Made by a program: the position numbers and the translations under genes. Positions 1 through 64,000 of a stretch of DNA of 64,000 nucleotides are shown here, piece by piece. Position 1 is the stretch's first letter; each line of letters opens with the position of its first letter. The stretch comes from a virus, in IMG/VR virus record IMGVR_UViG_3300020180_000010, positions 60,348 to 124,347 of that record; one strand, 5' to 3'. A model generated the notes under the pieces. That model saw only the letters and a program-made list of their open reading frames with translations. It did no database searches and was not told the origin of the DNA.

Positions 1-934
1 TAGCGAAATTTAGAGACGCTTGCGCCAGAGGTATATTGGTGGGCGAAAAATCAATCGCCAACTGCGGAACAATATCCGTACTACAGGCTACGCTGGATTG
101 AAGCGCATACAGACTCAATACTAAATCACCTGTCCAGCTTAGATCGCTCGGAGTTACATCGTTTTCAACAGATAAAAGAACTGTTATCTTTTGAATGTTA
201 TTGCTGGTAGCTGCAAATTTCTGCCCAATCTGCGTCACGACATCGTTTCGTGGTAGCTTCCGAAGCTGACGATAGCTCGTTGATATGCCGAGACTATCAA
301 CGTTGTATCCGGGTACTGCTGCTTGTAAGAGCGTGAATAGTGAGCTGTAAGCCGGGTCAATAAAAAAATCTCTGAAAAATAAATTAGGCTCGATGTCCTG
401 GGCTAATGATTTTGCATCCCTGGATACCGAAACCGGTGATGACTCACGAATCAGTACTGTACCGCCTAGATTAAATGATTTATCTTCCGCTCCTAATAAA
501 TCATTAAACAGTATCGAGACTATATGTATATAATGTTTTGATGTTGTTTGTTTTTCATTCTTTTTAAATACAAATGTATCGTATTGAATATTATTATTAA
601 GATCCAATCCTATCACGCATACTTTAACGGTTTTCTTTCCAAAAACAGCAGATCTGCTCAGTTCTACTTCCAGCTGTACTCCGGTTTGAGTATCAGATGG
701 TTGCTTCTGCGTCAGAATGGGTTTCCCATCCAGCAGACCTACGGTGAGGCTTGAGTCGAAAAGAACGGGCTGAGAAAGAACCGCCGGAAGGATTCCGGAA
801 CCAAAATGGTTCTGGATGGTGGCGGAATTAATCTGATCGTTAAAAGTTTGTTCGTCTAGAAGATCATTCGAATCTACCTGTTGTGAATCAAACCACGTAT
901 TTTGAAAAGCTGAAACAGGTAGTCTTTTTGTCAT
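1..934 (-). CDS. Virion structural protein, N-terminal part (runs off left edge)
   Basis: An uninterrupted frame of about 311 codons opens with ATG at 934 (MTKRLPVSAFQNTWFDSQQ) and is still open at base 1, so the C terminus is outside the window. No family was recognised. The visible part is rich in beta-prone stretches and polar residues, has no membrane segment and no signal peptide, and looks like the proteins around it. It lies just downstream of the giant LamG protein and the baseplate wedge genes in the same orientation, with a gap of under 40 bases. A baseplate or fibre-attachment role is inferred from position only. Confidence 0.7.
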   Translation of the reverse strand, partial: MTKRLPVSAFQNTWFDSQQVDSNDLLDEQTFNDQINSATIQNHFGSGILPAVLSQPVLFDSSLTVGLLDGKPILTQKQPSDTQTGVQLEVELSRSAVFGKKTVKVCVIGLDLNNNIQYDTFVFKKNEKQTTSKHYIHIVSILFNDLLGAEDKSFNLGGTVLIRESSPVSVSRDAKSLAQDIEPNLFFRDFFIDPAYSSLFTLLQAAVPGYNVDSLGISTSYRQLRKLPRNDVVTQIGQKFAATSNNIQKITVLLSVENDVTPSDLSWTGDLVLSLYALQSSVACSTDIVPQLAIDFSPTNIPLAQASLNFA

Positions 935-972
935 GATGGTCTCGGATCAATGCGTCGTGCCGATATTGGATC

Positions 973-3900
973 TTACTTATAGCTAATAAATACTCTAGAA
1001 TTGGCTGGTTTTAAAGTTTTGATCAATGCTTCCAACACCTCCCGTACACGATCGCTATTCCGTACTATATCAAAACTGTCAATAATTCCAAGAGAAAAAT
1101 CAAATAAACCAAAATCTTTATTTTTTAAGAGTGCAAAATCAGTATTTTTTTCAAGTAAACTATCTTGATCTAAAAGATATGTTGTGAAAAGATCCGTCGT
1201 AACGGGATACGCAGCGTTTATATTTTTATTATAATGAACATCAATAGATTCGCCAAACGCCAAATATGTTGGCCTGGCCGTATTGCTGATTCTTAAATTA
1301 TCCAACAAACATCCTGCCATGAATTGACCCGTATGATCCGAACCCACTACAAATTCATTTATCGGATCTCTAAAGTTAATATTTGCTGATATGTTGCCTC
1401 CTCCCACAAAAGACTGACCCAGAACATAATTTTGACCAAATAATAAACCAGAACCGAACAAAATATTACCCCGTTCGAACCCATCCACAAAAAGTCTTAT
1501 CTGGTCTATATTCTTACCTTGATTAAATCGCCAAACCGCTTTAACTCTATGCCAAGTACCCTGTGACCAAAATATCGGAACTTGTATTTTATAATCAGTT
1601 CCGTTCGCACGTACCAAGAAATTTAAAAACCCATAAGGATCCTTAAATATACTTAACCTGTCTCCCTTTAATCCATTCGGAACATACGTTACCGAACATA
1701 GTTCTTCATGCCGTGGTAATGGCCTTTTTAGCTTTATTGTATTTCCCTGTACGGTCCCGCCTCCGGTAAAATAATCCATAACCAAACCATTTTTAGGCTT
1801 GACACTCAGAACATTCGACGCCGTACCCTTGATTTTGACAGTTGTTGAATTAATACTTACGGTCTCTTCTGTCTGGATTCCCGTGGCATCGAAATAAAAA
1901 CGATACGCTGGATCTTTAAATGTATCGATCAGCGGTGATACCCAGAACTCAATCGTCCCGTCTGTCTTTGTATTAAGAATTCCATCATTCTGTACAATAA
2001 ATGGCTTGTCACGAAGCGATAGACTCTGCCCAAATGTTTCATTTGGACTCCTTCCGGCCTGGATAACTCCATGCTTTCGAAATACATAATAATCAGCAGC
2101 ATTGCTGAGAGTCGTTTCATCCAGATGCAACAATACAAGTGTTGTACTGGTTTTGGAAAGCTGTTTTACCTGATTGTATTGCTTAGTAATGTTTCCATTT
2201 ATACTTTCTTTGCCGATCTCGCCGATCCTGGTATCGGTCATGATGATTGATTTTATTTGAATTTCATCAAGAATTGCATTTGCCTGCAATTTACCATTTA
2301 GATCAGATCCGAAATAGATGTTACCATGGACCGGATCCATTCGGATCGGTATGTATGATTCATAATCAAATTCATACTGGCCTTTAGTTAACGCGTATGG
2401 TTGTTTAGGCTGATCCGCTCGTTCAAACGTAAAGAACCCGTTCTGTAGACCTGAACGTTCCGTCGTGACGTTTAGAATCTGATACGTCGCTCCGCTGAAC
2501 GCGCTGATCGTACCATCCACAACTGCTGTTTTTCGATCTTCAGTTACCGACAGTACACGGTAATAACCTGCCGGACCTGCCGTAAAGATTTGAATATAGT
2601 TACCAACATCAATGCTGGAAAAATTACCATTCGGATCCGTAACAGTATTGCCACTTCCGGATAATGTCGTTCCGAGAAATACTTGATAAGAAAAACGAAT
2701 CACCGGAACCAAAGTGCTATTTTCAGCCGTAGTGATACTGTATCGCTCACGCACCGCCACGACACCCGCAGGAATCGCTAAATCAATCGGCTTGACCGTT
2801 ACAGATATTCCCTGTACTGAATTGTATTTATTTACAGTATAGAGATATGTATTACTATTGAAGGTAAGGATCTCGGAAGTCGGTGTGATCCCGACCATTC
2901 CGGAAACTGTAATCGTTACCGGAACTGACCAATCTACATTGGACCCGCTCCAATTTACCTGAAGTGTTCTGCCGGTATCCGACAATACTGGCTGATCCGG
3001 TAGGATTGTACTGGATACGAAGCTTCCAAGATTAACGGTACTGTTATCTGGACCGATAACAGTACTCGCGAGTAGTATTTTAAATATCTTGACATCATCC
3101 AGACTGATCGGCGGAGGAAGTCTCGTAGCCAAAACATTTTGTGTATCTGACCAACAATAATAAGACTGTCGGTTTCGTCTGAAATTCAGACCAAATGATT
3201 TGATCCGTACCAAGTCTCCTTGCTTCCCACCATTCAGCAATACAAGATTCGGCTGTAACGTACCATCGTTCGCCAGTATTCTTTCGATTCGGTAATATGG
3301 TATTATAGCTCTTATGCCGGGAATTTCTTGATCCGTATCCTTATAAAGGTAAAAAAGTAAAGATGTTCCGGTAGGAGGAGGTCTATTCAGTTTCAAATAC
3401 CCAGCCGCGACCTTCGTAACAACATAATGCGGAGCTGCACCGATCGTCTCGATCCGTACCAAATCTCCAACCTCAACTCCAACAATAATGAAATTTGTGG
3501 AACTGGATGCGATATATTCTGAATTCGTAACAACACCATCTGTATTGCTGAAATAAGAATGTAGAAGTGTTACGGCGATATTCTTATAGGCATCAATTTT
3601 GGTGCTAACTGGTATAGTTGTACGGTTTACGCAGTATTGTCCTTGCGTGATGCTGGCAGGCATGACTCCAGATAGAGTTAGTTGATTTCCCGACACCGCA
3701 AGAATCGTATACCCGTTCTGATTGAATCCTGATTCTTCAATAAACAGCGTATCTCCGGGCAGGATCGCGGCAGCACTGAAGCTCTGTCCCGCCAGAACGA
3801 CAGATGTTCCACCGGTTGTAACGAGATCGATTCCCGATATAACGGGTCTCGGAAGAATGCTCGTTATCTCTTCAGGATTGAGTGCTCTGAACTTTCTTCC

Positions 3901-6900
3901 AAAATCAAGAGGGATTCTTTCTCCGTACCGAATAATGTTAGGAGTCTCGAAACCGTCTATAAATAGATGAAGTTCATCTTGTTGGTTTGTTGAATTGAGT
4001 ATCCAGGAAGCAGCGACATGATGCCGTTCATTTCGTTTCCACTGGCTAACATCGGCGCTTACCTGAAATGTACCGCCTTCACGGTCCCGAACCTTGAAAA
4101 CCAAATACCCAGAAGGGTCTTTCAATATTGAAATTCTATTACGGTTGGGATCTTTACCCGCATCCATAACGTAATGATTCTGATCCGCAACGAAGGTTAT
4201 TCCTTGATGAGGATGATTCTGAATATTGAAATATATTACGTTGCTACCGCTGGTAATGCTTGTTGTATTGAGATCCTGGTCTCCCCAAGCTTTAACATCG
4301 AAATATTCACCATTTGTTTGGATTTTGATTTCATAGCTTGAAACGGATGGTGTGCCGAGGGCATCCACAACATCAACGAACCATCTTAAAAATGTTGATG
4401 ATCTTGCGTATCCATCATCATAACCGTCTTCATATCCATCACGAATATTTGTTTCGCGATCAAGATATATATAGACTCCAGGTTTATTTTTGTTAGGAAG
4501 GCCCAGCGGAGAGATTTTTTCTAAATCCGTTCCACGCTTAGAAACTTTAAATGAATTTCCCGATACCAATGTAGGATGGTATTCTCCAGAACCCAAGAAT
4601 ATCTCTGATGGATTTATAATATTTCCATCTTTTTTGATCGTTATGGTGAGTTCAGCATCGTTATCAATTCCGTCCCACTGAGGAATGATCCAAGAAGAAA
4701 ATGTCCCTTCTTCAAGTCTAAGATTTGAAGATTCCGGGAGAGAAATTGTCTGGCCTGGATCATCCATAAGGATTCCATTGCCATATTTACCTTTGACACG
4801 TTTCAATTCACCTGTTGTGGTGATGGGTCCGGGATAGAGGAATGAATTCCCGAGAGACCAATTTTCAAATACGCTTTCATCAAGATCCGGCACTACATGC
4901 GTGATGATCTTAACGATCTGCTTCATCGCTTCAACCGTTGGCCCCTTTATGAAGCTGCTAAAAGCTGCCTGTATGGACTCTCGATACCGCTCTCGATCAA
5001 ATGTATTGTCGAAGACGTTGAGTAACGGGATATCTATCAATGAACCAAAGTTCTTTAACAAAGCATCGCGTAACGCACCTACTCTGTACGTAACATAATA
5101 CTCATCACCCTCGACCAATGCCGTAGAGGTTCGGAAATCTATTTGATTTTCACCATATTCGTAACTTATAATTATTTCATCAGCCAGATACGTATAATCT
5201 ATATATTGATCGCCTCGATTATAATCTAATATAATTCGTGAAAGATCATTAATTGTGAGCGTGGCCTTCACCACGACTCCGTCACCCACGGCAGGACTGT
5301 TGATTCCTGGCAGCTTTAGTTTGACAGGTCTTCCCAGTATAACGGTTCCGGATCCATTCCATAATTCAGCTGAATCGGATATACGGATCACAGAATACGA
5401 AACCGTAATATTGGGAGGGGTTACCGTGAGATTCAAAGGAACCGTTACAATAAGATCTGCACCAGACTGTTCAACCGTCTTGGAAGACGTGATGACTTTG
5501 CTATTTAGCTGGATCTCTTTTTCTGAAAACGTAACAGAATCAGAAAAATTAATCGGATCAGGATTGGTCTGAAGATCATTATATTCAAACAATCCTCTTA
5601 TGAATGAAATATTATTGTTAACCCGTGGATCCAGCACTGCATTTACAAATGCACCGATCCTCCCCGATACAACCTGGTACGGAAGTCTTGTACCGCTCAA
5701 TACATGATATTGTTCATCCGATACATCAAAAGATGCCGGAAGGATACTGTCCTCCCCGAATGACGCATAATCAAATTCTTTGTCTTTCGGATCAAATATA
5801 TTTCTTTGGTAAAACAAAGAAACGGGATTGATTACGTGAGGATAGATAGGATTGATTTGTGAAAGTTTATACGATACAGATCCGATATCAAATGTCTGAG
5901 CCGAACTCACGACAACATAAACAATACCGTTTAGATAATCTATCTGATACTGCCCGATCGTATTGAACCGATTAAGATTGACAGTCAGGTTGATATCTTG
6001 ACTGAAATACATTTCTTTGACAAAGATATTAGTATCGGAGAAATGAACCGATGTATTGATGCTTGAGCCGATACAGTCTTCAGTCGCGGCAATGATATTG
6101 TTATTTTGTAGGGCGATTTTCAGGACTCTCAGCCCGCTTACGTTTAATTCTTGTAGAATAAATAATAATTCATTCAGCTGATCATGATAACTGACTCGTT
6201 CATGTGTGGCACCTTTTAGCTCCGGAGGGGTGCTGGCATTAAAGTATATGACGTCTTGATTCCATCGAACCGGAGTATAGACGAGACCTTTGGTTTCATT
6301 GAAAATTCTAAAAACGTTCGTTACGGGAGCATTCCTGACCTTCACCGCATTGAGTGTCGGAAGAAGTCTATTCTGGACACGTTCCGCCAATGCTTCTTCA
6401 TGCACCGCTGCTGCAAAATCCTGCCCCGGAATCAATGTCTCTTCATACGTGAATGAGATCTTGGCTTCCAGATCAACCAATTCTCTATCTGGTAACGGCG
6501 CCACATCATACGTAGATTCGTCATACACGTAATCAATAAGTGGCTCGAAAGTTCTGAGATAGGTATAGCTCGCCAGTGGAGGTGTGGCTCCGGTACCCTC
6601 GTTACGACTGGTAGCTCCGAATACATAAACAGTTCCGGAAACGTAATCTACACTGTATTCGCCTATTTTTGTCGGAAGTGCTTCAAAAGAAAATGTTAGC
6701 TCGGTTGAAAATGCCGGATGTGTTTTGGTTAATGTTGGAAATTCATTCGCGTCCAGAAACTTTACTCCATTACTGACTGGACTGATTCCGGCATCCGTAA
6801 CGATATGGGAGTTTTTAATATTAAATATCGTAAGTAATGGCTCGATAACCTCACGAACCGTCTTAACAGTTTTAGTTACGGTGACAGAAGAAGAATCTAT

Positions 6901-7902
6901 TATTTTACCTAAATTTTTATATTTATACTTTACTCTTACTTTTGCTACATTTTTTAATGTAAAATATTGTTGTTCAGTAAGTAATTCGGAAAGTTTAAAT
7001 TGATTAGAGTTTAGAGTTAGATATTTAGATGCATGTTCTGTATCGTACCGATCATCCAGTGCCAGATAACCTAATTTACTAATATCATAATCAAAAAAAG
7101 AGTTACCGTTTCCCAGTATATCATTATACAGGAACGTTAATCTTTCAAGCTTAATAACAGGTGAATGTTTCAGAGTAACGATAAAATCATTTATATTGAA
7201 AGTACCTGCGGTATCGGTAGAGCTGAGTGTCAGGTCTTCTTCGGCATTTTCTTGCTGAAGGCTTATTAATGAATCGGAAAATACCGTAGTGATGTTGGCC
7301 AGGACCGGAGATATAGATTTCCTTTTACCAACACGAAGAATTTGATACGCACCTTCTTCATCCAAACGATCAAACGGGCCTGATTCGCGTGTTTTCAGCT
7401 CATCCACAACTAATTTAGTCAGATAATTTTCATTTTTTAGCTGACGAATATCCGCAAGCGCTTTATTAAGAAGTCCAGCCTGACTCTCAATAGCCTGACT
7501 GACAATCGTTCCATCATCAATATCGTAGATCTGTTCCCTCAGCAATGCTTTCATATTTTTAATGAAAGGATTGCTTGAATCTTGAGGAGAGCGTATTAAA
7601 GAGGCATTATTTTTACCGTCTTCGATCAAAAATGCTGTTCCGTTAACATTTTTGAACTTTGAAAGATCGGTAGATATGAATTCTATTTTGTATTCTATCT
7701 CTGGCGTCAGAGGCAAACACAGTATGTCAAGAGTTGAGCCGCTCACCACTACCGATTGAACCATAACCGGTGGTACGGAGGTTATTTGAGGCGTTATTTT
7801 GACGTTCTCAACCAACAAACCTGGCGTGAGGTTATCGCTGAAACTTACCGTAAGTGTCGTGTTGGATAGAACATTAACCTGTTTGAGTCTTAAATTTGCC
7901 AT
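973..7902 (-). CDS. Giant tail-tip/baseplate protein with two LamG-type lectin folds
   Basis: This 2309-residue protein begins at ATG 7902, preceded by AAGG eight bases upstream. Two regions look like concanavalin A/LamG jelly rolls. One is at about residues 1045-1330 (EGTFSSWIIPQW, then HHVAASW and LHLFIDGFE). The other is at about 1905-2215 (DGTIEFWVSPL, then GTWHRVKAVWRF and IRLFVDGFERGN). The W-HHV-W/lhvDG signature is typical of LamG-like folds, which often bind glycans. The remainder is a chain of beta modules. One of these (SAELWNGSGTV) also occurs in the neighbouring baseplate J-like protein. Three DGY triplets sit together near residue 1155. It follows the wedge gene by 10 bases in the same operon. 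A host-surface-binding role in the baseplate is inferred. Confidence 0.7.
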   Translation of the reverse strand: MANLRLKQVNVLSNTTLTVSFSDNLTPGLLVENVKITPQITSVPPVMVQSVVVSGSTLDILCLPLTPEIEYKIEFISTDLSKFKNVNGTAFLIEDGKNNASLIRSPQDSSNPFIKNMKALLREQIYDIDDGTIVSQAIESQAGLLNKALADIRQLKNENYLTKLVVDELKTRESGPFDRLDEEGAYQILRVGKRKSISPVLANITTVFSDSLISLQQENAEEDLTLSSTDTAGTFNINDFIVTLKHSPVIKLERLTFLYNDILGNGNSFFDYDISKLGYLALDDRYDTEHASKYLTLNSNQFKLSELLTEQQYFTLKNVAKVRVKYKYKNLGKIIDSSSVTVTKTVKTVREVIEPLLTIFNIKNSHIVTDAGISPVSNGVKFLDANEFPTLTKTHPAFSTELTFSFEALPTKIGEYSVDYVSGTVYVFGATSRNEGTGATPPLASYTYLRTFEPLIDYVYDESTYDVAPLPDRELVDLEAKISFTYEETLIPGQDFAAAVHEEALAERVQNRLLPTLNAVKVRNAPVTNVFRIFNETKGLVYTPVRWNQDVIYFNASTPPELKGATHERVSYHDQLNELLFILQELNVSGLRVLKIALQNNNIIAATEDCIGSSINTSVHFSDTNIFVKEMYFSQDINLTVNLNRFNTIGQYQIDYLNGIVYVVVSSAQTFDIGSVSYKLSQINPIYPHVINPVSLFYQRNIFDPKDKEFDYASFGEDSILPASFDVSDEQYHVLSGTRLPYQVVSGRIGAFVNAVLDPRVNNNISFIRGLFEYNDLQTNPDPINFSDSVTFSEKEIQLNSKVITSSKTVEQSGADLIVTVPLNLTVTPPNITVSYSVIRISDSAELWNGSGTVILGRPVKLKLPGINSPAVGDGVVVKATLTINDLSRIILDYNRGDQYIDYTYLADEIIISYEYGENQIDFRTSTALVEGDEYYVTYRVGALRDALLKNFGSLIDIPLLNVFDNTFDRERYRESIQAAFSSFIKGPTVEAMKQIVKIITHVVPDLDESVFENWSLGNSFLYPGPITTTGELKRVKGKYGNGILMDDPGQTISLPESSNLRLEEGTFSSWIIPQWDGIDNDAELTITIKKDGNIINPSEIFLGSGEYHPTLVSGNSFKVSKRGTDLEKISPLGLPNKNKPGVYIYLDRETNIRDGYEDGYDDGYARSSTFLRWFVDVVDALGTPSVSSYEIKIQTNGEYFDVKAWGDQDLNTTSITSGSNVIYFNIQNHPHQGITFVADQNHYVMDAGKDPNRNRISILKDPSGYLVFKVRDREGGTFQVSADVSQWKRNERHHVAASWILNSTNQQDELHLFIDGFETPNIIRYGERIPLDFGRKFRALNPEEITSILPRPVISGIDLVTTGGTSVVLAGQSFSAAAILPGDTLFIEESGFNQNGYTILAVSGNQLTLSGVMPASITQGQYCVNRTTIPVSTKIDAYKNIAVTLLHSYFSNTDGVVTNSEYIASSSTNFIIVGVEVGDLVRIETIGAAPHYVVTKVAAGYLKLNRPPPTGTSLLFYLYKDTDQEIPGIRAIIPYYRIERILANDGTLQPNLVLLNGGKQGDLVRIKSFGLNFRRNRQSYYCWSDTQNVLATRLPPPISLDDVKIFKILLASTVIGPDNSTVNLGSFVSSTILPDQPVLSDTGRTLQVNWSGSNVDWSVPVTITVSGMVGITPTSEILTFNSNTYLYTVNKYNSVQGISVTVKPIDLAIPAGVVAVRERYSITTAENSTLVPVIRFSYQVFLGTTLSGSGNTVTDPNGNFSSIDVGNYIQIFTAGPAGYYRVLSVTEDRKTAVVDGTISAFSGATYQILNVTTERSGLQNGFFTFERADQPKQPYALTKGQYEFDYESYIPIRMDPVHGNIYFGSDLNGKLQANAILDEIQIKSIIMTDTRIGEIGKESINGNITKQYNQVKQLSKTSTTLVLLHLDETTLSNAADYYVFRKHGVIQAGRSPNETFGQSLSLRDKPFIVQNDGILNTKTDGTIEFWVSPLIDTFKDPAYRFYFDATGIQTEETVSINSTTVKIKGTASNVLSVKPKNGLVMDYFTGGGTVQGNTIKLKRPLPRHEELCSVTYVPNGLKGDRLSIFKDPYGFLNFLVRANGTDYKIQVPIFWSQGTWHRVKAVWRFNQGKNIDQIRLFVDGFERGNILFGSGLLFGQNYVLGQSFVGGGNISANINFRDPINEFVVGSDHTGQFMAGCLLDNLRISNTARPTYLAFGESIDVHYNKNINAAYPVTTDLFTTYLLDQDSLLEKNTDFALLKNKDFGLFDFSLGIIDSFDIVRNSDRVREVLEALIKTLKPANSRVFISYK

Positions 7903-7912
7903 CTAGCTGACC

Positions 7913-10900
7913 TTATCGGCCCTCCAACACAACCGATACATTATTCGCGACAAAGTATTGATTTCTCTGCGCAGTAATGCTCAAAACTTGCCCTGTCTTG
8001 CCTTCTTGATTGAAGGCCGTGACTCTCACCCGATCAACTCCATCTACGGCACCCGCGACATTCACCATATCCGATGCATCCAGAATATCATTTAGTTTAT
8101 TCGTATTGATCGCTACGATCAATCTATCTCGAACATTCTGCGTGACAGTTGTTCCGGCATTGTTAAATTCTGATTTCAATACAATTGCCAACGTAACATT
8201 AATCTTTATTTCAGAAGCCTGTTTAATCAAAACATCTGAATTGATCGGGCGATTCGTTTCAAGGGTCAAAGTAGTGTCGCCGATCAATCTATTATAGTTA
8301 TATCGTACGAGAATTCTTTCATTTAACTTTGGCGCGGTGTAATTGTAAGTAATTAAGTACCTAGAATTAATTGCAGGCTGGTTTGTCTGGCTGACCGTCA
8401 GCAGAGCATTGGAAATGGTCGTGAATCCGCTCGATACAGCTACTTTATTTATTTGAGCAAAATATTTATTTCCATAAACGGTTCCGTTTCTCGTGAAAAA
8501 TAGATCTTCATGATCATTCGGATCCATATAATAAAACGTAACTCTTACTTTATCACCTATATTTGGAAGATTATTAAGATTATTCGTAGTTGCGGGCAAA
8601 CGTACCTTTAACCCACCAAGCGTCTGATCCGTTATGGATTCATTTGAATAATACAGCGCAGTACGTAATTGGTTACCCAGAACATCATAACTCGTCAGGA
8701 CATCCGTTACTTCCGCCCCAATCACCTCGACTCGTTCCATCTTGACTACCCTGACAATCCCGTAACGGCTACTCAGAGTATCGTTGGAGGTCAAGGAGAG
8801 TGCGGTTCTCAATGCCTCTCCTAGATCCTGAACCAATCCAGAGTCATTGATGGTAAATATAATATCTTTAGCTTTGGTAATGGTGGTGCCGGTAAATGTC
8901 ACGACTCCTTCATTATTTATCTGATCTGATAACGATACCGCGAGTCTCGTTACGGATTGTTTCAATGAAGCCGTACTGAAGTACACCACTAGTACTTTTT
9001 CGTTACCAATGAGCGTTTCCTGAACCGCGTCTGAAAAAGTTAATATGTTTCCGACTACCGTTATATTGGGATCGCTCAGTTCGGAAGCATCGGCAAGATT
9101 CATTACGAATATCTGATTCAGATCTATATTTGATGGAATAGTAAGGCCCGTGAGGATAAACTTACCTGAAGGAGCCAACGTCACATCGGCAATTTCTTTC
9201 GAAATAACATTGCATGCAAACGTAGAAGGCTGGAATCTGGAAAGATCACGTACCTGGTACGTCACCATTACCGATTCATCAACAGTCAAACCTACCTGAC
9301 TAAGATTCAGAATATAGTTAAGATCTGTATCCGTACTAACGGTCCCGGCTCCGTTCCATAATTCTGTCCCGTCAAGTTTGGCTGCCGATACAACATTCGA
9401 GGCTATCAATTCATATTCAGCGCTGGAAAGATCAAGCTTTAAATAATATTGACCTCCAGACGAAAGTGCAATTTTTGCGTGTTGTGATTCAATCAAACAA
9501 GCTGGATTGGATCGGTTACGTACGGTAACCTGATTATGATCATATCCATTACCTTTTCTGATCGCCGGAAGTTCATTCAGTCGGAATGAGAAAAGATCTG
9601 ATATTTCAGCAATATAATTAACTTTTGCCGTAAAAACATTGGGCCCGGAAGGATAATTCTGAACCGGTATCGTAATTAGATTATTATTCAGATTCCCTGT
9701 CAAACCATTTACGATAAATATGTCCTGAACACCGTACGTAACCTGAACGGTCTGACCAGCCTGGGCCGAGGTATCGGTCGGAAGAACCACCGTAACGTCA
9801 TAGAAGATACCGAAACCCGTAACGACTTTGGTGCTCTGAACGCTCCCATCGTTTTGACTGGTTTGGTAAAGTTCTTTTGAAGTATTGAAGATCTTGACCG
9901 AACTAACGGTTTCAAGAGGCATCAATAGCCCCGTCAGGATCACGACTAGTTTTCCTAGATAAACACCGCTCGTTGCGACGGTTACGGTACTGGTTCCGGA
10001 TGAAAAGGCATTTACCGAAATAACCGATGTGATCGGATGGATGGCAGTGCCGCTATAAAATGTTCCGGATGTATTTTTAGTAAAGACTACCGATTCATCC
10101 CTTACAGCATTGCTGAATCCCCAATCCACGCTATCCTGTACGGTTCTTGGATTGGTACGGGTAAATCTTCCGTCATAGTCAACATATGGATCGTATTGTA
10201 CGATCCAAGTATAATCTACCTGAAGGATATCGCTCGGCGAAGGTAGTGTATTTCCAGAAATTTGGATTCTTCCGAGTGTATTGATGGTTCCGGTACCGTT
10301 TAGATTCTGATTCGTTACAGTATAACGTTCTCCCGTCGTGACGTTGAAAACCCTCGTTACACCGGTACATGGAGTATGAAGAAGTGTAATAACAGAACGG
10401 TCCGTCGTGAGTACGGTGCTGTTTTCATTAGTAATTAGAAGATTTTGCTGTAATGCGGGAATCGTCAATACGTCTGTAAACGTAACATTATCCTGACCGT
10501 TGTATTTTCCTTTTACTCTATCTTCCGGAAGATCAGATATCTTATCACTAATCCATACAAATTTATCAAAACCCCAAGGGCTACCCGAATATACACCGGT
10601 ATCCTTAATTAACTCATAATTACCCTGAACTCTACCTAATGAATCAATTGTTTTTTCTTTAAAATTAGATCCGCTTAATGAACCCGTCACTTCCACAATT
10701 TGTTGAGCTGGTTGTGCCGGGAGGGTCTTGGCAGCAATATTATCAATTCTTTTACGATTTACTGTTTTGTTCTCATCACCAACAATTTGACCCAAAACAA
10801 AGTTATTTTTTATATCAGTCGGGTCTCCGCGATTGCTGGCATCACGATAGATAAAGCTATCTACCTGTTCAGCGAGTCTTGTCCCCAGGATAATAATATC

Positions 10901-11716
10901 GACTTTTCCGCCCTGACCTTCTGATATGATGGTAAAGGATCCGTCATCATTCTGAAATACTTGTGTTCCGTCACGAATCATCAGGCTGTCGCCTGGCTCG
11001 ATTACCAAGGCATCCAGAACATCTGTATCCGAGAGAACAAGATTACGGTATCCGAGAGCCGTTCCGACATTGGAGCCGCTGAAGATCGCCAGGACTCGAT
11101 TTCTGAAAGAAGTATCGTCTTCTTGATTCGCTCCACCAGAGAATGGATTTATATTCGTGACATTCGAAATCCCTGCGATGTTGGTTCGGCTGATACCAAA
11201 TTTAGATATGTTACCGATTATGCCGGGAGTCGTGGCGATGACCGGCACTTCAACCGCATACAAATCTGATATTCCGAGGAAATCAAGTTCGTTTCGATAT
11301 CTCGTGGCAACGGCTTTATATAGATTTGATTGAGAAGGATTGATAGAAATGCCGGTTTGAGTTGCGAAGGATATTCCGCTGCTGGAAAAAACAAGCGATC
11401 CACGGCCCACTCCGATGGTCGCGGGGATGCTGGCGAAAGTCAAAAGCGCCACACCACTACTGGTTGTGGATGATTTTCTCGATACTCCAAAGTTTTGAGA
11501 TAAGAAATCAAGGTCACTGCCAGAAACCAGTCTTATGGATTGTTGATCTGAAATTTTAGAAATTTCATCATACAATAGAGAAAGCTGTCCAGCAGGGGAT
11601 TCAATAAATAAATCTCTCGCGACTGTACCGGGCTTGACATCAAGATTGGGCTGGCGTGATCGATAAAAATCAATCAAATTTAGTATTATTTCATCTGCAT
11701 ATCTGATCGTTACCAC
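7913..11716 (-). CDS. Baseplate J-like wedge protein (T4 gp6 / Mu gp47 family), enlarged
   Basis: The N-terminal third carries the hallmarks of the baseplate J family: GTVARDLFIESPAGQLSLLY near residue 32, then NPFSGGANQEDDTSFRNRVL and GYRNLVLS near 190-225. The C terminus again matches the family end domain (DVLIKQASEIKINVTLAIVL, then DGVDRVRVTAF). Wedge proteins of this family form the ring that links the tail hub to the fibres and changes shape on contraction. At 1267 residues it is about twice the usual length. The extra residues, about 330-1100, are beta-rich modules inserted between the two conserved ends. The start is GTG at 11716 with GGGAG five bases upstream. A gp25-like gene lies directly upstream, as in many myoviruses. 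Confidence 0.88.
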   Translation of the reverse strand: MVTIRYADEIILNLIDFYRSRQPNLDVKPGTVARDLFIESPAGQLSLLYDEISKISDQQSIRLVSGSDLDFLSQNFGVSRKSSTTSSGVALLTFASIPATIGVGRGSLVFSSSGISFATQTGISINPSQSNLYKAVATRYRNELDFLGISDLYAVEVPVIATTPGIIGNISKFGISRTNIAGISNVTNINPFSGGANQEDDTSFRNRVLAIFSGSNVGTALGYRNLVLSDTDVLDALVIEPGDSLMIRDGTQVFQNDDGSFTIISEGQGGKVDIIILGTRLAEQVDSFIYRDASNRGDPTDIKNNFVLGQIVGDENKTVNRKRIDNIAAKTLPAQPAQQIVEVTGSLSGSNFKEKTIDSLGRVQGNYELIKDTGVYSGSPWGFDKFVWISDKISDLPEDRVKGKYNGQDNVTFTDVLTIPALQQNLLITNENSTVLTTDRSVITLLHTPCTGVTRVFNVTTGERYTVTNQNLNGTGTINTLGRIQISGNTLPSPSDILQVDYTWIVQYDPYVDYDGRFTRTNPRTVQDSVDWGFSNAVRDESVVFTKNTSGTFYSGTAIHPITSVISVNAFSSGTSTVTVATSGVYLGKLVVILTGLLMPLETVSSVKIFNTSKELYQTSQNDGSVQSTKVVTGFGIFYDVTVVLPTDTSAQAGQTVQVTYGVQDIFIVNGLTGNLNNNLITIPVQNYPSGPNVFTAKVNYIAEISDLFSFRLNELPAIRKGNGYDHNQVTVRNRSNPACLIESQHAKIALSSGGQYYLKLDLSSAEYELIASNVVSAAKLDGTELWNGAGTVSTDTDLNYILNLSQVGLTVDESVMVTYQVRDLSRFQPSTFACNVISKEIADVTLAPSGKFILTGLTIPSNIDLNQIFVMNLADASELSDPNITVVGNILTFSDAVQETLIGNEKVLVVYFSTASLKQSVTRLAVSLSDQINNEGVVTFTGTTITKAKDIIFTINDSGLVQDLGEALRTALSLTSNDTLSSRYGIVRVVKMERVEVIGAEVTDVLTSYDVLGNQLRTALYYSNESITDQTLGGLKVRLPATTNNLNNLPNIGDKVRVTFYYMDPNDHEDLFFTRNGTVYGNKYFAQINKVAVSSGFTTISNALLTVSQTNQPAINSRYLITYNYTAPKLNERILVRYNYNRLIGDTTLTLETNRPINSDVLIKQASEIKINVTLAIVLKSEFNNAGTTVTQNVRDRLIVAINTNKLNDILDASDMVNVAGAVDGVDRVRVTAFNQEGKTGQVLSITAQRNQYFVANNVSVVLEGR

Positions 11717-11727
11717 TTAGACTCCCA

Positions 11728-12162
11728 TCATAAAAATCCAGATACAGTAAATGATGTCTGTACTTTATTGTAAGTTCTATCCAGAACAGTTATCTTGACT
11801 ATAAATAATCTAGGATCGGTATCGTTTCTCTGAACAAGTATTCCGACGATCGCTGCTAATTGTTCTTCCGCAGATAATTTTTGGAAGCTTTCAAGTTGAA
11901 TTCCTTGAAGTGCCTGAAGCGTCGTTATGGATGTCCTTAATTGATTTTCGGCCGCATCCGTTATGATGGCGGTATCGAGATGAGATCCGATTAGAGTTTT
12001 GGATATAAAAGAACCGTACCATGGATTAAAAACGTTTGAACCGGCTGGTGTAATGGCTATTTTTAATATATCTTGAATCAGCTTATCTTTATCCTGAACC
12101 GTCTCTAATTGACCGTTCAGAATGCTGATATCTCCATTTTTTAGCTTCAAATCAAACGACAT
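11728..12162 (-). CDS. gp25-like baseplate wedge protein
   Basis: At 144 residues it has the size and layout of the gp25/GPW family: LKLKNGDISILNG at the start, then a helix (DKLIQDILKIAITPAGSN) followed by PWYGS near residue 47, and a beta-strand C terminus. In T4 and related tails this lysozyme-like fold, usually inactive as an enzyme, forms the wedge core with gp6 and gp7 and primes sheath assembly. Its position next to the baseplate J-like gene (11 bases apart) supports the call. No catalytic residues were identified. Confidence 0.75.
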   Translation of the reverse strand: MSFDLKLKNGDISILNGQLETVQDKDKLIQDILKIAITPAGSNVFNPWYGSFISKTLIGSHLDTAIITDAAENQLRTSITTLQALQGIQLESFQKLSAEEQLAAIVGILVQRNDTDPRLFIVKITVLDRTYNKVQTSFTVSGFL

Positions 12163-12212
12163 AACTCTCCATCACAAGCTATACCGGATTATCAGCCGGA
12201 ATAATGATCGAA

Positions 12213-13820
12213 TCAGGAATTTGTCGTCTTGCCTTTATAAATAGCATCAATTATAGTAAATATTCGTCTAACTTGGGTTTCGTATCCCGTCAGGACTGCC
12301 AAAGACCCGAGTGTTCTGGATCCTTTTGATTTTCTATCTTTTACCTTCTCGGATTGAAGCTCAGGATTCTTATACATACGTTCGAACGCTGCATCATCCA
12401 GCATATCCAGCAATATAGCGTGATCAACTGTCCATAAAGCAATGTAAGTTGTCAACATATCAAGTAGTCCGAACCCTGTATCATCACCCATGATCATCGC
12501 GATATTAAATAATGCTGATTCTGACTTTCTTGCAAAATCATTTCTTCTATTCGTAATATTGGTTATTTTTTGCTCATAAACCGTTGGTACGTTTGGCCCA
12601 AAACTTCCCAGCGCCACCTCATCAATTGCCGAAAATACCGTACCACCGATTTGTTTTTTAAATATTTCAAACTCCGTATCGGCAATCAATTTCTCTTTTG
12701 TCAATCTACTTATTTCAAGCTCATCCGGCGTAAGTGTAGCGCTGGATGTATCAAGATCATACGAACTGATGCCTGCGGTGATTCCTTTGGCGGATGGTTT
12801 TGGTTTCCACGTAATATTACTTGTAGTACGGCTCAATTCTCTCTGAGATTCAAAAAGCTGATCCGTAACGGTTTTTAGTAAAACAAAAAGATTCTGTACA
12901 ATAAAAACTTCAGACCTGTATAGCTTCGACGCTCCTCCCAAAAGATCCATTAATCTTTGGCTTGTAAATCTTTCATCTTTTTTAATTTGATCAATAGATT
13001 TTTGTAAATCTTTAAAATCAACGTTTTTATTCGCTACATTGAATCTAACTCTACAAACCTTCTCGATCATAGGTCTGGAAAAGGTTGTATCGCGATTAAG
13101 TATTCTTTCTTTGTCTGTTAGGAATGGTGTTCCGATTTTATTAATCGCCGGAAGAACCGTCAGATCGATCCTCGGATCAACAATGAACGGTTTAATGATA
13201 TGCTGAATAGCTTTTAATGATTTGAGATCGCTGCCACTAAACTGAGCCGTTGGATAGAGTTGTTTGACATTCTCTCTAACCGTATATTCTTTTGTTTGAG
13301 CTTCACCTTCATCTAATGGGGATGATTCGTTGCCTTCTTTCATCATAGACAATTCTCTTGAGAATTGAACAGAATAGGCCAGTGCGGAGCTTATATCGTT
13401 TTCTTTTGCATAGATGGCGAGTCTTGATTTTGACCATGTTTCTCTAGCATCGAGAAGTTTTAACGTTCCTTCAGATAATCCCGCGGCTACTTGGTATCTT
13501 TTATTTCTCAGATCTTCACTAAGGTTTAGATTAGGATCGAATCCAGGATTGTAAGAACCAAGATCTGAACAGATTGGCAAACCAAGTAATCTATAAAAGG
13601 TATTGCAGTAACTTTCTTGCGGTTCACGATTAATCAATCCAGCATGCGTGATCGATTCTATAGCTTTTTCTTCGAATTTAAATTTTGATTGTTCTGGAGT
13701 ATTGTAACGACTTCTATAGCGCTCAATTTCAGACGCGAAACTGTCGTATATTTTAGTGATATCCTGTTTAACATACTGAGTGTCAAAAAAAGAATTCTGA
13801 TTATAAATATTATCCGGCAC
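12213..13820 (-). CDS. Uncharacterised baseplate-region structural protein (535 aa)
   Basis: I do not recognise the family. The protein is mostly helical in appearance, with long charged stretches (residues 255-345 and 370-430) and no membrane segment. It ends in a basic segment near residues 490-500 (KVKDRKSKGSR). The start, ATG 13820, overlaps the end of the upstream 77-residue gene by 11 bases, which suggests translational coupling. Its place between the spike-side genes and the gp25-like wedge gene suggests a wedge or hub-connecting protein. This is inference from gene order. Confidence 0.6.
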   Translation of the reverse strand: MPDNIYNQNSFFDTQYVKQDITKIYDSFASEIERYRSRYNTPEQSKFKFEEKAIESITHAGLINREPQESYCNTFYRLLGLPICSDLGSYNPGFDPNLNLSEDLRNKRYQVAAGLSEGTLKLLDARETWSKSRLAIYAKENDISSALAYSVQFSRELSMMKEGNESSPLDEGEAQTKEYTVRENVKQLYPTAQFSGSDLKSLKAIQHIIKPFIVDPRIDLTVLPAINKIGTPFLTDKERILNRDTTFSRPMIEKVCRVRFNVANKNVDFKDLQKSIDQIKKDERFTSQRLMDLLGGASKLYRSEVFIVQNLFVLLKTVTDQLFESQRELSRTTSNITWKPKPSAKGITAGISSYDLDTSSATLTPDELEISRLTKEKLIADTEFEIFKKQIGGTVFSAIDEVALGSFGPNVPTVYEQKITNITNRRNDFARKSESALFNIAMIMGDDTGFGLLDMLTTYIALWTVDHAILLDMLDDAAFERMYKNPELQSEKVKDRKSKGSRTLGSLAVLTGYETQVRRIFTIIDAIYKGKTTNS

Positions 13821-14043
13821 GTTTCACTCCTATGAGTGCCAATTCCTGCTCAATGGTCGTCATGACGGGATTCAGAACAAAATAAGCCGTGATCCAACGT
13901 TGCTCTGATCCTGACATACTCCACCATAACCTATCCAGATCGTCTAATAATAAAGCCGATTCCAACGTATCGTAATTCTTGGTTTCGAATTCTTCTTGCC
14001 TCGCCAGATACAACTGAACCGCTGGAGTTATGAGTCCACTCAT
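13810..14043 (-). CDS. Small uncharacterised tail protein (77 aa)
   Basis: A short acidic and hydrophobic protein (DDLDRLWWSMSGSEQRW near residues 33-49). It overlaps the upstream 710-residue gene by an ATGA and the downstream 535-residue gene by 11 bases. The tight double overlap and the minus-strand position argue that it is a real gene and not a shadow. No family or catalytic motif was recognised. Confidence 0.6.
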   Translation of the reverse strand: MSGLITPAVQLYLARQEEFETKNYDTLESALLLDDLDRLWWSMSGSEQRWITAYFVLNPVMTTIEQELALIGVKRAG

Positions 14044-16172
14044 GACGACTCTCCCGCACCGGTATCGTTTGCCGTATCGGTGGCGTCGCGACGGACCTTC
14101 GTCGTGTCGTCGAGCGTTCCAGAACCGGTGCTGGTAGCGATGGGGGCCGTGATGAACGTGTAATCAAGTTGCTGAATCCCAACGCTCGCCTGAACAGTCA
14201 AATCAATTGGTAAACTTATATTCTGGAAATAATTATTATTATACTGAACCCTAATCGTTCCGACTCCGCCTACATCGCTACTGATTTCTGCTGTAAACGC
14301 TTCCGAACCATCGTAACTAAATGGAGTGATGGATCCGAAAGTAATTTCAGGCTTGAAATTCGCAGCTAACTGTGCTCCCACATCCGGAGGCAACCCTGCA
14401 CCCAAACTTGCAGAATTCTGATCCTTCAATAAGGCTTTAACTTTTATGGTTTTGGTGGTGAATTGAGATGCCGGATCCACGGTAAAGCTACTTTTGGTAT
14501 TCGATACGCCTATATTTACAAATTGATTCAATGCAGCTTTTGAGTCATCCAGCATTACATTGAGGCACCCGATCACTTCGGACTGGAAATCAGCTGTCGT
14601 GGCGAGAGTCATGTTGGTTCGGTATCTGGCAAGTGCCGAATCCACACATATTTTAGCAGCGGCAGGATCCGGAAGCGGAACGGCTCTCAACCGGTCAGGA
14701 TTGAGCCCTGTAAAGGTTGCATTTGCGAGCTGGCGATCCGCCGCGACTGCTGGCAAGCAACCAATCGTAATAAGTGTCTCACCCGCTAGTACATAATGAT
14801 TTACTCTTACAGTATAACTGATATCGCTTATCGTGACACCATCATCAGCAGGTGTACTGGCGATCGTAATATCCTTATGAAGCATTGTATTGAGACTGCC
14901 CTGCACGCCTTCTACCAAAATATGTGTCTTCTCATCATCTTCAAATGCTGAGCCACCGACCAGACTCAAAGCTCCGTTAAAAGGCTGAGCTGGAAAATTT
15001 GCCCAATTCAACAGCGCAAGAGTAGGTGTGCGATCAATAATACAATCTTTCATTCTGATGTATCTGGGAACCCCTGTTCCTCCGAATGGAGTCGGATCGT
15101 ATAGGAAACGTAAATCAACTACATAAGGAGCTTTTGTGGGGAATGTATCTTTCGTGTATACTTTTCCTTGTGGGAAAAATATAAATCCCAATAATGGATT
15201 CACATCTACCGGGAATGTAATGTTGAAAAACATCTCCGTCCCGACAAGAGTCGAATCATAAAACTGCCAGCTTTCTCTCCTGACCTGTCCCAAAGAAGCA
15301 AAGAGCGTCTTGAAAACTTCCGGAATTCCTGAAATGGCCGATGCATCCGGCCCGACTTGACTCAGATAAAGAAGATTTCCAGTGTTTTCTCTGGTATACG
15401 GAGCAGATTTGATGAAAGCCGGACAGACCTCTACAGTACAGCATCCCGTATCATCCTGAGCAGAATCATCACACGGAGGAATTCCGAAGACCAATAGAAG
15501 AATTGCTTTGATCACTTGGATCAGAACATCCAAAACGCCCAACACGGCAAATATGTTCTGCATAAAACATAAAAGATGTCCGAGCTTTCTCAGAATAATC
15601 AGTGCTGATTGAGAATCTCGTTTAGCAAAAATCTTACCCAGCAGGACAATATTTTTTATTAATTGATTAACGATTCTAGTTACTTCAGAAATGATATACG
15701 CGATCAGCGCTACGATCAGCAGGATCAATGAAATGATCATGATGATGATGGCAATGATCGGAAACATCGCAAGAAAATCCGGAATGCATACCCGGAACAA
15801 TTTCTGCATTTTCCCACCCAATTTGATCGGATTGGGAATGGCACAGAGAATTTCGATCATGCATAAAATAATGCCGATCGAAGGAAGTCCGAATTTATAT
15901 ATAGAAATGAATCCGCTAAAATCATTCAGCAGCTTCATTATCGGGTCAATATTGACCCGATCAATGCTTGGATTTATGCTTGGTTTGAATAAACCTGGAG
16001 GAAGTCTTAGATTAAAATTATCAAACAGAGCCTGAAGATTTTCAGGAAATTTATTAATAAAACCGAGATTCGGAATATCAGTTAGTTGACCGTTGGCACT
16101 TCCGAAGCCCGGAACCGGTTGCGGTGTAAACTCCGGAGGTGTAACTAGATTGTCAGAAATATTACAAGGCAC
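14040..16172 (-). CDS. Baseplate-region protein with long hydrophobic segments (710 aa)
   Basis: The start is GTG at 16172 with AAGAG just upstream. The N-terminal third is unusual for a virion protein. It has hydrophobic stretches at about residues 94-113, 131-165 (a 35-residue run of I, L, V and A) and 197-232. A cysteine cluster follows (C234, C244, C245, C250). From about residue 260 onward the protein is beta-rich and soluble-looking. It sits between the spike-like gene and the wedge genes, in the stretch that encodes parts assembled at the tail tip. A role in contacting or crossing the host membrane during DNA delivery is a reasonable inference, but no known family was recognised. A transmembrane protein unrelated to the virion is less likely in this position. 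Confidence 0.65.
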   Translation of the reverse strand: MPCNISDNLVTPPEFTPQPVPGFGSANGQLTDIPNLGFINKFPENLQALFDNFNLRLPPGLFKPSINPSIDRVNIDPIMKLLNDFSGFISIYKFGLPSIGIILCMIEILCAIPNPIKLGGKMQKLFRVCIPDFLAMFPIIAIIIMIISLILLIVALIAYIISEVTRIVNQLIKNIVLLGKIFAKRDSQSALIILRKLGHLLCFMQNIFAVLGVLDVLIQVIKAILLLVFGIPPCDDSAQDDTGCCTVEVCPAFIKSAPYTRENTGNLLYLSQVGPDASAISGIPEVFKTLFASLGQVRRESWQFYDSTLVGTEMFFNITFPVDVNPLLGFIFFPQGKVYTKDTFPTKAPYVVDLRFLYDPTPFGGTGVPRYIRMKDCIIDRTPTLALLNWANFPAQPFNGALSLVGGSAFEDDEKTHILVEGVQGSLNTMLHKDITIASTPADDGVTISDISYTVRVNHYVLAGETLITIGCLPAVAADRQLANATFTGLNPDRLRAVPLPDPAAAKICVDSALARYRTNMTLATTADFQSEVIGCLNVMLDDSKAALNQFVNIGVSNTKSSFTVDPASQFTTKTIKVKALLKDQNSASLGAGLPPDVGAQLAANFKPEITFGSITPFSYDGSEAFTAEISSDVGGVGTIRVQYNNNYFQNISLPIDLTVQASVGIQQLDYTFITAPIATSTGSGTLDDTTKVRRDATDTANDTGAGESS

Positions 16173-16187
16173 GACTCTTTATATATC

Positions 16188-18239
16188 CTACATTATAGAT
16201 TTACTATTGCGCAGTACCGTTCTGGATGCATCAGGATCATTAGAATACATATTGATCTCTTCGGCATCCAGATCAATCTTCATGGCTTTTAATAAAAGCG
16301 TTCTGCTGGAAATAAGTTTTATATTCTGTGGTGACATTACCGTGACACCATCATTATCTATTCTAACTACCGTTACTTCACCAGTATCCCGGAATACCCT
16401 GATATCAACGGCACCTGGACGCCAAGCCATGTTTTTTAGCTGAAATCTTGAGTCTTTGGTCTGCCCGTCACATAAACCGATTGCTCCACTATCGCACCCT
16501 CCTACCTGAATCAACAGATCTCCAGATAAAGATAGCCCCATGCTTACATTATTAAGGTCTCTACCTACGTTACCTATGATAGATCCATGAGTATCCAACC
16601 AAAATGATTGTTTATCTACGGTATTGGATCCGATATTCATTTCAATCATTCCATCAAAATTAATACTTCCGGATCTACCCCCAGCATTTGCATCGGGACC
16701 AGAAATATTAATTTCTTTTGATACGAATGATTTTGGAAATTTTTTATTTTCAATTCCTGATTGTTTCGGATCCAGTTCATATGCAAAAGGTTCTGGTGTG
16801 CTGAAAGCAGTAAAGCAAGAAGTTATGTCGTGGTAAGCTGTGCCGTGTAGGATTGTTTTATCAGTAAATCTATCTTGCGGGGTAAAAAGAGCAGAAGTAT
16901 TGGCCGGGTCTTTTATCTCGATTGCTCCGGAACCGAATGCAAATGTCTCGATCGCAATATCTCTCCTGAGTCCTTTATTCTCAGGTGTCTGATTATCAAA
17001 TGAAAAGTTATTCGGAGTATCTTTTCCATTTACAGTAGAACGGTTCTCGTACCTTGTAAGCAGTGGTATGTTGCCGGTTTCGCTGCTCGCCGGAACATTT
17101 ATTTTAAATTGTCCTTCTTTATCGATATCTATAAAAAATCTACTTCTGAGTCTTGCAAAATCATCTTTATTATTAACTTCGGGAACCGGGACCACGGCGA
17201 TCGGATCGATCTGAAGTTTTCCGTCTTTTAATTTTTTAACCGGACCTTTCCTAGCATTTATTTCAAAATGATAAGCTAAACTTTTACGTTCTATGGCACG
17301 GATTCGTTGAAAAGCATTAAGTTTATCATTATTGGTACGGAATGAATAATTTTTTTCTTTACCCGCCGGAATAACATTTCGATTAAGATCCAGTAGATTG
17401 CCATAAATATCAACAACCGTTCCCTTGACCGTTTCCATCAAATAATTAGGAGCCGCGAGAGTCAATCCTAAAAGATCTGTCCGGGCTTCTCTACGGTTGT
17501 ATTTCAGTGGAGTGGTGTTGATTTTATTTCTAGTATATCTGGACGCTTCGGCTGGATCAGATTCGTATCCGAAACTATGTGCGAATTCATAAACCATCTC
17601 TCTCTTTTCAATAAAAGGGAGATTCCGGGCAATGCTGCTTGAATTCTGATCGTTCTGATCAATCGTCAGGGCATCAAATGGAGTCGATGGATCGAAACAA
17701 ATCGGCACTAACGAATCATCATATTCATGCGATTCTCTCCTCGATACATTGCTTTCGGTATCTCTAGGATTAAGATCTCGCTTTACAATTCCTTCAATAT
17801 TTATACTGGCTTCCGATACAGAGAATTTTTCATTAATATTACTAGAAAGTATATTACGATTCGGATCAATCCTTAATTGTGTATAATCGTTTCCGATTGA
17901 AATATATTGATCCGGATCAAGGTTTATTTTTGTTCCGGAATCGCTCTGGATCAGAAGTGAGTTGCCAGAAATATTTAATGATTGGTAAAGATTGCTTTTA
18001 ACAATTTGGTTTATTAAGAAATATTCTCCACCTTCGGCTTGTTGAACCGTAACAGGAGTTCCGGGTTGAGGAGAACCTCCGATAAAGTGGCCCTGTTCTC
18101 CAAAATAGCCCGGAAGATACGGAACATTAACTTTTCCTTCTCCATTCAGGAGAGAAACGGATAGCTTTCCATCGGGTCCGAGTCTCGATTCAACCTGACC
18201 TCTCTGGAGAGTCCCGGGTATTTTATTAAATGGTTTCAT
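16188..18239 (-). CDS. Central tail spike / gpV-like protein
   Basis: Residues 1-85 resemble the OB-fold domain of gpV/gp5 spikes: QRGQVESRLGPDGKLSVSLL, then a pressure-point GxP region (GGSPQPGTPVTVQQAEGGEY). The last 130 residues have the short alternating strands of a spike beta helix (for example SPQNIKLISSRTLLLKAMKI). In contractile tails this trimer caps the tube and pierces the outer membrane. No lysozyme domain was seen. The middle (about 150-520) is a variable insertion with many charged residues. It follows the hub gene with the stop and start codons directly adjacent. Confidence 0.65.
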   Translation of the reverse strand: MKPFNKIPGTLQRGQVESRLGPDGKLSVSLLNGEGKVNVPYLPGYFGEQGHFIGGSPQPGTPVTVQQAEGGEYFLINQIVKSNLYQSLNISGNSLLIQSDSGTKINLDPDQYISIGNDYTQLRIDPNRNILSSNINEKFSVSEASINIEGIVKRDLNPRDTESNVSRRESHEYDDSLVPICFDPSTPFDALTIDQNDQNSSSIARNLPFIEKREMVYEFAHSFGYESDPAEASRYTRNKINTTPLKYNRREARTDLLGLTLAAPNYLMETVKGTVVDIYGNLLDLNRNVIPAGKEKNYSFRTNNDKLNAFQRIRAIERKSLAYHFEINARKGPVKKLKDGKLQIDPIAVVPVPEVNNKDDFARLRSRFFIDIDKEGQFKINVPASSETGNIPLLTRYENRSTVNGKDTPNNFSFDNQTPENKGLRRDIAIETFAFGSGAIEIKDPANTSALFTPQDRFTDKTILHGTAYHDITSCFTAFSTPEPFAYELDPKQSGIENKKFPKSFVSKEINISGPDANAGGRSGSINFDGMIEMNIGSNTVDKQSFWLDTHGSIIGNVGRDLNNVSMGLSLSGDLLIQVGGCDSGAIGLCDGQTKDSRFQLKNMAWRPGAVDIRVFRDTGEVTVVRIDNDGVTVMSPQNIKLISSRTLLLKAMKIDLDAEEINMYSNDPDASRTVLRNSKSIM

Positions 18240-21200
18240 TTATTCGCTAACCAGCCAGATATCTATAACAGAACTTGCAAGTATTTTCTCTCTCTTTATT
18301 CCGTCTGATGAGGCTCCGGAGGATGCTGATGAATTATTGTTAAGATTGTTTACGGCATCCCACGCAAAAGATGATGGTTGTCTGGGTTCAGATTCTTTTC
18401 CACGATCTATTTCTTCTATCGTTACTAATTCTTTCGGCAATGGTAAAAACACGGAATCATCCGCGAGCGCGGGCGCGGGAGGATCACTGCTGCCGAAAGC
18501 TGCCGTGGCTTTTTTAGAATTTTCCGCGGTAAGGAACTTCTTAACAAATTCAGCAGCTTCTTTTAATTCAGGTGTTACGGTGTTGATTCCTTTTTTGCTA
18601 TTGAAGAATATTCTGATCTGAACTGTCGGAAGAACCTTGTCTGAATTTGGTGTCATGAAAGAGAAAATGCTCCTTCCGATATTCAACAATATATTTTTGT
18701 TTTTGGATCCGTACGGATCCGCTGCAATTTGATCCCCGCCAGATTCGCCTGTTGCTCCGCTGGCCCCTGCTGCTCCGCTGGCCGCTGACTTCAAGACCGA
18801 CCCACCCACGGGAGCCAAGATAATCGTTCCTAACTTCTGATCCCCTGAGTCCGGCCCCTTATAGACAGTCTGATTAACTTGATCTCTGTTTCGATACAGA
18901 ACCTTACCAATAACATCGAACGATGTTGGGATGTATTCTCCCAAACCATGTCCGTGCGACATATTGATGGTCGTTTTGAAAACACTTCCATAAGTAAAAA
19001 TATGACTTACTGATTGTACGTAAAATAATATATTTCTTGGTTCAAAATATACAACTTCACCAGGCTGTTGGAATTCATTTCCTACCAATGTTGCGGATCC
19101 GGTAAATATTTTACCTCTTTCACGATTCAGCAATGATACCGCGTACGGCGCACATTGAGTATCGGGATCGCTAAAAAACGGAACCGTAACGGCTTGAGTA
19201 CCTTTGAGTCCGTACATTCTCCAAAGATCATAATCCACAGCATATGCGCTCGTGAGAGCGTTTCCTCCGCTCTTGCTAAGACTCAAATCTCCCGGAGCGT
19301 CCGCGAATCCTTCCGCGAACAACCCGTCTACCCTGACCATATTAAAACCAGGTGATTTTTCATTAAAATCATATGAAATTATGTTTCGGTTCCGTATAAC
19401 GTACCTTGAACCGGATCCAAATCCATAATCATCATAGGATTCATCCTCGATCATATTTTCTAATATTTCCGGAACATCTTTTTTGGTGAAAAGATTCTGG
19501 AACGTAACCTTATTCGACTCTCCGCCGGAAGTTGTAGTTTCGTACGTATCCTTCATACTTTTAACGGCACTCGCGGCAGACTTGACAAGATTCTGCCTCC
19601 TACCGATCAGTCCCGCAATTTCTTTGGTTATTTTGAAGACATCAATGGCACTGGTGGTTTTTAGTTTATCAGTATTGACCAGTAAGCTTTTCAACTGAAC
19701 CGGAGCTACACCTGTTTTTGATGTTAACCGATTAACAATCGCATCTGAACGATCTTGTAACTTATCAGAAGATGTGATGAATGTATTAATATTACTGACT
19801 GATGTTTGAGATACAAGACTTACTCGTTTTTGAATATTAAATACAGATCCGGTATTTTTTGCCTGACGTTCCAACGAACTAGATAAATCACCTAAGTTTC
19901 TAACTAATTCAGAAGAATCCGATACCTTTGTTTTATCGTCGGGATCTTTTTCATTAAAAATAGCTTCCAATGAAGCGATTTTTCCATCCTGGGCTGATAC
20001 GAAAGTAAATGTACCTCCGCCTATATTTATTAATGCCGTGACTTCATCATCAGACGCTTTTCCGAGCGCCAATGCATAATACCTGATCTCATCTTCAACA
20101 ACTTCTATATTTTCAACAAGACTCTTTACTTGATTTTTAAACAGGTCTTCTAGAAACGATGGAAACAGCTGGATTCCCAATTGCTCCTTCATCTGAAACA
20201 TTTTGTAGAATACGCTCTGTGGAACACGGTTGTATTGAGGAGGACGGATCTGAATATGACCCTGTGAGTCACAAAATACTTCCAAATCCAAAATCCCCGC
20301 AACATTGTTAATCTGTTCTCCTACATATGAATAATCGCTAGAAAAATCATTCATATTTCCTGTTACGGATTTACTAAAAGCTTGAAAATCATAGTCTTTA
20401 TCATACGAGTCATCTACAATCAATAGATTCGAATCATCATTGGATTTGACACGATACATCAATCGACGTGTCAAATAATTAAGCTTTCTTCTTAATTCTT
20501 TCCTCAGACGTGATTGTTCAGTAAGGGTAGATTTACCCGTGTCCATCAGACCGCCAACTTCAAACGAAATATCATCACCCTGTATACTGAGGAATTTTTC
20601 CCCTGAATTCATGGCTTGATTGACTGCTTTTTGCTTTTCACCGATCTGTTCATCTAACTCTTTTATTCTTACTTTGAATACAAGGGTACTGTCTTGTTGA
20701 GCCGTACCGTCTTGCCCCGACGAAACTCCTCCAGACGTAACCATAGATAAACGATCGAATAGAATTGCTCGTTCTCTCAGAAGAGATTCTAATTGGCTAG
20801 AATCATTCAAGAGATCTGTTTGGGTACGTATAGCCAGAGCTGTTTGGGATTCAGGTATGCTGAGACGTTTGAATGGAATGTAATTTCCATAAAGACGATT
20901 GTTTTTCTTTAAATTATTAAGAAGACCTCTATAATACGAGGCATCGACAGTTTGTTCTGTTTTGTACGAATCAAACTGAATAGCATTTTTATAAAACGTA
21001 GCAAAATTATAAGGCTCTCCAGTTAATAATAAAGACAGGACATTCATCACGTCTTGTCCGGCAAATGCATCGCTAGTGGTTCTCGTGATAACAGTTTCAA
21101 CAATGGATGCACTTGGATTGAATGTATTTTTTGTTTGAGTAAGAGTGGCGATGCCTGATTTCCAACGATATACCATTCCAGATGGCGCGTAATATATTTG

Positions 21201-23084
21201 ATTAATAAGTTTACTTACCGGATCTGCTTTCATATCCTTATTGAAAAAGTTCGTCAACGTGACTTCTTTTCCTTTATCCGGACCAGAGTCAAATTTAGGA
21301 TTATTTTTTGTTATGAAATCAATGTTTTGTGGAAGAAGCTTCGGTACACCTCCACCCTTCCCGCCAGCTTTTCCGGTAATGGAATCAAATGTCGTGTCGA
21401 ACGGAGTCACGGGATCGTAAATCTGATGATCAAAATCTGTGGCTGATGGAGTAAAATTAACCTTGCCTTGCTTAAAATAAGCAGTCATGTCTTCTCCCAG
21501 AACACGTAACGTAAACGCACCGCTTCCGTATGATTGTGGTGCTGATGTTACCAACCCGGCAAAAACATGTGTCCCGGCCTTATCCGTTACGAAATGATGC
21601 CTTAGCATCGACCAAAGATAATTAGGAAAATCCGATCCAACAAAAACGTCCTTTTCAATCTTGCTGAATCCAGCGTCAGGTTTGAAAAGACTATTTAGAC
21701 TATCCTTCAATCCATTCAGTCCCTGACTTACCTTTTGTTGAAATCCAAATGAATTAAAACTTGTCTGGAGACCAGAAAGAATCTTCGTATCTAACTGACT
21801 TTTACTATTAATGTATACATGGATCTCATCAAGAGGCTGAATTATAGATTTTTGATTATAATGAAGTCTCATCTGCTTTCGTAGCAACGTATTATCTTTA
21901 TTGAAACTTCTTAATTTTCTTTCAGTATTGGCTTCGGTGCTGAGTTGGGCGAATATTGAATTCGCAATAGATTTGATAAGATCTTTTTCTTGACCTTTCA
22001 AACCTTGATTTCCAAGCGGCCCTCCAAAATCAGCCGCTGTATCGATATTCGTAACATCACCTATGATGGCTTCACCAAAGTTCCGATTCCCAGGATCCGT
22101 ATCAAGATTTATCTCTATTCCCAATCCGTCGATCAATACTCTTACTTTTTTGCCAAGAAACGTATCCGGCTGAACTATGAATTTGATCGGATTGACACCT
22201 CTATTTTTTCTTTTAAGATTTAATAGTCTTTTAGTCAGCGCCATGGTGCTGTCGAGGGCACTTTTGCTTAATTGAAAAAATGTACTGCTGTAGAACGGAT
22301 TTAATGAATCACTGATCGCACGATCAATGTCTTCATCCGTAATTACAAGGATTTCTAATGGATTGGATAGTGAAAGGCTACAGGAGCCACTTCCCCATTT
22401 AATACTAGTGGTGGTTTCGAGTTGATTTACCGTAGTCAATTCAATCACGCCGGTACCGATTCCGTATGTTGTCTTGAAACTACTGTTTCGGTTAACTACC
22501 CATTGTGTAGTGGCGCTGGTACGATTAAACGCCACTAATTTTCTAATTTTCTCGATTGCTTTTTTTAAACTAGAAGGTTGTTTATTGGGGCTCAAAATAG
22601 ATGGTGAAAATAAATCCACGACATCCGCCGCATCTACCAAGATCGGCAGCATCGCATATTCAACATTGTTCTGAATCTGTGCGATCCTCTCTATCTTGGA
22701 TAATTTTTCATATGCTGATAATTGATTACATTTATTATTAAAAAGAATAGCCGATGCTTTCAAGAACAATTTATCATGCTTATCCATAAGTTCCGTGTTC
22801 GTCTGAACACGGAGTGATGAAAATTCTCTCTTTTTAACAAGAACCGTAATCTCTGGTTCTTGAGACATGATTTCTAATTGTTTCGGGAGTCTGGAATGTT
22901 TTGTAAATCCATTCTCAAGGTATCTTCGCTCGGCAGATTGATCAAATTTGCCCGCAAAATCCCCGAGCGCGCCGAAACGCTGAGTCGACCCGTCATCGTT
23001 GGTCGTATCGAGAGATCTTAATTTATTATCCGATAGATTAAATTGTTGATCCAGAATACTGCCGAGATTATCAAAAAACGCCAT
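18240..23084 (-). CDS. Large baseplate hub protein (gp27/gpD-like features)
   Basis: A 1614-residue protein directly upstream of the spike gene. Hub-like stretches appear in the middle and near the end: GTHVFAGLVTSAPQSYGSG near residue 500, VFCDSQGHIQIRPPQYNRVP near 940, and PGEVVYFEPRNILFYVQSVS near 1345, followed by a conserved-looking MSHGHGLGEYIP. Such segments recur in gp27/late-control-D type hubs, which join tube, spike and wedges. Normal hubs are 350-450 residues, so this one is three to four times larger. It carries a long helical region (about 1000-1170) and a Ser/Ala-rich linker near 1440-1460. It contains no obvious peptidoglycan-cleaving motif. The call rests on position and motifs. 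Confidence 0.6.
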   Translation of the reverse strand: MAFFDNLGSILDQQFNLSDNKLRSLDTTNDDGSTQRFGALGDFAGKFDQSAERRYLENGFTKHSRLPKQLEIMSQEPEITVLVKKREFSSLRVQTNTELMDKHDKLFLKASAILFNNKCNQLSAYEKLSKIERIAQIQNNVEYAMLPILVDAADVVDLFSPSILSPNKQPSSLKKAIEKIRKLVAFNRTSATTQWVVNRNSSFKTTYGIGTGVIELTTVNQLETTTSIKWGSGSCSLSLSNPLEILVITDEDIDRAISDSLNPFYSSTFFQLSKSALDSTMALTKRLLNLKRKNRGVNPIKFIVQPDTFLGKKVRVLIDGLGIEINLDTDPGNRNFGEAIIGDVTNIDTAADFGGPLGNQGLKGQEKDLIKSIANSIFAQLSTEANTERKLRSFNKDNTLLRKQMRLHYNQKSIIQPLDEIHVYINSKSQLDTKILSGLQTSFNSFGFQQKVSQGLNGLKDSLNSLFKPDAGFSKIEKDVFVGSDFPNYLWSMLRHHFVTDKAGTHVFAGLVTSAPQSYGSGAFTLRVLGEDMTAYFKQGKVNFTPSATDFDHQIYDPVTPFDTTFDSITGKAGGKGGGVPKLLPQNIDFITKNNPKFDSGPDKGKEVTLTNFFNKDMKADPVSKLINQIYYAPSGMVYRWKSGIATLTQTKNTFNPSASIVETVITRTTSDAFAGQDVMNVLSLLLTGEPYNFATFYKNAIQFDSYKTEQTVDASYYRGLLNNLKKNNRLYGNYIPFKRLSIPESQTALAIRTQTDLLNDSSQLESLLRERAILFDRLSMVTSGGVSSGQDGTAQQDSTLVFKVRIKELDEQIGEKQKAVNQAMNSGEKFLSIQGDDISFEVGGLMDTGKSTLTEQSRLRKELRRKLNYLTRRLMYRVKSNDDSNLLIVDDSYDKDYDFQAFSKSVTGNMNDFSSDYSYVGEQINNVAGILDLEVFCDSQGHIQIRPPQYNRVPQSVFYKMFQMKEQLGIQLFPSFLEDLFKNQVKSLVENIEVVEDEIRYYALALGKASDDEVTALINIGGGTFTFVSAQDGKIASLEAIFNEKDPDDKTKVSDSSELVRNLGDLSSSLERQAKNTGSVFNIQKRVSLVSQTSVSNINTFITSSDKLQDRSDAIVNRLTSKTGVAPVQLKSLLVNTDKLKTTSAIDVFKITKEIAGLIGRRQNLVKSAASAVKSMKDTYETTTSGGESNKVTFQNLFTKKDVPEILENMIEDESYDDYGFGSGSRYVIRNRNIISYDFNEKSPGFNMVRVDGLFAEGFADAPGDLSLSKSGGNALTSAYAVDYDLWRMYGLKGTQAVTVPFFSDPDTQCAPYAVSLLNRERGKIFTGSATLVGNEFQQPGEVVYFEPRNILFYVQSVSHIFTYGSVFKTTINMSHGHGLGEYIPTSFDVIGKVLYRNRDQVNQTVYKGPDSGDQKLGTIILAPVGGSVLKSAASGAAGASGATGESGGDQIAADPYGSKNKNILLNIGRSIFSFMTPNSDKVLPTVQIRIFFNSKKGINTVTPELKEAAEFVKKFLTAENSKKATAAFGSSDPPAPALADDSVFLPLPKELVTIEEIDRGKESEPRQPSSFAWDAVNNLNNNSSASSGASSDGIKREKILASSVIDIWLVSE

Positions 23085-23106
23085 CTTACTTTATCTATAT
23101 CTGACT

Positions 23107-23964
23107 CTATCTTTTCGTAGAATAGTGTCCGAATGTGCTGGGAATACCACCAGCAGAATTGTTGCTCGGCCCACCAACGGCAGACCTGTTCCAAGGCATG
23201 CTGTTGAGCCGGTATCCTCGTCTCTGCGTTACATGAAAATGCATCGAATAACTGATCGTTCCGATCAATTCGGCATCTTCCGTTACCGAAAAATCTTTAA
23301 AATAACCTCGGAAAACTGATCCGTCATAATACATTTCTACCCCAAGCGCCAACGCCGCTAAGGACGGAACATTCTGTGGAGCAATGGCGCCGGAACCTGG
23401 ATCCGCACCGAGCAGTCCTCCCGCAACGGTACTGGCGATGCTTCCGCCCAATCCTCCACCAAAAATAGATTCACCAGCTTTATCAACAATACCCTGAAAT
23501 CCTGATGTCCTGGCATCTGCTGATAGAGCCAATCCGATCGCATCGAATGATAATTGTTCTGCACGGAATATTTCATACAGAACATTGATTCCTTCGATAC
23601 CAGAACTTCCGGTCGATCCGCTGATCGTGAGCTTAGGAAGCTCCTCTCCCCAATACTGAATAACGAATCCGCCTTTCGTTTGTTCTTCCTTTATTATTTT
23701 AGTATAAATGTATACTATATTTTTAGGATTCACGTACATCTTTACGACACCGTATTCCGGAACGAACCAACTAATAATTTTTCTTTTTTGTTTCGCCGGA
23801 CGTCTATCTGACGGTGCTTTGGCTGATGGAAGACCATTCCCATCACCTGAAGGAATTCCCGATACAATGAATCCATCTTTCTCGAAGTCTTGAGGTCCGC
23901 TTGAACCACCGAGAGCTTGTGAGACTTGATTCAATCCATCAATAATAGGTCCGAATACGCCCAT
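23107..23964 (-). CDS. Tail tube-initiator / baseplate protein (LysM-protein neighbour type)
   Basis: A 285-residue protein between tape measure and hub. The core, residues 75-135, reads VNPKNIVYIYTKII, then TKGGFVIQYWGEELPKLTIS and GSSGIEGINVLYEIFRAEQ. Similar blocks are found in tail proteins encoded just after the tape measure in many contractile phages. A Gly/Ala-rich loop (about 165-205) interrupts it, and a final beta region (YYDGSVFRGYFKDFSV) resembles tube-type domains. It probably helps start the tail tube on the hub. The exact family name is uncertain. Confidence 0.55.
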   Translation of the reverse strand: MGVFGPIIDGLNQVSQALGGSSGPQDFEKDGFIVSGIPSGDGNGLPSAKAPSDRRPAKQKRKIISWFVPEYGVVKMYVNPKNIVYIYTKIIKEEQTKGGFVIQYWGEELPKLTISGSTGSSGIEGINVLYEIFRAEQLSFDAIGLALSADARTSGFQGIVDKAGESIFGGGLGGSIASTVAGGLLGADPGSGAIAPQNVPSLAALALGVEMYYDGSVFRGYFKDFSVTEDAELIGTISYSMHFHVTQRRGYRLNSMPWNRSAVGGPSNNSAGGIPSTFGHYSTKR

Positions 23965-24013
23965 GATAATATGAGTTGATATGCCTCCGGCATTCTCTTG
24001 TCTTATGCAGGAG

Positions 24014-26158
24014 TTATTCTGATCTTCTTGGGATCAGAGACTGTCTCGATTCTACTTCGGCGATGATTTTACCTTTATCATTAACTCTGCCACAATCAAT
24101 GCACTTCACCTCTAGTTGTCCAGTGATCTTTAAACTATCGGGAAACTTTACTTCCTGCGCTCCGAGACGTGCCTGATTTTGTCCCGTACCTGCGCCGCCA
24201 CCCGTACCAACATTTTGGATCGATCTTACGGTTTTATCCGTAAGAGCCGCGGAGGGAGATTTTTCAGCCGGACGCTGAATCTGTTGCGCTGCCATTTGTT
24301 GGTGTTGTTTATGTGTAATGACAGGAGGAAGAGGAGCGGTAGTCCTGCCCCGTACCATATCTCTCTTATCCGTATCACCAATACGCGTGATCGTCGGAAG
24401 AGGCTTATCTGGACGTGTGGCTTCGTGGTGTTTCTCTTTTCCACTAATAAAGAGTTTGGCGGTTGCCCCGGCTTCCTTGATTGACGGGAAAAGTCCGCCT
24501 TTTTGAGGCGCGGTAGAATCTTGTAAAGATGCTCCGACAGCTTGAGTCGCGTCTTGTGATAAACTGTTTAATACTTTTTCAACTATAGGATTGCCTTTTC
24601 CAGCAATTACTCCAAGTATTCTTGTAATGTTTGCTAATGATTCCTGCTGTATCTTGGTAATACTGGCACTTATGGCCGTGAGTGCGGTTTTTCGATCATC
24701 CTGAACATTTTTACCGCGCTGACTGCTTATTTCGAAAAGATCTTGCTTGCCTCTTACTTCTCCCGTTCCGAGCGTTCCGGTTTTCAACGCATCAAAGAAT
24801 CTTCCGGCAGACTGCTCATCCTTTACCATGGCTCCGAATGGAGTGGATTTTGCTAATGATAATTGTCTTCGGTATTGTGCGGCAGACCTGGGATCCTGTC
24901 CGGCTTGTTCAAGAGATACGATATTCCCCCCAAGCTGGCGTTTAAACGTATCCTGAGCCATTTTCATGACTTCATCAAGCTTGTCTTGCCGTATCAGATT
25001 ATCAATTTTATAAGCGCCCTGAAGCCCTCCCGGACCTCCGGATCTAGATGAAATGAATGCTTTGCTTCCGGTATCGAGACCCTTAATACCATCCACCATT
25101 TCATTAATCAATTTGGCTGACTGTGTAGATGATAAGCCTATTTCTCTAAATGTTGGACCGAAACGTTGCAGGATATTAAGAGTAGAGTTGGATTGATCTC
25201 CAAGCATTCCGAATTTATTAGCAACATCCTCAGCTACGGACCTGACATCATTAAATGTTAATTTAGAGAATTCAGATACGGTATTCAGGGCACCTATATA
25301 TTTAACAGCATCACCAGCACTCAAGCCCATCTTTTCATAAGCTTCTTTTATTTCTAACTGAACCTTTGGCAATCCTCCGAGAGTCGTGACGGAAACTCTT
25401 GTCGCGGCATTCACAACATCTAATGTTCCGCCCCATTCAGTCGTGGAGTCAGATGAACTATTCATGGCTCCCGGAATCTCTCCGATAGTGGATCTTAGTT
25501 GATTCAACGATGTAACGCTGAATCCTGTTGCTAAGGATAAATTCTTTGTTTGTTCTATAAGATTATGAGTTTTATCAGTAAGATTTTGAGAAGAAGCTCC
25601 CCCGATATCAAATACGTCGCTTAGTTGACCACGGGCCACGGCCAATTGAATAAATTGGTCTTCAACGCCTCGGATGGCTTGAGCATTTCTGATCATAAGA
25701 TCAATTCCATCGGTAACTCCGGTGATCATTTTTTCGATCTCCATTCCCACTTCTGGTATATTTCCTGTCAGGCTTGTAATCTGAGTCAACACTCCTTTAA
25801 TCGGAGCAAAGGTTTCGGCAGTTGTGACGAATCCTAATTTTGCATCGGTCGCAAAACCTGCAAACGTCTCAGATGCATGTTGGCCAGCAATTGCAGAACT
25901 GATAATCGCTTCACCTAATTGTTTAACAAGAGTTATAGTGGACTCTATTTTCCCGGGATCAATAAATTTACTTATACTGTCTTTATTATTCTGTACTGTT
26001 GATTTTAAGTCAGTTAATTGTTTATTAAAGCGATCTGTTTCGGTGCCCGCTTTTTGAGCGTTATTTATGAAGCCTTCCATGGCTTTTGCCAATGCATCAA
26101 ATCCTGATGGATCCGGTGCGGTCGGAACCGTGGCAGTAGTTTCGGAAGGATCAGTCAT
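24014..26158 (-). CDS. Tape measure protein
   Basis: A 714-residue, largely helical protein located right after the two tail chaperones and before the tube-initiator and hub genes, which is the standard place for the tape measure. It has long coiled-coil stretches (residues 20-70 and 235-330), weakly hydrophobic helices (around 75-100) and a Pro/Gln-rich C terminus (about 610-690). Tape measure proteins fill the tube lumen, set tail length and leave with the DNA. At about 1.5 angstrom per helical residue, 714 residues would give a tail near 100 nm. That is modest beside the oversized baseplate proteins. No lytic domain was recognised. Confidence 0.75.
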   Translation of the reverse strand: MTDPSETTATVPTAPDPSGFDALAKAMEGFINNAQKAGTETDRFNKQLTDLKSTVQNNKDSISKFIDPGKIESTITLVKQLGEAIISSAIAGQHASETFAGFATDAKLGFVTTAETFAPIKGVLTQITSLTGNIPEVGMEIEKMITGVTDGIDLMIRNAQAIRGVEDQFIQLAVARGQLSDVFDIGGASSQNLTDKTHNLIEQTKNLSLATGFSVTSLNQLRSTIGEIPGAMNSSSDSTTEWGGTLDVVNAATRVSVTTLGGLPKVQLEIKEAYEKMGLSAGDAVKYIGALNTVSEFSKLTFNDVRSVAEDVANKFGMLGDQSNSTLNILQRFGPTFREIGLSSTQSAKLINEMVDGIKGLDTGSKAFISSRSGGPGGLQGAYKIDNLIRQDKLDEVMKMAQDTFKRQLGGNIVSLEQAGQDPRSAAQYRRQLSLAKSTPFGAMVKDEQSAGRFFDALKTGTLGTGEVRGKQDLFEISSQRGKNVQDDRKTALTAISASITKIQQESLANITRILGVIAGKGNPIVEKVLNSLSQDATQAVGASLQDSTAPQKGGLFPSIKEAGATAKLFISGKEKHHEATRPDKPLPTITRIGDTDKRDMVRGRTTAPLPPVITHKQHQQMAAQQIQRPAEKSPSAALTDKTVRSIQNVGTGGGAGTGQNQARLGAQEVKFPDSLKITGQLEVKCIDCGRVNDKGKIIAEVESRQSLIPRRSE

Positions 26159-26169
26159 TGTTTATTAAT

Positions 26170-26520
26170 TCATGAACCTGTCAGGGCTCGGCGTTTTCGT
26201 TTCTTTTTTGAAGAAACGACGTTAGTTTGATTAGATTCGATAAGTTTACGTGAAAATTCATCGAATTCAGCATCGGTTGATTTGAATGTATTATTATCAC
26301 GATTCAATAGTTCCCGAACTGCCTGTGGATTGATGAAAGATCCAACAGCATAACTGATATCTCGAATATCCTCACCTTTTTCCATCTGATCCTCAACCCA
26401 ATGCTCAAACATTAATAGTTTCAGAAGAGGATCCATGTCCTCAAAATATGGATCATCCGGAAGTCTTTGATATGTTTTACTTAAGAACCAGATAAAACGC
26501 TGATCTGGTTCCTTAACTAT
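26170..26520 (-). CDS. Tail assembly chaperone, frameshift extension (gpT-like part)
   Basis: This frame is entered by a -1 slip at the end of the upstream chaperone gene. From 26520 it reads without a stop for 116 residues (IVKEPDQRFIWFLSKTYQRL, then PDDPYFEDMDPLLKLLMFEH) and ends in a basic tail (SKKKRKRR). An internal ATG at 26436 could start an 88-residue product, but it has no convincing ribosome site and the coding signal extends upstream of it. The fused product would be about 320 residues. In lambda and many other tails such a G-GT pair recruits the tube protein to the tape measure. The tape measure gene follows 12 bases later. Confidence 0.75.
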   Translation of the reverse strand: MVKEPDQRFIWFLSKTYQRLPDDPYFEDMDPLLKLLMFEHWVEDQMEKGEDIRDISYAVGSFINPQAVRELLNRDNNTFKSTDAEFDEFSRKLIESNQTNVVSSKKKRKRRALTGS

Positions 26521-26528
26521 TTTTTTAT
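26481..26528 (-). promoter_or_regulatory. Programmed -1 ribosomal frameshift signal
   Basis: On the minus strand the chaperone gene ends ATA AAA AAA TAG, giving the slippery heptamer A AAA AAA at 26526-26520 directly before the stop. After the stop, bases 26516-26503 pair with 26493-26481 (GAACCAGAT with ATCTGGTTC, then TTAA with TTAA around one bulged G), enclosing a nine-base loop. A slippery heptamer followed by a stable stem-loop is the classic signal for -1 frameshifting in tail chaperone genes. Confidence 0.8.
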
Positions 26529-27131
26529 TTCTTCAGCCAATTCTTTCAGATCGGTTTCGGAACTGACCTTAAATCGATCCGATGCTTCTCTCGTCAATGA
26601 TGCAAATTCAGAATAAAGCCGCTCAATAAGGCTTTCATCAAATTCATCCAGAATATCCATAACGGCCGAACGATCATTTGTTTCGAGAGCCGTAAATAGA
26701 TCGTTCCCATCAATCGCGCATAATGATGTTGCTAATTGCTGTCTACGTAGTTCAAATGTCTGCTGGATCACATCCTGTTGAAGCGATTCAGCTATACATG
26801 ACCGCATTTCTTTTGATTTAAGAGTCCTGAGTGTAAATGTAGTATTTTCGATCCGTACTTCTTTAGTTATTCTTCCGATATTCGCTAGAAATTCTACACG
26901 CTGTTTATTATACGGTGTTATTTTTACTTTTCCGGTTACTTTTTCTTTCCGGGCTGCGGCAATTTCTCTTTCCATTGCAGCATAATCAGCTCGTGATTGA
27001 CCATACTCTTCGTTAAGATCATTATCCTGGCCAGAATTATCCGGAACTTCATAGGTACGTTGAGTCGAGGCTCGGTGCGTAACGGAAGGTGAAAAATTTT
27101 TATTTCCGATCGGACTATTTATACTTGACAT
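26517..27131 (-). CDS. Tail assembly chaperone (gpG-like)
   Basis: A 204-residue protein between the tail tube and tape measure genes. The C-terminal two thirds (from about residue 70) is helical and follows the pattern of phage tail chaperones: TFTLRTLKSKEMRSCIAESL, then FELRRQQLATSLCAIDGNDL. The N terminus (1-65) is polar and probably disordered. Its last codons form a slippery sequence just before the TAG stop, so a minor product fused to the next frame is expected. Chaperones of this kind coat the tape measure and are absent from the finished virion. Confidence 0.75.
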   Translation of the reverse strand: MSSINSPIGNKNFSPSVTHRASTQRTYEVPDNSGQDNDLNEEYGQSRADYAAMEREIAAARKEKVTGKVKITPYNKQRVEFLANIGRITKEVRIENTTFTLRTLKSKEMRSCIAESLQQDVIQQTFELRRQQLATSLCAIDGNDLFTALETNDRSAVMDILDEFDESLIERLYSEFASLTREASDRFKVSSETDLKELAEEIKK

Positions 27132-27147
27132 ACTGCCGTTCTTCTTT

Positions 27148-27191
27148 CTTCAAAATGAATCAGGAGAGCTGCATTTCTGCGCTCTCCTGAT
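27148..27191 (-). terminator. Hairpin terminator after tail tube gene
   Basis: A perfect 12-base-pair inverted repeat (27157-27168 with 27180-27191, AATCAGGAGAGC and its complement) lies in the gap between the tube and chaperone genes. On the minus strand the stem is followed by TTCATTTTG, a weak T-run. It probably reduces transcription after the highly expressed tube gene and does not fully stop it. Confidence 0.65.
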
Positions 27192-27214
27192 TATATATCA
27201 ATTTGATTCTTTGT

Positions 27215-27838
27215 TTAGAATGGATTACGATTTAAGAAGGCATTGATAAGACCCGGGGCATCCATAGAGCCACGACGACCGCCACGATCCGCTTCACGTT
27301 CGATCTCATCATTAAAGAATACGAGTCCTCGTTCTCCACCCGTTGCGGCATTATTGGCTCCGCCAGCAAAATGGCTCTCAATGCTTTCGCAATCAAAGTG
27401 CATTTGTTCAGATATGATAAAAGCATCCGCGCCATAACTAGTTTGGATACTATTTATCCACACATTTCGAAGAGTCGTGACGATCGTATTCTCCCCATCT
27501 CCTTTAAACGTATCGAAGATATCAATATCAAACGGATATCGCTGAGCATGCGCGTGTACGTACCCACGGCCAAAAGCCTCGGCAATGCGAAGACGATCAA
27601 AACGAATCCGGGTACAATTGCCTATAATTTTGACTGAGCCGTTTGGGACGCTATCAACGTTACCATCCGTCCCAACCTCCTTAAGCATATAGATCGCCCG
27701 CGTCTCGGTGTAACTGATCGTCTGGATCGCGCCGATCGCGTTATTATTAACTTTAACTACAATATTAGTGCTGAGTGCGGTGCCGATACGATTTTTACCG
27801 TCGCCCGAATAAAAATTTGTTCCCGTTTGAGCTGCCAT
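27215..27838 (-). CDS. Tail tube protein
   Basis: A 207-residue protein directly downstream of the sheath gene. It has the typical tube layout: a flexible N terminus, then VVKVNNNAIGAIQTISYTET, beta strands through GSVKIIGNCTRIRFDRLRI, and a central RYPFDIDIFDTF. The Gly-rich C terminus (about 155-207) may be an extension. The sheath-tube-chaperone-tape measure order is diagnostic. The tube is the inner channel for DNA and is polymerised from the hub upward. The downstream hairpin fits a high-copy product. Confidence 0.82.
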   Translation of the reverse strand: MAAQTGTNFYSGDGKNRIGTALSTNIVVKVNNNAIGAIQTISYTETRAIYMLKEVGTDGNVDSVPNGSVKIIGNCTRIRFDRLRIAEAFGRGYVHAHAQRYPFDIDIFDTFKGDGENTIVTTLRNVWINSIQTSYGADAFIISEQMHFDCESIESHFAGGANNAATGGERGLVFFNDEIEREADRGGRRGSMDAPGLINAFLNRNPF

Positions 27839-27885
27839 TTAGTTCTCCAGATCCTGTAATATAATAAAATTATTCATTCTTTGAG

Positions 27886-30627
27886 TTAGAGAACGCCAAT
27901 CCCGACTTTTATATAAATCCAGTTGACAGGATAGATCGGCTGGGCTCTTAGTGAAATGTTCCATTGTCTCGGATCCACCGAATCACGCACAACTTTCAAA
28001 TCTGCGTATTTCGTTATCAATGACCCGGTAAACGAATTAAGCAATCCGATCGCGCGTGATGTCAAGCTTCCCTGAGTCGTATCATCTTCGGGATTACCTA
28101 CGAACCCATCAAAGCCCAATCGAAGTGACTTGGCGATCCGGTCACGAATGAAGATGATCGAAATCTCTTCCTCTTCCGGAAATCCGCTATTCGTTGTGGT
28201 CTTGCCCTGTATAACCTTGCCACCACCGGATACCGGCTGAACTACCGTGATGCCGGACCCAACCAACTGCTCCAATACAGTCGGTGAATACCGCTTATCG
28301 TTCAGAATAGTTATCCCGGCTAACGTCTTATTCGTTAGTGGGATCGCAACATTCGGCGTTCCGCAGAAGAACCCTGCGGCAGCCGCGGCCATGTAGAATC
28401 CGTCAATCTTTACCCGTTCTGTCCCGGCCTGCACGACAATCTCATCAGGATACATATACACGGCTCGGAATGTATTTCCGAATGCTGCCCTGACGCTATA
28501 GTTGGCAAGGTCTTCCGTATTTCCAGACAGGATCTCATTAATATCGTCTCCCTGAATACCTTCCAGGACTCCAATATCCTCAACCGCTGCCAATTTTGAG
28601 CCCCTGACATTGTCAGGAGTCAAACCACGAATACCGCCGCAGAACAGAACACGTTCGCGTTTGTTCTTGATATTGCTCATTGTTCTACAGTGAGCAAGTG
28701 TGTTCTGAAATATCGCGCTGATGGTCTGCTTGGGTAGCGGTACCACGATATCAACTTCAACCGTTTCTAGCTTAGCAAGCGTTCCTAACCATCCTGCATC
28801 GAAGAAATCAGCGTCCCGATCATCAATCAGTGTCGTGCGGAGAGACTGTCCTGCCGGTACAACACTCTGATTCACCACTACGAATGAGCCGTTTTTCGTT
28901 GTATCGAATACTTCAAACGCAACGTTTGTTTCGTCAACAAAGTATTTCTTAATCGTGATGGCGAAGTTATTTCCCGACACCACTCCTGCAATTAGGAATT
29001 TGCCATTATTTACTTCATTCGAAGACGCGGTGATCTTTACATTTAGTAATGTCAGTCCTGAAATCAAACTAAAGTCAGTCGAGGCACTTCCCAAAACTGC
29101 CTTCGTTCCATCAATCATATTAGGTGTGATGACACCATCACCAATTGTACTGATGACAGTGCCGGATGAATTAACCAATTGGAACTGTACAGCAGTGGCG
29201 GATGTAAAGAGTGGGAACCTTACATTGAGTGATCCGCTCGATACTGCCGTTATATCGAATATGCCTTTGTTTACATCATTCGCAACATTAAACTGTTTAA
29301 TCTTCTTACCTACATCGGAAGCCGTAAAGGTAAACGATGCACTGGTAAGGGTTGCGTTACCTGGACTTGCTACGGATGAAACCAATGTTCCGTTGGTACC
29401 GAATTTAGTTACGAGGGGTCTCTCGATAACCGTGTAGTAGTAAGCGTAGGTTGTGGTGCTGAAAATAAATGTATTGAGCGATGGCGTGGTGCTGGTATCA
29501 CCTACCGTAAATAGTGGATGTTTGTTCGGAAGAACCTGAGTCTCGATACCCGTCGCGGTATTCGTTGTGAAGAAATGTAGATTTGAATTTACATCTGGTT
29601 TCACACCTACCGGAAGTGGGAATATGTACTCTTCAATATCCGTGCTGGTAGACGATACTGATGTCGAAAGATCAAAAGCAGTACGTCTGGGCAATGCTGG
29701 TTTCGTCTGAAGCGTCACGACACCCGGAGTAGCGTTGGAGAACGCAATCTGACAGCCAAGTGTTAGATTGTTATCAACGCTTGAAAGTCCATGTTTTTTC
29801 GATATATCTTCCATATTATCGAAAAATACCGGGTCATTCAGATCGGTAATCGAAATATACGCCGCAGTCAGGGAATCATTGCGAAGCAGAACGCCAGATT
29901 CAACTTTAACTTGGAAGGAATCGCCTTCTTTAAAGTTATTTGAGCCGAAGGTTGGGTTCTGATAAACGCTGAATCTTATAATGCCGTTCGAAACGATATT
30001 ATTGTCAGATAGCCAGACAATTGGGTTTCCATAACCATCAAGTAACGCACCCGAAACTGAACCAAATGCCAAGAACTTGGCCGTTTGGGTCATCGGGGCT
30101 CCGTATCCGTCACGCTGGACCGATACGCATTTGATGGTCCAGGTTTCGGAAGGAGCGTTCAGGTCAACGACGCTGAGATTCTCAATCGTGCCGGAACCAA
30201 AATTTGAAGTAGATGGGAGATAGAATTTACCTCCCAGGTCAACCAAATGGGCAGACTGTAGTTCAATTCTGCCGGTGGCCGGATCTACTCTACAATCGTA
30301 AAAATCATCAAACGCATTTAGATCTATTTTGGCTTCTAGTAATTTTAGAGGTGAGCCGTTTCGATAAATGATTGTTCTGTTGATTACGTTTGGGAAGAGA
30401 GTGAGCTTGAAGTGACGTCCGTCAGCTCCGCTGGTTGAGGCGTAGGTTGGATTGAAACCATCCAAACCTCCACCCAAAGCTGAACTTACGATTACTTCGG
30501 TACGGGCTCCTTCGCCCATAATTGCTGCGAGGCGCACGCCTCCCGGAACCGAAACGCCCGACGTTACCGTTTGGACATCTGTATATACTCCGGGAATTGC
30601 TCCCGCTGCACCTGGGATGTTAGCCAT
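27886..30627 (-). CDS. Contractile tail sheath protein, enlarged (913 aa)
   Basis: The N terminus (PGVYTDVQTVTSGV, then GGVRLAAIMGEG) and the C-terminal domain are those of tail sheaths: NKTLAGITILNDKRYSPTVL, RDRIAKSLRLGFDGFVGNPE, and the final QWNISLRAQPIYPVNWIYIK. Sheath proteins usually have 380-700 residues. The extra length lies at about 330-610, where two tandem beta modules of about 60 residues appear (FTFTASDVGKKIKQF and FSLISGLTLLNVKIT). These probably decorate the outside of the sheath. A 128-base AT-rich gap precedes the gene and probably holds its promoter, but no consensus could be assigned. Confidence 0.9.
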   Translation of the reverse strand: MANIPGAAGAIPGVYTDVQTVTSGVSVPGGVRLAAIMGEGARTEVIVSSALGGGLDGFNPTYASTSGADGRHFKLTLFPNVINRTIIYRNGSPLKLLEAKIDLNAFDDFYDCRVDPATGRIELQSAHLVDLGGKFYLPSTSNFGSGTIENLSVVDLNAPSETWTIKCVSVQRDGYGAPMTQTAKFLAFGSVSGALLDGYGNPIVWLSDNNIVSNGIIRFSVYQNPTFGSNNFKEGDSFQVKVESGVLLRNDSLTAAYISITDLNDPVFFDNMEDISKKHGLSSVDNNLTLGCQIAFSNATPGVVTLQTKPALPRRTAFDLSTSVSSTSTDIEEYIFPLPVGVKPDVNSNLHFFTTNTATGIETQVLPNKHPLFTVGDTSTTPSLNTFIFSTTTYAYYYTVIERPLVTKFGTNGTLVSSVASPGNATLTSASFTFTASDVGKKIKQFNVANDVNKGIFDITAVSSGSLNVRFPLFTSATAVQFQLVNSSGTVISTIGDGVITPNMIDGTKAVLGSASTDFSLISGLTLLNVKITASSNEVNNGKFLIAGVVSGNNFAITIKKYFVDETNVAFEVFDTTKNGSFVVVNQSVVPAGQSLRTTLIDDRDADFFDAGWLGTLAKLETVEVDIVVPLPKQTISAIFQNTLAHCRTMSNIKNKRERVLFCGGIRGLTPDNVRGSKLAAVEDIGVLEGIQGDDINEILSGNTEDLANYSVRAAFGNTFRAVYMYPDEIVVQAGTERVKIDGFYMAAAAAGFFCGTPNVAIPLTNKTLAGITILNDKRYSPTVLEQLVGSGITVVQPVSGGGKVIQGKTTTNSGFPEEEEISIIFIRDRIAKSLRLGFDGFVGNPEDDTTQGSLTSRAIGLLNSFTGSLITKYADLKVVRDSVDPRQWNISLRAQPIYPVNWIYIKVGIGVL

Positions 30628-30755
30628 GAATTTTCCTATTCAAGTTAGTCATGATGATGTTTGATTATTAGCTATTTCTGAATTTATCATTCTAACAATA
30701 CCACCTAATATACAAGAAATTGCTACGACATTGATAAAATTATTAAAATAAAATA

Positions 30756-31553
30756 TTAAAGTTGTAACAATACATCTAATAATGTTTGTGTTGAAGTGAT
30801 GGTGATGTTCTGAGCCACGGGTGTCGTACCGGCAACATTTCCGAATTCTACGCTTGTCTTGATCACTTCTATAATATTTCCGATCGGAACATGTCTTCTC
30901 CATTCACTTCTAATATTCAGCGTAATGGTTTGTTTAAATAATTTATCGTTCCGATCCTCAGCCTCTGTCCCACCACCAACCTGAACGCCCTTTACGGCCA
31001 AACCGGCATGTTCGAGTTTACGGAACCACAAATCAGCAAAAAATAAACTAACCTGTTGAGTCAGATCGTCCCTTCCACGAAGAGATCTTGACATTACTTC
31101 GATAGTAATCGAGCCTTCCCAGGCTCCCGCAAGAATAAAATATTCAGGAATTGCAAATGTTTTTATATTTCCATACCCATCCTGAAATACTCTTTTCCCC
31201 CACTGAACGCTTCCTTGCTCACGATTCAAAGAAATCGGAATAGAATTGGATCCGCCATGCCGGATAATCAATGCAGGATAGAAAATAGTATCTCTTCTGA
31301 AGGATTCTCCGATAAACAATCTTGTCGTGAGATCTTTAAGTTCTTCCGTATATCCGGCGTCAGGATGAAGATCCGTATGATCCGGTGTATTAGCGAATCC
31401 AAACCGATCTCGATCAAATCTATAGTACGAATCTTTACTAAAATGTTCACGTAACGAAGAAATAACCAATTCCTTCGGATACACGATCATCGTGTTCTGT
31501 ACGACATGGTAGATCTGGTCAAGATCCGAACGTAGGAAATTATTCGTTACCAT
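30756..31553 (-). CDS. Neck / tail completion protein
   Basis: A 265-residue protein immediately upstream of the sheath gene, the usual place for the tail terminator or neck protein of myoviruses. It starts MVTNNFLRSDLDQIYHVVQN, has a central segment GAWEGSITIEVMSRS and then a helical SLFFADLWFRKLEHAGLAVK, and ends in a hydrophobic strand-rich tail. The alpha/beta pattern with a long membrane-free core resembles phage tail completion proteins. This is by pattern and position only. It contains one of the recurring DGY triplets (QDGYGNIKTF). Confidence 0.6.
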   Translation of the reverse strand: MVTNNFLRSDLDQIYHVVQNTMIVYPKELVISSLREHFSKDSYYRFDRDRFGFANTPDHTDLHPDAGYTEELKDLTTRLFIGESFRRDTIFYPALIIRHGGSNSIPISLNREQGSVQWGKRVFQDGYGNIKTFAIPEYFILAGAWEGSITIEVMSRSLRGRDDLTQQVSLFFADLWFRKLEHAGLAVKGVQVGGGTEAEDRNDKLFKQTITLNIRSEWRRHVPIGNIIEVIKTSVEFGNVAGTTPVAQNITITSTQTLLDVLLQL

Positions 31554-31576
31554 CTTCTACCATCTATACTTAATAA

Positions 31577-31936
31577 TCACCGGTGACCCATGACCGCGGT
31601 AGATGGAGGATCATTCGTTACGGCACTGCAAGTAACCGTAAATCTCAAATTCGCATTCTGCCCGATCATATAATCAGATGGAAGTGATGTTATTTCCGCG
31701 TAATATGTAGAAGTACTGAACGCCGCAACGTTTGCAAACGTCAGGGTAAATGACCCCGATGCAGATGAATCCAACATATATGAAGAGCAGGAAGAAATAT
31801 TATTGTTCAGAATACCTGCCTCGGCTTGACATGAAATCCCTACCGCGTAGGCATGTGTACCGCTGCTAGAGGAACCGGTAGCGATGGTATTTCCCTCTAT
31901 CAGGACAGATGTATAATTATTTGTAAATTCTGGCAC
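31577..31936 (-). CDS. Small beta-helix-like fibre accessory protein (119 aa)
   Basis: It begins with GTG at 31936, with AAAGGA six bases upstream, nine bases after the large beta-helix fibre gene. Residues 10-52 look like rungs of a right-handed beta helix (VLIEGNTIATG, then GILNNNISSCSS), similar to the end of the upstream fibre. It could cap or extend that fibre, or be a piece split off from it. No catalytic residues were recognised. Confidence 0.55.
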   Translation of the reverse strand: MPEFTNNYTSVLIEGNTIATGSSSSGTHAYAVGISCQAEAGILNNNISSCSSYMLDSSASGSFTLTFANVAAFSTSTYYAEITSLPSDYMIGQNANLRFTVTCSAVTNDPPSTAVMGHR

Positions 31937-31945
31937 GATTATCCT

Positions 31946-34900
31946 TTACGTACCTGATGTTCTATCAACAATCAAAGCAGTATTGATTGTGCTGGATCCG
32001 TAATAATGTTGGTTAATAAATGTTACGTTGTAAGCAGTTATCCTGTTATTTCGAATAACTACGCTCGGTACCTGCACTGTAGGATCGGTAGGTGTCCGGA
32101 TGCCAAGATGAATCCACGAACAAGTATTATTCTGTATGATCCAAGAGCCTGAAAAAACTCCGGTTGGAAAATTAACATTAGGTCTGACTCCACCCTGATA
32201 GACCAATCCGGTTCCGGCCCCACTGTAAATAAATCTGCAAGTGTTCTGATCTACAAACAACATATTCTCTTTATCACGAATAACTGTTCCGTTAACCGTA
32301 CTGAGCGGCGTATCCTGACGTGTCAGTATATTAATAGCTCCACAAATATTATCTTGAATCTTGCATTTTATCGCAATGATTCCTCTGATATTGTTGCCAT
32401 TGGCAGTACTGCTGAAACTTATCAATTGGTTTCGATCGCAGATATTTTCCTTAATGACAAAATTAACCGCATAACAAGTAGTCGCTCCGCTCGTTGTATT
32501 GCCCGTTACAGCGATCACGGCTCTCTTTACTTCTCCGGTAGCGGTACAGGAGAAACGGTTATTCTGAAGAATTACGTTCTGGAACGCTCCTCCGGATGAT
32601 GGATATCGGAAATTTAGAGCCGCATAATGATCAACCGAACTAATAACAAATTCACAATTCTGTATGGTTACGTTGGTTACGGGAGCCGTTACGGATCCAG
32701 CCAGACAATCAATCACTCCAGCATTGCTGTTGACTAGATTCGTTGATGTATAGGAGCTATCTGCCGTAGCCGGGGTGTATTCGAGCCGAATCCCATCAAG
32801 CGTTACGTTGCTCCCCAACTGAATCGAAGAGGCTCCGACAGCTGGCGTGCATCGAAATATCGCTCCGTCTCCCTCAAATTTTACTGGATAATCATACGCG
32901 AGAGATATCGGTGACGTTAGAGTGAATATCCCTTTCAATCGCACAATATTATTATGGGTCGTGTTGTAACGCAGCCAATTATTTAGTCCAGTCAGGGTAT
33001 TGAAATTACCATTTATTTGATTGCTCGTCCAAACGATCGGTATATTGGCAGAGCTGTCACGGGCAAATTTACGCGCATCCGAAACAGTCAAAGAGAAAGT
33101 AGTGGCGTTGGTAACATCCGAAACAACCAAATATAGTAAAGTTAGGTCTTTTCTTGCTATTGCGATCTTCTGAAAAGTCGTCGATTCTACTGTATAGGTA
33201 GAAGAATTGACTGGATTGAATAGTGTTACTTCTCTTGTGGGATTATTACTTAGACTTATAGTTGAGTCGTAATCAGTAAGCGGTAACGTTCGGATATCTC
33301 CACGATCATCTACGCATACGGCCCAAAGAATCTTATTGTATGGAGATCCTGAAATGTATTCCTGAACGATCGGGATACCGATTTTGAAATGATTCTGTTC
33401 AAGAAGTCTTCCGTTGACAAGTGCTAGGCCACCGGTAAACGATAACTGGTTTCCAGCTACACTTACCTGGTCAAATCCCCTCACAACACCATTCTGGTGA
33501 AGATGCCTGTCGCCTGAAGAAATCAGATCCAGTGCTGAGGTCGTTAGTTCTTTCTCACTAACATTGCCAAATTGACGTACATCACGAATGTAACTGACTT
33601 TTTTCGTTGGATCGTCGAGCTGACAAGAACCCAAGAAAAAAACTTCAAGATCTTGAATTAGCGATGGAAACAGATCAATAACTAATGATTCATTAGTAAA
33701 TGAAACTGGAATTGTATTGAAATCAAACAGTATATCGATATGATCAACGTTCGTTTCATCATAAAATCTAGTTACGGTGCCACGTTTACCTGTTATGGCC
33801 GGGCCAAGATTATTGATTGAGTCACGACACAGGTATCCGGTATACGTACCATCGGTTTGATTGTAGCTCTGTATAAATAATGTTATTTTTTTATTAAGAG
33901 CTGAATCGTAGCCTCTTAGCTTTGAAGAAACTTTAATAATATTAGCCGTGGCTAGACTGACATTCGTTGTATTTCGATTAAACCGAGCACGCTCATGGGT
34001 GAACGTATGAGTTGCGGAATCAACATATATTTCGAAGTATCGTTTAAATAAATCAGTACTGGTGGAGTTGATAACATTAAGTTTATCAAATGATACGGAT
34101 TCATCACCAAAGTATATTCTTACCTTGATTCCAAGGCTTGTCGCGGCGACAGGGTTCCCGGCAGCATGGACTCCGTTATAAACTTCAATTATAGTTTTGT
34201 TAACCACACCGTCACACGCGTCAAACGTAACATTTTCAATTATAAATCTACCATAATCGAAATCATTAATGGTCGTGGATGGGGTTACCGGTTGAACCAA
34301 TAAGGTTTTACCAGGAATCAGCTCGGCTTTTGAAAGATCCAGTGGAATTTCGTATTTTACACGAACCGTTTGGGATGGAAAAATATTCTTTTCTGAAATC
34401 GTTGCGAGCCAATATCCATCTTTAAACGTATCAACATATCCATCGCTGACTTGTCTTAGTGATGATCTTTCTATTCCATCAACGTAATAATTTTTAGCGT
34501 TCAGAGGAACGAAAATATTAGCGGATGTTTGAGACTGCTCAATCGTTATGAATCCAGATCGATATGATGCCGAGGCGACATTTGCATTACTTCTTCCCAA
34601 TCCTAACGGATCAAGATTATTAGAGGCATCACCGATGACATTATTGACGAGGGTCCCGACCAGAACGCCAATGTTATTCACGACACCAGAAATAATGCTG
34701 AATCCGGCATTCAGTATCGAGTCTGACATCATGATTCCGAATTCACCAGAACTCTGGAATGCTATGAATCTATAATTAAATCCTGCTCGGTGCAGCGCAT
34801 CGTTTGTGCTCTGTACGATCGAATCAAGTGTATATTTGCCCGGCGTGGCACCGAGGTTCCCCGTGACATCAATCGGAGGGAGATTGATAGTTTTGGTTAC

Positions 34901-36271
34901 AGGGTCACCATACGGATAAATAGCTAGATAAAGATTATAATTACTCGGGCCGAAGTTGTTTGGATCAAATCCTAAACCCAAGCACATAGCGGCTTTTGGA
35001 TGGCCAAGGAGCAAAGATCCGTTTTGATTAAATTGGTTATTTACGGCAGAAAGCGCCAAAACACCAGATTTATTCTCGCTAAAAAGTGGTTTGTCTATCC
35101 GGGCAATCGCCAGAGCCGATTCCCTTATGTTTCTTCCAGCAATCCTAACGATATATTTTCGATTCGGAGGAACCGCACCATCATAGGTAAACCGGATAGA
35201 ATCGATAAGATACTGTACTTTCAAATCACCATAATCAACTGTAATTATGTATCCCGGTTTAACTTTTCCAAATTCAGAATCAAACTTGAATACTGCGTCA
35301 TTCCCAGGAATGAATTCAATAATGTCATCGCCAACATTATTATCATCGACGATCGATGAGACATTTGCGTGTCTCAGGTAAGTTTTAACAGGCGTGAACG
35401 GAACCGCGGCTCCGTATCCATCTGTATTGAGAATTACTCCACGGCATGTACGACTGATGCCGTTGGCATGATGATTTTGCTGATGATTATTTGTAGATAA
35501 GAAATTTGTTTTGTCGATTGATTCAGCGAATTCCTGGACATCTTTAATTGTTTTCGGAATAATGAAAAAACCGCTAGAATCGAGCGAAACGGATCTGGCC
35601 GGGTGTGAAATGGTATCGGCATACCCATCCGTATGAACCAGACCATCTGCTCTAAAGTGTCTCAGAAGCTCTTGATTAAGACTTCTTAGAAATAGAGCTA
35701 GGTTAGAGCCTCTGGATTGGCCGAAACGATTTTTAGGGGACTCTCCTCCGGGCCAGCCGAAATTAGGATCTCTTGAATCGGAAGGTTCAGAATTGATATC
35801 GATGTGAGATACGACGTGGCGTCCGTTTATCGTTGGTATGGATATGGACGCGACACCTGAAAGATGTCTAACAAAGTCTGTACTGAGTTCGGAAAACAGA
35901 TCCGTTAGATTGATTAGATCGTTTTTTGTTAGATTTAGATCGGTAAATAGAGAGGTGGTGTTGTGGGCGAGAGCAAGTTTTGATTCAGCAATCGCGGCAG
36001 TCGGGGAGACTTCTAGATCCGTTACCGGGCCAACAATCGCACCCGCGGCTACGATTGCGGCAGGTTTGAGCGTACCATCAGGATTTATACAGAGCGCGAT
36101 TCTTGCAGCGAGCGAGCCTGAACTTCCTGAGATATTTAGTCCAAGTTCTCTTTCGATGATAAAAACAGCTGAACGTAATTGATTAATTGCGAGACTGCCG
36201 ATTTCGACAATATTATCATCGACCCTCGGAAGACTCGTATCATCATCATATTTATTGGGATAATTGCTCAT
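31946..36271 (-). CDS. Tail fibre/spike with C-terminal right-handed beta helix (1441 aa)
   Basis: The N terminus (about 1-170) is a polar attachment-type region (NIVEIGSLAINQLRSAVFII, then VGPVTDLEVSPTAAIAESKL). The middle (about 170-1100) is beta-rich with four DGY triplets. The last 300 residues show repeated beta-helix rungs of the pectate-lyase/tailspike type, for example NVTIQNCEFVISS, NVILQNNRFSC and VIRNNRITAYN. Such spikes bind or degrade surface polysaccharide. No active-site residues can be fixed from sequence alone. It is followed in the same direction by the small 119-residue protein with similar rungs. Confidence 0.72.
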   Translation of the reverse strand: MSNYPNKYDDDTSLPRVDDNIVEIGSLAINQLRSAVFIIERELGLNISGSSGSLAARIALCINPDGTLKPAAIVAAGAIVGPVTDLEVSPTAAIAESKLALAHNTTSLFTDLNLTKNDLINLTDLFSELSTDFVRHLSGVASISIPTINGRHVVSHIDINSEPSDSRDPNFGWPGGESPKNRFGQSRGSNLALFLRSLNQELLRHFRADGLVHTDGYADTISHPARSVSLDSSGFFIIPKTIKDVQEFAESIDKTNFLSTNNHQQNHHANGISRTCRGVILNTDGYGAAVPFTPVKTYLRHANVSSIVDDNNVGDDIIEFIPGNDAVFKFDSEFGKVKPGYIITVDYGDLKVQYLIDSIRFTYDGAVPPNRKYIVRIAGRNIRESALAIARIDKPLFSENKSGVLALSAVNNQFNQNGSLLLGHPKAAMCLGLGFDPNNFGPSNYNLYLAIYPYGDPVTKTINLPPIDVTGNLGATPGKYTLDSIVQSTNDALHRAGFNYRFIAFQSSGEFGIMMSDSILNAGFSIISGVVNNIGVLVGTLVNNVIGDASNNLDPLGLGRSNANVASASYRSGFITIEQSQTSANIFVPLNAKNYYVDGIERSSLRQVSDGYVDTFKDGYWLATISEKNIFPSQTVRVKYEIPLDLSKAELIPGKTLLVQPVTPSTTINDFDYGRFIIENVTFDACDGVVNKTIIEVYNGVHAAGNPVAATSLGIKVRIYFGDESVSFDKLNVINSTSTDLFKRYFEIYVDSATHTFTHERARFNRNTTNVSLATANIIKVSSKLRGYDSALNKKITLFIQSYNQTDGTYTGYLCRDSINNLGPAITGKRGTVTRFYDETNVDHIDILFDFNTIPVSFTNESLVIDLFPSLIQDLEVFFLGSCQLDDPTKKVSYIRDVRQFGNVSEKELTTSALDLISSGDRHLHQNGVVRGFDQVSVAGNQLSFTGGLALVNGRLLEQNHFKIGIPIVQEYISGSPYNKILWAVCVDDRGDIRTLPLTDYDSTISLSNNPTREVTLFNPVNSSTYTVESTTFQKIAIARKDLTLLYLVVSDVTNATTFSLTVSDARKFARDSSANIPIVWTSNQINGNFNTLTGLNNWLRYNTTHNNIVRLKGIFTLTSPISLAYDYPVKFEGDGAIFRCTPAVGASSIQLGSNVTLDGIRLEYTPATADSSYTSTNLVNSNAGVIDCLAGSVTAPVTNVTIQNCEFVISSVDHYAALNFRYPSSGGAFQNVILQNNRFSCTATGEVKRAVIAVTGNTTSGATTCYAVNFVIKENICDRNQLISFSSTANGNNIRGIIAIKCKIQDNICGAINILTRQDTPLSTVNGTVIRDKENMLFVDQNTCRFIYSGAGTGLVYQGGVRPNVNFPTGVFSGSWIIQNNTCSWIHLGIRTPTDPTVQVPSVVIRNNRITAYNVTFINQHYYGSSTINTALIVDRTSGT

Positions 36272-36366
36272 CTGATCTTTCGCGCGCTGCCGGAACGGCT
36301 AATCAGTTCCGCACCAGTCATACTTAAATATAGAATGAATGAAGTCGTGACGAATCGTTTTCTTCG

Positions 36367-36804
36367 TTACGGATCAAGTGTTTTTCCACTTTGGCCTGGG
36401 CCCGGTTCCTGAGACGGATACAATGGAGTCGGAGGTGCAGAGTCTCCCAAATCAATCTGACCACCGCTGACTGCTTTTATATTGCTCTTTATCATACTTC
36501 TGATGACACGATAAATAATGCTACTAAAAGACCCTGCGGTCAGGCCCATGCTTAATCTGCCGCTCAACGAAACAATATCAGAAGAGTATGGATATTTAGT
36601 TGCGACGCCGCAAAACAGCAATCCTGTTAGAATTGGCGAGAGTGGGAGGAACACATCATTATAAAATTTAGCAAATTTATTAACCAGATTAAACTGTACC
36701 ATACAGTAGTCGGTTATTTTTCGCAATGAAAAATTAATTGCCGCGATGGTTAAGCATAATAGAAGAAAATTCCAACTTAGTAAATTTTGTAATGCAGTTT
36801 CCAT
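36367..36804 (-). CDS. Membrane protein, holin candidate (145 aa)
   Basis: A small protein with hydrophobic segments at about residues 10-28 and 52-69 and a weaker one at 84-103, then a charged stretch and a Pro-rich soluble tail (about 122-145). Small size, two to three membrane segments and a polar C terminus suit a phage holin, but other small membrane proteins look the same. No endolysin gene was seen nearby. It lies between two fibre genes. Confidence 0.45.
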   Translation of the reverse strand: METALQNLLSWNFLLLCLTIAAINFSLRKITDYCMVQFNLVNKFAKFYNDVFLPLSPILTGLLFCGVATKYPYSSDIVSLSGRLSMGLTAGSFSSIIYRVIRSMIKSNIKAVSGGQIDLGDSAPPTPLYPSQEPGPGQSGKTLDP

Positions 36805-36814
36805 TTTTCCTCAA

Positions 36815-37635
<821 letters not shown>

Positions 37636-37639
<4 letters not shown>

Positions 37640-37944
37640 GTGCTGTACCCGTCACTTTGAGCAGCTCGCCAAGCCCTAAATTCCTCGAATTCTTGACGCA
37701 GTCCCCTCAGTCTATCAGCTTCATTATTTTGAAGAATAATTTCTTGCTCTCGTTTTTCCTGCCGATACGTATTCATCAGGCTTTGATTGTTTTGAAGCAA
37801 TACGTTAAACTCGTCTTCCGGTAATACAAAGCTGCCATCTGGCGTAGTTATGTTGGCATCATCGACATAATAAAATTCTGTTATATACTCTGATGGTAAA
37901 TCTACAGAGCCAGAACCACATTTTTTAAATACAACATACTTCAT
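37636..37944 (-). CDS. Small fibre-associated protein with coiled coil (102 aa)
   Basis: An N-terminal beta region (MKYVVFKKCGSGSVDLPSEY, then EFYYVDDANITTP) is followed by a Glu/Arg/Gln-rich helix at about residues 50-95. Its stop overlaps the start of the Gly-rich adhesin gene and it lies just after a spike gene, so a chaperone or linker for one of these fibres is plausible. The family was not recognised. Confidence 0.55.
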
Positions 37945-37951
37945 AATATTC

Positions 37952-39814
37952 CTATATCACGAGCCAATCTGTACCATTACTTACAATTGTCAATCCGCCC
38001 CAATCTACATCAATTGCCTTACCGGCATTAAGTCCTTCTATCTTATCAGTGCCGTTCGGAACGATCGTAATGGGGCTTGTAGAAGCGGCACCCGCTGCAT
38101 CTTTTATAATCAAAACACGATACGTGGAGGATGCAGCAGTCGGAAGCAATACTAAGGCTTGACCTTGTAATGGATTTATAGCATTTGTAGTTATGAGCAA
38201 TACAATATCATCCGCCACAACAGTATAACTTGTAAAAGGTACAAGCGTTACGGTTCTTACGTTCAAAAATAAATTTATGTGTCTTCCGGCTACTTGATTT
38301 ATCAATCCGTCAAAATTAATAAATCCGGCAGTATAGTTAATAGTCGGAGCGGTATTGTTTATAGTTGCCGAAGCATTGTTATTAATGGTCGCAACGGTAT
38401 TAATTATTGTCGCAGTGTTATTAGTTATTGACGTAGATATGGAATTGGTCAGGGTAGTCGCGCTGACACTTAAATTGGTACCGATAACCGCTGCGTTAGT
38501 TTGAGTAAATTGTAAATGTGTTCCCAGCTCAAACGTAGATGGCGTCAAAACTATTTGTGGCGTTCCGGTAGTAGTGACGCTGACTTGAAAATTTCCATTA
38601 TAATTATTTCCGCAATCCAACGCCGTAAGCTTCGTCCCGGGACTCACGATAGATGTATTGTATCGAATAAATTTAAACGTCGACAAAGCCGCGGAAGATG
38701 ATTTATTAATCGTAACGTTATTATCCGCGACTACTATTTTACTATAATTTCCAAAAACTAATGATGTACCGACAACATCATTTATATATAGGAGCGTCAG
38801 CACAGTACTGAGATCTCCCCAAAAATAATTATCCGATACCGTAATGTTGGCAGCATTTGAATTTATGAAACAATTATTTCCAGGACCGCTGGAATCTCCA
38901 GATAATTTTCCAAATGCCCTTACCTTATTATTCATAAACTGAATATGATCCGCTGCACCATTCAATGTCTGGAATTGAACCGGCACGCTAAATCCATCAA
39001 ATCCACATCCCGTAACTTTTAGCAATGTTGAATAACTGCTGACAACTGAAGCAGTCAGGTCAATTGCTTTAGCCGTACTGGTGGTAAGATTAGATCTTCC
39101 CAAAAACAATACTTCTGAGCAGGAAAGAGACCCTCCCTGCTCCAACGTAACCAATGCTATATTGGTACTTTGCGGATCTTTATACGTAAGATCACCAGTT
39201 ACTTTTGGATATGGATAATTGTCCTGAATAACTAGGTTGGTAAGAGTGGTTGTTTTATAAGCTATGAATGGGTCGTAACCCACAACTGAACCAGTAACGG
39301 ATTGCTCCGGCACTCTAAAAGGATCGGCTTTTATGTTAAAAAGCGCTCTTCCGGTTCCGTGTGCCACAACCGTGAGATTTACAAATCTTGCTCCCGCGCC
39401 TTCCCCCATTATGGTTACGCCCGGAGGAACCTGTACAGTACCGGATATCTTATATGTTCCGGCCTTAATGAATACCAATCCACCATCCTGAACACGAGAA
39501 TAATTTGGATTGGATGGATTGGTAAAAAGATCATTCAGAACTGGATCAAAATACGGAACCGTATCATTAAGGGTTCCCGTAGCATACATATCGTAGGTAG
39601 AGCCTCCCACGACTACGAACTGTGCCGCGCCTTGAGAAACCGTATAGATTTCCTGAAGGACACCTTGAACGTTCGTGCTGGCGATTCCAGATATGGCAGT
39701 GGTGTCGATTTGTGAGGCTGTATGTCGGAATGACTCGCCTTTTATATGTTTTTCGAAATCGAACCTGTCCGTAACAAGTCTTCCGATTCCCTTTGTTTTA
39801 TCAAAAACTACCAT
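37952..39814 (-). CDS. Tail spike with pectate-lyase-like beta helix (620 aa)
   Basis: Residues 1-100 form an attachment region ending in a predicted strand block. From about 105 the sequence shows the start of a pectate-lyase-type helix (GGLVFIKAGTYKISGTVQVP, then GVTIMGEGAGARFVNLTVV), with further rungs to about 400. A Thr/Asn-rich repeat follows (about 435-495: ITNNTATIINTVATINN and variants), typical of trimeric stalks. The C terminus (about 500-620) is a separate beta domain. Depolymerase activity is possible but not shown. Confidence 0.68.
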   Translation of the reverse strand: MVVFDKTKGIGRLVTDRFDFEKHIKGESFRHTASQIDTTAISGIASTNVQGVLQEIYTVSQGAAQFVVVGGSTYDMYATGTLNDTVPYFDPVLNDLFTNPSNPNYSRVQDGGLVFIKAGTYKISGTVQVPPGVTIMGEGAGARFVNLTVVAHGTGRALFNIKADPFRVPEQSVTGSVVGYDPFIAYKTTTLTNLVIQDNYPYPKVTGDLTYKDPQSTNIALVTLEQGGSLSCSEVLFLGRSNLTTSTAKAIDLTASVVSSYSTLLKVTGCGFDGFSVPVQFQTLNGAADHIQFMNNKVRAFGKLSGDSSGPGNNCFINSNAANITVSDNYFWGDLSTVLTLLYINDVVGTSLVFGNYSKIVVADNNVTINKSSSAALSTFKFIRYNTSIVSPGTKLTALDCGNNYNGNFQVSVTTTGTPQIVLTPSTFELGTHLQFTQTNAAVIGTNLSVSATTLTNSISTSITNNTATIINTVATINNNASATINNTAPTINYTAGFINFDGLINQVAGRHINLFLNVRTVTLVPFTSYTVVADDIVLLITTNAINPLQGQALVLLPTAASSTYRVLIIKDAAGAASTSPITIVPNGTDKIEGLNAGKAIDVDWGGLTIVSNGTDWLVI

Positions 39815-39858
39815 GGGCCAGCCTCACAATATAATACTCAAAATATGGTACAGAATAG

Positions 39859-41424
39859 CTAAATAACAATTGTATGGGTATGTCCGAGCCACTGAGTCTG
39901 CACGATTCCATCGATAATTTGATGAGAATGTCCCTGCGCGATGGATGTTGTTTGATTGACTTCGGAAAGCGTCGTCACGCCATCCACGACAACAATTTGG
40001 TGCGAATGAGGTAGGATTCCAGGGCTGCTAGCAATGCTCGTCGTGAGGACTCTAGGTAGTGGCGCGGCATCCCTCAATACTCTTACTTGATAAATAGGGT
40101 CGGTTTTTTGAATACGTTGTGCTTTAAATTTTTGCCCACCCATCAAACTTTGAAGCAATCTATTTCTACTTACCGAAAGAACTTCATATCTAAATTCTTC
40201 GTTTCCATCCTGATCAAACCGAATAATAAAATCACGATCTTTTATCGTCGGGACCGTAAGGGTCCAACAATCAAATATAATTCCCGGATCCAATCCAGCT
40301 TCTCCGGATTTTAATTTATCATCAACCGGACCAAAACGAACCATTATTCTTCGATCTGATCGTCTTTGATTAAAATATTGCTCCCAGCCGCTAACAAACC
40401 CTGAACCCAGACATACTGGACATCTATTATCAGGATATTCACTAGATGGTAAATAACACTTACAATAAATACCGGCTCGTTGTTTCTTGACCAAAACAAC
40501 CGGCTCTCCAATTACGTTTAATAGGAATTCTTGTCGCTGATTGTTTTGTTCCTGAATCGACAACCCTCTCCGGACCCTACCGACTCCTCCGTACCCATCA
40601 GCGCAACCTTGTTCTCCGCCAATATACGTATCGACACATTCACCATTTAATAACAATGTTGGGTCGGTTCGGTGCCAACCTGCATAATCATACGATTGAA
40701 AATCTTCATTCGCGAGATCGCTGCTAGCGAGATCGCTTGTCATGAAATCTTTTAATCTTTGAGCGTAACCATCTGCTGTTCTGTATGAAAAATGATCAAG
40801 ATCAAATCTGCAAAGAACATTATAAATTTTAGTATTCTGATCTTCCGTACCTAAAAACAAACCAATATTGGTATCTTGGATACGAGTTCCGTCGTACCCA
40901 TCGGTATCGTGATGACTTGCGGTAGTGGCGGCGTAACCACGACCGCTTGAATTGGTTAAGAAAAAAGTAGCTCCCTTGACCGTATAACGGATCAGTTCTA
41001 TACCGATCCGGATAAGTCCAGAATCAGGAAACCTTGTTGTCGAGATAACCGGAATAGTTGTATCGGTAGCCAGTATATTTTGTGTGAGCATGGTTGACGG
41101 ATACGCAAACAGAACATCCGTCACTGGTATTAGTTGTGAGGGGGATACAATATTTGGATCATACTCAACGGCCCTGACTGCAAAAAAATACGTATCCCCG
41201 GGAGTCAAATCGGCAATCCTGGCTGAATTACCTGTCAGTGCGATGAATTTAACACCTTCTGAAAATACAGTTTCGGAATCCGTACTGTAATAGATATGAT
41301 AGGCAATATTCAGTAGTACGGATTCAGGATAGGCCGTATTCCATTTAACTTCAACGGTAAAGCCATCATTAAATGCCGAAACTTCCGACACCCCAACTAT
41401 GGTTCTGGATAGATAATACGGCAT
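39859..41424 (-). CDS. Fn3-domain virion protein with CxC/CPxC site and C-terminal HxH motifs
   Basis: Residues 5-105 look like a fibronectin type III fold (VEVKWNTAYPESVLLNIAYH, then LTPGDTYFFAVRAVEY). Near residue 310 a probable zinc site reads CKCYLPSSEYPDNRCPVC. Similar CxC...CPxCxG blocks occur in connector-region proteins of other large phages. The final 50 residues hold three HxH pairs (H473/H475, H499/H501, H515/H517) between glycine-bearing strands, an arrangement known from metal-binding tips of T4-type fibres. Three DGY triplets are present. The combination suggests a neck or fibre protein with metal-stabilised parts. Confidence 0.6.
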   Translation of the reverse strand: MPYYLSRTIVGVSEVSAFNDGFTVEVKWNTAYPESVLLNIAYHIYYSTDSETVFSEGVKFIALTGNSARIADLTPGDTYFFAVRAVEYDPNIVSPSQLIPVTDVLFAYPSTMLTQNILATDTTIPVISTTRFPDSGLIRIGIELIRYTVKGATFFLTNSSGRGYAATTASHHDTDGYDGTRIQDTNIGLFLGTEDQNTKIYNVLCRFDLDHFSYRTADGYAQRLKDFMTSDLASSDLANEDFQSYDYAGWHRTDPTLLLNGECVDTYIGGEQGCADGYGGVGRVRRGLSIQEQNNQRQEFLLNVIGEPVVLVKKQRAGIYCKCYLPSSEYPDNRCPVCLGSGFVSGWEQYFNQRRSDRRIMVRFGPVDDKLKSGEAGLDPGIIFDCWTLTVPTIKDRDFIIRFDQDGNEEFRYEVLSVSRNRLLQSLMGGQKFKAQRIQKTDPIYQVRVLRDAAPLPRVLTTSIASSPGILPHSHQIVVVDGVTTLSEVNQTTSIAQGHSHQIIDGIVQTQWLGHTHTIVI

Positions 41425-41432
41425 ACCAGTCC

Positions 41433-41939
41433 TTAAACTTTAGCGCTCAGTTGTTCTTTTTTATTATTCTTTTCCGTTCCTTCTAATTCATGATAATCAA
41501 GCATACGATCAAGATACTTATCAGCCTCACCTGATCCAAACTCTTCCGATATCCATTGAATTTGATTCCGAAATCCTTCAATTTCCTGCGGAGAATCGAG
41601 ATAATCTTCACCATCAGAAGAAGGGAGAGCTTCATCGGAAGTAGTTTGTTGTAGCTGATGAGTTATTTCATGAATCAGGTAAGAATAATCTTTATAAAAA
41701 TCACCATCACAAAGAAGCTTATAATTAATGAATATTATTCCGTGTTTTGTTCTAGCGGAAACATCCAGGTCAGCAAAACATATAGGAATTTCTTTCAGAT
41801 CCTCAATCGGCACATCATATTTACTAAATACTTCAAGCATTACAGGATCCTTCATGAGGAAGTGTTTTGCTCTCTGTATGACCCGTCTGAGTAATTCTGG
41901 AGAGAACGTTTTAACTTGCTGTAATGTAAAACGTTCCAT
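41433..41939 (-). CDS. HExxH zinc metallopeptidase-like protein (168 aa)
   Basis: The motif HEITHQLQQ at residues 90-98 supplies two His ligands and the catalytic Glu. A downstream acidic segment (EDYLDSPQEIEGFRNQ, Glu at about 119) is a likely third ligand, as in other small phage and bacterial zincins with this spacing. There is no signal peptide. It shares its start base with the end of the upstream structural gene and is followed by the Fn3/HxH protein. It may process a virion precursor or be a structural zinc-binding protein. Activity is unproven. Confidence 0.7.
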   Translation of the reverse strand: MERFTLQQVKTFSPELLRRVIQRAKHFLMKDPVMLEVFSKYDVPIEDLKEIPICFADLDVSARTKHGIIFINYKLLCDGDFYKDYSYLIHEITHQLQQTTSDEALPSSDGEDYLDSPQEIEGFRNQIQWISEEFGSGEADKYLDRMLDYHELEGTEKNNKKEQLSAKV

Positions 41940-42835
41940 TATATTAGCCTTCTTTCACGAAGGTGCCGTAGTTTCCTGTACTGAGGATTGGTAGAGCTGA
42001 CACTCCAGGTTCCCAATCCAGATGGAGCCGGGCGCATATTGTTTTTGATATATTTTAGTTGTTCAAAGTAATTTGCCAAAACCGTGCCGTATTGAGAATT
42101 CAGAAGTTCTGCCACGGATGGTGGATTAAAACTAAGACCATTATCCGAAATGGTGAATTCCCTACCTTTTTCGATCAGTGCTTTGCTCGCTAGAGCATAA
42201 ATGGTAGCTCCACGGATCAAAATATCAAAAAACAGTTCTATGATCGGAGTATCTTCAAAAGTAAAGCTTGTAAATATAGGAGTTTGATTAAAATCACTAA
42301 GTGACATACAAAGCAAAGTAACCAATGTATCGATTGAAAATATATCACAATCAATATATACGGTATTTCCGTGCTCATCCGTACGGACAGCTTTGCCAGA
42401 ACTGTTTAATCTGGCTTTCAGTCCTTTAAGAAGAATATTGATATTTCTGATTGCAGTTTGAGTATAGTTGAACCCCGGGTCATCACCCAGCGCTACGTAA
42501 CCATCGGAGTTTAATTTTGGAAGATCTGTTCCCGAGACAATAAAATTAAATGTAGCTTCTAATGGAAATCCTGATACATTCCCTCTCCAGACATCATTAT
42601 AAACGCCATTGTTTGGATTAATGCCGAATGTATAATCAAAACCATAGATGCCGGTTGAGAGACGATAGACTCCGGAGCTGGTAGGGGCGAGGGATACGAG
42701 ACCGCTTGGTTCACGAATCGATACGGTTGGAAAAAGATCCAAATCAGTAGGTGTTCCGGAGTCATCTTTAAAAGTTGCTCGGAGCGTAATGGTATCTTTT
42801 GGATGAATTGTTTCGGCGCGGGTTTTTATCGCCAT
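41939..42835 (-). CDS. Ig-like-domain structural protein (298 aa)
   Basis: Residues 1-105 form a beta sandwich resembling phage Ig-like/BppU N-terminal domains: KDTITLRATFKDDSGTPTDL, then GVYRLSTGIYGFDYTF. The same LSTGIY strand recurs in the next gene upstream. Residues 125-298 are mostly helical. A good GGAGG ribosome site lies six bases before ATG 42835. The location among neck and fibre genes suggests a connector or fibre-base protein. The family is uncertain. Confidence 0.6.
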   Translation of the reverse strand: MAIKTRAETIHPKDTITLRATFKDDSGTPTDLDLFPTVSIREPSGLVSLAPTSSGVYRLSTGIYGFDYTFGINPNNGVYNDVWRGNVSGFPLEATFNFIVSGTDLPKLNSDGYVALGDDPGFNYTQTAIRNINILLKGLKARLNSSGKAVRTDEHGNTVYIDCDIFSIDTLVTLLCMSLSDFNQTPIFTSFTFEDTPIIELFFDILIRGATIYALASKALIEKGREFTISDNGLSFNPPSVAELLNSQYGTVLANYFEQLKYIKNNMRPAPSGLGTWSVSSTNPQYRKLRHLRERRLI

Positions 42836-42860
42836 GAAAGCCTCCGAAATGTCCCGGGCC

Positions 42861-43193
42861 TCAGGAGCCCGTTATAGAAAAATTACCAAAAGGAACCTGT
42901 ACCAACAGATCAATCGTTTCGTTCCTCAGAAGAGTCCCGTCCATTGTGAATTCCATCACCGCGATATACGTACCGACAGCCGAAGCACCGATCGGAAGTT
43001 TAAATTTATACGTATAGATTCCAGTTGAAAGTTTAGTCATGGCGGCCGGAAAACCTACAGCTAAAGTTGAATTGGGAAAATAAATAGCCTTAACGTTAGG
43101 TAATACCGCGGCATCCGCAAGACTCCCGTAACCATCAAGACAGGTAAGGGTAAGCGTGGCAGTCTGGCCTGGACTATACAGAATAGATCTCAT
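42861..43193 (-). CDS. Small Ig-like-domain structural protein (110 aa)
   Basis: The open frame extends upstream to 43373, but the credible start is ATG at 43193 (MRSILYSPGQTATLTLTCLD). The upstream part lies antisense to a plus-strand gene and has no protein-like pattern. The protein is one beta-sandwich domain with a KLSTGIYTYKFKLP strand matching the domain in the 298-residue neighbour, so the two look like paralogues. Its start codon and that of the divergent plus-strand gene are separated by three bases. Confidence 0.6.
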   Translation of the reverse strand: MRSILYSPGQTATLTLTCLDGYGSLADAAVLPNVKAIYFPNSTLAVGFPAAMTKLSTGIYTYKFKLPIGASAVGTYIAVMEFTMDGTLLRNETIDLLVQVPFGNFSITGS

Positions 43194-43196
43194 CCT

Positions 43197-43637
43197 ATGA
43201 GAATGGTGAAATACGCATATAATAACATTTTTGCAAACATGAAGTCTATCAAAACTATTGAAAAAACATTCTTTGTAACCAATATTTCCGATAGAAATGT
43301 TAGTCTGTGTGATCTTAATCTGACTATTCCGGCCAGAACAACTGTCAATCTTTTGTCTCGGGGCCATTACCATTTGACAGAAGAACAGTTAGAATTATCT
43401 AAATCCTCCGGATCTCTATTTAAAAAAAGAAGTCTTGTAAAAGTTAGAAAGATTCCACCTCAGCAAGAAATAATTTCTAAATATACATTAGGCGATGAAG
43501 TCCACAGCCCTAGTCGTACAAAATCTATTGTAGAGTCGGTTCAACCACAATACGAAGAGCTGAATATCTCTGATGATATGTTTGCTCAAGAAAATGTCGA
43601 TATCGTATCGGCTGAGCGTAAAGACTATCTAAAATGA
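43197..43637 (+). CDS. Structural-type protein, first gene of plus-strand island
   Basis: Up to 146 residues. Starts at 43197, 43203 and 43239 are all possible and none has a strong ribosome site. The 43239 start (MKSIKTIEKTFFVTNISDRN) begins where the protein-like pattern begins. A segment TVNLLSRGHYHLTEEQLELS, ending in SGSLFKK, resembles a stretch in the minus-strand gene at 58005-58649 (DIDLLQFNDEQKQFL, then SGIIKG). This suggests a shared head- or connector-associated fold. It overlaps the next gene by an ATGA. Confidence 0.6.
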   Translation: MRMVKYAYNNIFANMKSIKTIEKTFFVTNISDRNVSLCDLNLTIPARTTVNLLSRGHYHLTEEQLELSKSSGSLFKKRSLVKVRKIPPQQEIISKYTLGDEVHSPSRTKSIVESVQPQYEELNISDDMFAQENVDIVSAERKDYLK

Positions 43638-43798
43638 GCAATCTAGCTGAGAAAAATCAATCCGAAGAAAATGAGGAACCAGACTGTATGGTCAAATTAA
43701 AAGAAATAATTGACCAGTATAGACAATTGAATAAGTTATATGATCAGTGTATCGCAAGAATTAAGATAAATAATATAGAAAAGAATTCTAAGGTTTAA
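43634..43798 (+). CDS. Small coiled-coil protein (54 aa)
   Basis: A 54-codon frame starts with ATG at 43634, overlapping the stop of the preceding gene, and ends at 43798, one base before the next start. It is acidic at the N terminus (EENEEPD), then predicted helical (KLKEIIDQYRQLNKLYDQCI). The tight spacing on both sides supports translation. No family was recognised. Confidence 0.55.
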   Translation: MSNLAEKNQSEENEEPDCMVKLKEIIDQYRQLNKLYDQCIARIKINNIEKNSKV

Positions 43799-43799
43799 A

Positions 43800-44204
43800 A
43801 TGGTTGACCGTAAAAAAAGTATAATTACTAAAAGTAGCCCTGATCTTCTTGAGGGCGAAAACGGTCTCCTTACGATCAGTGATGTAAATATTATTCTTGA
43901 AGCTAATCAAAAAGCGCTAACGATTTATCTTGAAGTAGAAAAACAAAACGAAGATATAATTAAATCATTATCTGAACAGAGCCAAAACTTCAAAAAAATT
44001 GATCTGATAAATGATAAACTGAAAGAAGTTATAGAGAATCAGGTTTCTTTGAAAGAAAAGATAACTGAAAACAAAGATCTTTTTGATAAAATCAAATCAA
44101 AAATAGATGAAATTGACCGCGCTATATTTAAACTGAGCATCATGATAGGCGGCGCGGGTGCAGGAAGTCTCATCACGATCATTCAAAGTGTTCTGAAACA
44201 CTAA
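43800..44204 (+). CDS. Coiled-coil protein with C-terminal membrane segment (XhlA-like layout)
   Basis: The 134-residue product has a long charged helix (about 30-112, heptad-like, rich in Lys, Glu and Ile) followed by a single hydrophobic end segment (MIGGAGAGSLITIIQSVL). A helical domain plus one C-terminal membrane anchor is the layout of XhlA-type hemolysin/holin-accessory proteins and of some membrane-tethered phage proteins. The similarity is in layout only. It is the last gene of the plus-strand island and converges on the cold-shock gene with eight bases between the ends. Confidence 0.5.
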   Translation: MVDRKKSIITKSSPDLLEGENGLLTISDVNIILEANQKALTIYLEVEKQNEDIIKSLSEQSQNFKKIDLINDKLKEVIENQVSLKEKITENKDLFDKIKSKIDEIDRAIFKLSIMIGGAGAGSLITIIQSVLKH

Positions 44205-44212
44205 ACTTTATA

Positions 44213-44443
44213 TTATTGAAGAACCATTACGTTGGCAGCTTTTGGTTTGCCTTTTTTATTCACACCCATGGTGAATGATACTTTTTGTTCTTTCTTAAGA
44301 GTTCGGAATCCTTCCGAAACAATATCAGAGAAATGAACAAAAAGGTCATCCTGACCATCCAGGCCAATAAATCCGTAACCTTTACGTGGATCAAACCAAA
44401 CTACCGTACCTTGAAACCGTTCTTCTTCTTTATTATCACTCAT
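44213..44443 (-). CDS. Cold-shock domain protein (CspA family)
   Basis: A 76-residue OB-fold protein with both nucleic-acid-binding motifs: KGYGFI at 21-26 (RNP1) and DLFVHFS at 33-39 (RNP2). It also has the conserved [15 protein letters not shown] start and a Gly/Lys-rich end. Such proteins bind single-stranded RNA or DNA and melt secondary structure. The phage copy may aid translation or transcription antitermination of the long late messages. This is inference. It lies next to small non-structural genes and is not likely part of the virion. Confidence 0.88.
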
Positions 44444-44451
44444 GATGCTTC

Positions 44452-44685
44452 CTAATAAATAATTTTCCCGTCAACCTCTAACGTATTGCTACTACCAAAT
44501 ATCCGATCAATCTGTACGATTCCATACAGAGCAATTTGCTTCCGTTCAACCGGATCCGTACACCGTTTCATCTGCTCATCTGTATTTTTGAGAATTTCCA
44601 ACACTTCATGTTCGAATCCCAATTTTCTTGCAGTATTGAGAAGATTTCTCCTACTGATCTGTTCTGGTGTTGCTTTTACCATCAT
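44452..44685 (-). CDS. Uncharacterised small protein (77 aa)
   Basis: A helical protein with an early [20 protein letters not shown] segment and one Cys. It overlaps the upstream HNH gene by four bases and lies nine bases from the cold-shock gene, so the three are probably co-transcribed. The family was not recognised. Confidence 0.5.
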
Positions 44686-44981
44686 ACCTTTATTGATTTG
44701 TTTTTAAACGTTACGTAGGGTTCAACAATACCCGGAACATTGGCTGTTCCATCCAGAACATAAACCAATATTCTTCCGTTGGGAAGTCGGGAACCAGGAT
44801 AAACCCCAATAACCTTTAACCTTCCTGAATGCGTATATCCGTGGTGGTTGGCGCAAAGAATAGCGAGATTCATCGGATGATTCGTGGTATTTACCTCTGT
44901 ACGTTCGCAAATGTGGTGTAGATGAAGATTTTCCCGTTCTTCACACCCTTCAATCTCACATTTGTTACGAATCAACTTCAC
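44682..44981 (-). CDS. HNH endonuclease
   Basis: A 99-residue protein starting at GTG 44981. It has the core HNH pattern: CEIEGC near residue 8, LHLHHI at 19-24 (first His pair), Asn in MNLAILC, and CANHHGYTHSG (43-53). C8/C13 and C43/H46 could form a structural zinc site. HNH proteins of this size act as homing, packaging or general DNA-nicking enzymes. In this place, among virion genes and without an intron, it is either a free-standing homing nuclease or a packaging-related enzyme. The C-terminal third is beta-prone. Confidence 0.8.
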   Translation of the reverse strand: MKLIRNKCEIEGCEERENLHLHHICERTEVNTTNHPMNLAILCANHHGYTHSGRLKVIGVYPGSRLPNGRILVYVLDGTANVPGIVEPYVTFKNKSIKV

Positions 44982-45010
44982 TCTGCCCTATCTATATCCT
45001 GAAAATATAC

Positions 45011-45874
45011 CTATGGCTTGAAATTCTTTCTTGCCAGATCGTATCCGATATTAAACATTCTTTTATAGCTTTCATGGCTAAAGTCCATCGAATCAGAAAT
45101 TAGGCTGGTTTCTGGTCTCAAAACATTAAGTTTAATATAACGTTTACCTTCAGACAACCCCGCCGTTACTAATTTATTGTAAAAAATACAAGTATTTATA
45201 TTATATTCCATAAGTTCATTCGACAATGTACTTAAAGTCCTTCCCAGAACATCAATCGTATTCCCCAACTTAGGATCATTGCTTCCTTCTGCTGGAGGAT
45301 TGCAAACCAACATATCAATTTCATCCGCACCTAAATTAATAGCATCGGACAGATTTACTTGTTTCTTTAAGCCACCATCACTAAAGATATCATCGCCAAT
45401 TTTAACCGGAATAAAGAATCCAGGATAACTGGAGCTGGCAATGACTCCCTTGATCAGATCATCATCTTTTTCCGTGAACATTCTATATTTATTCGTAACC
45501 AGTGAAACCGCACCTACACCGATCATTCTTCCGCTAGCTCTGATTCTTTTAAGATCAACATCTTTTTCTAACCAAGTAGTCAGGGGTGTTGAATCAAAAA
45601 GACTTTGTTTCCAGACGCTTGAAAGCTTTCCGAACGGCCACCAAGGTTTTATTACTTTTTCTTGAGAAATATTATTCCATTGATTTTCTAATTCAAGAAA
45701 AGCTTCTTTCGGCTGATCTTTTCTATGTTGAGCCAATACTGCTGAATTTATTGCACCGATGCTGATGCCGCAGACTCCGTCGTATTGAAGTTCAAGATCA
45801 TTTAATAAATATTTCAAACAGCCTGTTTGAAACGCTCCTCTGCATGAACCACCCGACATTACAAGAAATCTCAT
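45011..45874 (-). CDS. Patatin-like phospholipase
   Basis: A 287-residue protein with all patatin landmarks: an oxyanion-hole loop GGSCRG (8-13), a nucleophile elbow GISIG with Ser38, and the catalytic DGG with Asp166 in FSDGGL. This Ser-Asp dyad cleaves acyl chains from phospholipids. There is no signal peptide or membrane segment, so it would act in the cytoplasm or be delivered by another route. Phage patatins are known from other large phages, but their role is unclear. Damage to the host inner membrane at lysis is one possibility. It lies between an HNH gene and a fibre gene, in the same direction as both. Confidence 0.85.
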   Translation of the reverse strand: MRFLVMSGGSCRGAFQTGCLKYLLNDLELQYDGVCGISIGAINSAVLAQHRKDQPKEAFLELENQWNNISQEKVIKPWWPFGKLSSVWKQSLFDSTPLTTWLEKDVDLKRIRASGRMIGVGAVSLVTNKYRMFTEKDDDLIKGVIASSSYPGFFIPVKIGDDIFSDGGLKKQVNLSDAINLGADEIDMLVCNPPAEGSNDPKLGNTIDVLGRTLSTLSNELMEYNINTCIFYNKLVTAGLSEGKRYIKLNVLRPETSLISDSMDFSHESYKRMFNIGYDLARKNFKP

Positions 45875-45888
45875 TTTTATCCTAATAT

Positions 45889-46983
45889 TTATTCATCGCC
45901 AATCGCTCCATAGAACGAAACCGTAGCAAAAGAACCTTTACTGCCAATAAATGGCCTGTTATCCGCTAATCTTATTGTGAATTCTACTCCGGTAGAATAT
46001 GATAATGTTTTTACAGATCCGTATCTGAATGGCAGTTCAACCGTTTCTCCTGATGTTCCCCTGGGACCATTGGCTTTTGGTATCAGTGGATACTGTCCCA
46101 ACGCTTCTTCTATAAGATTTTTCATATTTTTGAAATATGTTGTCTCGTATAGAAATTTATTTGGATAATCATATGGATTATAGACATAAGTATCGAAAAC
46201 GATCGTATCGTTCAAAACGATATCACTGGTGTACTGTACATCCGCTACCTCAATATCAATTTTTTTATTAGGCGGCGGAGTCAATGTCCATTCAGATGTT
46301 GTAGCGTGGGAATAGCTGCACAATACCTCTTTTCCTGACCAATCATCAAAAGAATTTATGTAACCATCTTCATAAAAAATTTCATAATCACCACCAGAAT
46401 CAGCAAATGGTTGCCGGTATGATTTTGCATACCCATCAACCGTCACCACAACATCGTAATTATGACCAACCTCTAATCTATAAATATAATCATGATACAT
46501 TCTGCCAGACAGCATATCAATCCAATTAACATTATCACTTGACCATTGAAAACCATCAGAGCTTGTTAAAGTCTCTTCGGTTATTCTTTGGCTTCTCTGG
46601 TACCAACTGCATGGATCGGAAAAGTTATGAGAAACCAGTATAATATCCGTACCGACTCTAGGAAACGGAACCGTAATGTCTCTGCCTTCAGAGTCTATTT
46701 TTTTAATTGATTTATTTGCATTGTTTTTGTAATTATCTTCAAAATCAGTTTTATCAAGATCATTCTGTTCTTGAGTAATAGAGCCGTTCAGTAAGACAGT
46801 TTCCGGAATAGTTCCTTTCCAAATTTGACACAGATGAACTTCCGGCCCGTCGTATCCCCATACGGTATACATGACGCCATCATCATCATATTGGTGCAGA
46901 AACCTTTTGATTGCAAATATAACTTTCCAATCGGTCCAGCTATAATTTCTTTGTGTATAATTTTGTGCGATCGTAATGGCCAT
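45889..46983 (-). CDS. Virion protein sharing the giant fibre's N-terminal segment (364 aa)
   Basis: Residues 68-90 (TQEQNDLDKTDFEDNYKNN) match the segment at about residues 65-85 of the next upstream giant fibre (QNDLDKTDFETNYKD), so the two proteins probably use the same attachment domain. The rest is beta-rich, with two DGY triplets and a C-terminal strand block (TGVEFTIRLADNRPFIGSKG). A fibre or fibre tip mounted on the same platform as the giant fibre is inferred. Confidence 0.6.
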   Translation of the reverse strand: MAITIAQNYTQRNYSWTDWKVIFAIKRFLHQYDDDGVMYTVWGYDGPEVHLCQIWKGTIPETVLLNGSITQEQNDLDKTDFEDNYKNNANKSIKKIDSEGRDITVPFPRVGTDIILVSHNFSDPCSWYQRSQRITEETLTSSDGFQWSSDNVNWIDMLSGRMYHDYIYRLEVGHNYDVVVTVDGYAKSYRQPFADSGGDYEIFYEDGYINSFDDWSGKEVLCSYSHATTSEWTLTPPPNKKIDIEVADVQYTSDIVLNDTIVFDTYVYNPYDYPNKFLYETTYFKNMKNLIEEALGQYPLIPKANGPRGTSGETVELPFRYGSVKTLSYSTGVEFTIRLADNRPFIGSKGSFATVSFYGAIGDE

Positions 46984-46991
46984 ATTATTCC

Positions 46992-49900
46992 TTATTCATC
47001 GTATGAATCAAATGATCCTCTATAATTTATAGTTGTAGAGGAAGAAGTCGTGACGTACATTGTTAATACGACTGGTCCAGCAACCCTTATAACGGATCCA
47101 TAAATCCGAGTAAACGGATTTGCCGCACCTGCCACGCTAATAAAGTCTGAAACTTGTCTTTCTACGTCATTCGAACCAGTCAAGGATTTCGTTCTGAGCA
47201 CCGATACCGAAGTTCCGCCGGAAACTGTAGAGCTGTTACCATGATAGATTCCCGTAACGTTGCATGTTTTTCCGGTTATTACGTAATGATGAGCCCAGAA
47301 AGTAGCATTATCACCGGCTGCGATTGATCCAACAACCGTGCCGGTTTTGTTTACTCCGGTATAAAGTGAAATAATTCCGGCATTTACTAAGCCGGATCCA
47401 GCAGTCAATACTTCTATTTTTTCTATATGACATATAGTCGTCGTAACAAGATTCACGCCTGTAGTTCCGTTCAACGTAACATCTTCCGTACCGTTTGTTG
47501 TTCCGGTACTATTGACCCAAAAAATTCTAACTGTTCTGGCACCGGTACCGGCTGATTTATCGTTGGCGCTAGCAGAAGCTATGGATCCGGTAAAATTTGA
47601 AGTTTGTTGGGTATATGTGGTTTTACGTATAGATGAAGTAGTAACGGATGATAAAACAATCACGCCAACTGATAAATTAGGAGTTGAAGTGGTTGGAGCG
47701 GTGGTTACGGGAATGGCTGGTTGATTCGGACTCAACACTACTACTAAAGCTTGATCCGATACTCCTGGTGCAGTTGAAGCAGCCTTGACTGACGGAACCC
47801 TCAAAACACCTGCGCTGTCATAACCAGCAATTTGGGCCCCAACTGGCGGCTGTGTGGTGGACCCGGGCGTCCCTCCGAATAATATACTCGGATCCGATAC
47901 ATTAGAGGCTCGTAACGTAATATTAGCGGTACCGGAAGTAAATGCCGATACTATGATACGTGCCAACCCTGCGCCACCCACTCCAATTATGGTGCTGGAT
48001 GTAGCAGTATTGGAAGAACTGAATACTATACTAGATACTTTGTTTCCACCGGTATTATCTATGTATGTGGAGTTCCAAGTAGTTCCGCCATTAAAAGAAA
48101 CTTCTGCAAGAATAGTTCCGATTAATGTCCCGGCAGCCAACTGAAACCCAGCAGTTTCTCTACCGGCTAATGTTATCTGAACATTTGCATTAAGTGCATT
48201 GAGCGTTCCGGTAGCAGTGACGTCCGCAACCTGAACCGGAAGTGTATTATTTGGACTCACCGCAACTACAAGAGCAGGATCAGTCGCTATAGCCGCGGTA
48301 CTGGCAGCTTTCACCGCAACTGGACCATTCGTAGCATCGGTTATCTTGGTAGACCAGGCATTGGCTAATGATGCGGAGGTTCCCTGATTAACTATACCGA
48401 TAGTATTGCTACCAGTCGGGACAGGTGAATTAGGAGACAACGCAACAACAAAAGAAGTATCTCCGGCAACCGCAGCGGTACTGGCGGCTTTTACAGTTGC
48501 CCTGGTTCCCCTGGTGGTTCCGTCTTCAATTACATTGATCTGAGCGCGTTTAGAGTCTATTCTGGCTGCCGCGGCATCATTTTCAGTCAGTGCGGTACCC
48601 GCGACTTCATCGAAAATATAACCAACCGGTTGGACTCTAGTCGTACCATCGGTAAACGCACCATTATCTACTAATGACTGCGCAGTAATGCTAGCGTCTA
48701 GCGCAAGACCATTTGTTGTTCCGATATTCGCCGTTATGGTTCCGGATACTGGCTGCGTAACACCCGAGCCATCTACTCTTAGTAATCCAGTTGTGGTGAG
48801 TGATAGAGCACTCATCTGCCCATTAGTATAGGATGGGGCTGCCGTGGTAACGGATCCACCAATATACGTTGCAGAGGCGGGAGGAGTCGTGCCGGTAGTC
48901 GATACCGAAGGATTAGACGCTGAAATAGATCCGGTAATTCTTAATGCGCCAGATGTATCGAGTGATAACGGGCTAGATTGGCCGTTAGTATATGTTGGGG
49001 CAGTCGTGGTAACGGCGCCCAAATATAGTGTGCCGGATTGTCCAGATGTAGTCGAACCTTGGGTTAGAGTTAATTTAGCTAATGATGTTTCGGTTGCGGC
49101 GCCAGACGGTAACGGAAGTGATGCCGCGGACACTGCAAATGTCCCGGATCCGGCATTCGCCGTTACGGTCCAAGATCCTGATTGTGATGTTGGTATTGCG
49201 GATTGATCAGATGACAATACTACCGGAGTAGAACTGGCCATTGTTTTCTGGCCCAAAGTATTTATTCTAGATTGGAATCCAGACAAAGTCAGTATAGTTG
49301 CTAACGTTGATTCCGTAGCTGCTCCGGCTGGTAATGGAAGCGAAGCGGCCGATACAGGCTGTGTCACGGCTGATCCGTCTACACGTAACGCTCCTACTGT
49401 GGTGAGCGACAATGCGGACATTTGTCCCGTAGTATAGGAAGGTGCAGCTGTTGTTACGGATCCTCCTATATAGGTAGCGGATCCTGGAGGAGCGGAACCC
49501 GTCGTACTGACAGATGGATTGGTTACCGTAATGGCATTATTAGGACTGATCGCAACAACTAGAGCAGGATCCGAAGCAACCGCGGCTGTGCTGGCAGCTT
49601 TAACTGTTGCACGAGTGCCACGTGTGCTTCCATCCTCAATAACTAGTATCTGGGCACGTTTGTTGTCGATACGAGCTGCCGCGGCATCGTTCTCCGTTAA
49701 CGATGTACCGGCGACCTCATCGAAGATGAATCCTACCGGTTGAACCCGTGTTGTTCCGTCAGTAAACGCCGCGTTATCAGCTACAGAGTGTGCAGTTAAC
49801 GTCGTATCGAGTGCTAAACCATTGGTAGTGCCGATATTAGAAGTAACGGTACCAGATACAGGTTGAGTCGTACCGGACCCATCTACTCTTAAAAGTCCTG

Positions 49901-51902
49901 AAGTAGTTAGTGATAAAGCGCCTAAATTTCCAGTAGTGTAGGTTGGTGCGGCAGTCGTGACGGTTCCACCAGCCAATCCGGCAGTAGCGGGCGTAGTAGA
50001 TCCGGTTGCTGATTCAGATGCGGTTTGAGATCTTAAATTAGCAGCTGTTGACTGTACGACTGTAAAGTTACCTGTACCGGCATTTGCGGTAACGGTTCCA
50101 GATACAGGCTGAGTCGTGGCAGAACTATCTGTTCGTAATGCCCCGGCAGTCGTTAAACTAAGAGGTGAAGTTTGAGCGGTCGTATAAGATGGCGCGGCTG
50201 TCGTGACAGCCCCCTGAACTAAATTGCCCTTTTGCCCAGAAGTAGTAGATCCTTGCGTTAATAAAATACCATTAACTGATGCATCAAGCGCTAATCCGTT
50301 AGTCGTTCCGATATTTGCCGTAACAGTTCCGCTGACTGGCTGTGTTACTGCGGATCCATCGACTTTTAATGCATTTAAACCTGTTACGGTAGCTGAATTA
50401 CCACCTTGATTTATAGTTGCTAGCCATGGAGTAGTGTTGGCAGTATTACCCGGTTGAACTGTCCAGGTACCTGATTGGGTTGCTGCGACAGTTCCACTGA
50501 CAGGTTGTGTTGCACCGGATCCATCAGTACGAAGCAAACCGCCAGTTGTTAGTGATAGTGCATTTAATTGACCAGTTGTATAGGTAGGTGCGGCGGTCGT
50601 GACAGAACCACCAATATATGTAGCGCTGCTGGGCGGTGACGCAGCGGTTGCCGATACTGAAGGGTTGGTTGCAGTGACGGTCCCGGTAACGGCAATAGTA
50701 GACTGATCTGTTGCCAGAACAACTGGTGTTGAATTGGCAGATGTTTTTTGGCCTAATGTATTTATTCTTCCGATAAATGTAGAATCGGCAAGTCGAGTGC
50801 CGAGAGTAGTTTCGGTTGCGGCACCCGTAGGTAATGGTAAAGATGCTGCGCTTATCGGCTGAGTCGTGCCGGAACCATCAACTCTTAACGCACCAGACGT
50901 TGTAAGTGATAATGGATTTATATTTCCAGTTGTATATGTAGGAGCCGCAGTAGTTACGGAACCACCGACAAGAGCTTGGGTACTGGATCCAAGTGCCGTT
51001 GATTGCGCTATAGTTAATTTGGCAAGAGTTACGTCGAGTGCCAAACCATTAGTAGTCCCGACATTAGCGGTTACGGTACCGCTGACCGGTTGGGTTACAG
51101 CCGAGCCATCGACTTTAAGAGCATTAGCTCCGGTAACGGTTGCTGAATTGCCGCCTTGATTAATAGTAGTTAACCAGGGAATAGTGTTGGCAGTGTTACC
51201 CGGCTGAACTGTCCAGGTACCGGATTGTGTTGCTGATACGGTTCCACTGACTGGTTGTGTCGTACCGGATCCGTCAGTACGTAATAGTCCTCCCGTTGTG
51301 AGGGACAAGGCAGATATTTGTCCCGTAGTATAGGAGGGAGCTGCCGTTGTGACGGATCCCCCAATATACGTAGCGGAGGCTGGAGGAGTTGAACCGGTAG
51401 TACTGACGGATGCATTTGCAGCCGTGACGGTCCCGCTGACCGTTATGGCGGTTCCTCCGGAAACACCTTGAATGCTAAGTACTCCTCCGGCTGGAGTCCC
51501 GGCGACACCCTGCCCGATCATTATGAGTCTTCCAGAAGAATCAGACCTTACGGTCCTGACTATACTTCCGTCACTCGCAGCAATTAATGTAGGATTGGTT
51601 GAGTTGGCTGCGGAACCATCCACGGCAGCTGGAGGCGACACAACGCGATTCGTAACGATATCTTTGTAGTTGGTTTCAAAATCAGTTTTATCAAGATCGT
51701 TTTGAACCTGATTGTAGCTTGCATTCGGAACTGTAACTTTGAAGATCAGGACGTAATATATTATATTTCCATCAAGTGAAAATATCTCATACGCGGTTGC
51801 GGTTTCTTCATACTGAATAGTAAGATTTTTACTCGAAACAGTACTTTTGAAAGATGTCCACGAAACATCTATTCTTATCAGACCTGAACCAATCTTTGCC
51901 AT
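46992..51902 (-). CDS. Giant modular tail fibre (1636 aa)
   Basis: After a unique N terminus (about 1-100, including QNDLDKTDFETNYKD) the protein is a chain of related low-complexity beta modules to about residue 1270. A typical one reads SATYIGGSVTTAAPSYTTGQ and then LSLTTGGLLRVDGSG, with eight copies. Other modules are TQPVSGTVTANIGTTNGLAL, ASLPLPTGAATETTL, and a longer one with FDEVAGTALTENDAAAARID and ASTAAVATDPALVVAISPNN. The last 360 residues are unique, with a Cys pair and beta structure. Such fibres of repeated beta units reach out from the baseplate. The final domain is the probable receptor-binding part. Confidence 0.7.
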   Translation of the reverse strand: MAKIGSGLIRIDVSWTSFKSTVSSKNLTIQYEETATAYEIFSLDGNIIYYVLIFKVTVPNASYNQVQNDLDKTDFETNYKDIVTNRVVSPPAAVDGSAANSTNPTLIAASDGSIVRTVRSDSSGRLIMIGQGVAGTPAGGVLSIQGVSGGTAITVSGTVTAANASVSTTGSTPPASATYIGGSVTTAAPSYTTGQISALSLTTGGLLRTDGSGTTQPVSGTVSATQSGTWTVQPGNTANTIPWLTTINQGGNSATVTGANALKVDGSAVTQPVSGTVTANVGTTNGLALDVTLAKLTIAQSTALGSSTQALVGGSVTTAAPTYTTGNINPLSLTTSGALRVDGSGTTQPISAASLPLPTGAATETTLGTRLADSTFIGRINTLGQKTSANSTPVVLATDQSTIAVTGTVTATNPSVSATAASPPSSATYIGGSVTTAAPTYTTGQLNALSLTTGGLLRTDGSGATQPVSGTVAATQSGTWTVQPGNTANTTPWLATINQGGNSATVTGLNALKVDGSAVTQPVSGTVTANIGTTNGLALDASVNGILLTQGSTTSGQKGNLVQGAVTTAAPSYTTAQTSPLSLTTAGALRTDSSATTQPVSGTVTANAGTGNFTVVQSTAANLRSQTASESATGSTTPATAGLAGGTVTTAAPTYTTGNLGALSLTTSGLLRVDGSGTTQPVSGTVTSNIGTTNGLALDTTLTAHSVADNAAFTDGTTRVQPVGFIFDEVAGTSLTENDAAAARIDNKRAQILVIEDGSTRGTRATVKAASTAAVASDPALVVAISPNNAITVTNPSVSTTGSAPPGSATYIGGSVTTAAPSYTTGQMSALSLTTVGALRVDGSAVTQPVSAASLPLPAGAATESTLATILTLSGFQSRINTLGQKTMASSTPVVLSSDQSAIPTSQSGSWTVTANAGSGTFAVSAASLPLPSGAATETSLAKLTLTQGSTTSGQSGTLYLGAVTTTAPTYTNGQSSPLSLDTSGALRITGSISASNPSVSTTGTTPPASATYIGGSVTTAAPSYTNGQMSALSLTTTGLLRVDGSGVTQPVSGTITANIGTTNGLALDASITAQSLVDNGAFTDGTTRVQPVGYIFDEVAGTALTENDAAAARIDSKRAQINVIEDGTTRGTRATVKAASTAAVAGDTSFVVALSPNSPVPTGSNTIGIVNQGTSASLANAWSTKITDATNGPVAVKAASTAAIATDPALVVAVSPNNTLPVQVADVTATGTLNALNANVQITLAGRETAGFQLAAGTLIGTILAEVSFNGGTTWNSTYIDNTGGNKVSSIVFSSSNTATSSTIIGVGGAGLARIIVSAFTSGTANITLRASNVSDPSILFGGTPGSTTQPPVGAQIAGYDSAGVLRVPSVKAASTAPGVSDQALVVVLSPNQPAIPVTTAPTTSTPNLSVGVIVLSSVTTSSIRKTTYTQQTSNFTGSIASASANDKSAGTGARTVRIFWVNSTGTTNGTEDVTLNGTTGVNLVTTTICHIEKIEVLTAGSGLVNAGIISLYTGVNKTGTVVGSIAAGDNATFWAHHYVITGKTCNVTGIYHGNSSTVSGGTSVSVLRTKSLTGSNDVERQVSDFISVAGAANPFTRIYGSVIRVAGPVVLTMYVTTSSSTTINYRGSFDSYDE
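47700..51450 (-). repeat. Protein-level repeat array in giant fibre
   Basis: The coding DNA repeats phrases such as ggtgcggcagtcgtgac and ccgatatttgccgt with many third-base changes. The repeats are therefore clear in protein and degraded in DNA, which suggests an old, diversified array under protein-level constraint. Confidence 0.7.
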
Positions 51903-51916
51903 TATCGTGCCTTATT

Positions 51917-54865
51917 CTACTCTTGAGTAAATATAACCAGAAGATCAAATGTTCCGGCGGTAGTTGATGTTGCACATTTTACTGTCAGGCCTTCACCGGC
52001 TCTCAAAAGTACTGATTTTGAATCATTTGTTTTCTTTGCAAAAATTGGAAACATCGTTTGAAGATCATGATCAGAAGACTCAACGTCTTGTGCTCCGGGC
52101 CCCCATTCATCGCTGCTCCAAATATTTCGCCACAATAAAGTTGCCGATTCTCCCGCAACGGTTGCGTTGGTTCTGACGGTAACGTTTGAATCCAATGTAT
52201 CGGCTGAATCCATTTTTTCAATCGCCGTGATAGCGGTTCCAGCGGAATGACCTATTATTCGTCTTAATTCAAATGTAATCGCGACCCCCGTAACACCACT
52301 GACTTGAACATTTACTAGATAAATTTCTTGTATTTTTATTCTAACGGAGCTGCCTACTGCATTCAGAATAGACCACATAGATTTATTATTAGCCGGAACG
52401 ATTGCCGTGGCGAGCGCAGTAAATGTTGCTAATTCTCTATACAGAACCGATACATTATTATTAGGACTGATCGCTACTACCAATGCTGGATCCGCTGCCA
52501 CGGCAGCTGTGCTGGCTGCTTTTACGGCAACCGGGCCATTCGTTGCATCGGTTATCTTGGTAGACCAGGCATTTGCCAAGGAAGCTGCGGTTCCTTGATT
52601 CGCCGTAACGGTACCGCTGACAGTTAATGTGGATTGATCCGATGCCAAAACAACAGGTGTAGAATTAGCAGATGTCTTTTGCCCTAATGTATTTATTCTG
52701 CCAGTAAATGTTGCATCGGCAAGTCGTGTTGATAGTGTAGTTTCGGTCGCGGCTCCGGTCGGAAGCGGTAACGATGCAGCACTGATGGGTTGAGTGACTC
52801 CAGAACCATCAACTCTTAATAATCCTCCTGTCGTAAGTGATAGTGCTGACATCTGACCAGTTGTATAGGTCGGAGCAGCAGTTGTTACGGATCCTCCGAT
52901 ATATGTAGCGCTGGCTGGAGGCGAAGACCCGGTTGTACTGACAGATGCATTATTAGCAGTAACGGTTCCTGTAACGGCAACTGTGTTGTTTGGAGATATC
53001 GCGACTACTAATGCCGGATCCGTCGCAACGGCAGCGGTACTGGCAGCCTTTACAGCTGTTCTGGTGCCTCTTGTCGTCGCGTCTTCAATTACTAAAATTT
53101 GAGCACGTTTCGTGTCAATTCTAGCGGCACCAGCATCATTTTCAGTTAATGCGGTACCGGCTGTTTCATCGAAAATAAAACCAATCGGCTGTACTCTAGT
53201 CGTACCATCAGTAAATACTGCATTGTCGACCAGACCAACAGTAGCAGAGGCATTGACCGTTACGGCTCCTTGATCTGAGGCAATAACGACTGGTATTGAA
53301 TTTGCGCTAGTTTTTGAGCCAACCGTAGGAGCGGTTGAGCCGATCCAACTAGAATTATCTATTCTTAATGAACCGGTTGTAGTTAATGATAACGCTCCAA
53401 GATTTCCTGTTGTATAGGTAGGCGCGGCCGTTGTAACGGCTCCGCCTGAAAGAGATGCCGTTGCAGGTGTAGCGGAACCCGTTGCAGATTCGGAAGCTAT
53501 CTGGGCTCTAAGATTCGCAGCAGTGGATTGAGATGCCGTTACAGCGATACTGCTTTGATCGGAAGCGATCACAACAGGTGTAGAATTGGCAGATGTTTTT
53601 TGCCCTAATGTATTAATTCTGGCCGTAAAAGTAGCATCGGCGAGACGAGTCGATAGGGTGGTTTCGGTAGCCGCACCAGTAGGAAGTGGTAACGATACAG
53701 CGCTGATAGGCTGGGTTGACCCGGATCCATCTGTTCGCAACAATCCTCCGGTCGTAAGGGAAAGAGCATTCATTTGCCCATTCGTATAAGACGGTGTCCC
53801 TGACGTTACCGAACCACCAATATAAGTAGCGCTGGCTGGAGGACTGGTCCCGGTAAGACTTACGGATGGATTGGTAGCGGTGATGCTTGAATTTGGACTT
53901 ATCGAAACAACTAAAGCTGGATCTGTTGCGAGCGGCGCAGTACTGGCGGCTTTTACTGTTGCGGTGTTGGTTCCGTCAGTAATCCTTGTTGTTTGGGTTC
54001 CACCGGTAAGAGTTGCGTCGAGAGCCAAACCCCCTGTTGTTCCGATGTTGGAAGTTACGGTTCCGGAAACAGGTTGAGTAGTGCTGGATCCATCTACTCT
54101 TAAAGCTCCGGCAGTAGTTAATGAAAATGGGTTTATATTTCCAGTAGAGTAGGTAGGTGATGCGGTGGTAACGGAACCACCTACAAGAATCTGAGTGTTA
54201 GATCCTAATGCAGTTGATTGGGTTATTGTTAACTTGGCAACTGTTGCGTCGAGAGCTAATCCGCCAGTAGTGCCGATATTTGCCGTTACGGTTCCATTGA
54301 CCGGCTGAGTTACTGCGGAACCATCTACTTTTAAAGCATTAGAGCCCGTAACCGTAGCAGAATTGCCACCTTGATTAATTGTAGTTAACCAGGGAGTCGT
54401 ATTGGCAGTATTTCCTGGCTGTACAGTCCAGGTTCCGGATTGAGTTGCGGAAACTGTTCCGGATACATTGACATTTCTTCCAGTATTGATATCGACGACC
54501 GAAACATTAACTCCGGTAAATGTAGCTCCGGCTCCTGAAATTACCCATGAAACATTAACCGCACCTCCAGATAACGGATTGAGGGTCAGGCTAGTAATGA
54601 CAGGTGCCGAATATGGCCCGAGTGATCCAGAAGAACCGAAGGTTGTTGTCTGATCGATCGGATCTACTTCATTAATATTAAAAGTAAGCTGAGGTGATGT
54701 TCCGGTTGGAGTTCCCGTGATATTAACTATTACTTTTAAATCTGGAGACGAAAACCCTGTCAGGACAATGTTTCCGTTCGTCGTAACGGTAGCATTAGAT
54801 AGAGCAATCTGATGGTTCAGATTCTCAATTACTGGTTGCGGTCCTAAAAAGAATATTCCGGACAT
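51917..54865 (-). CDS. Second modular tail fibre (982 aa)
   Basis: It shares the module set of the 1636-residue fibre in a different order (four YIGGSVTT-type units, one long FDETAGTALTENDAGAARID unit and one SLANAWSTKITDATNGPVAV unit). The N terminus is different (MSGIFFLGPQPVIENLNHQI, about 1-130) and so is the C-terminal domain (about 830-982, with RTNATVAGESATLLWRNIWS). Two fibres with common shafts but different ends suggest two attachment or receptor specificities. The start overlaps the stop of the upstream adaptor gene by one base (TAATG). Confidence 0.7.
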   Translation of the reverse strand: MSGIFFLGPQPVIENLNHQIALSNATVTTNGNIVLTGFSSPDLKVIVNITGTPTGTSPQLTFNINEVDPIDQTTTFGSSGSLGPYSAPVITSLTLNPLSGGAVNVSWVISGAGATFTGVNVSVVDINTGRNVNVSGTVSATQSGTWTVQPGNTANTTPWLTTINQGGNSATVTGSNALKVDGSAVTQPVNGTVTANIGTTGGLALDATVAKLTITQSTALGSNTQILVGGSVTTASPTYSTGNINPFSLTTAGALRVDGSSTTQPVSGTVTSNIGTTGGLALDATLTGGTQTTRITDGTNTATVKAASTAPLATDPALVVSISPNSSITATNPSVSLTGTSPPASATYIGGSVTSGTPSYTNGQMNALSLTTGGLLRTDGSGSTQPISAVSLPLPTGAATETTLSTRLADATFTARINTLGQKTSANSTPVVIASDQSSIAVTASQSTAANLRAQIASESATGSATPATASLSGGAVTTAAPTYTTGNLGALSLTTTGSLRIDNSSWIGSTAPTVGSKTSANSIPVVIASDQGAVTVNASATVGLVDNAVFTDGTTRVQPIGFIFDETAGTALTENDAGAARIDTKRAQILVIEDATTRGTRTAVKAASTAAVATDPALVVAISPNNTVAVTGTVTANNASVSTTGSSPPASATYIGGSVTTAAPTYTTGQMSALSLTTGGLLRVDGSGVTQPISAASLPLPTGAATETTLSTRLADATFTGRINTLGQKTSANSTPVVLASDQSTLTVSGTVTANQGTAASLANAWSTKITDATNGPVAVKAASTAAVAADPALVVAISPNNNVSVLYRELATFTALATAIVPANNKSMWSILNAVGSSVRIKIQEIYLVNVQVSGVTGVAITFELRRIIGHSAGTAITAIEKMDSADTLDSNVTVRTNATVAGESATLLWRNIWSSDEWGPGAQDVESSDHDLQTMFPIFAKKTNDSKSVLLRAGEGLTVKCATSTTAGTFDLLVIFTQE
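52440..54460 (-). repeat. Protein-level repeat array in second fibre
   Basis: The array has the same module families as the giant fibre next door, arranged in another order, again with synonymous divergence between copies. Confidence 0.65.
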
Positions 54866-55563
54866 TAAATGTTCCTAACCGATGCTATGGCCGTGACTGT
54901 ATTGCCGGAATAAGTCATTGTGCTGGTCAACTGCGCCACTACTGTTGATCCGTTAGCCGCATACACTCTAATAACTTCAGTCGTTACCTTATTAGATGTA
55001 TAGGTATAATCTATTCGTTTTAAATTCGTAAGATCAGTTCTTTTCCAAGTTTCTTGTGTAATATTATTATTTGTCTTTATATTAGAATAGTTATTATCTG
55101 GCCTCGGAGGATCTACAGATAACAAAAGATCATAATTTAAAGTAGTGCTTCCGATAGATGTCGCGAGTTGTTGAATTGCATTCTGAACATCCGTAGCCGA
55201 GACAGCTGTCAATCCGGCCGGATTGAATCCAACTCTTAGAGATCCAGAATCGTACAGAAGATCCGCAGTCCCACCGGTAGAAGTGACGATCGATTCCACA
55301 ACATCAATAGTGGTACTGTTGATGATAGAATTTATCGTATAGGTTCCCGCGGCTGCCGAACCGGTTATTTGGATCAAATCTCCCGCTTCAACCTGAACAT
55401 CCGGATTATTAAATGTAAATCCCGATACAACAATTATGTTTGTTCCGGTGGTTGTAGAGACGATCGTAATGGTAGCGAAATATACTAATGTGGCGTCGGA
55501 TATTAATTCATCCGCGTCAACAATTTCTGCATCAATAATGTCTTCTTTACGGATCTTGGACAT
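54865..55563 (-). CDS. Fibre adaptor/attachment protein (232 aa)
   Basis: Residues 25-95 carry a beta module of the type seen in several virion proteins here (VEAGDLIQITGSAAAGTYTI, then NSTTIDVVESI). After it come GLTAVSATDVQNAIQQLATS, a typical fibre stalk-entry helix, and a final beta domain. It overlaps the start of the second fibre by one base. A role in attaching or nucleating that fibre is likely from position. Confidence 0.6.
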   Translation of the reverse strand: MSKIRKEDIIDAEIVDADELISDATLVYFATITIVSTTTGTNIIVVSGFTFNNPDVQVEAGDLIQITGSAAAGTYTINSIINSTTIDVVESIVTSTGGTADLLYDSGSLRVGFNPAGLTAVSATDVQNAIQQLATSIGSTTLNYDLLLSVDPPRPDNNYSNIKTNNNITQETWKRTDLTNLKRIDYTYTSNKVTTEVIRVYAANGSTVVAQLTSTMTYSGNTVTAIASVRNI

Positions 55564-55605
55564 CTACCTTAATAATAAGATAATGCCAATCAGGACTTAA
55601 GCTTA

Positions 55606-56046
55606 TTATTTCTTATTTCGTTTTTTATCTATTGTTTGTGAAAGATCCTGAACTGAAATAAATGTTGACTTCTCTTGTTCTTCAATTAATTTTTTAATAT
55701 TTTCTTTTTCTTGATCCGTCATATCATCTTCAGATTGTTTCTTTTGAGCTTCACGTATTTTTTCTTCCGCAATTTGTTTTTCAGCCATCAATACGAACGA
55801 ATTCAATACATTGTATACAATACTGCTCTGCATTGCAAATGCAGACGCTTGCCCGTCCAGGGTTGCGGCTTGACGTCGTAATGTTTCGGCCTGTTGAACG
55901 CATGTTTGACGTTGGCGTTCAGATTCATTCATGATTTGAATCATCGTAGCTTCGTAAAATTCACGAAGCTTCGGATCCAATACTTCTTGTTCCACCGCAT
56001 CAATGATTCGTTTTCTTAACTTATTAAGATCTTCTTGATATGACAT
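55606..56046 (-). CDS. Coiled-coil protein (146 aa)
   Basis: Almost entirely helical: charged N-terminal helix, a Gln/Ala-rich middle (about 48-72, RQRQTCVQQAETLRRQAATL), a short hydrophobic patch near 72-90, then a Lys/Glu-rich C-terminal helix. No signal peptide. It could be a fibre-assembly chaperone or trimerising factor. The family was not recognised. Confidence 0.5.
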   Translation of the reverse strand: MSYQEDLNKLRKRIIDAVEQEVLDPKLREFYEATMIQIMNESERQRQTCVQQAETLRRQAATLDGQASAFAMQSSIVYNVLNSFVLMAEKQIAEEKIREAQKKQSEDDMTDQEKENIKKLIEEQEKSTFISVQDLSQTIDKKRNKK

Positions 56047-56054
56047 ATGGCTCT

Positions 56055-56297
56055 TTATAATTTTTTCAATTGCTGTCTTTTAATTTTAGCCACATGATTC
56101 GCAATAATCAAACATGGCTCACACACCACTGTATCTATATCGTTTGATTTTAAATGGTAAAATCTTGTTGGTTCGGGCTCGGTTCCGGGACCCAAACGTC
56201 GAAAAAATTCAGGCGCGGTGTGCCCAGAACTACACCAATGGTTCATCGGAGGTTCTTCCGTTTGGGAAATTACTAAATCCGGAACAGTTGGCCGCAT
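56055..56297 (-). CDS. Small zinc-ribbon-like protein (62 or 80 aa)
   Basis: The longest frame starts at ATG 56297, but ATG 56246 has a better ribosome site (GGAAG eight bases upstream), giving MNHWCSSGHTAPEFFRRLGP. Cys/His pairs (CSSGH near the start and CEPC near the end) look like a zinc ribbon. A plus-strand frame across the same DNA lacks such features. The gene lies between a terminator and the coiled-coil gene. Confidence 0.5.
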   Translation of the reverse strand: MRPTVPDLVISQTEEPPMNHWCSSGHTAPEFFRRLGPGTEPEPTRFYHLKSNDIDTVVCEPCLIIANHVAKIKRQQLKKL

Positions 56298-56309
56298 ACT
56301 ACTATACCA

Positions 56310-56362
56310 AAAATATAATGGGTCGGAAGAAGATTGTTCTGAATCAATCCCTTCCGACCCAT
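56310..56362 (-). terminator. Hairpin terminator after 498-residue structural gene
   Basis: A perfect 12-base-pair inverted repeat (56318-56329 with 56351-56362, ATGGGTCGGAAG and its complement) has an inner GATTG/CAATC stem and is followed on the minus strand by TATATTTTT. This is a good intrinsic terminator. It lies 20 bases after the end of the 498-residue gene and fits abundant expression of that gene as its own unit. Confidence 0.75.
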
Positions 56363-56382
56363 CTGTCTAGATCAGGTATATA

Positions 56383-57879
56383 TTACGCGTACAGGTAATA
56401 ATTGATATGGTCTTTATTTTTAACTTTTTGATAAAACGTAATGCTGGTCGTGCTGGTTTCGGCGTAATCATTTCCAGTCAGAACCGGACCTGGATCCTGA
56501 AGCAATCCTCTAACGAAAACAGTTAAATTCTGACCATTATTAGTACCGTCGAGAGTATAGGACTGACCACCCGGCAGTGTATGTGCGGTTCCGGCCGGGA
56601 TATCCGCAGCCAGGCGCTCGATCGTTCTGACAAAAGTAGACGCGGCGATACTGTTTGATAGAGCCTGAAGAGATGCCGTAAGAGTCTGACCGCTCGTAAG
56701 GATACCGCCTGTATAAACACGATCTCCGATTTGAGTATTTAGCGTATTTAGAGCTTCGACAACTGACGGGGTTCCGTCAGGAAGATTGCTAAACACGAAA
56801 AAGTTAGTTGTATTGGTAAGGAGACCAGCAAGACTCGTAACGTTATCTCCGATACCAATGGTCGTACGGATATCATTAATATCTTGAGTTGTATCGGCAT
56901 CACCGATGATACCATTAACAAGAGTCGTACGGAGCGCCGTATCAGTCATTAGGTCAAGACGCTCACGGTAACCGTAATACATATCAACGGTTGTTGGCTG
57001 AGCCGCTTCCCATGTGTACGCGACGGATGTTGAAAGTGCTGCATTTTTCGCAACCGCACGGAATTCAACTTCAACTGTATTGGGAGATGTCGAGGATCCT
57101 GCACGCGTTCTACCATAAATACGTTTTCCGGCATCGCCACCCGCCAGAACTTCCAACGCTGCCTCGGTGAGCGGATTGATAATCTCAACATAGCTGGATT
57201 CAAATGCACCGGCATCCGCTCCGTCTTGAATCGGTACACCCGTTCTATCGGTAGAAGTGGCGTGTTTAAGATTACCAGTATCGGAAAGAGTAATGAATGT
57301 ATTGGTTACGGCGGTTGTTACGGCGTCAAATTTACGAGTAATCGTTAATGCCTTGGCATCGGTTGTTTTGTTTGCAATATTTGAAAGATTCGCCGGAACG
57401 TTCGTACCGACTGCCGTGGGACGCTGATACGTCGGAATCGGCGCAGAAAATGCCACACCCTTAATAGCGGCACGATCTGTTCTGGTGTAGTTGATATCAT
57501 CTTCCAACATATACGGGCCACGTTCGGTCCACGTGATAGCACCGTTGTTTGCATCCGGAGCTACACCTGACGCATTACCAACTTTTACAGAGGTGGCAGA
57601 AATAAATTCACTTATTTCAAATGTACCGTTGTTACCTCCTGATGCGGCTCCGGAAACTGTCAAGAATCTTCCTCGTGATGAGGCAGTCATACCGGTCAAT
57701 CCGGTAAGTGTCGATTCTCCAGCGCTGAATACCGTAATGTTCGCAACGGCTCCGGTTTGTCCAGAAAGAGGAGCGCCATAAAAAAGCGGCTCCTCCGCAA
57801 GGGTCATGGTTGGAGTTTGTGTAAAAGAACCAGCTATATCTAGAACCTGGTCCAAAAGATTATCAAGGGTTGTTGCCAT
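56383..57879 (-). CDS. Abundant virion structural protein candidate (498 aa)
   Basis: Starts MATTLDNLLDQVLDIAGSFT, with ATTAAACGGAAACAAAA ahead of ATG 57879. Residues 55-105 form the recurring beta module (GRFLTVSGAASGGNNGTFEI). The rest is beta/alpha with FDAVTTAVTNTFITLS and a C-terminal strand domain. A 126-base AT-rich gap upstream and a strong terminator downstream mark a single-gene unit, as for high-copy virion proteins. It may be a head fibre, tail or decoration protein. No family was recognised. Confidence 0.6.
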   Translation of the reverse strand: MATTLDNLLDQVLDIAGSFTQTPTMTLAEEPLFYGAPLSGQTGAVANITVFSAGESTLTGLTGMTASSRGRFLTVSGAASGGNNGTFEISEFISATSVKVGNASGVAPDANNGAITWTERGPYMLEDDINYTRTDRAAIKGVAFSAPIPTYQRPTAVGTNVPANLSNIANKTTDAKALTITRKFDAVTTAVTNTFITLSDTGNLKHATSTDRTGVPIQDGADAGAFESSYVEIINPLTEAALEVLAGGDAGKRIYGRTRAGSSTSPNTVEVEFRAVAKNAALSTSVAYTWEAAQPTTVDMYYGYRERLDLMTDTALRTTLVNGIIGDADTTQDINDIRTTIGIGDNVTSLAGLLTNTTNFFVFSNLPDGTPSVVEALNTLNTQIGDRVYTGGILTSGQTLTASLQALSNSIAASTFVRTIERLAADIPAGTAHTLPGGQSYTLDGTNNGQNLTVFVRGLLQDPGPVLTGNDYAETSTTSITFYQKVKNKDHINYYLYA

Positions 57880-58004
57880 TTTTGTTTCCGTTTAATAAAG
57901 GACTAAAATACTAACTCACTCACGCACTTATTGTAAATTTATGTTAAATTATAACTATAAAAGTTGTCATTGATATATAATACAAATTTAACCACTTATA
58001 ATAA

Positions 58005-58649
58005 TTAGTTCTGTACAACATAATCGCACATTAACTGGCTTCTCGCAGCTGGACTGAAGCTTGTAATGATGACCGTATCGTACCCTGTTCCGGGTCCAGC
58101 TGATTCCTGTACGATATATTCGGAATCCTGTTTTAATGTTCTACCGTTATGTCGGACTTGAATTCGGAAAAGATTTCCGCTATACATTCCGTTAATAAAT
58201 CTATCAGGTGTGGTGAATATTCTGTTTGCAGCATTCGTTACACCGATCAACTGAACACCCTGTCTGAATACATAATCCAATGTCACGGGGGTTCCTCCAC
58301 CTCCGGTAATGGTCCCGGGCACGATCTGATCAATACCAATTTCCGTTCCTTTAATTATTCCAGAATCTTTCAAAAACTGCTTCTGTTCATCATTAAATTG
58401 CAGAAGATCAATATCACTGCACGTCACGATAATCTCTTTTGCAAACAACTTAACCATAATCTCGCCTTTTAGTAAGGAAGATCTGATATCAGCCTCGGCT
58501 ACGCCCGGAATATCAAGGAGATCTCTCTCGTATCCATACGTTATAGGATAATGAAATATTCTTACTGTTTTCTTTGGATCTGAAATATTACGTACGGTAA
58601 AACATTGACGTTTCTTTTGAAACGGAGCAAAATCATTCATTCCAGACAT
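58005..58649 (-). CDS. Head/connector-associated structural protein (214 aa)
   Basis: The N-terminal 110 residues (CFTVRNISDPKKTVRIFHYP, then DIDLLQFNDEQKQFL) resemble part of the plus-strand gene at 43197-43637. The second half is beta-rich (VTLDYVFRQGVQLIGVTNAA, then FRIQVRHNGRTLKQDSEYIV). A good AGGAGA ribosome site precedes ATG 58649. The role is inferred from the neighbouring head and structural genes. Confidence 0.55.
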   Translation of the reverse strand: MSGMNDFAPFQKKRQCFTVRNISDPKKTVRIFHYPITYGYERDLLDIPGVAEADIRSSLLKGEIMVKLFAKEIIVTCSDIDLLQFNDEQKQFLKDSGIIKGTEIGIDQIVPGTITGGGGTPVTLDYVFRQGVQLIGVTNAANRIFTTPDRFINGMYSGNLFRIQVRHNGRTLKQDSEYIVQESAGPGTGYDTVIITSFSPAARSQLMCDYVVQN

Positions 58650-58665
58650 GGCTATTGTCTCCTGA

Positions 58666-59502
58666 TTATGGAATTGTGATTTCTAACTCTGGCTTTGCAA
58701 AAAATCCATCAACAATTTGATTCGTCATATCCTCATCTGAAACTTGCGAAACATTATCAGCTCGTTTTACCTGTAAATCCGGCTCAACACCTTGACTGAC
58801 CAATTTATCCTGAATGGTAATGGTGACGCTTCTCTGGACTTCAGGGTTTTCTTTACTAGCCTTTACATCACCAAAAAGCTTCTCAATCAATGGATCAGAT
58901 GATTTTTGTAAATTATTCTGAACCGGCGCACTATTCTTACTGATCCCGCCAAGATTATAATTTGCATAAATTGTTTTATGCAGCAAACGCTCATCTCGAT
59001 CAATAATTAATTGTCTAAGTTCTTTCTGGTCTAATTTTTCAATATCTTCCGGTCGTAAACGATAACGAAGATAAAGTAATTCTTCAAGATAATTTAATTG
59101 TGGTTTAAAGAAATCAAAATCTTTTTGTTCTATCCTGAGTGTACTGTTGAGTGTCGCGGATAAAATTCTACAATAACTATCCAGCCAATCCGGGTCTCCA
59201 TTAAAATCTTCTTTTATCGCATCCACGACTGATTTTAATTTGAAAAATGTTTTGATCTTATCAGATGAATCTTTATCAATGAATGGTTCTGACCGATGAT
59301 AATTTTGTAGATTACGACGAGGATTTATTTGTGTTTCTTGATCAAATCTTCTTGTGTCGAAAGCAACCTTTATGATTTCACCTTTGGATGACACTGCATT
59401 CTTTATATGATTGATTCGCAAAGAACGAGCGGCGTCACGAGTCTGATCATCACGATTCAGGGCGTTTAGTATTTCATAAGTATATGCGTATAATTTAATC
59501 AC
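58666..59502 (-). CDS. Uncharacterised head/neck-region protein (278 aa)
   Basis: Mostly helical and charged. Notable segments are the N-terminal YAYTYEILNALNRDDQTRD and the helix LNYLEELLYLRYRLRPEDIE. The GTG start at 59502 overlaps the end of the metalloprotease gene by eight bases. The charged C terminus (about 200-278) looks flexible. The family was not recognised. Its place in the head-proximal block suggests a connector or assembly role. Confidence 0.5.
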   Translation of the reverse strand: MIKLYAYTYEILNALNRDDQTRDAARSLRINHIKNAVSSKGEIIKVAFDTRRFDQETQINPRRNLQNYHRSEPFIDKDSSDKIKTFFKLKSVVDAIKEDFNGDPDWLDSYCRILSATLNSTLRIEQKDFDFFKPQLNYLEELLYLRYRLRPEDIEKLDQKELRQLIIDRDERLLHKTIYANYNLGGISKNSAPVQNNLQKSSDPLIEKLFGDVKASKENPEVQRSVTITIQDKLVSQGVEPDLQVKRADNVSQVSDEDMTNQIVDGFFAKPELEITIP

Positions 59503-60238
59503 GACTGGTGTCTATATGTCTAGAAATGGGTTGTTCCGTACAATATGGAAACGTATCTACCTTACAATTAAATTTTTCACAAAACTGTTCCATATCAAAC
59601 CTAGTTATACAATTAAGTCCTGAATTTATAGAATTCATTACAGATCTATTGCCATCACGATGTACCAATCCTAATATATGTCCAAGCTCATGCAAAGCTA
59701 CTGACCTGAACTGTTTAGTGTTGGACATCCTACTCTGAACCAGTCCAATTCTAAAATTTTTCCAAGATTCATCTCTTTTCGCGAATCCTAAAACATTTAG
59801 TTTTTGTTTATAGATTGTAAGTGTCAAAGTATCCAGGTCAGTAATGATTGGGTCTGTATCCTGTACCACCTGTATAATGTTTCGATCCGGTGCAAATTCA
59901 GATGAACCGACATGCGAATAGGACCAGATCAGATTGAACTGAACTGTATTTACCGTGACTCGCTCCCATTCCTGAACTGCTTTTTGTAATTCAAGTAATT
60001 CTACAGATTCAAATCGGTAATCAACATATATTGTTGCGTTGAATACTGTATCGTTACTAACGGGCCACGTAACGGGCTGGACCGGAGCTGCCCGGATGAT
60101 TGGTATTTTAGCTTTTCTACTTCCTTCGCAAGATAAAGAAAAAACTACGATAGCGCAGAGTATTAGACAGGGAAGGAACTTCGTGAGAAGTTTATTCCAG
60201 ATTTTTCTTACGCCCCGTTGAAAGGCGAGACCCTGCAC
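59495..60238 (-). CDS. Secreted matrixin-type metalloprotease, lipoprotein-like
   Basis: Zinc motif HELGHILGLVH at residues 183-193 (ligands H183, H187, H193; catalytic E184) and a Met-turn SVMNS with M201. This is the metzincin pattern, closest to matrixins in spacing. Residues 11-37 form a basic then hydrophobic signal peptide ending in FSLSC37. C37 could be lipidated, although the -3 residue is not the usual Leu. Six further Cys from about 210 to 233 suggest an exported, disulfide-bonded protein. The start (GTG 60238) has no clear ribosome site, so the exact N terminus is uncertain. Exported proteases are rare in virion modules. Substrates cannot be inferred. Confidence 0.75.
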   Translation of the reverse strand: MQGLAFQRGVRKIWNKLLTKFLPCLILCAIVVFSLSCEGSRKAKIPIIRAAPVQPVTWPVSNDTVFNATIYVDYRFESVELLELQKAVQEWERVTVNTVQFNLIWSYSHVGSSEFAPDRNIIQVVQDTDPIITDLDTLTLTIYKQKLNVLGFAKRDESWKNFRIGLVQSRMSNTKQFRSVALHELGHILGLVHRDGNRSVMNSINSGLNCITRFDMEQFCEKFNCKVDTFPYCTEQPISRHIDTSRD

Positions 60239-60251
60239 ACTTATATGTTGT

Positions 60252-60295
60252 ATTATTCAAATAACTAAGGCCCGGAAGTTACCTCCCGAGCCTTA
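60252..60295 (-). terminator. Intrinsic terminator after capsid gene
   Basis: A 13-base-pair stem (60266-60278 with 60283-60295, G-U pairs included) is closed by a GTAA tetraloop and followed by GTTATTTG on the minus strand. It lies 41 bases after the capsid stop and should end the capsid message. The protease gene follows closely, so some readthrough or a local promoter is needed. Confidence 0.8.
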
Positions 60296-60336
60296 ATTAG
60301 AGAAAGGATGGTCAGGCCATCCCTTCATATCAGTTA

Positions 60337-61125
60337 TCAGCCAGCCAGTACTGACTTACGACCAGCAGAAACGCCGCGGGCATTCAGGATGCCGCAACCG
60401 ACGATTTCCGACACAACCCAGCCAAGCGACAGGCGCTTGGGTTCGTCTGCCGGAAGAACTTCGATGTCCTGCCGAACCGGCATGACTCCGACGAATTCCG
60501 GATCCGCGCACGCAAACACCGTTCCCGGGGGAACGATCTTGCTTACGATGATATCCGCGCCCCAGATGTGAGCATAAAGCCCCGTCTGGAGAACTTCACG
60601 CTGCGAAACTGGATCAAGCTCGCCACCACCAACGCCCTGACCACCACCCGAACCCCACTTGAGGATATCGGTAAATTCATTGATGTTCATGAAGTACTTG
60701 GTCGTTACGAGGTCCCAACGATCAACCTGAACTTTCAGCTCAAGGAGGTCGCGTTTGAGAAGACCCGCGTCCGTAACGTCCTGAACGGTGTTTTCCACCG
60801 AAGCGGCTGAATCAAGCGCTGCGAAGACGTTCGCGTCTTCCTGAGCCATGATTTCCTGACGTGCCTTCTGAACCGCACGATCAATCACGTTGAACCGACG
60901 ACGCCGGACTTCCGCAATACGAACCGTGGGGTTGGATACGATTTCGAATTCCGGAACAACAACGCGATCACCGAATACACGGCTCTCCGGCGCTGAACCG
61001 TTGCTCGAAACAACTACCGCCGCGACATCAATATCACGGTCATACGTCGGTAGAGCGCCCTGCGGCAACATGTCTACAACAAGGGCTCTACGTGCCACCC
61101 CGTGGTAATCTAAATTTCTTCGGAT
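60337..61125 (-). CDS. Major capsid protein, exon 2 (262 aa of 334)
   Basis: HK97-fold major capsid protein. Joined to exon 1 (62338-62553) it encodes 334 residues. The junction reads AAC CCT | ATC CGA AGA, giving ANPIRRNLDYHGVARR. Recognisable parts are RRALVVDMLPQGALPTYDRD (early strand and P-loop region), a spine-helix segment (NVIDRAVQKARQEIMAQEDA), and the conserved late block GLYAHIWGADIIVSKIVPPG ending in GILNARGVSAG. The C terminus is complete. The frame from TTG 61128 is not the true start. Confidence 0.88.
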   Translation of the reverse strand: MRRNLDYHGVARRALVVDMLPQGALPTYDRDIDVAAVVVSSNGSAPESRVFGDRVVVPEFEIVSNPTVRIAEVRRRRFNVIDRAVQKARQEIMAQEDANVFAALDSAASVENTVQDVTDAGLLKRDLLELKVQVDRWDLVTTKYFMNINEFTDILKWGSGGGQGVGGGELDPVSQREVLQTGLYAHIWGADIIVSKIVPPGTVFACADPEFVGVMPVRQDIEVLPADEPKRLSLGWVVSEIVGCGILNARGVSAGRKSVLAG

Positions 61126-62337
61126 CAAATTTGTTATCGCGCTTTGGGTTACCCGTTCGGCGCTTCTTTACTTCTCAGTAAAGTTCAGAATACATCATCA
61201 TCCAATGATTGAATAATCAATCTATCGGCGTTTGGCATCTACTCGTTGAGGATTCTGGCATGAGTTTATATTTCATAGAATCAATTACATGCGGCCTGAT
61301 AATATCAGATAACTTTTGTGTATTTTCTTTATTTAAAGTTATTTGATAATATTTTTTACCTTTGTAATTAAAAATCATCACTTTAGAATTTAAATCAAAA
61401 CATGATTTTAAATAATCTCTAAGTAGATAATTTTCTGATTCTGTAAAACCCATTGAAGCGATTCTCATGTTTACTTTTGCATTTAGATTACCGTCATCCT
61501 GTATCCATACTGCTAGTGATAAGGGTGTTAGGTACATATCTAAATTTTTAGGAACATGTTTAACTCTATTTTCATCATAAAACATTTTGCCAAAAAAATT
61601 CAAATCTTGATGGCAAATCGTGGTAGTTTGAAACATAGTTGAATTTCTGGTTTTATTAACACTTTTATTAAAAGTATTAATAAACGGATCCAGCATTGCA
61701 ACCTTCCAATGAAAATATTGTTCTTGCGCTTCACAGTGACCAAACGAAAATTTAAAGTTACCTTTAGTTGAATCTTTATAAAGACAACCGTCTCCAAGCA
61801 TTCCTCCTACAATCAGTTGCTTTTGAACTGAGTTAAGTGGTACTTGTCGTAAAATATCATATTTACGAAGATTCGAAATTACTACTCTGTTGTGAGCTTT
61901 TAGTAATTTTGATAGAGAGGGTCCGGATATTTCATACCATTTGGACAATGATTTTATTGTTTCGCCATTATCAAATTTATTAATAATATCATTTACCTGA
62001 TCAGGTGTCAGGTCCGAAATATAATTTCTTGTCCATTTTACTTTAGCAGCTTTGAGAATTTTTCTTACTGTTTCGTAACTTTTATCAAGTCGTTCAGCAA
62101 TTTCTCTAACTGTTAATCCAGTCTCATAAAGAATTTTAATTTCTTCGTTTGTCACTTGCCAGTCTTTCCTGCTGATTGTCTATATCATCCATCTTCTGTT
62201 ACTATAACGATTCCGTTTCCGGATAGACTAGCTGCGATGCGTAGCCTTTAGAGTGTTATAGTGAGATGGCTTTTAGAGTTTCCAGCATATGGCCAAATTC
62301 ACATCCCATAATTACTTACGGGAGCCCCTATCCATTA
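61126..62337 (-). mobile_element. Group I intron in the major capsid gene
   Basis: A 1212-base intervening sequence. The 5' exon ends ACCCT and pairs with AGGGG in the intron (P1, with the expected U-G at the cut). The adjacent intron bases GGAT pair with ATCC at the start of exon 2 (P10). The intron ends in G (base 61126). A P2-like hairpin (CCCGTAA, loop GTAA, TTATGGG) follows P1. A possible P7 is GTCTAT with ATAGAC. Near the 3' end there are a TTTACT-GAGA-AGTAAA hairpin (61167-61182) and a GCGC/GCGC hairpin (61139-61163). These features and the open exon frames make self-splicing likely. The core lies in about 62156-62337; the endonuclease gene fills most of the rest. Confidence 0.85.
61217..62155 (-). 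CDS. LAGLIDADG homing endonuclease (intron-encoded)
   Basis: A 312-residue protein starting at GTG 62155, with AGGAAAG eight bases upstream inside the intron core. It has two helix-turn-helix-like segments at the N terminus (LTVREIAERLDKSYETVRKI at 14-33, and IKSLSKWYEISGPSLSKLLK near 64-83). Two LAGLIDADG-type helices follow (VQKQLIVGGMLGDGCL near 112-127, and LSLAVWIQDDGNL near 215-227). The acidic residues of both motifs are present, so the enzyme is probably active. Such enzymes cut the intron-free capsid gene and spread the intron by repair. Lys/Asn-rich, AT-rich codons contrast with the capsid exons. Confidence 0.88.
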   Translation of the reverse strand: MTNEEIKILYETGLTVREIAERLDKSYETVRKILKAAKVKWTRNYISDLTPDQVNDIINKFDNGETIKSLSKWYEISGPSLSKLLKAHNRVVISNLRKYDILRQVPLNSVQKQLIVGGMLGDGCLYKDSTKGNFKFSFGHCEAQEQYFHWKVAMLDPFINTFNKSVNKTRNSTMFQTTTICHQDLNFFGKMFYDENRVKHVPKNLDMYLTPLSLAVWIQDDGNLNAKVNMRIASMGFTESENYLLRDYLKSCFDLNSKVMIFNYKGKKYYQITLNKENTQKLSDIIRPHVIDSMKYKLMPESSTSRCQTPID

Positions 62338-62553
62338 AGGGTTTGCCATTGACTGCGCGAGGGCGATTTTACCGTCCTGCGTCAAAATGGCTCGTGAAAT
62401 CAAAGTGTCACGGGCATCGTCCGTCATGGACCCGGCAAGTGACGTGTTTGATGGCTGATTTTCTTCCAGTACTGATGCGTACTTTGCGACCACCGATAGT
62501 GCGTCGCGGAGTGAACTCGCGTTGATTTCACCCTTGTTGTTAAACAAAGACAT
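62338..62553 (-). CDS. Major capsid protein, exon 1 (72 aa)
   Basis: ATG at 62553 with AAAAGGAAA upstream. It encodes a polar N-terminal helix region (SSLRDALSVVAKYASVLEEN), then SRAILTQDGKIALAQSMANP at the splice site. Without splicing the frame meets TAA at once, so only a short peptide would be made. The sequence reads straight into exon 2. Confidence 0.85.
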
Positions 62554-62680
62554 TCGTTTCCTTTTTGTTGAATGGTTTGCCAGTTTCCCAGCAGTAAAGG
62601 CAGAAATGCCACCTTCACATTTAATAAAAAGGTATGCCCATAATTTAAATAAAATTTAAAAAAAATATAATAACAGTCCG

Positions 62681-62719
62681 GACAAAACAAAACCCCCGAC
62701 TGGATTTCCCAGCCGAGGG
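62681..62719 (-). terminator. Intrinsic terminator after decoration gene
   Basis: An 11-base-pair GC-rich stem (62693-62703 with 62709-62719, two G-U pairs) with a five-base loop is followed on the minus strand by TTTTGTTTTG. It lies between the decoration protein gene and the capsid gene. Confidence 0.8.
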
Positions 62720-62727
62720 TCATGTTG

Positions 62728-62765
62728 ATGACTGATTGATTAGACTGATCTGATCAATCAGTCAT
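62728..62765 (-). terminator. Second hairpin after decoration gene
   Basis: A perfect 13-base-pair inverted repeat (62728-62740 with 62753-62765, ATGACTGATTGAT) lies just after the stop codon and before the stronger terminator. It may help termination or protect the 3' end of the message. Confidence 0.6.
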
Positions 62766-62771
62766 TCGTTA

Positions 62772-63449
62772 TTACTTGCCGAGCCAGTGGAACACGGCCA
62801 TGGTGAATCGCAGCTGCTCACCGAGTGAGCCTGACGGTGAATTAAGCGCCGAAGCGAGGTAATTCGGAGTCGTGACGAGAGACCCGTCAGTCGTGAATTC
62901 AACGAACCGTGCCATGATCGCACCACCGTTTGCAGTACCGGCGCCTGAGTTTGGAGTCAGAAGACCCGCTGGCGAGACATACAGTGCATCCGCAACCGTA
63001 AGGGTTGAGTTGGTGGGCTGGAGACCCGTGGATGCCGTGGTATCGCATGCATCCAGCGTAACTCCATAAAGGCCCGCACGATTCCAACAAGTAACCTTGC
63101 CAGAACCCGTTGCCGTGTGCGGACCAAGCTGCGCGCCACCCGTCACAACCATACCGGCCGTGCCACCGACTACGCTACCGAAAAGGGTACCGTAACCAGT
63201 CGTACCTTCGTCAGAGAGCCAATACGGACCCGCTGCGCCCGTGCCGAGTGTTGATGTTACGGCGGGACGACGCTTCGTGGTCGTACCGGCGTAACCGTCA
63301 TCAATGTCCGAAGCGTGTTTGTCAGTTGCCTGATCCAAAGCAACGCCAACGAGCGTGACGACTTCGCCACCCTTCATCGCAGTAACCTGTGAATCAAGAC
63401 CGTCAAACTGGCCAAGTGGATGAATATCTGATTGAAGAACTTTTAACAT
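62772..63449 (-). CDS. Probable capsid decoration / head protein (225 aa)
   Basis: Directly upstream of the major capsid gene. Beta-rich throughout: VTAMKGGEVVTLVGVALDQA, then GAAGPYWLSDEGTTGYGTLF, and CWNRAGLYGVTLDACDTTAS. It has a final VADALYVSPAGLLTPNSGAG segment as in proteins encoded beside capsid genes in other myoviruses. AAAAGGAAA precedes ATG 63449. Its own tandem terminators fit a high-copy product. One DGY triplet is present. Confidence 0.65.
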   Translation of the reverse strand: MLKVLQSDIHPLGQFDGLDSQVTAMKGGEVVTLVGVALDQATDKHASDIDDGYAGTTTKRRPAVTSTLGTGAAGPYWLSDEGTTGYGTLFGSVVGGTAGMVVTGGAQLGPHTATGSGKVTCWNRAGLYGVTLDACDTTASTGLQPTNSTLTVADALYVSPAGLLTPNSGAGTANGGAIMARFVEFTTDGSLVTTPNYLASALNSPSGSLGEQLRFTMAVFHWLGK

Positions 63450-63527
63450 TTTGATTTCCTTTTGAAGCTACGTTGGCAGCTTCGCGAATCAATCGGATCT
63501 ACCAAACTGATTCGGTCTTACATCTTG

Positions 63528-63541
63528 CGGCCTTAAGGCCG
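63528..63541. repeat. 14-base perfect palindrome upstream of decoration gene
   Basis: CGGCCTTAAGGCCG lies in the 150-base gap before the decoration gene. It has no T-run, so it is not a clear terminator. A protein-binding or message-processing site is possible. Confidence 0.4.
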
Positions 63542-63597
63542 TTGCTTACATAATTCAAAAAAATATATACTTATTAGTAGTACGGTTGATTATTTTT

Positions 63598-63957
63598 TTA
63601 ATAATTTAAAGAAGCCGCCCGTTGCCAATTTTGAAACGCACGATCTGCCTGCTCAAGTTCATTAGGTTCTGCTTGAGTGTTGTCATTTGCCGGAACAGTT
63701 GTTGCGGGAGCCTTTGCCGGAACAGTTGTTGCGGGAGCCTCTTCATCACCTGGAATTTGTGGAGGAGCCGTTTCTTTCTTTTTAGCTTCTTCTTTTTTCT
63801 TTTCAGATTCTTCTTTTTTCTTTTCGCGATTAACAATCGTTTCTGCTGCTTTCTCTTGAAACGCTGCCAGTCTCTTTTCCAATAAATCATTAGTAGAATT
63901 GATTGCTTCGGCAAGAGACTTTAGCGACATCTGAAGTCTCTCGAAATCATCACTCAT
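63598..63957 (-). CDS. Coiled-coil protein near capsid genes (119 aa; start uncertain)
   Basis: An N-terminal helix (SLKSLAEAINSTNDLLEKRL), a very Lys/Glu-rich segment at about 45-65, then an ATTVPAKAPATTVPA repeat and a short C terminus. ATG 63957 is the most likely start, but TTG 63960 is possible, and the frame has no stop before the right edge, so a longer form cannot be excluded. The charged helical nature and position before the decoration gene suggest a head-assembly or scaffold-like protein. Confidence 0.5.
   Translation of the reverse strand: MSDDFERLQMSLKSLAEAINSTNDLLEKRLAAFQEKAAETIVNREKKKEESEKKKEEAKKKETAPPQIPGDEEAPATTVPAKAPATTVPANDNTQAEPNELEQADRAFQNWQRAASLNY
63686..63739 (-). repeat. 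Tandem 27-base direct repeat
   Basis: Two copies of a 27-base unit (63686-63712 and 63713-63739) encode the doubled APATTVPAK-type segment. No base difference was seen between the two copies, which suggests recent duplication. Confidence 0.75.
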
Positions 63958-64000
63958 CAATGACCATTTTCCTTTTCCAGACCAAAGATCTTTTAATGGA

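Follow-up and report, generated by a model that had tools for sequence, protein, structure and literature searches.

A predicted group I intron with a LAGLIDADG endonuclease frame splits the major capsid gene of a putative relative of Bacillus phage G, in a clade where this gene is an intron hotspot

Two reading frames that together resemble a phage major capsid protein (MCP) are separated at this locus by a 1212-nt insert carrying a frame of its own, which raises the question of whether the insert is an intron removed from the RNA and, if so, how it came to lie in this gene. The window, as we call the whole 64,000-nt stretch of DNA analysed, comprises bases 60348-124347 of a 124347-bp metagenome virus record. 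The locus is on its minus strand, where the gene is laid out as follows.

62553..62338, minus strand: MCP exon 1, 216 nt, codons 1-72, an open frame ending GCA AAC CCT (ANP)
62337..61126, minus strand: predicted group I intron, 1212 nt, starting TAATGG, with the terminal omega-G at 61126
61125..60337, minus strand: MCP exon 2, codons 73-334 plus the stop, starting ATC CGA (IRR)

When the two exons were joined at the predicted spliced junction, which reads CAAACCCT on the exon 1 side and ATCCGAAG on the exon 2 side, an open frame of 334 amino acids followed by a stop was obtained. The insert itself opens with a TAA stop in the frame of exon 1, so exon 1 is not read through. The PHROG 2522 profile (major head protein) matched the exon 1 ORF weakly over columns 10-67 (E 0.025) and the exon 2 ORF over columns 68-317 (E 1.1e-65), and thus picks up at the predicted junction. 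An automatic junction finder, which required a U at the exon end, a G at the intron end and capsid continuity, returned the same junction as the original prediction. Because the finder demanded the U and the G, pairing of the internal guide with the exons is the independent part of the splice-site test. A splice site at 74.67, the position assigned to sister introns (site numbers give the residue in the L057 protein plus the codon fraction), was also considered for the window and rejected, since the AT that it requires is missing from the window exon.

The joined protein aligned with gp27 of Bacillus phage G (PDB 6wkk; E 4.9e-92) over query residues 43-324 with no gap at the junction, where the 6wkk chain reads GRVALAQAMANPIRVSLDYQG. 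The continuous capsid protein of 334 residues that had been predicted is borne out by this alignment and by the open joined frame. Judged by sequence similarity, the interrupted gene is an MCP gene of the phage G gp27/PHROG 2522 type and the virus that carries it is a relative of Bacillus phage G. The label HK97-type given in the original prediction depends on membership of the gp27/PHROG 2522 family, the fold being the one expected from homology (the AlphaFold model of a capsid relative, L006, had a mean pLDDT of 39). The ORF directly 3' of the capsid gene (59498-60238) has a matrixin-like metallopeptidase match (Peptidase_M10, E 1.5e-7). Upstream of the gene, the ORF at 62775-63449 gave no Pfam or PHROG match; it occupies the place of the phage G capsid decoration gene gp26 and may encode a decoration protein.

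Intron-free relatives were sought by searching IMG/VR with exon 2. Among the best 80 of 337 relatives, the frame was continuous in 76, reading ALAQAMANP/IRRNLDY or a close variant across the junction (in L042 and L044, both counted here, the contig ends further upstream); of the other four, L002-L004 carry the window's own intron and L078 a homologous one. Contiguity of ANP and IRR in homologues, on which the prediction had been staked, was thus found in these 76 and in phage G gp27. As the window belongs to a metagenome record of 124347 bases, an endonuclease contig might have been fused into the capsid gene during assembly. However, the window intron was also present with identical junctions in four IMG/VR contigs bearing four different IMG sample numbers (L002, L003, L004 and L083, the last retrieved through the endonuclease search), and homologous introns interrupted this gene in many other contigs, which makes an assembly artefact extremely improbable. 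Over 2.8-3.5 kb, L002-L004 matched the window at 99.8-99.9% identity.

If the insert is a group I intron, its internal guide should pair with both exons. The guide elements were read as follows.

62333..62325, minus strand: internal guide GGATAGGGG, read from the sequence
62333-62330, minus strand: P10 side of the guide, GGAU, pairing with AUCC of exon 2
62328-62325, minus strand: P1 side of the guide, GGGG, pairing with CCCU, with U.G at the cut

Both pairings that had been claimed were found, GGGG with CCCU and GGAU with AUCC, and a single unpaired A separates the P1 and P10 parts of the guide. P1 was drawn by eye as CCCUUA/UAGGGG and contains four exon pairs only. Across 36 distinct introns, guides paired with their own flanks at a mean of 9.28 of 10 positions, compared with 5.54 for guides from other sites (ungapped count), and pairing at 9 or more of 10 positions was reached by 28 of the 36 real introns but by 1.2% of shuffled targets in a search-matched control. 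Before this count, we dropped composite or unresolved gaps (L087/L166, first; L091/L149; L135, second; L138, second; L142, first; L145; L148; L152/L162, second), junctions judged to be due to chance (L141 at 311.67, L181, L207 and L216) and duplicates. The window guide scored 6 of 10 in the ungapped count, the lowest among the 36 introns, and guides from other sites reached up to 7 against the window flanks. This low score arises because P10 is displaced by one base; with the offset allowed, the window guide makes four P1 and four P10 pairs. The finder, the PHROG 2522 profile and the guide pairing therefore agree on the base-level splice sites first proposed, and re-reading of the sequence found the letters and coordinates given for the exons, the 1212-nt insert, the guide and the final G to be correct.

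We then examined the ribozyme core, for which the following helices were assigned; the cell and pair counts come from an alignment of 23 introns.

62305..62322, minus strand: P2, CCCGUAA/UUAUGGG, drawn by eye and outside the covariation count
62292..62297 / 61236-61231, minus strand: P3, UUUGGC/GCCAAA, 137/138 cells paired (99%), two-sided changes in 4/6 pairs
62283..62287 / 62174-62170, minus strand: P4, UGCUG/CAGCA, 115/115 cells paired (100%), invariant
62179..62277, minus strand: P5 with a P5a, P5b and P5c extension, two-sided changes in 2/4 pairs of P5, 6/6 of P5a, 5/8 of P5b and 5/6 of P5c
61240..61244 / 61192-61188, minus strand: P7, GAGUA/UAUUC, 95% paired, two-sided changes in 2/5 pairs
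61166..61183, minus strand: P9, CUUUACU/AGUAAAG, 161/161 cells paired (100%), two-sided changes in 5/7 pairs
61139..61163, minus strand: P9.1-like stem, GCGC..GCGC with inner GGGU/ACCC, drawn by eye

Eleven core helices of a structure drawn by eye from the window were tested on a MAFFT alignment of these 23 introns with the ORF removed; the remaining 13 of the 36 introns were outside the helix count, 12 of them because a regular expression failed to find a core motif and one (L137) because of a long insert. Over the 23 introns, 1186 of 1340 cells were paired (88.5%), compared with 31.9-46.1% when one strand was slid by 1-3 columns, part of this contrast being expected, since the window itself had served as the template for the structure. 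The two-sided changes are stronger evidence for the core than this contrast. P6 was 100% paired, and P6a and P8 were paired in 59% of cells, in regions of variable length that align poorly. The middle pair of P7 is G.U in the window and C-G in the other 22 introns, so that both sides have changed with pairing kept as a wobble. The helices by which a group I core is recognised (P3, P4, P6, P7 and P9) are thus conserved with covariation. The core pattern ATGCTGGAAACTC-N(95-125)-GACAATCAGCAG matched once in the window and in none of 100 shuffles, and over the whole record there was one core-pattern match and one LAGLIDADG_2 match, both at this intron. Taken together with the guide pairing and the terminal G, the covariation over 23 introns upholds the group I assignment, and the intron in the window's MCP gene is very probably of group I, with splicing predicted. 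Separately, the exact P4/Q core pattern was seen in 22 bacterial contig stretches (L102-L123), including Patescibacteria, Pectinatus brassicae and a Coxiella endosymbiont.

A covariance-model search, which had been suggested as a check, gave a divided answer. Rfam at gathering score yielded no match over the whole window, and RF00028 none over the whole 124-kb record; the window intron scored 17.2 and 15.0 bits against RF00028 in two pieces, below the gathering cut-off of 50. We attribute this miss to the 939-nt ORF in P6a; since such an ORF defeats it, the cut-off is a detection threshold and not a defining property. ORF-less introns in the MCP genes of relatives gave nine matches (L087 twice, L151, L161, L163, L152 twice and L162 twice) that passed the same cut-off with 71.7-82.1 bits. 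At E<=0.05, by contrast, RF00028 failed to match the introns of L220 and L139 (262 and 291 nt), which are ORF-less as well. Of 15 RF00028 matches at E<=0.1 in ten long contigs (2.46 Mb), coordinate arithmetic placed 13 within the MCP gene span and two elsewhere. Outside the MCP gene, RF00028 matched above the cut-off in two phage contigs, L239 (1621-1815, minus strand, 52.1 bits) and L240 (1639-1844, plus strand, 59.9 bits).

The frame inside the intron points to the enzyme with which it might move.

62155..61217, minus strand: putative LAGLIDADG homing endonuclease ORF, GTG start, 312 aa, 939 nt

This ORF sits in the P6a loop and ends within the P3/P7/P8 region. Its product matched PF03161 (LAGLIDADG_2, E 1.6e-32) and has an N-terminal helix-turn-helix (HTH_23, E 1.8e-6). 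The best matches among solved structures were I-SceI entries (E 1.6e-8, ORF residues 104-300 aligned), and both acidic motifs align to those of I-SceI at D122 and D221, so two motifs are present. The protein is probably an I-SceI-like LAGLIDADG homing endonuclease and, to judge from the behaviour of its family, would cut and home. The GTG is preceded, inside P6, by a purine-rich AGGAAAG, and the frame ends with codons in P7/P3/P8; the same RNA would therefore serve both enzyme translation and ribozyme folding. In related introns, the longest frames exceed 300 aa in some, are shortened in others (210 aa in L131, for example) and reach about 30 aa where the intron is ORF-less. This range fits the model in which homing introns go through a cycle of gain, decay and loss.

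LAGLIDADG endonucleases are also typical of inteins, and the presence of one here would suit an intein or another in-frame insert removed from the protein. Such an insert is nevertheless hard to reconcile with the TAA immediately after exon 1 and with an ORF that lies in a different frame and has its own start, and we rejected it on these grounds; the conservation of the RNA core through compensatory change likewise speaks against it and leaves it with hardly any probability.

Based on these data, we propose that the transcript would fold into a ribozyme in which guanosine attacks after CCCU at the U.G pair of P1. The freed exon 1 would then attack after the omega-G at 61126 while P10 holds AUCC of exon 2, so that the codons of Pro72 and Ile73 are joined. 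Translation of unspliced RNA from the GTG at 62155 would supply the endonuclease. Capsid alleles without the intron would be cut by it close to the joined site, and their repair would copy the intron in. Sequence and comparison show the structure, the junction and that the acidic motifs are intact, and splicing, cutting and homing are expected from the behaviour of the families concerned; we estimate the probability of the whole explanation at about 0.9. The window ribozyme could be slower or damaged, given its weak P1, offset P10 and the wobble in the middle P7 pair, and these features would also suit a former group I intron that has lost splicing, exon 1 and exon 2 then each encoding a separate capsid polypeptide. 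A TTG at 61128 in the exon 2 ORF adds to that case, as does the NrdA gene of Aeromonas phage Aeh1, described in the accessible text as having a non-splicing intron with both halves working (PMC7344957). On the other hand, P7 is altered on both sides and yet pairs, the intron and its open endonuclease frame are kept in four other contigs, and the requirement for capsid protein in each virion leaves little room for loss. We consider loss of splicing unlikely and retain the spliced intron as the preferred reading.

To place the window intron among its relatives, introns were mapped across IMG/VR. A relaxed core pattern found 49 stretches, 40 of them in loci also carrying this MCP gene, a proportion that is no unbiased share for phage introns generally, as the pattern was shaped on this intron family. 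Ten insertion sites were resolved by capsid continuity and guide pairing (70.67, 74.00, 74.67, 76.00, 77.00, 82.00, 93.33, 163.00, 165.67 and 246.67), seven of which fall in residues 70-94. Site 74.00 is occupied by the window-type intron alone and precedes the common site 74.67 by two bases; sites 74.00, 82.00, 163.00 and 165.67 are represented by one distinct intron each. A census was made by scanning for a capsid codon motif, with loci not chosen by intron and near-identical contigs counted separately. At least one intron-sized gap was present in 25 of the 91 MCP loci (two or more in 10 of the 25), 52 were intron-free across the whole or nearly the whole gene, 11 were edge-cut with no intron seen, and in 3 the cut falls within an apparent intron, which for L199 and L217 is visible in other loci of the same contig. 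L099 and L100, both counted among the 91, carry the window's intron. L087 contains three introns and a 12-nt microexon and, spliced in silico, gave an intact capsid protein; L091 contains two introns and a 16-nt microexon, with its 5' end cut by the HSP start. The MCP gene in this phage G-like clade is therefore an unusually dense intron hotspot; neither this hotspot nor the endonuclease frame figured in the original prediction. The insertion sites tend to fall in rather conserved DNA (mean consensus identity 0.880 versus 0.824; 1 of 20000 random draws as high, or 229 of 20000 with neighbouring sites merged to five clusters), which may partly explain their clustering.

Further LAGLIDADG matches were noted near these genes. 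L236 has two upstream of MCP exon 1 (1131-2617), besides two others in that gene's introns; the upstream pair perhaps marks introns in a neighbouring gene. Two LAGLIDADG-like matches lie 3' of a distant MCP relative in L092 (LR745208.1), a 485-kb uncultured phage record.

In a tree of 36 endonuclease proteins, the sequences clustered by insertion site (12 changes versus a shuffled mean of 20.5; 0 of 200 shuffles as low), with the sites of L087, L091, L135 (second) and L146 labelled by eye or by gap position. The clade containing the window enzyme mixes sites 74.00, 74.67 and 76.00 and two 93.33 rows, with support of 94/98, just under a star; bootstraps were not settled, and the window enzyme is placed only as far as this mixed-site clade. 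Our reading is that the introns spread by homing at cognate sites with occasional short-range site change. In a fuller version, taken as one joint reading to which we give slightly less than an even chance, a single I-SceI-like LAGLIDADG intron lineage radiated in the capsid gene to at least ten sites, the window intron (74.00) being a slide. The radiation would have proceeded partly by very short hops of 2 to about 60 nt, with the guide rewritten in a coordinated way and the enzyme specificity drifting. Neighbouring introns would exist side by side across microexons of 12-16 nt, each of which would pair in the P10 of one intron and in the P1 of the following one.

Capsid introns as such are already published, and the dense occupation of many sites in one capsid gene is a point for specialists. 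In mycobacteriophage LittleE (Cluster J), splicing of a capsid intron has been proven by RT-PCR and protein sequence, and the same paper cites the capsid intron of lactococcal phage Tuc2009 (PMC3706429). As far as the accessible text of that paper goes, LittleE resembles the window in having an MCP intron, a LAGLIDADG-related endonuclease, a U at the end of exon 1, a G at the intron end and sister phages with intron-free alleles, but its insertion is 819 bp, its endonuclease is on the opposite strand and its intron type is described as unclear, most likely group I (PMC3706429). In Delta and Zeta crAss-like phages, too, group I introns interrupt the MCP gene, which in one case is broken into five fragments; these are different phages, however, and the available text has the introns identified by endonuclease domains (PMC7886860). 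The claim that capsid introns are uncommon was thus only partly right, in view of these reports and of the 25 of 91 MCP loci in this clade.

Dense group I introns in large phages, several to a gene, are likewise described in the accessible parts of reports on the Jug phages (PMC12363816) and the Bastillevirinae (PMC11878797). Among the Jug phages, a genome contains 18.5 group I introns on average, and of 76 introns predicted, 37 had support for splicing (PMC12363816). Bastillevirinae introns are mostly in DNA polymerase genes and some in terminase genes, the word capsid being absent from the text available (PMC11878797). Unlike in the window clade, the host genes named there are terminase, nrdD and DNA polymerase (PMC12363816, PMC11878797). 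The PhiPA3 gp210 system also pairs an intron endonuclease with an essential jumbo-phage gene, and its model is the cutting of a rival's allele, but the target is the viral RNA polymerase gene and the portion of the paper at hand describes no capsid intron (PMC11620839). According to the available text of a 2014 review, the enzymes encoded in phage group I introns are mostly of the GIY-YIG, HNH and related types (PMC3984707), which makes a phage intron family with LAGLIDADG enzymes slightly unusual. We recognised no paper on MCP introns of phage G-like viruses in the open-access literature, which is weak evidence because subscription papers mostly lie outside it.

In surveys based on this capsid gene, a sizeable fraction of genes will be split or missed. 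If the window intron splices, each virion relies on the splicing of one transcript, and MCP genes interrupted one to three times or more therefore offer a strong natural test of phage ribozyme efficiency. Moreover, the clade holds introns at ten neighbouring sites, some of them two bases apart, with and without an endonuclease and beside intron-free alleles. Such variety makes the route by which introns reach new sites testable, with drift of the endonuclease set against reverse splicing with a change of guide.
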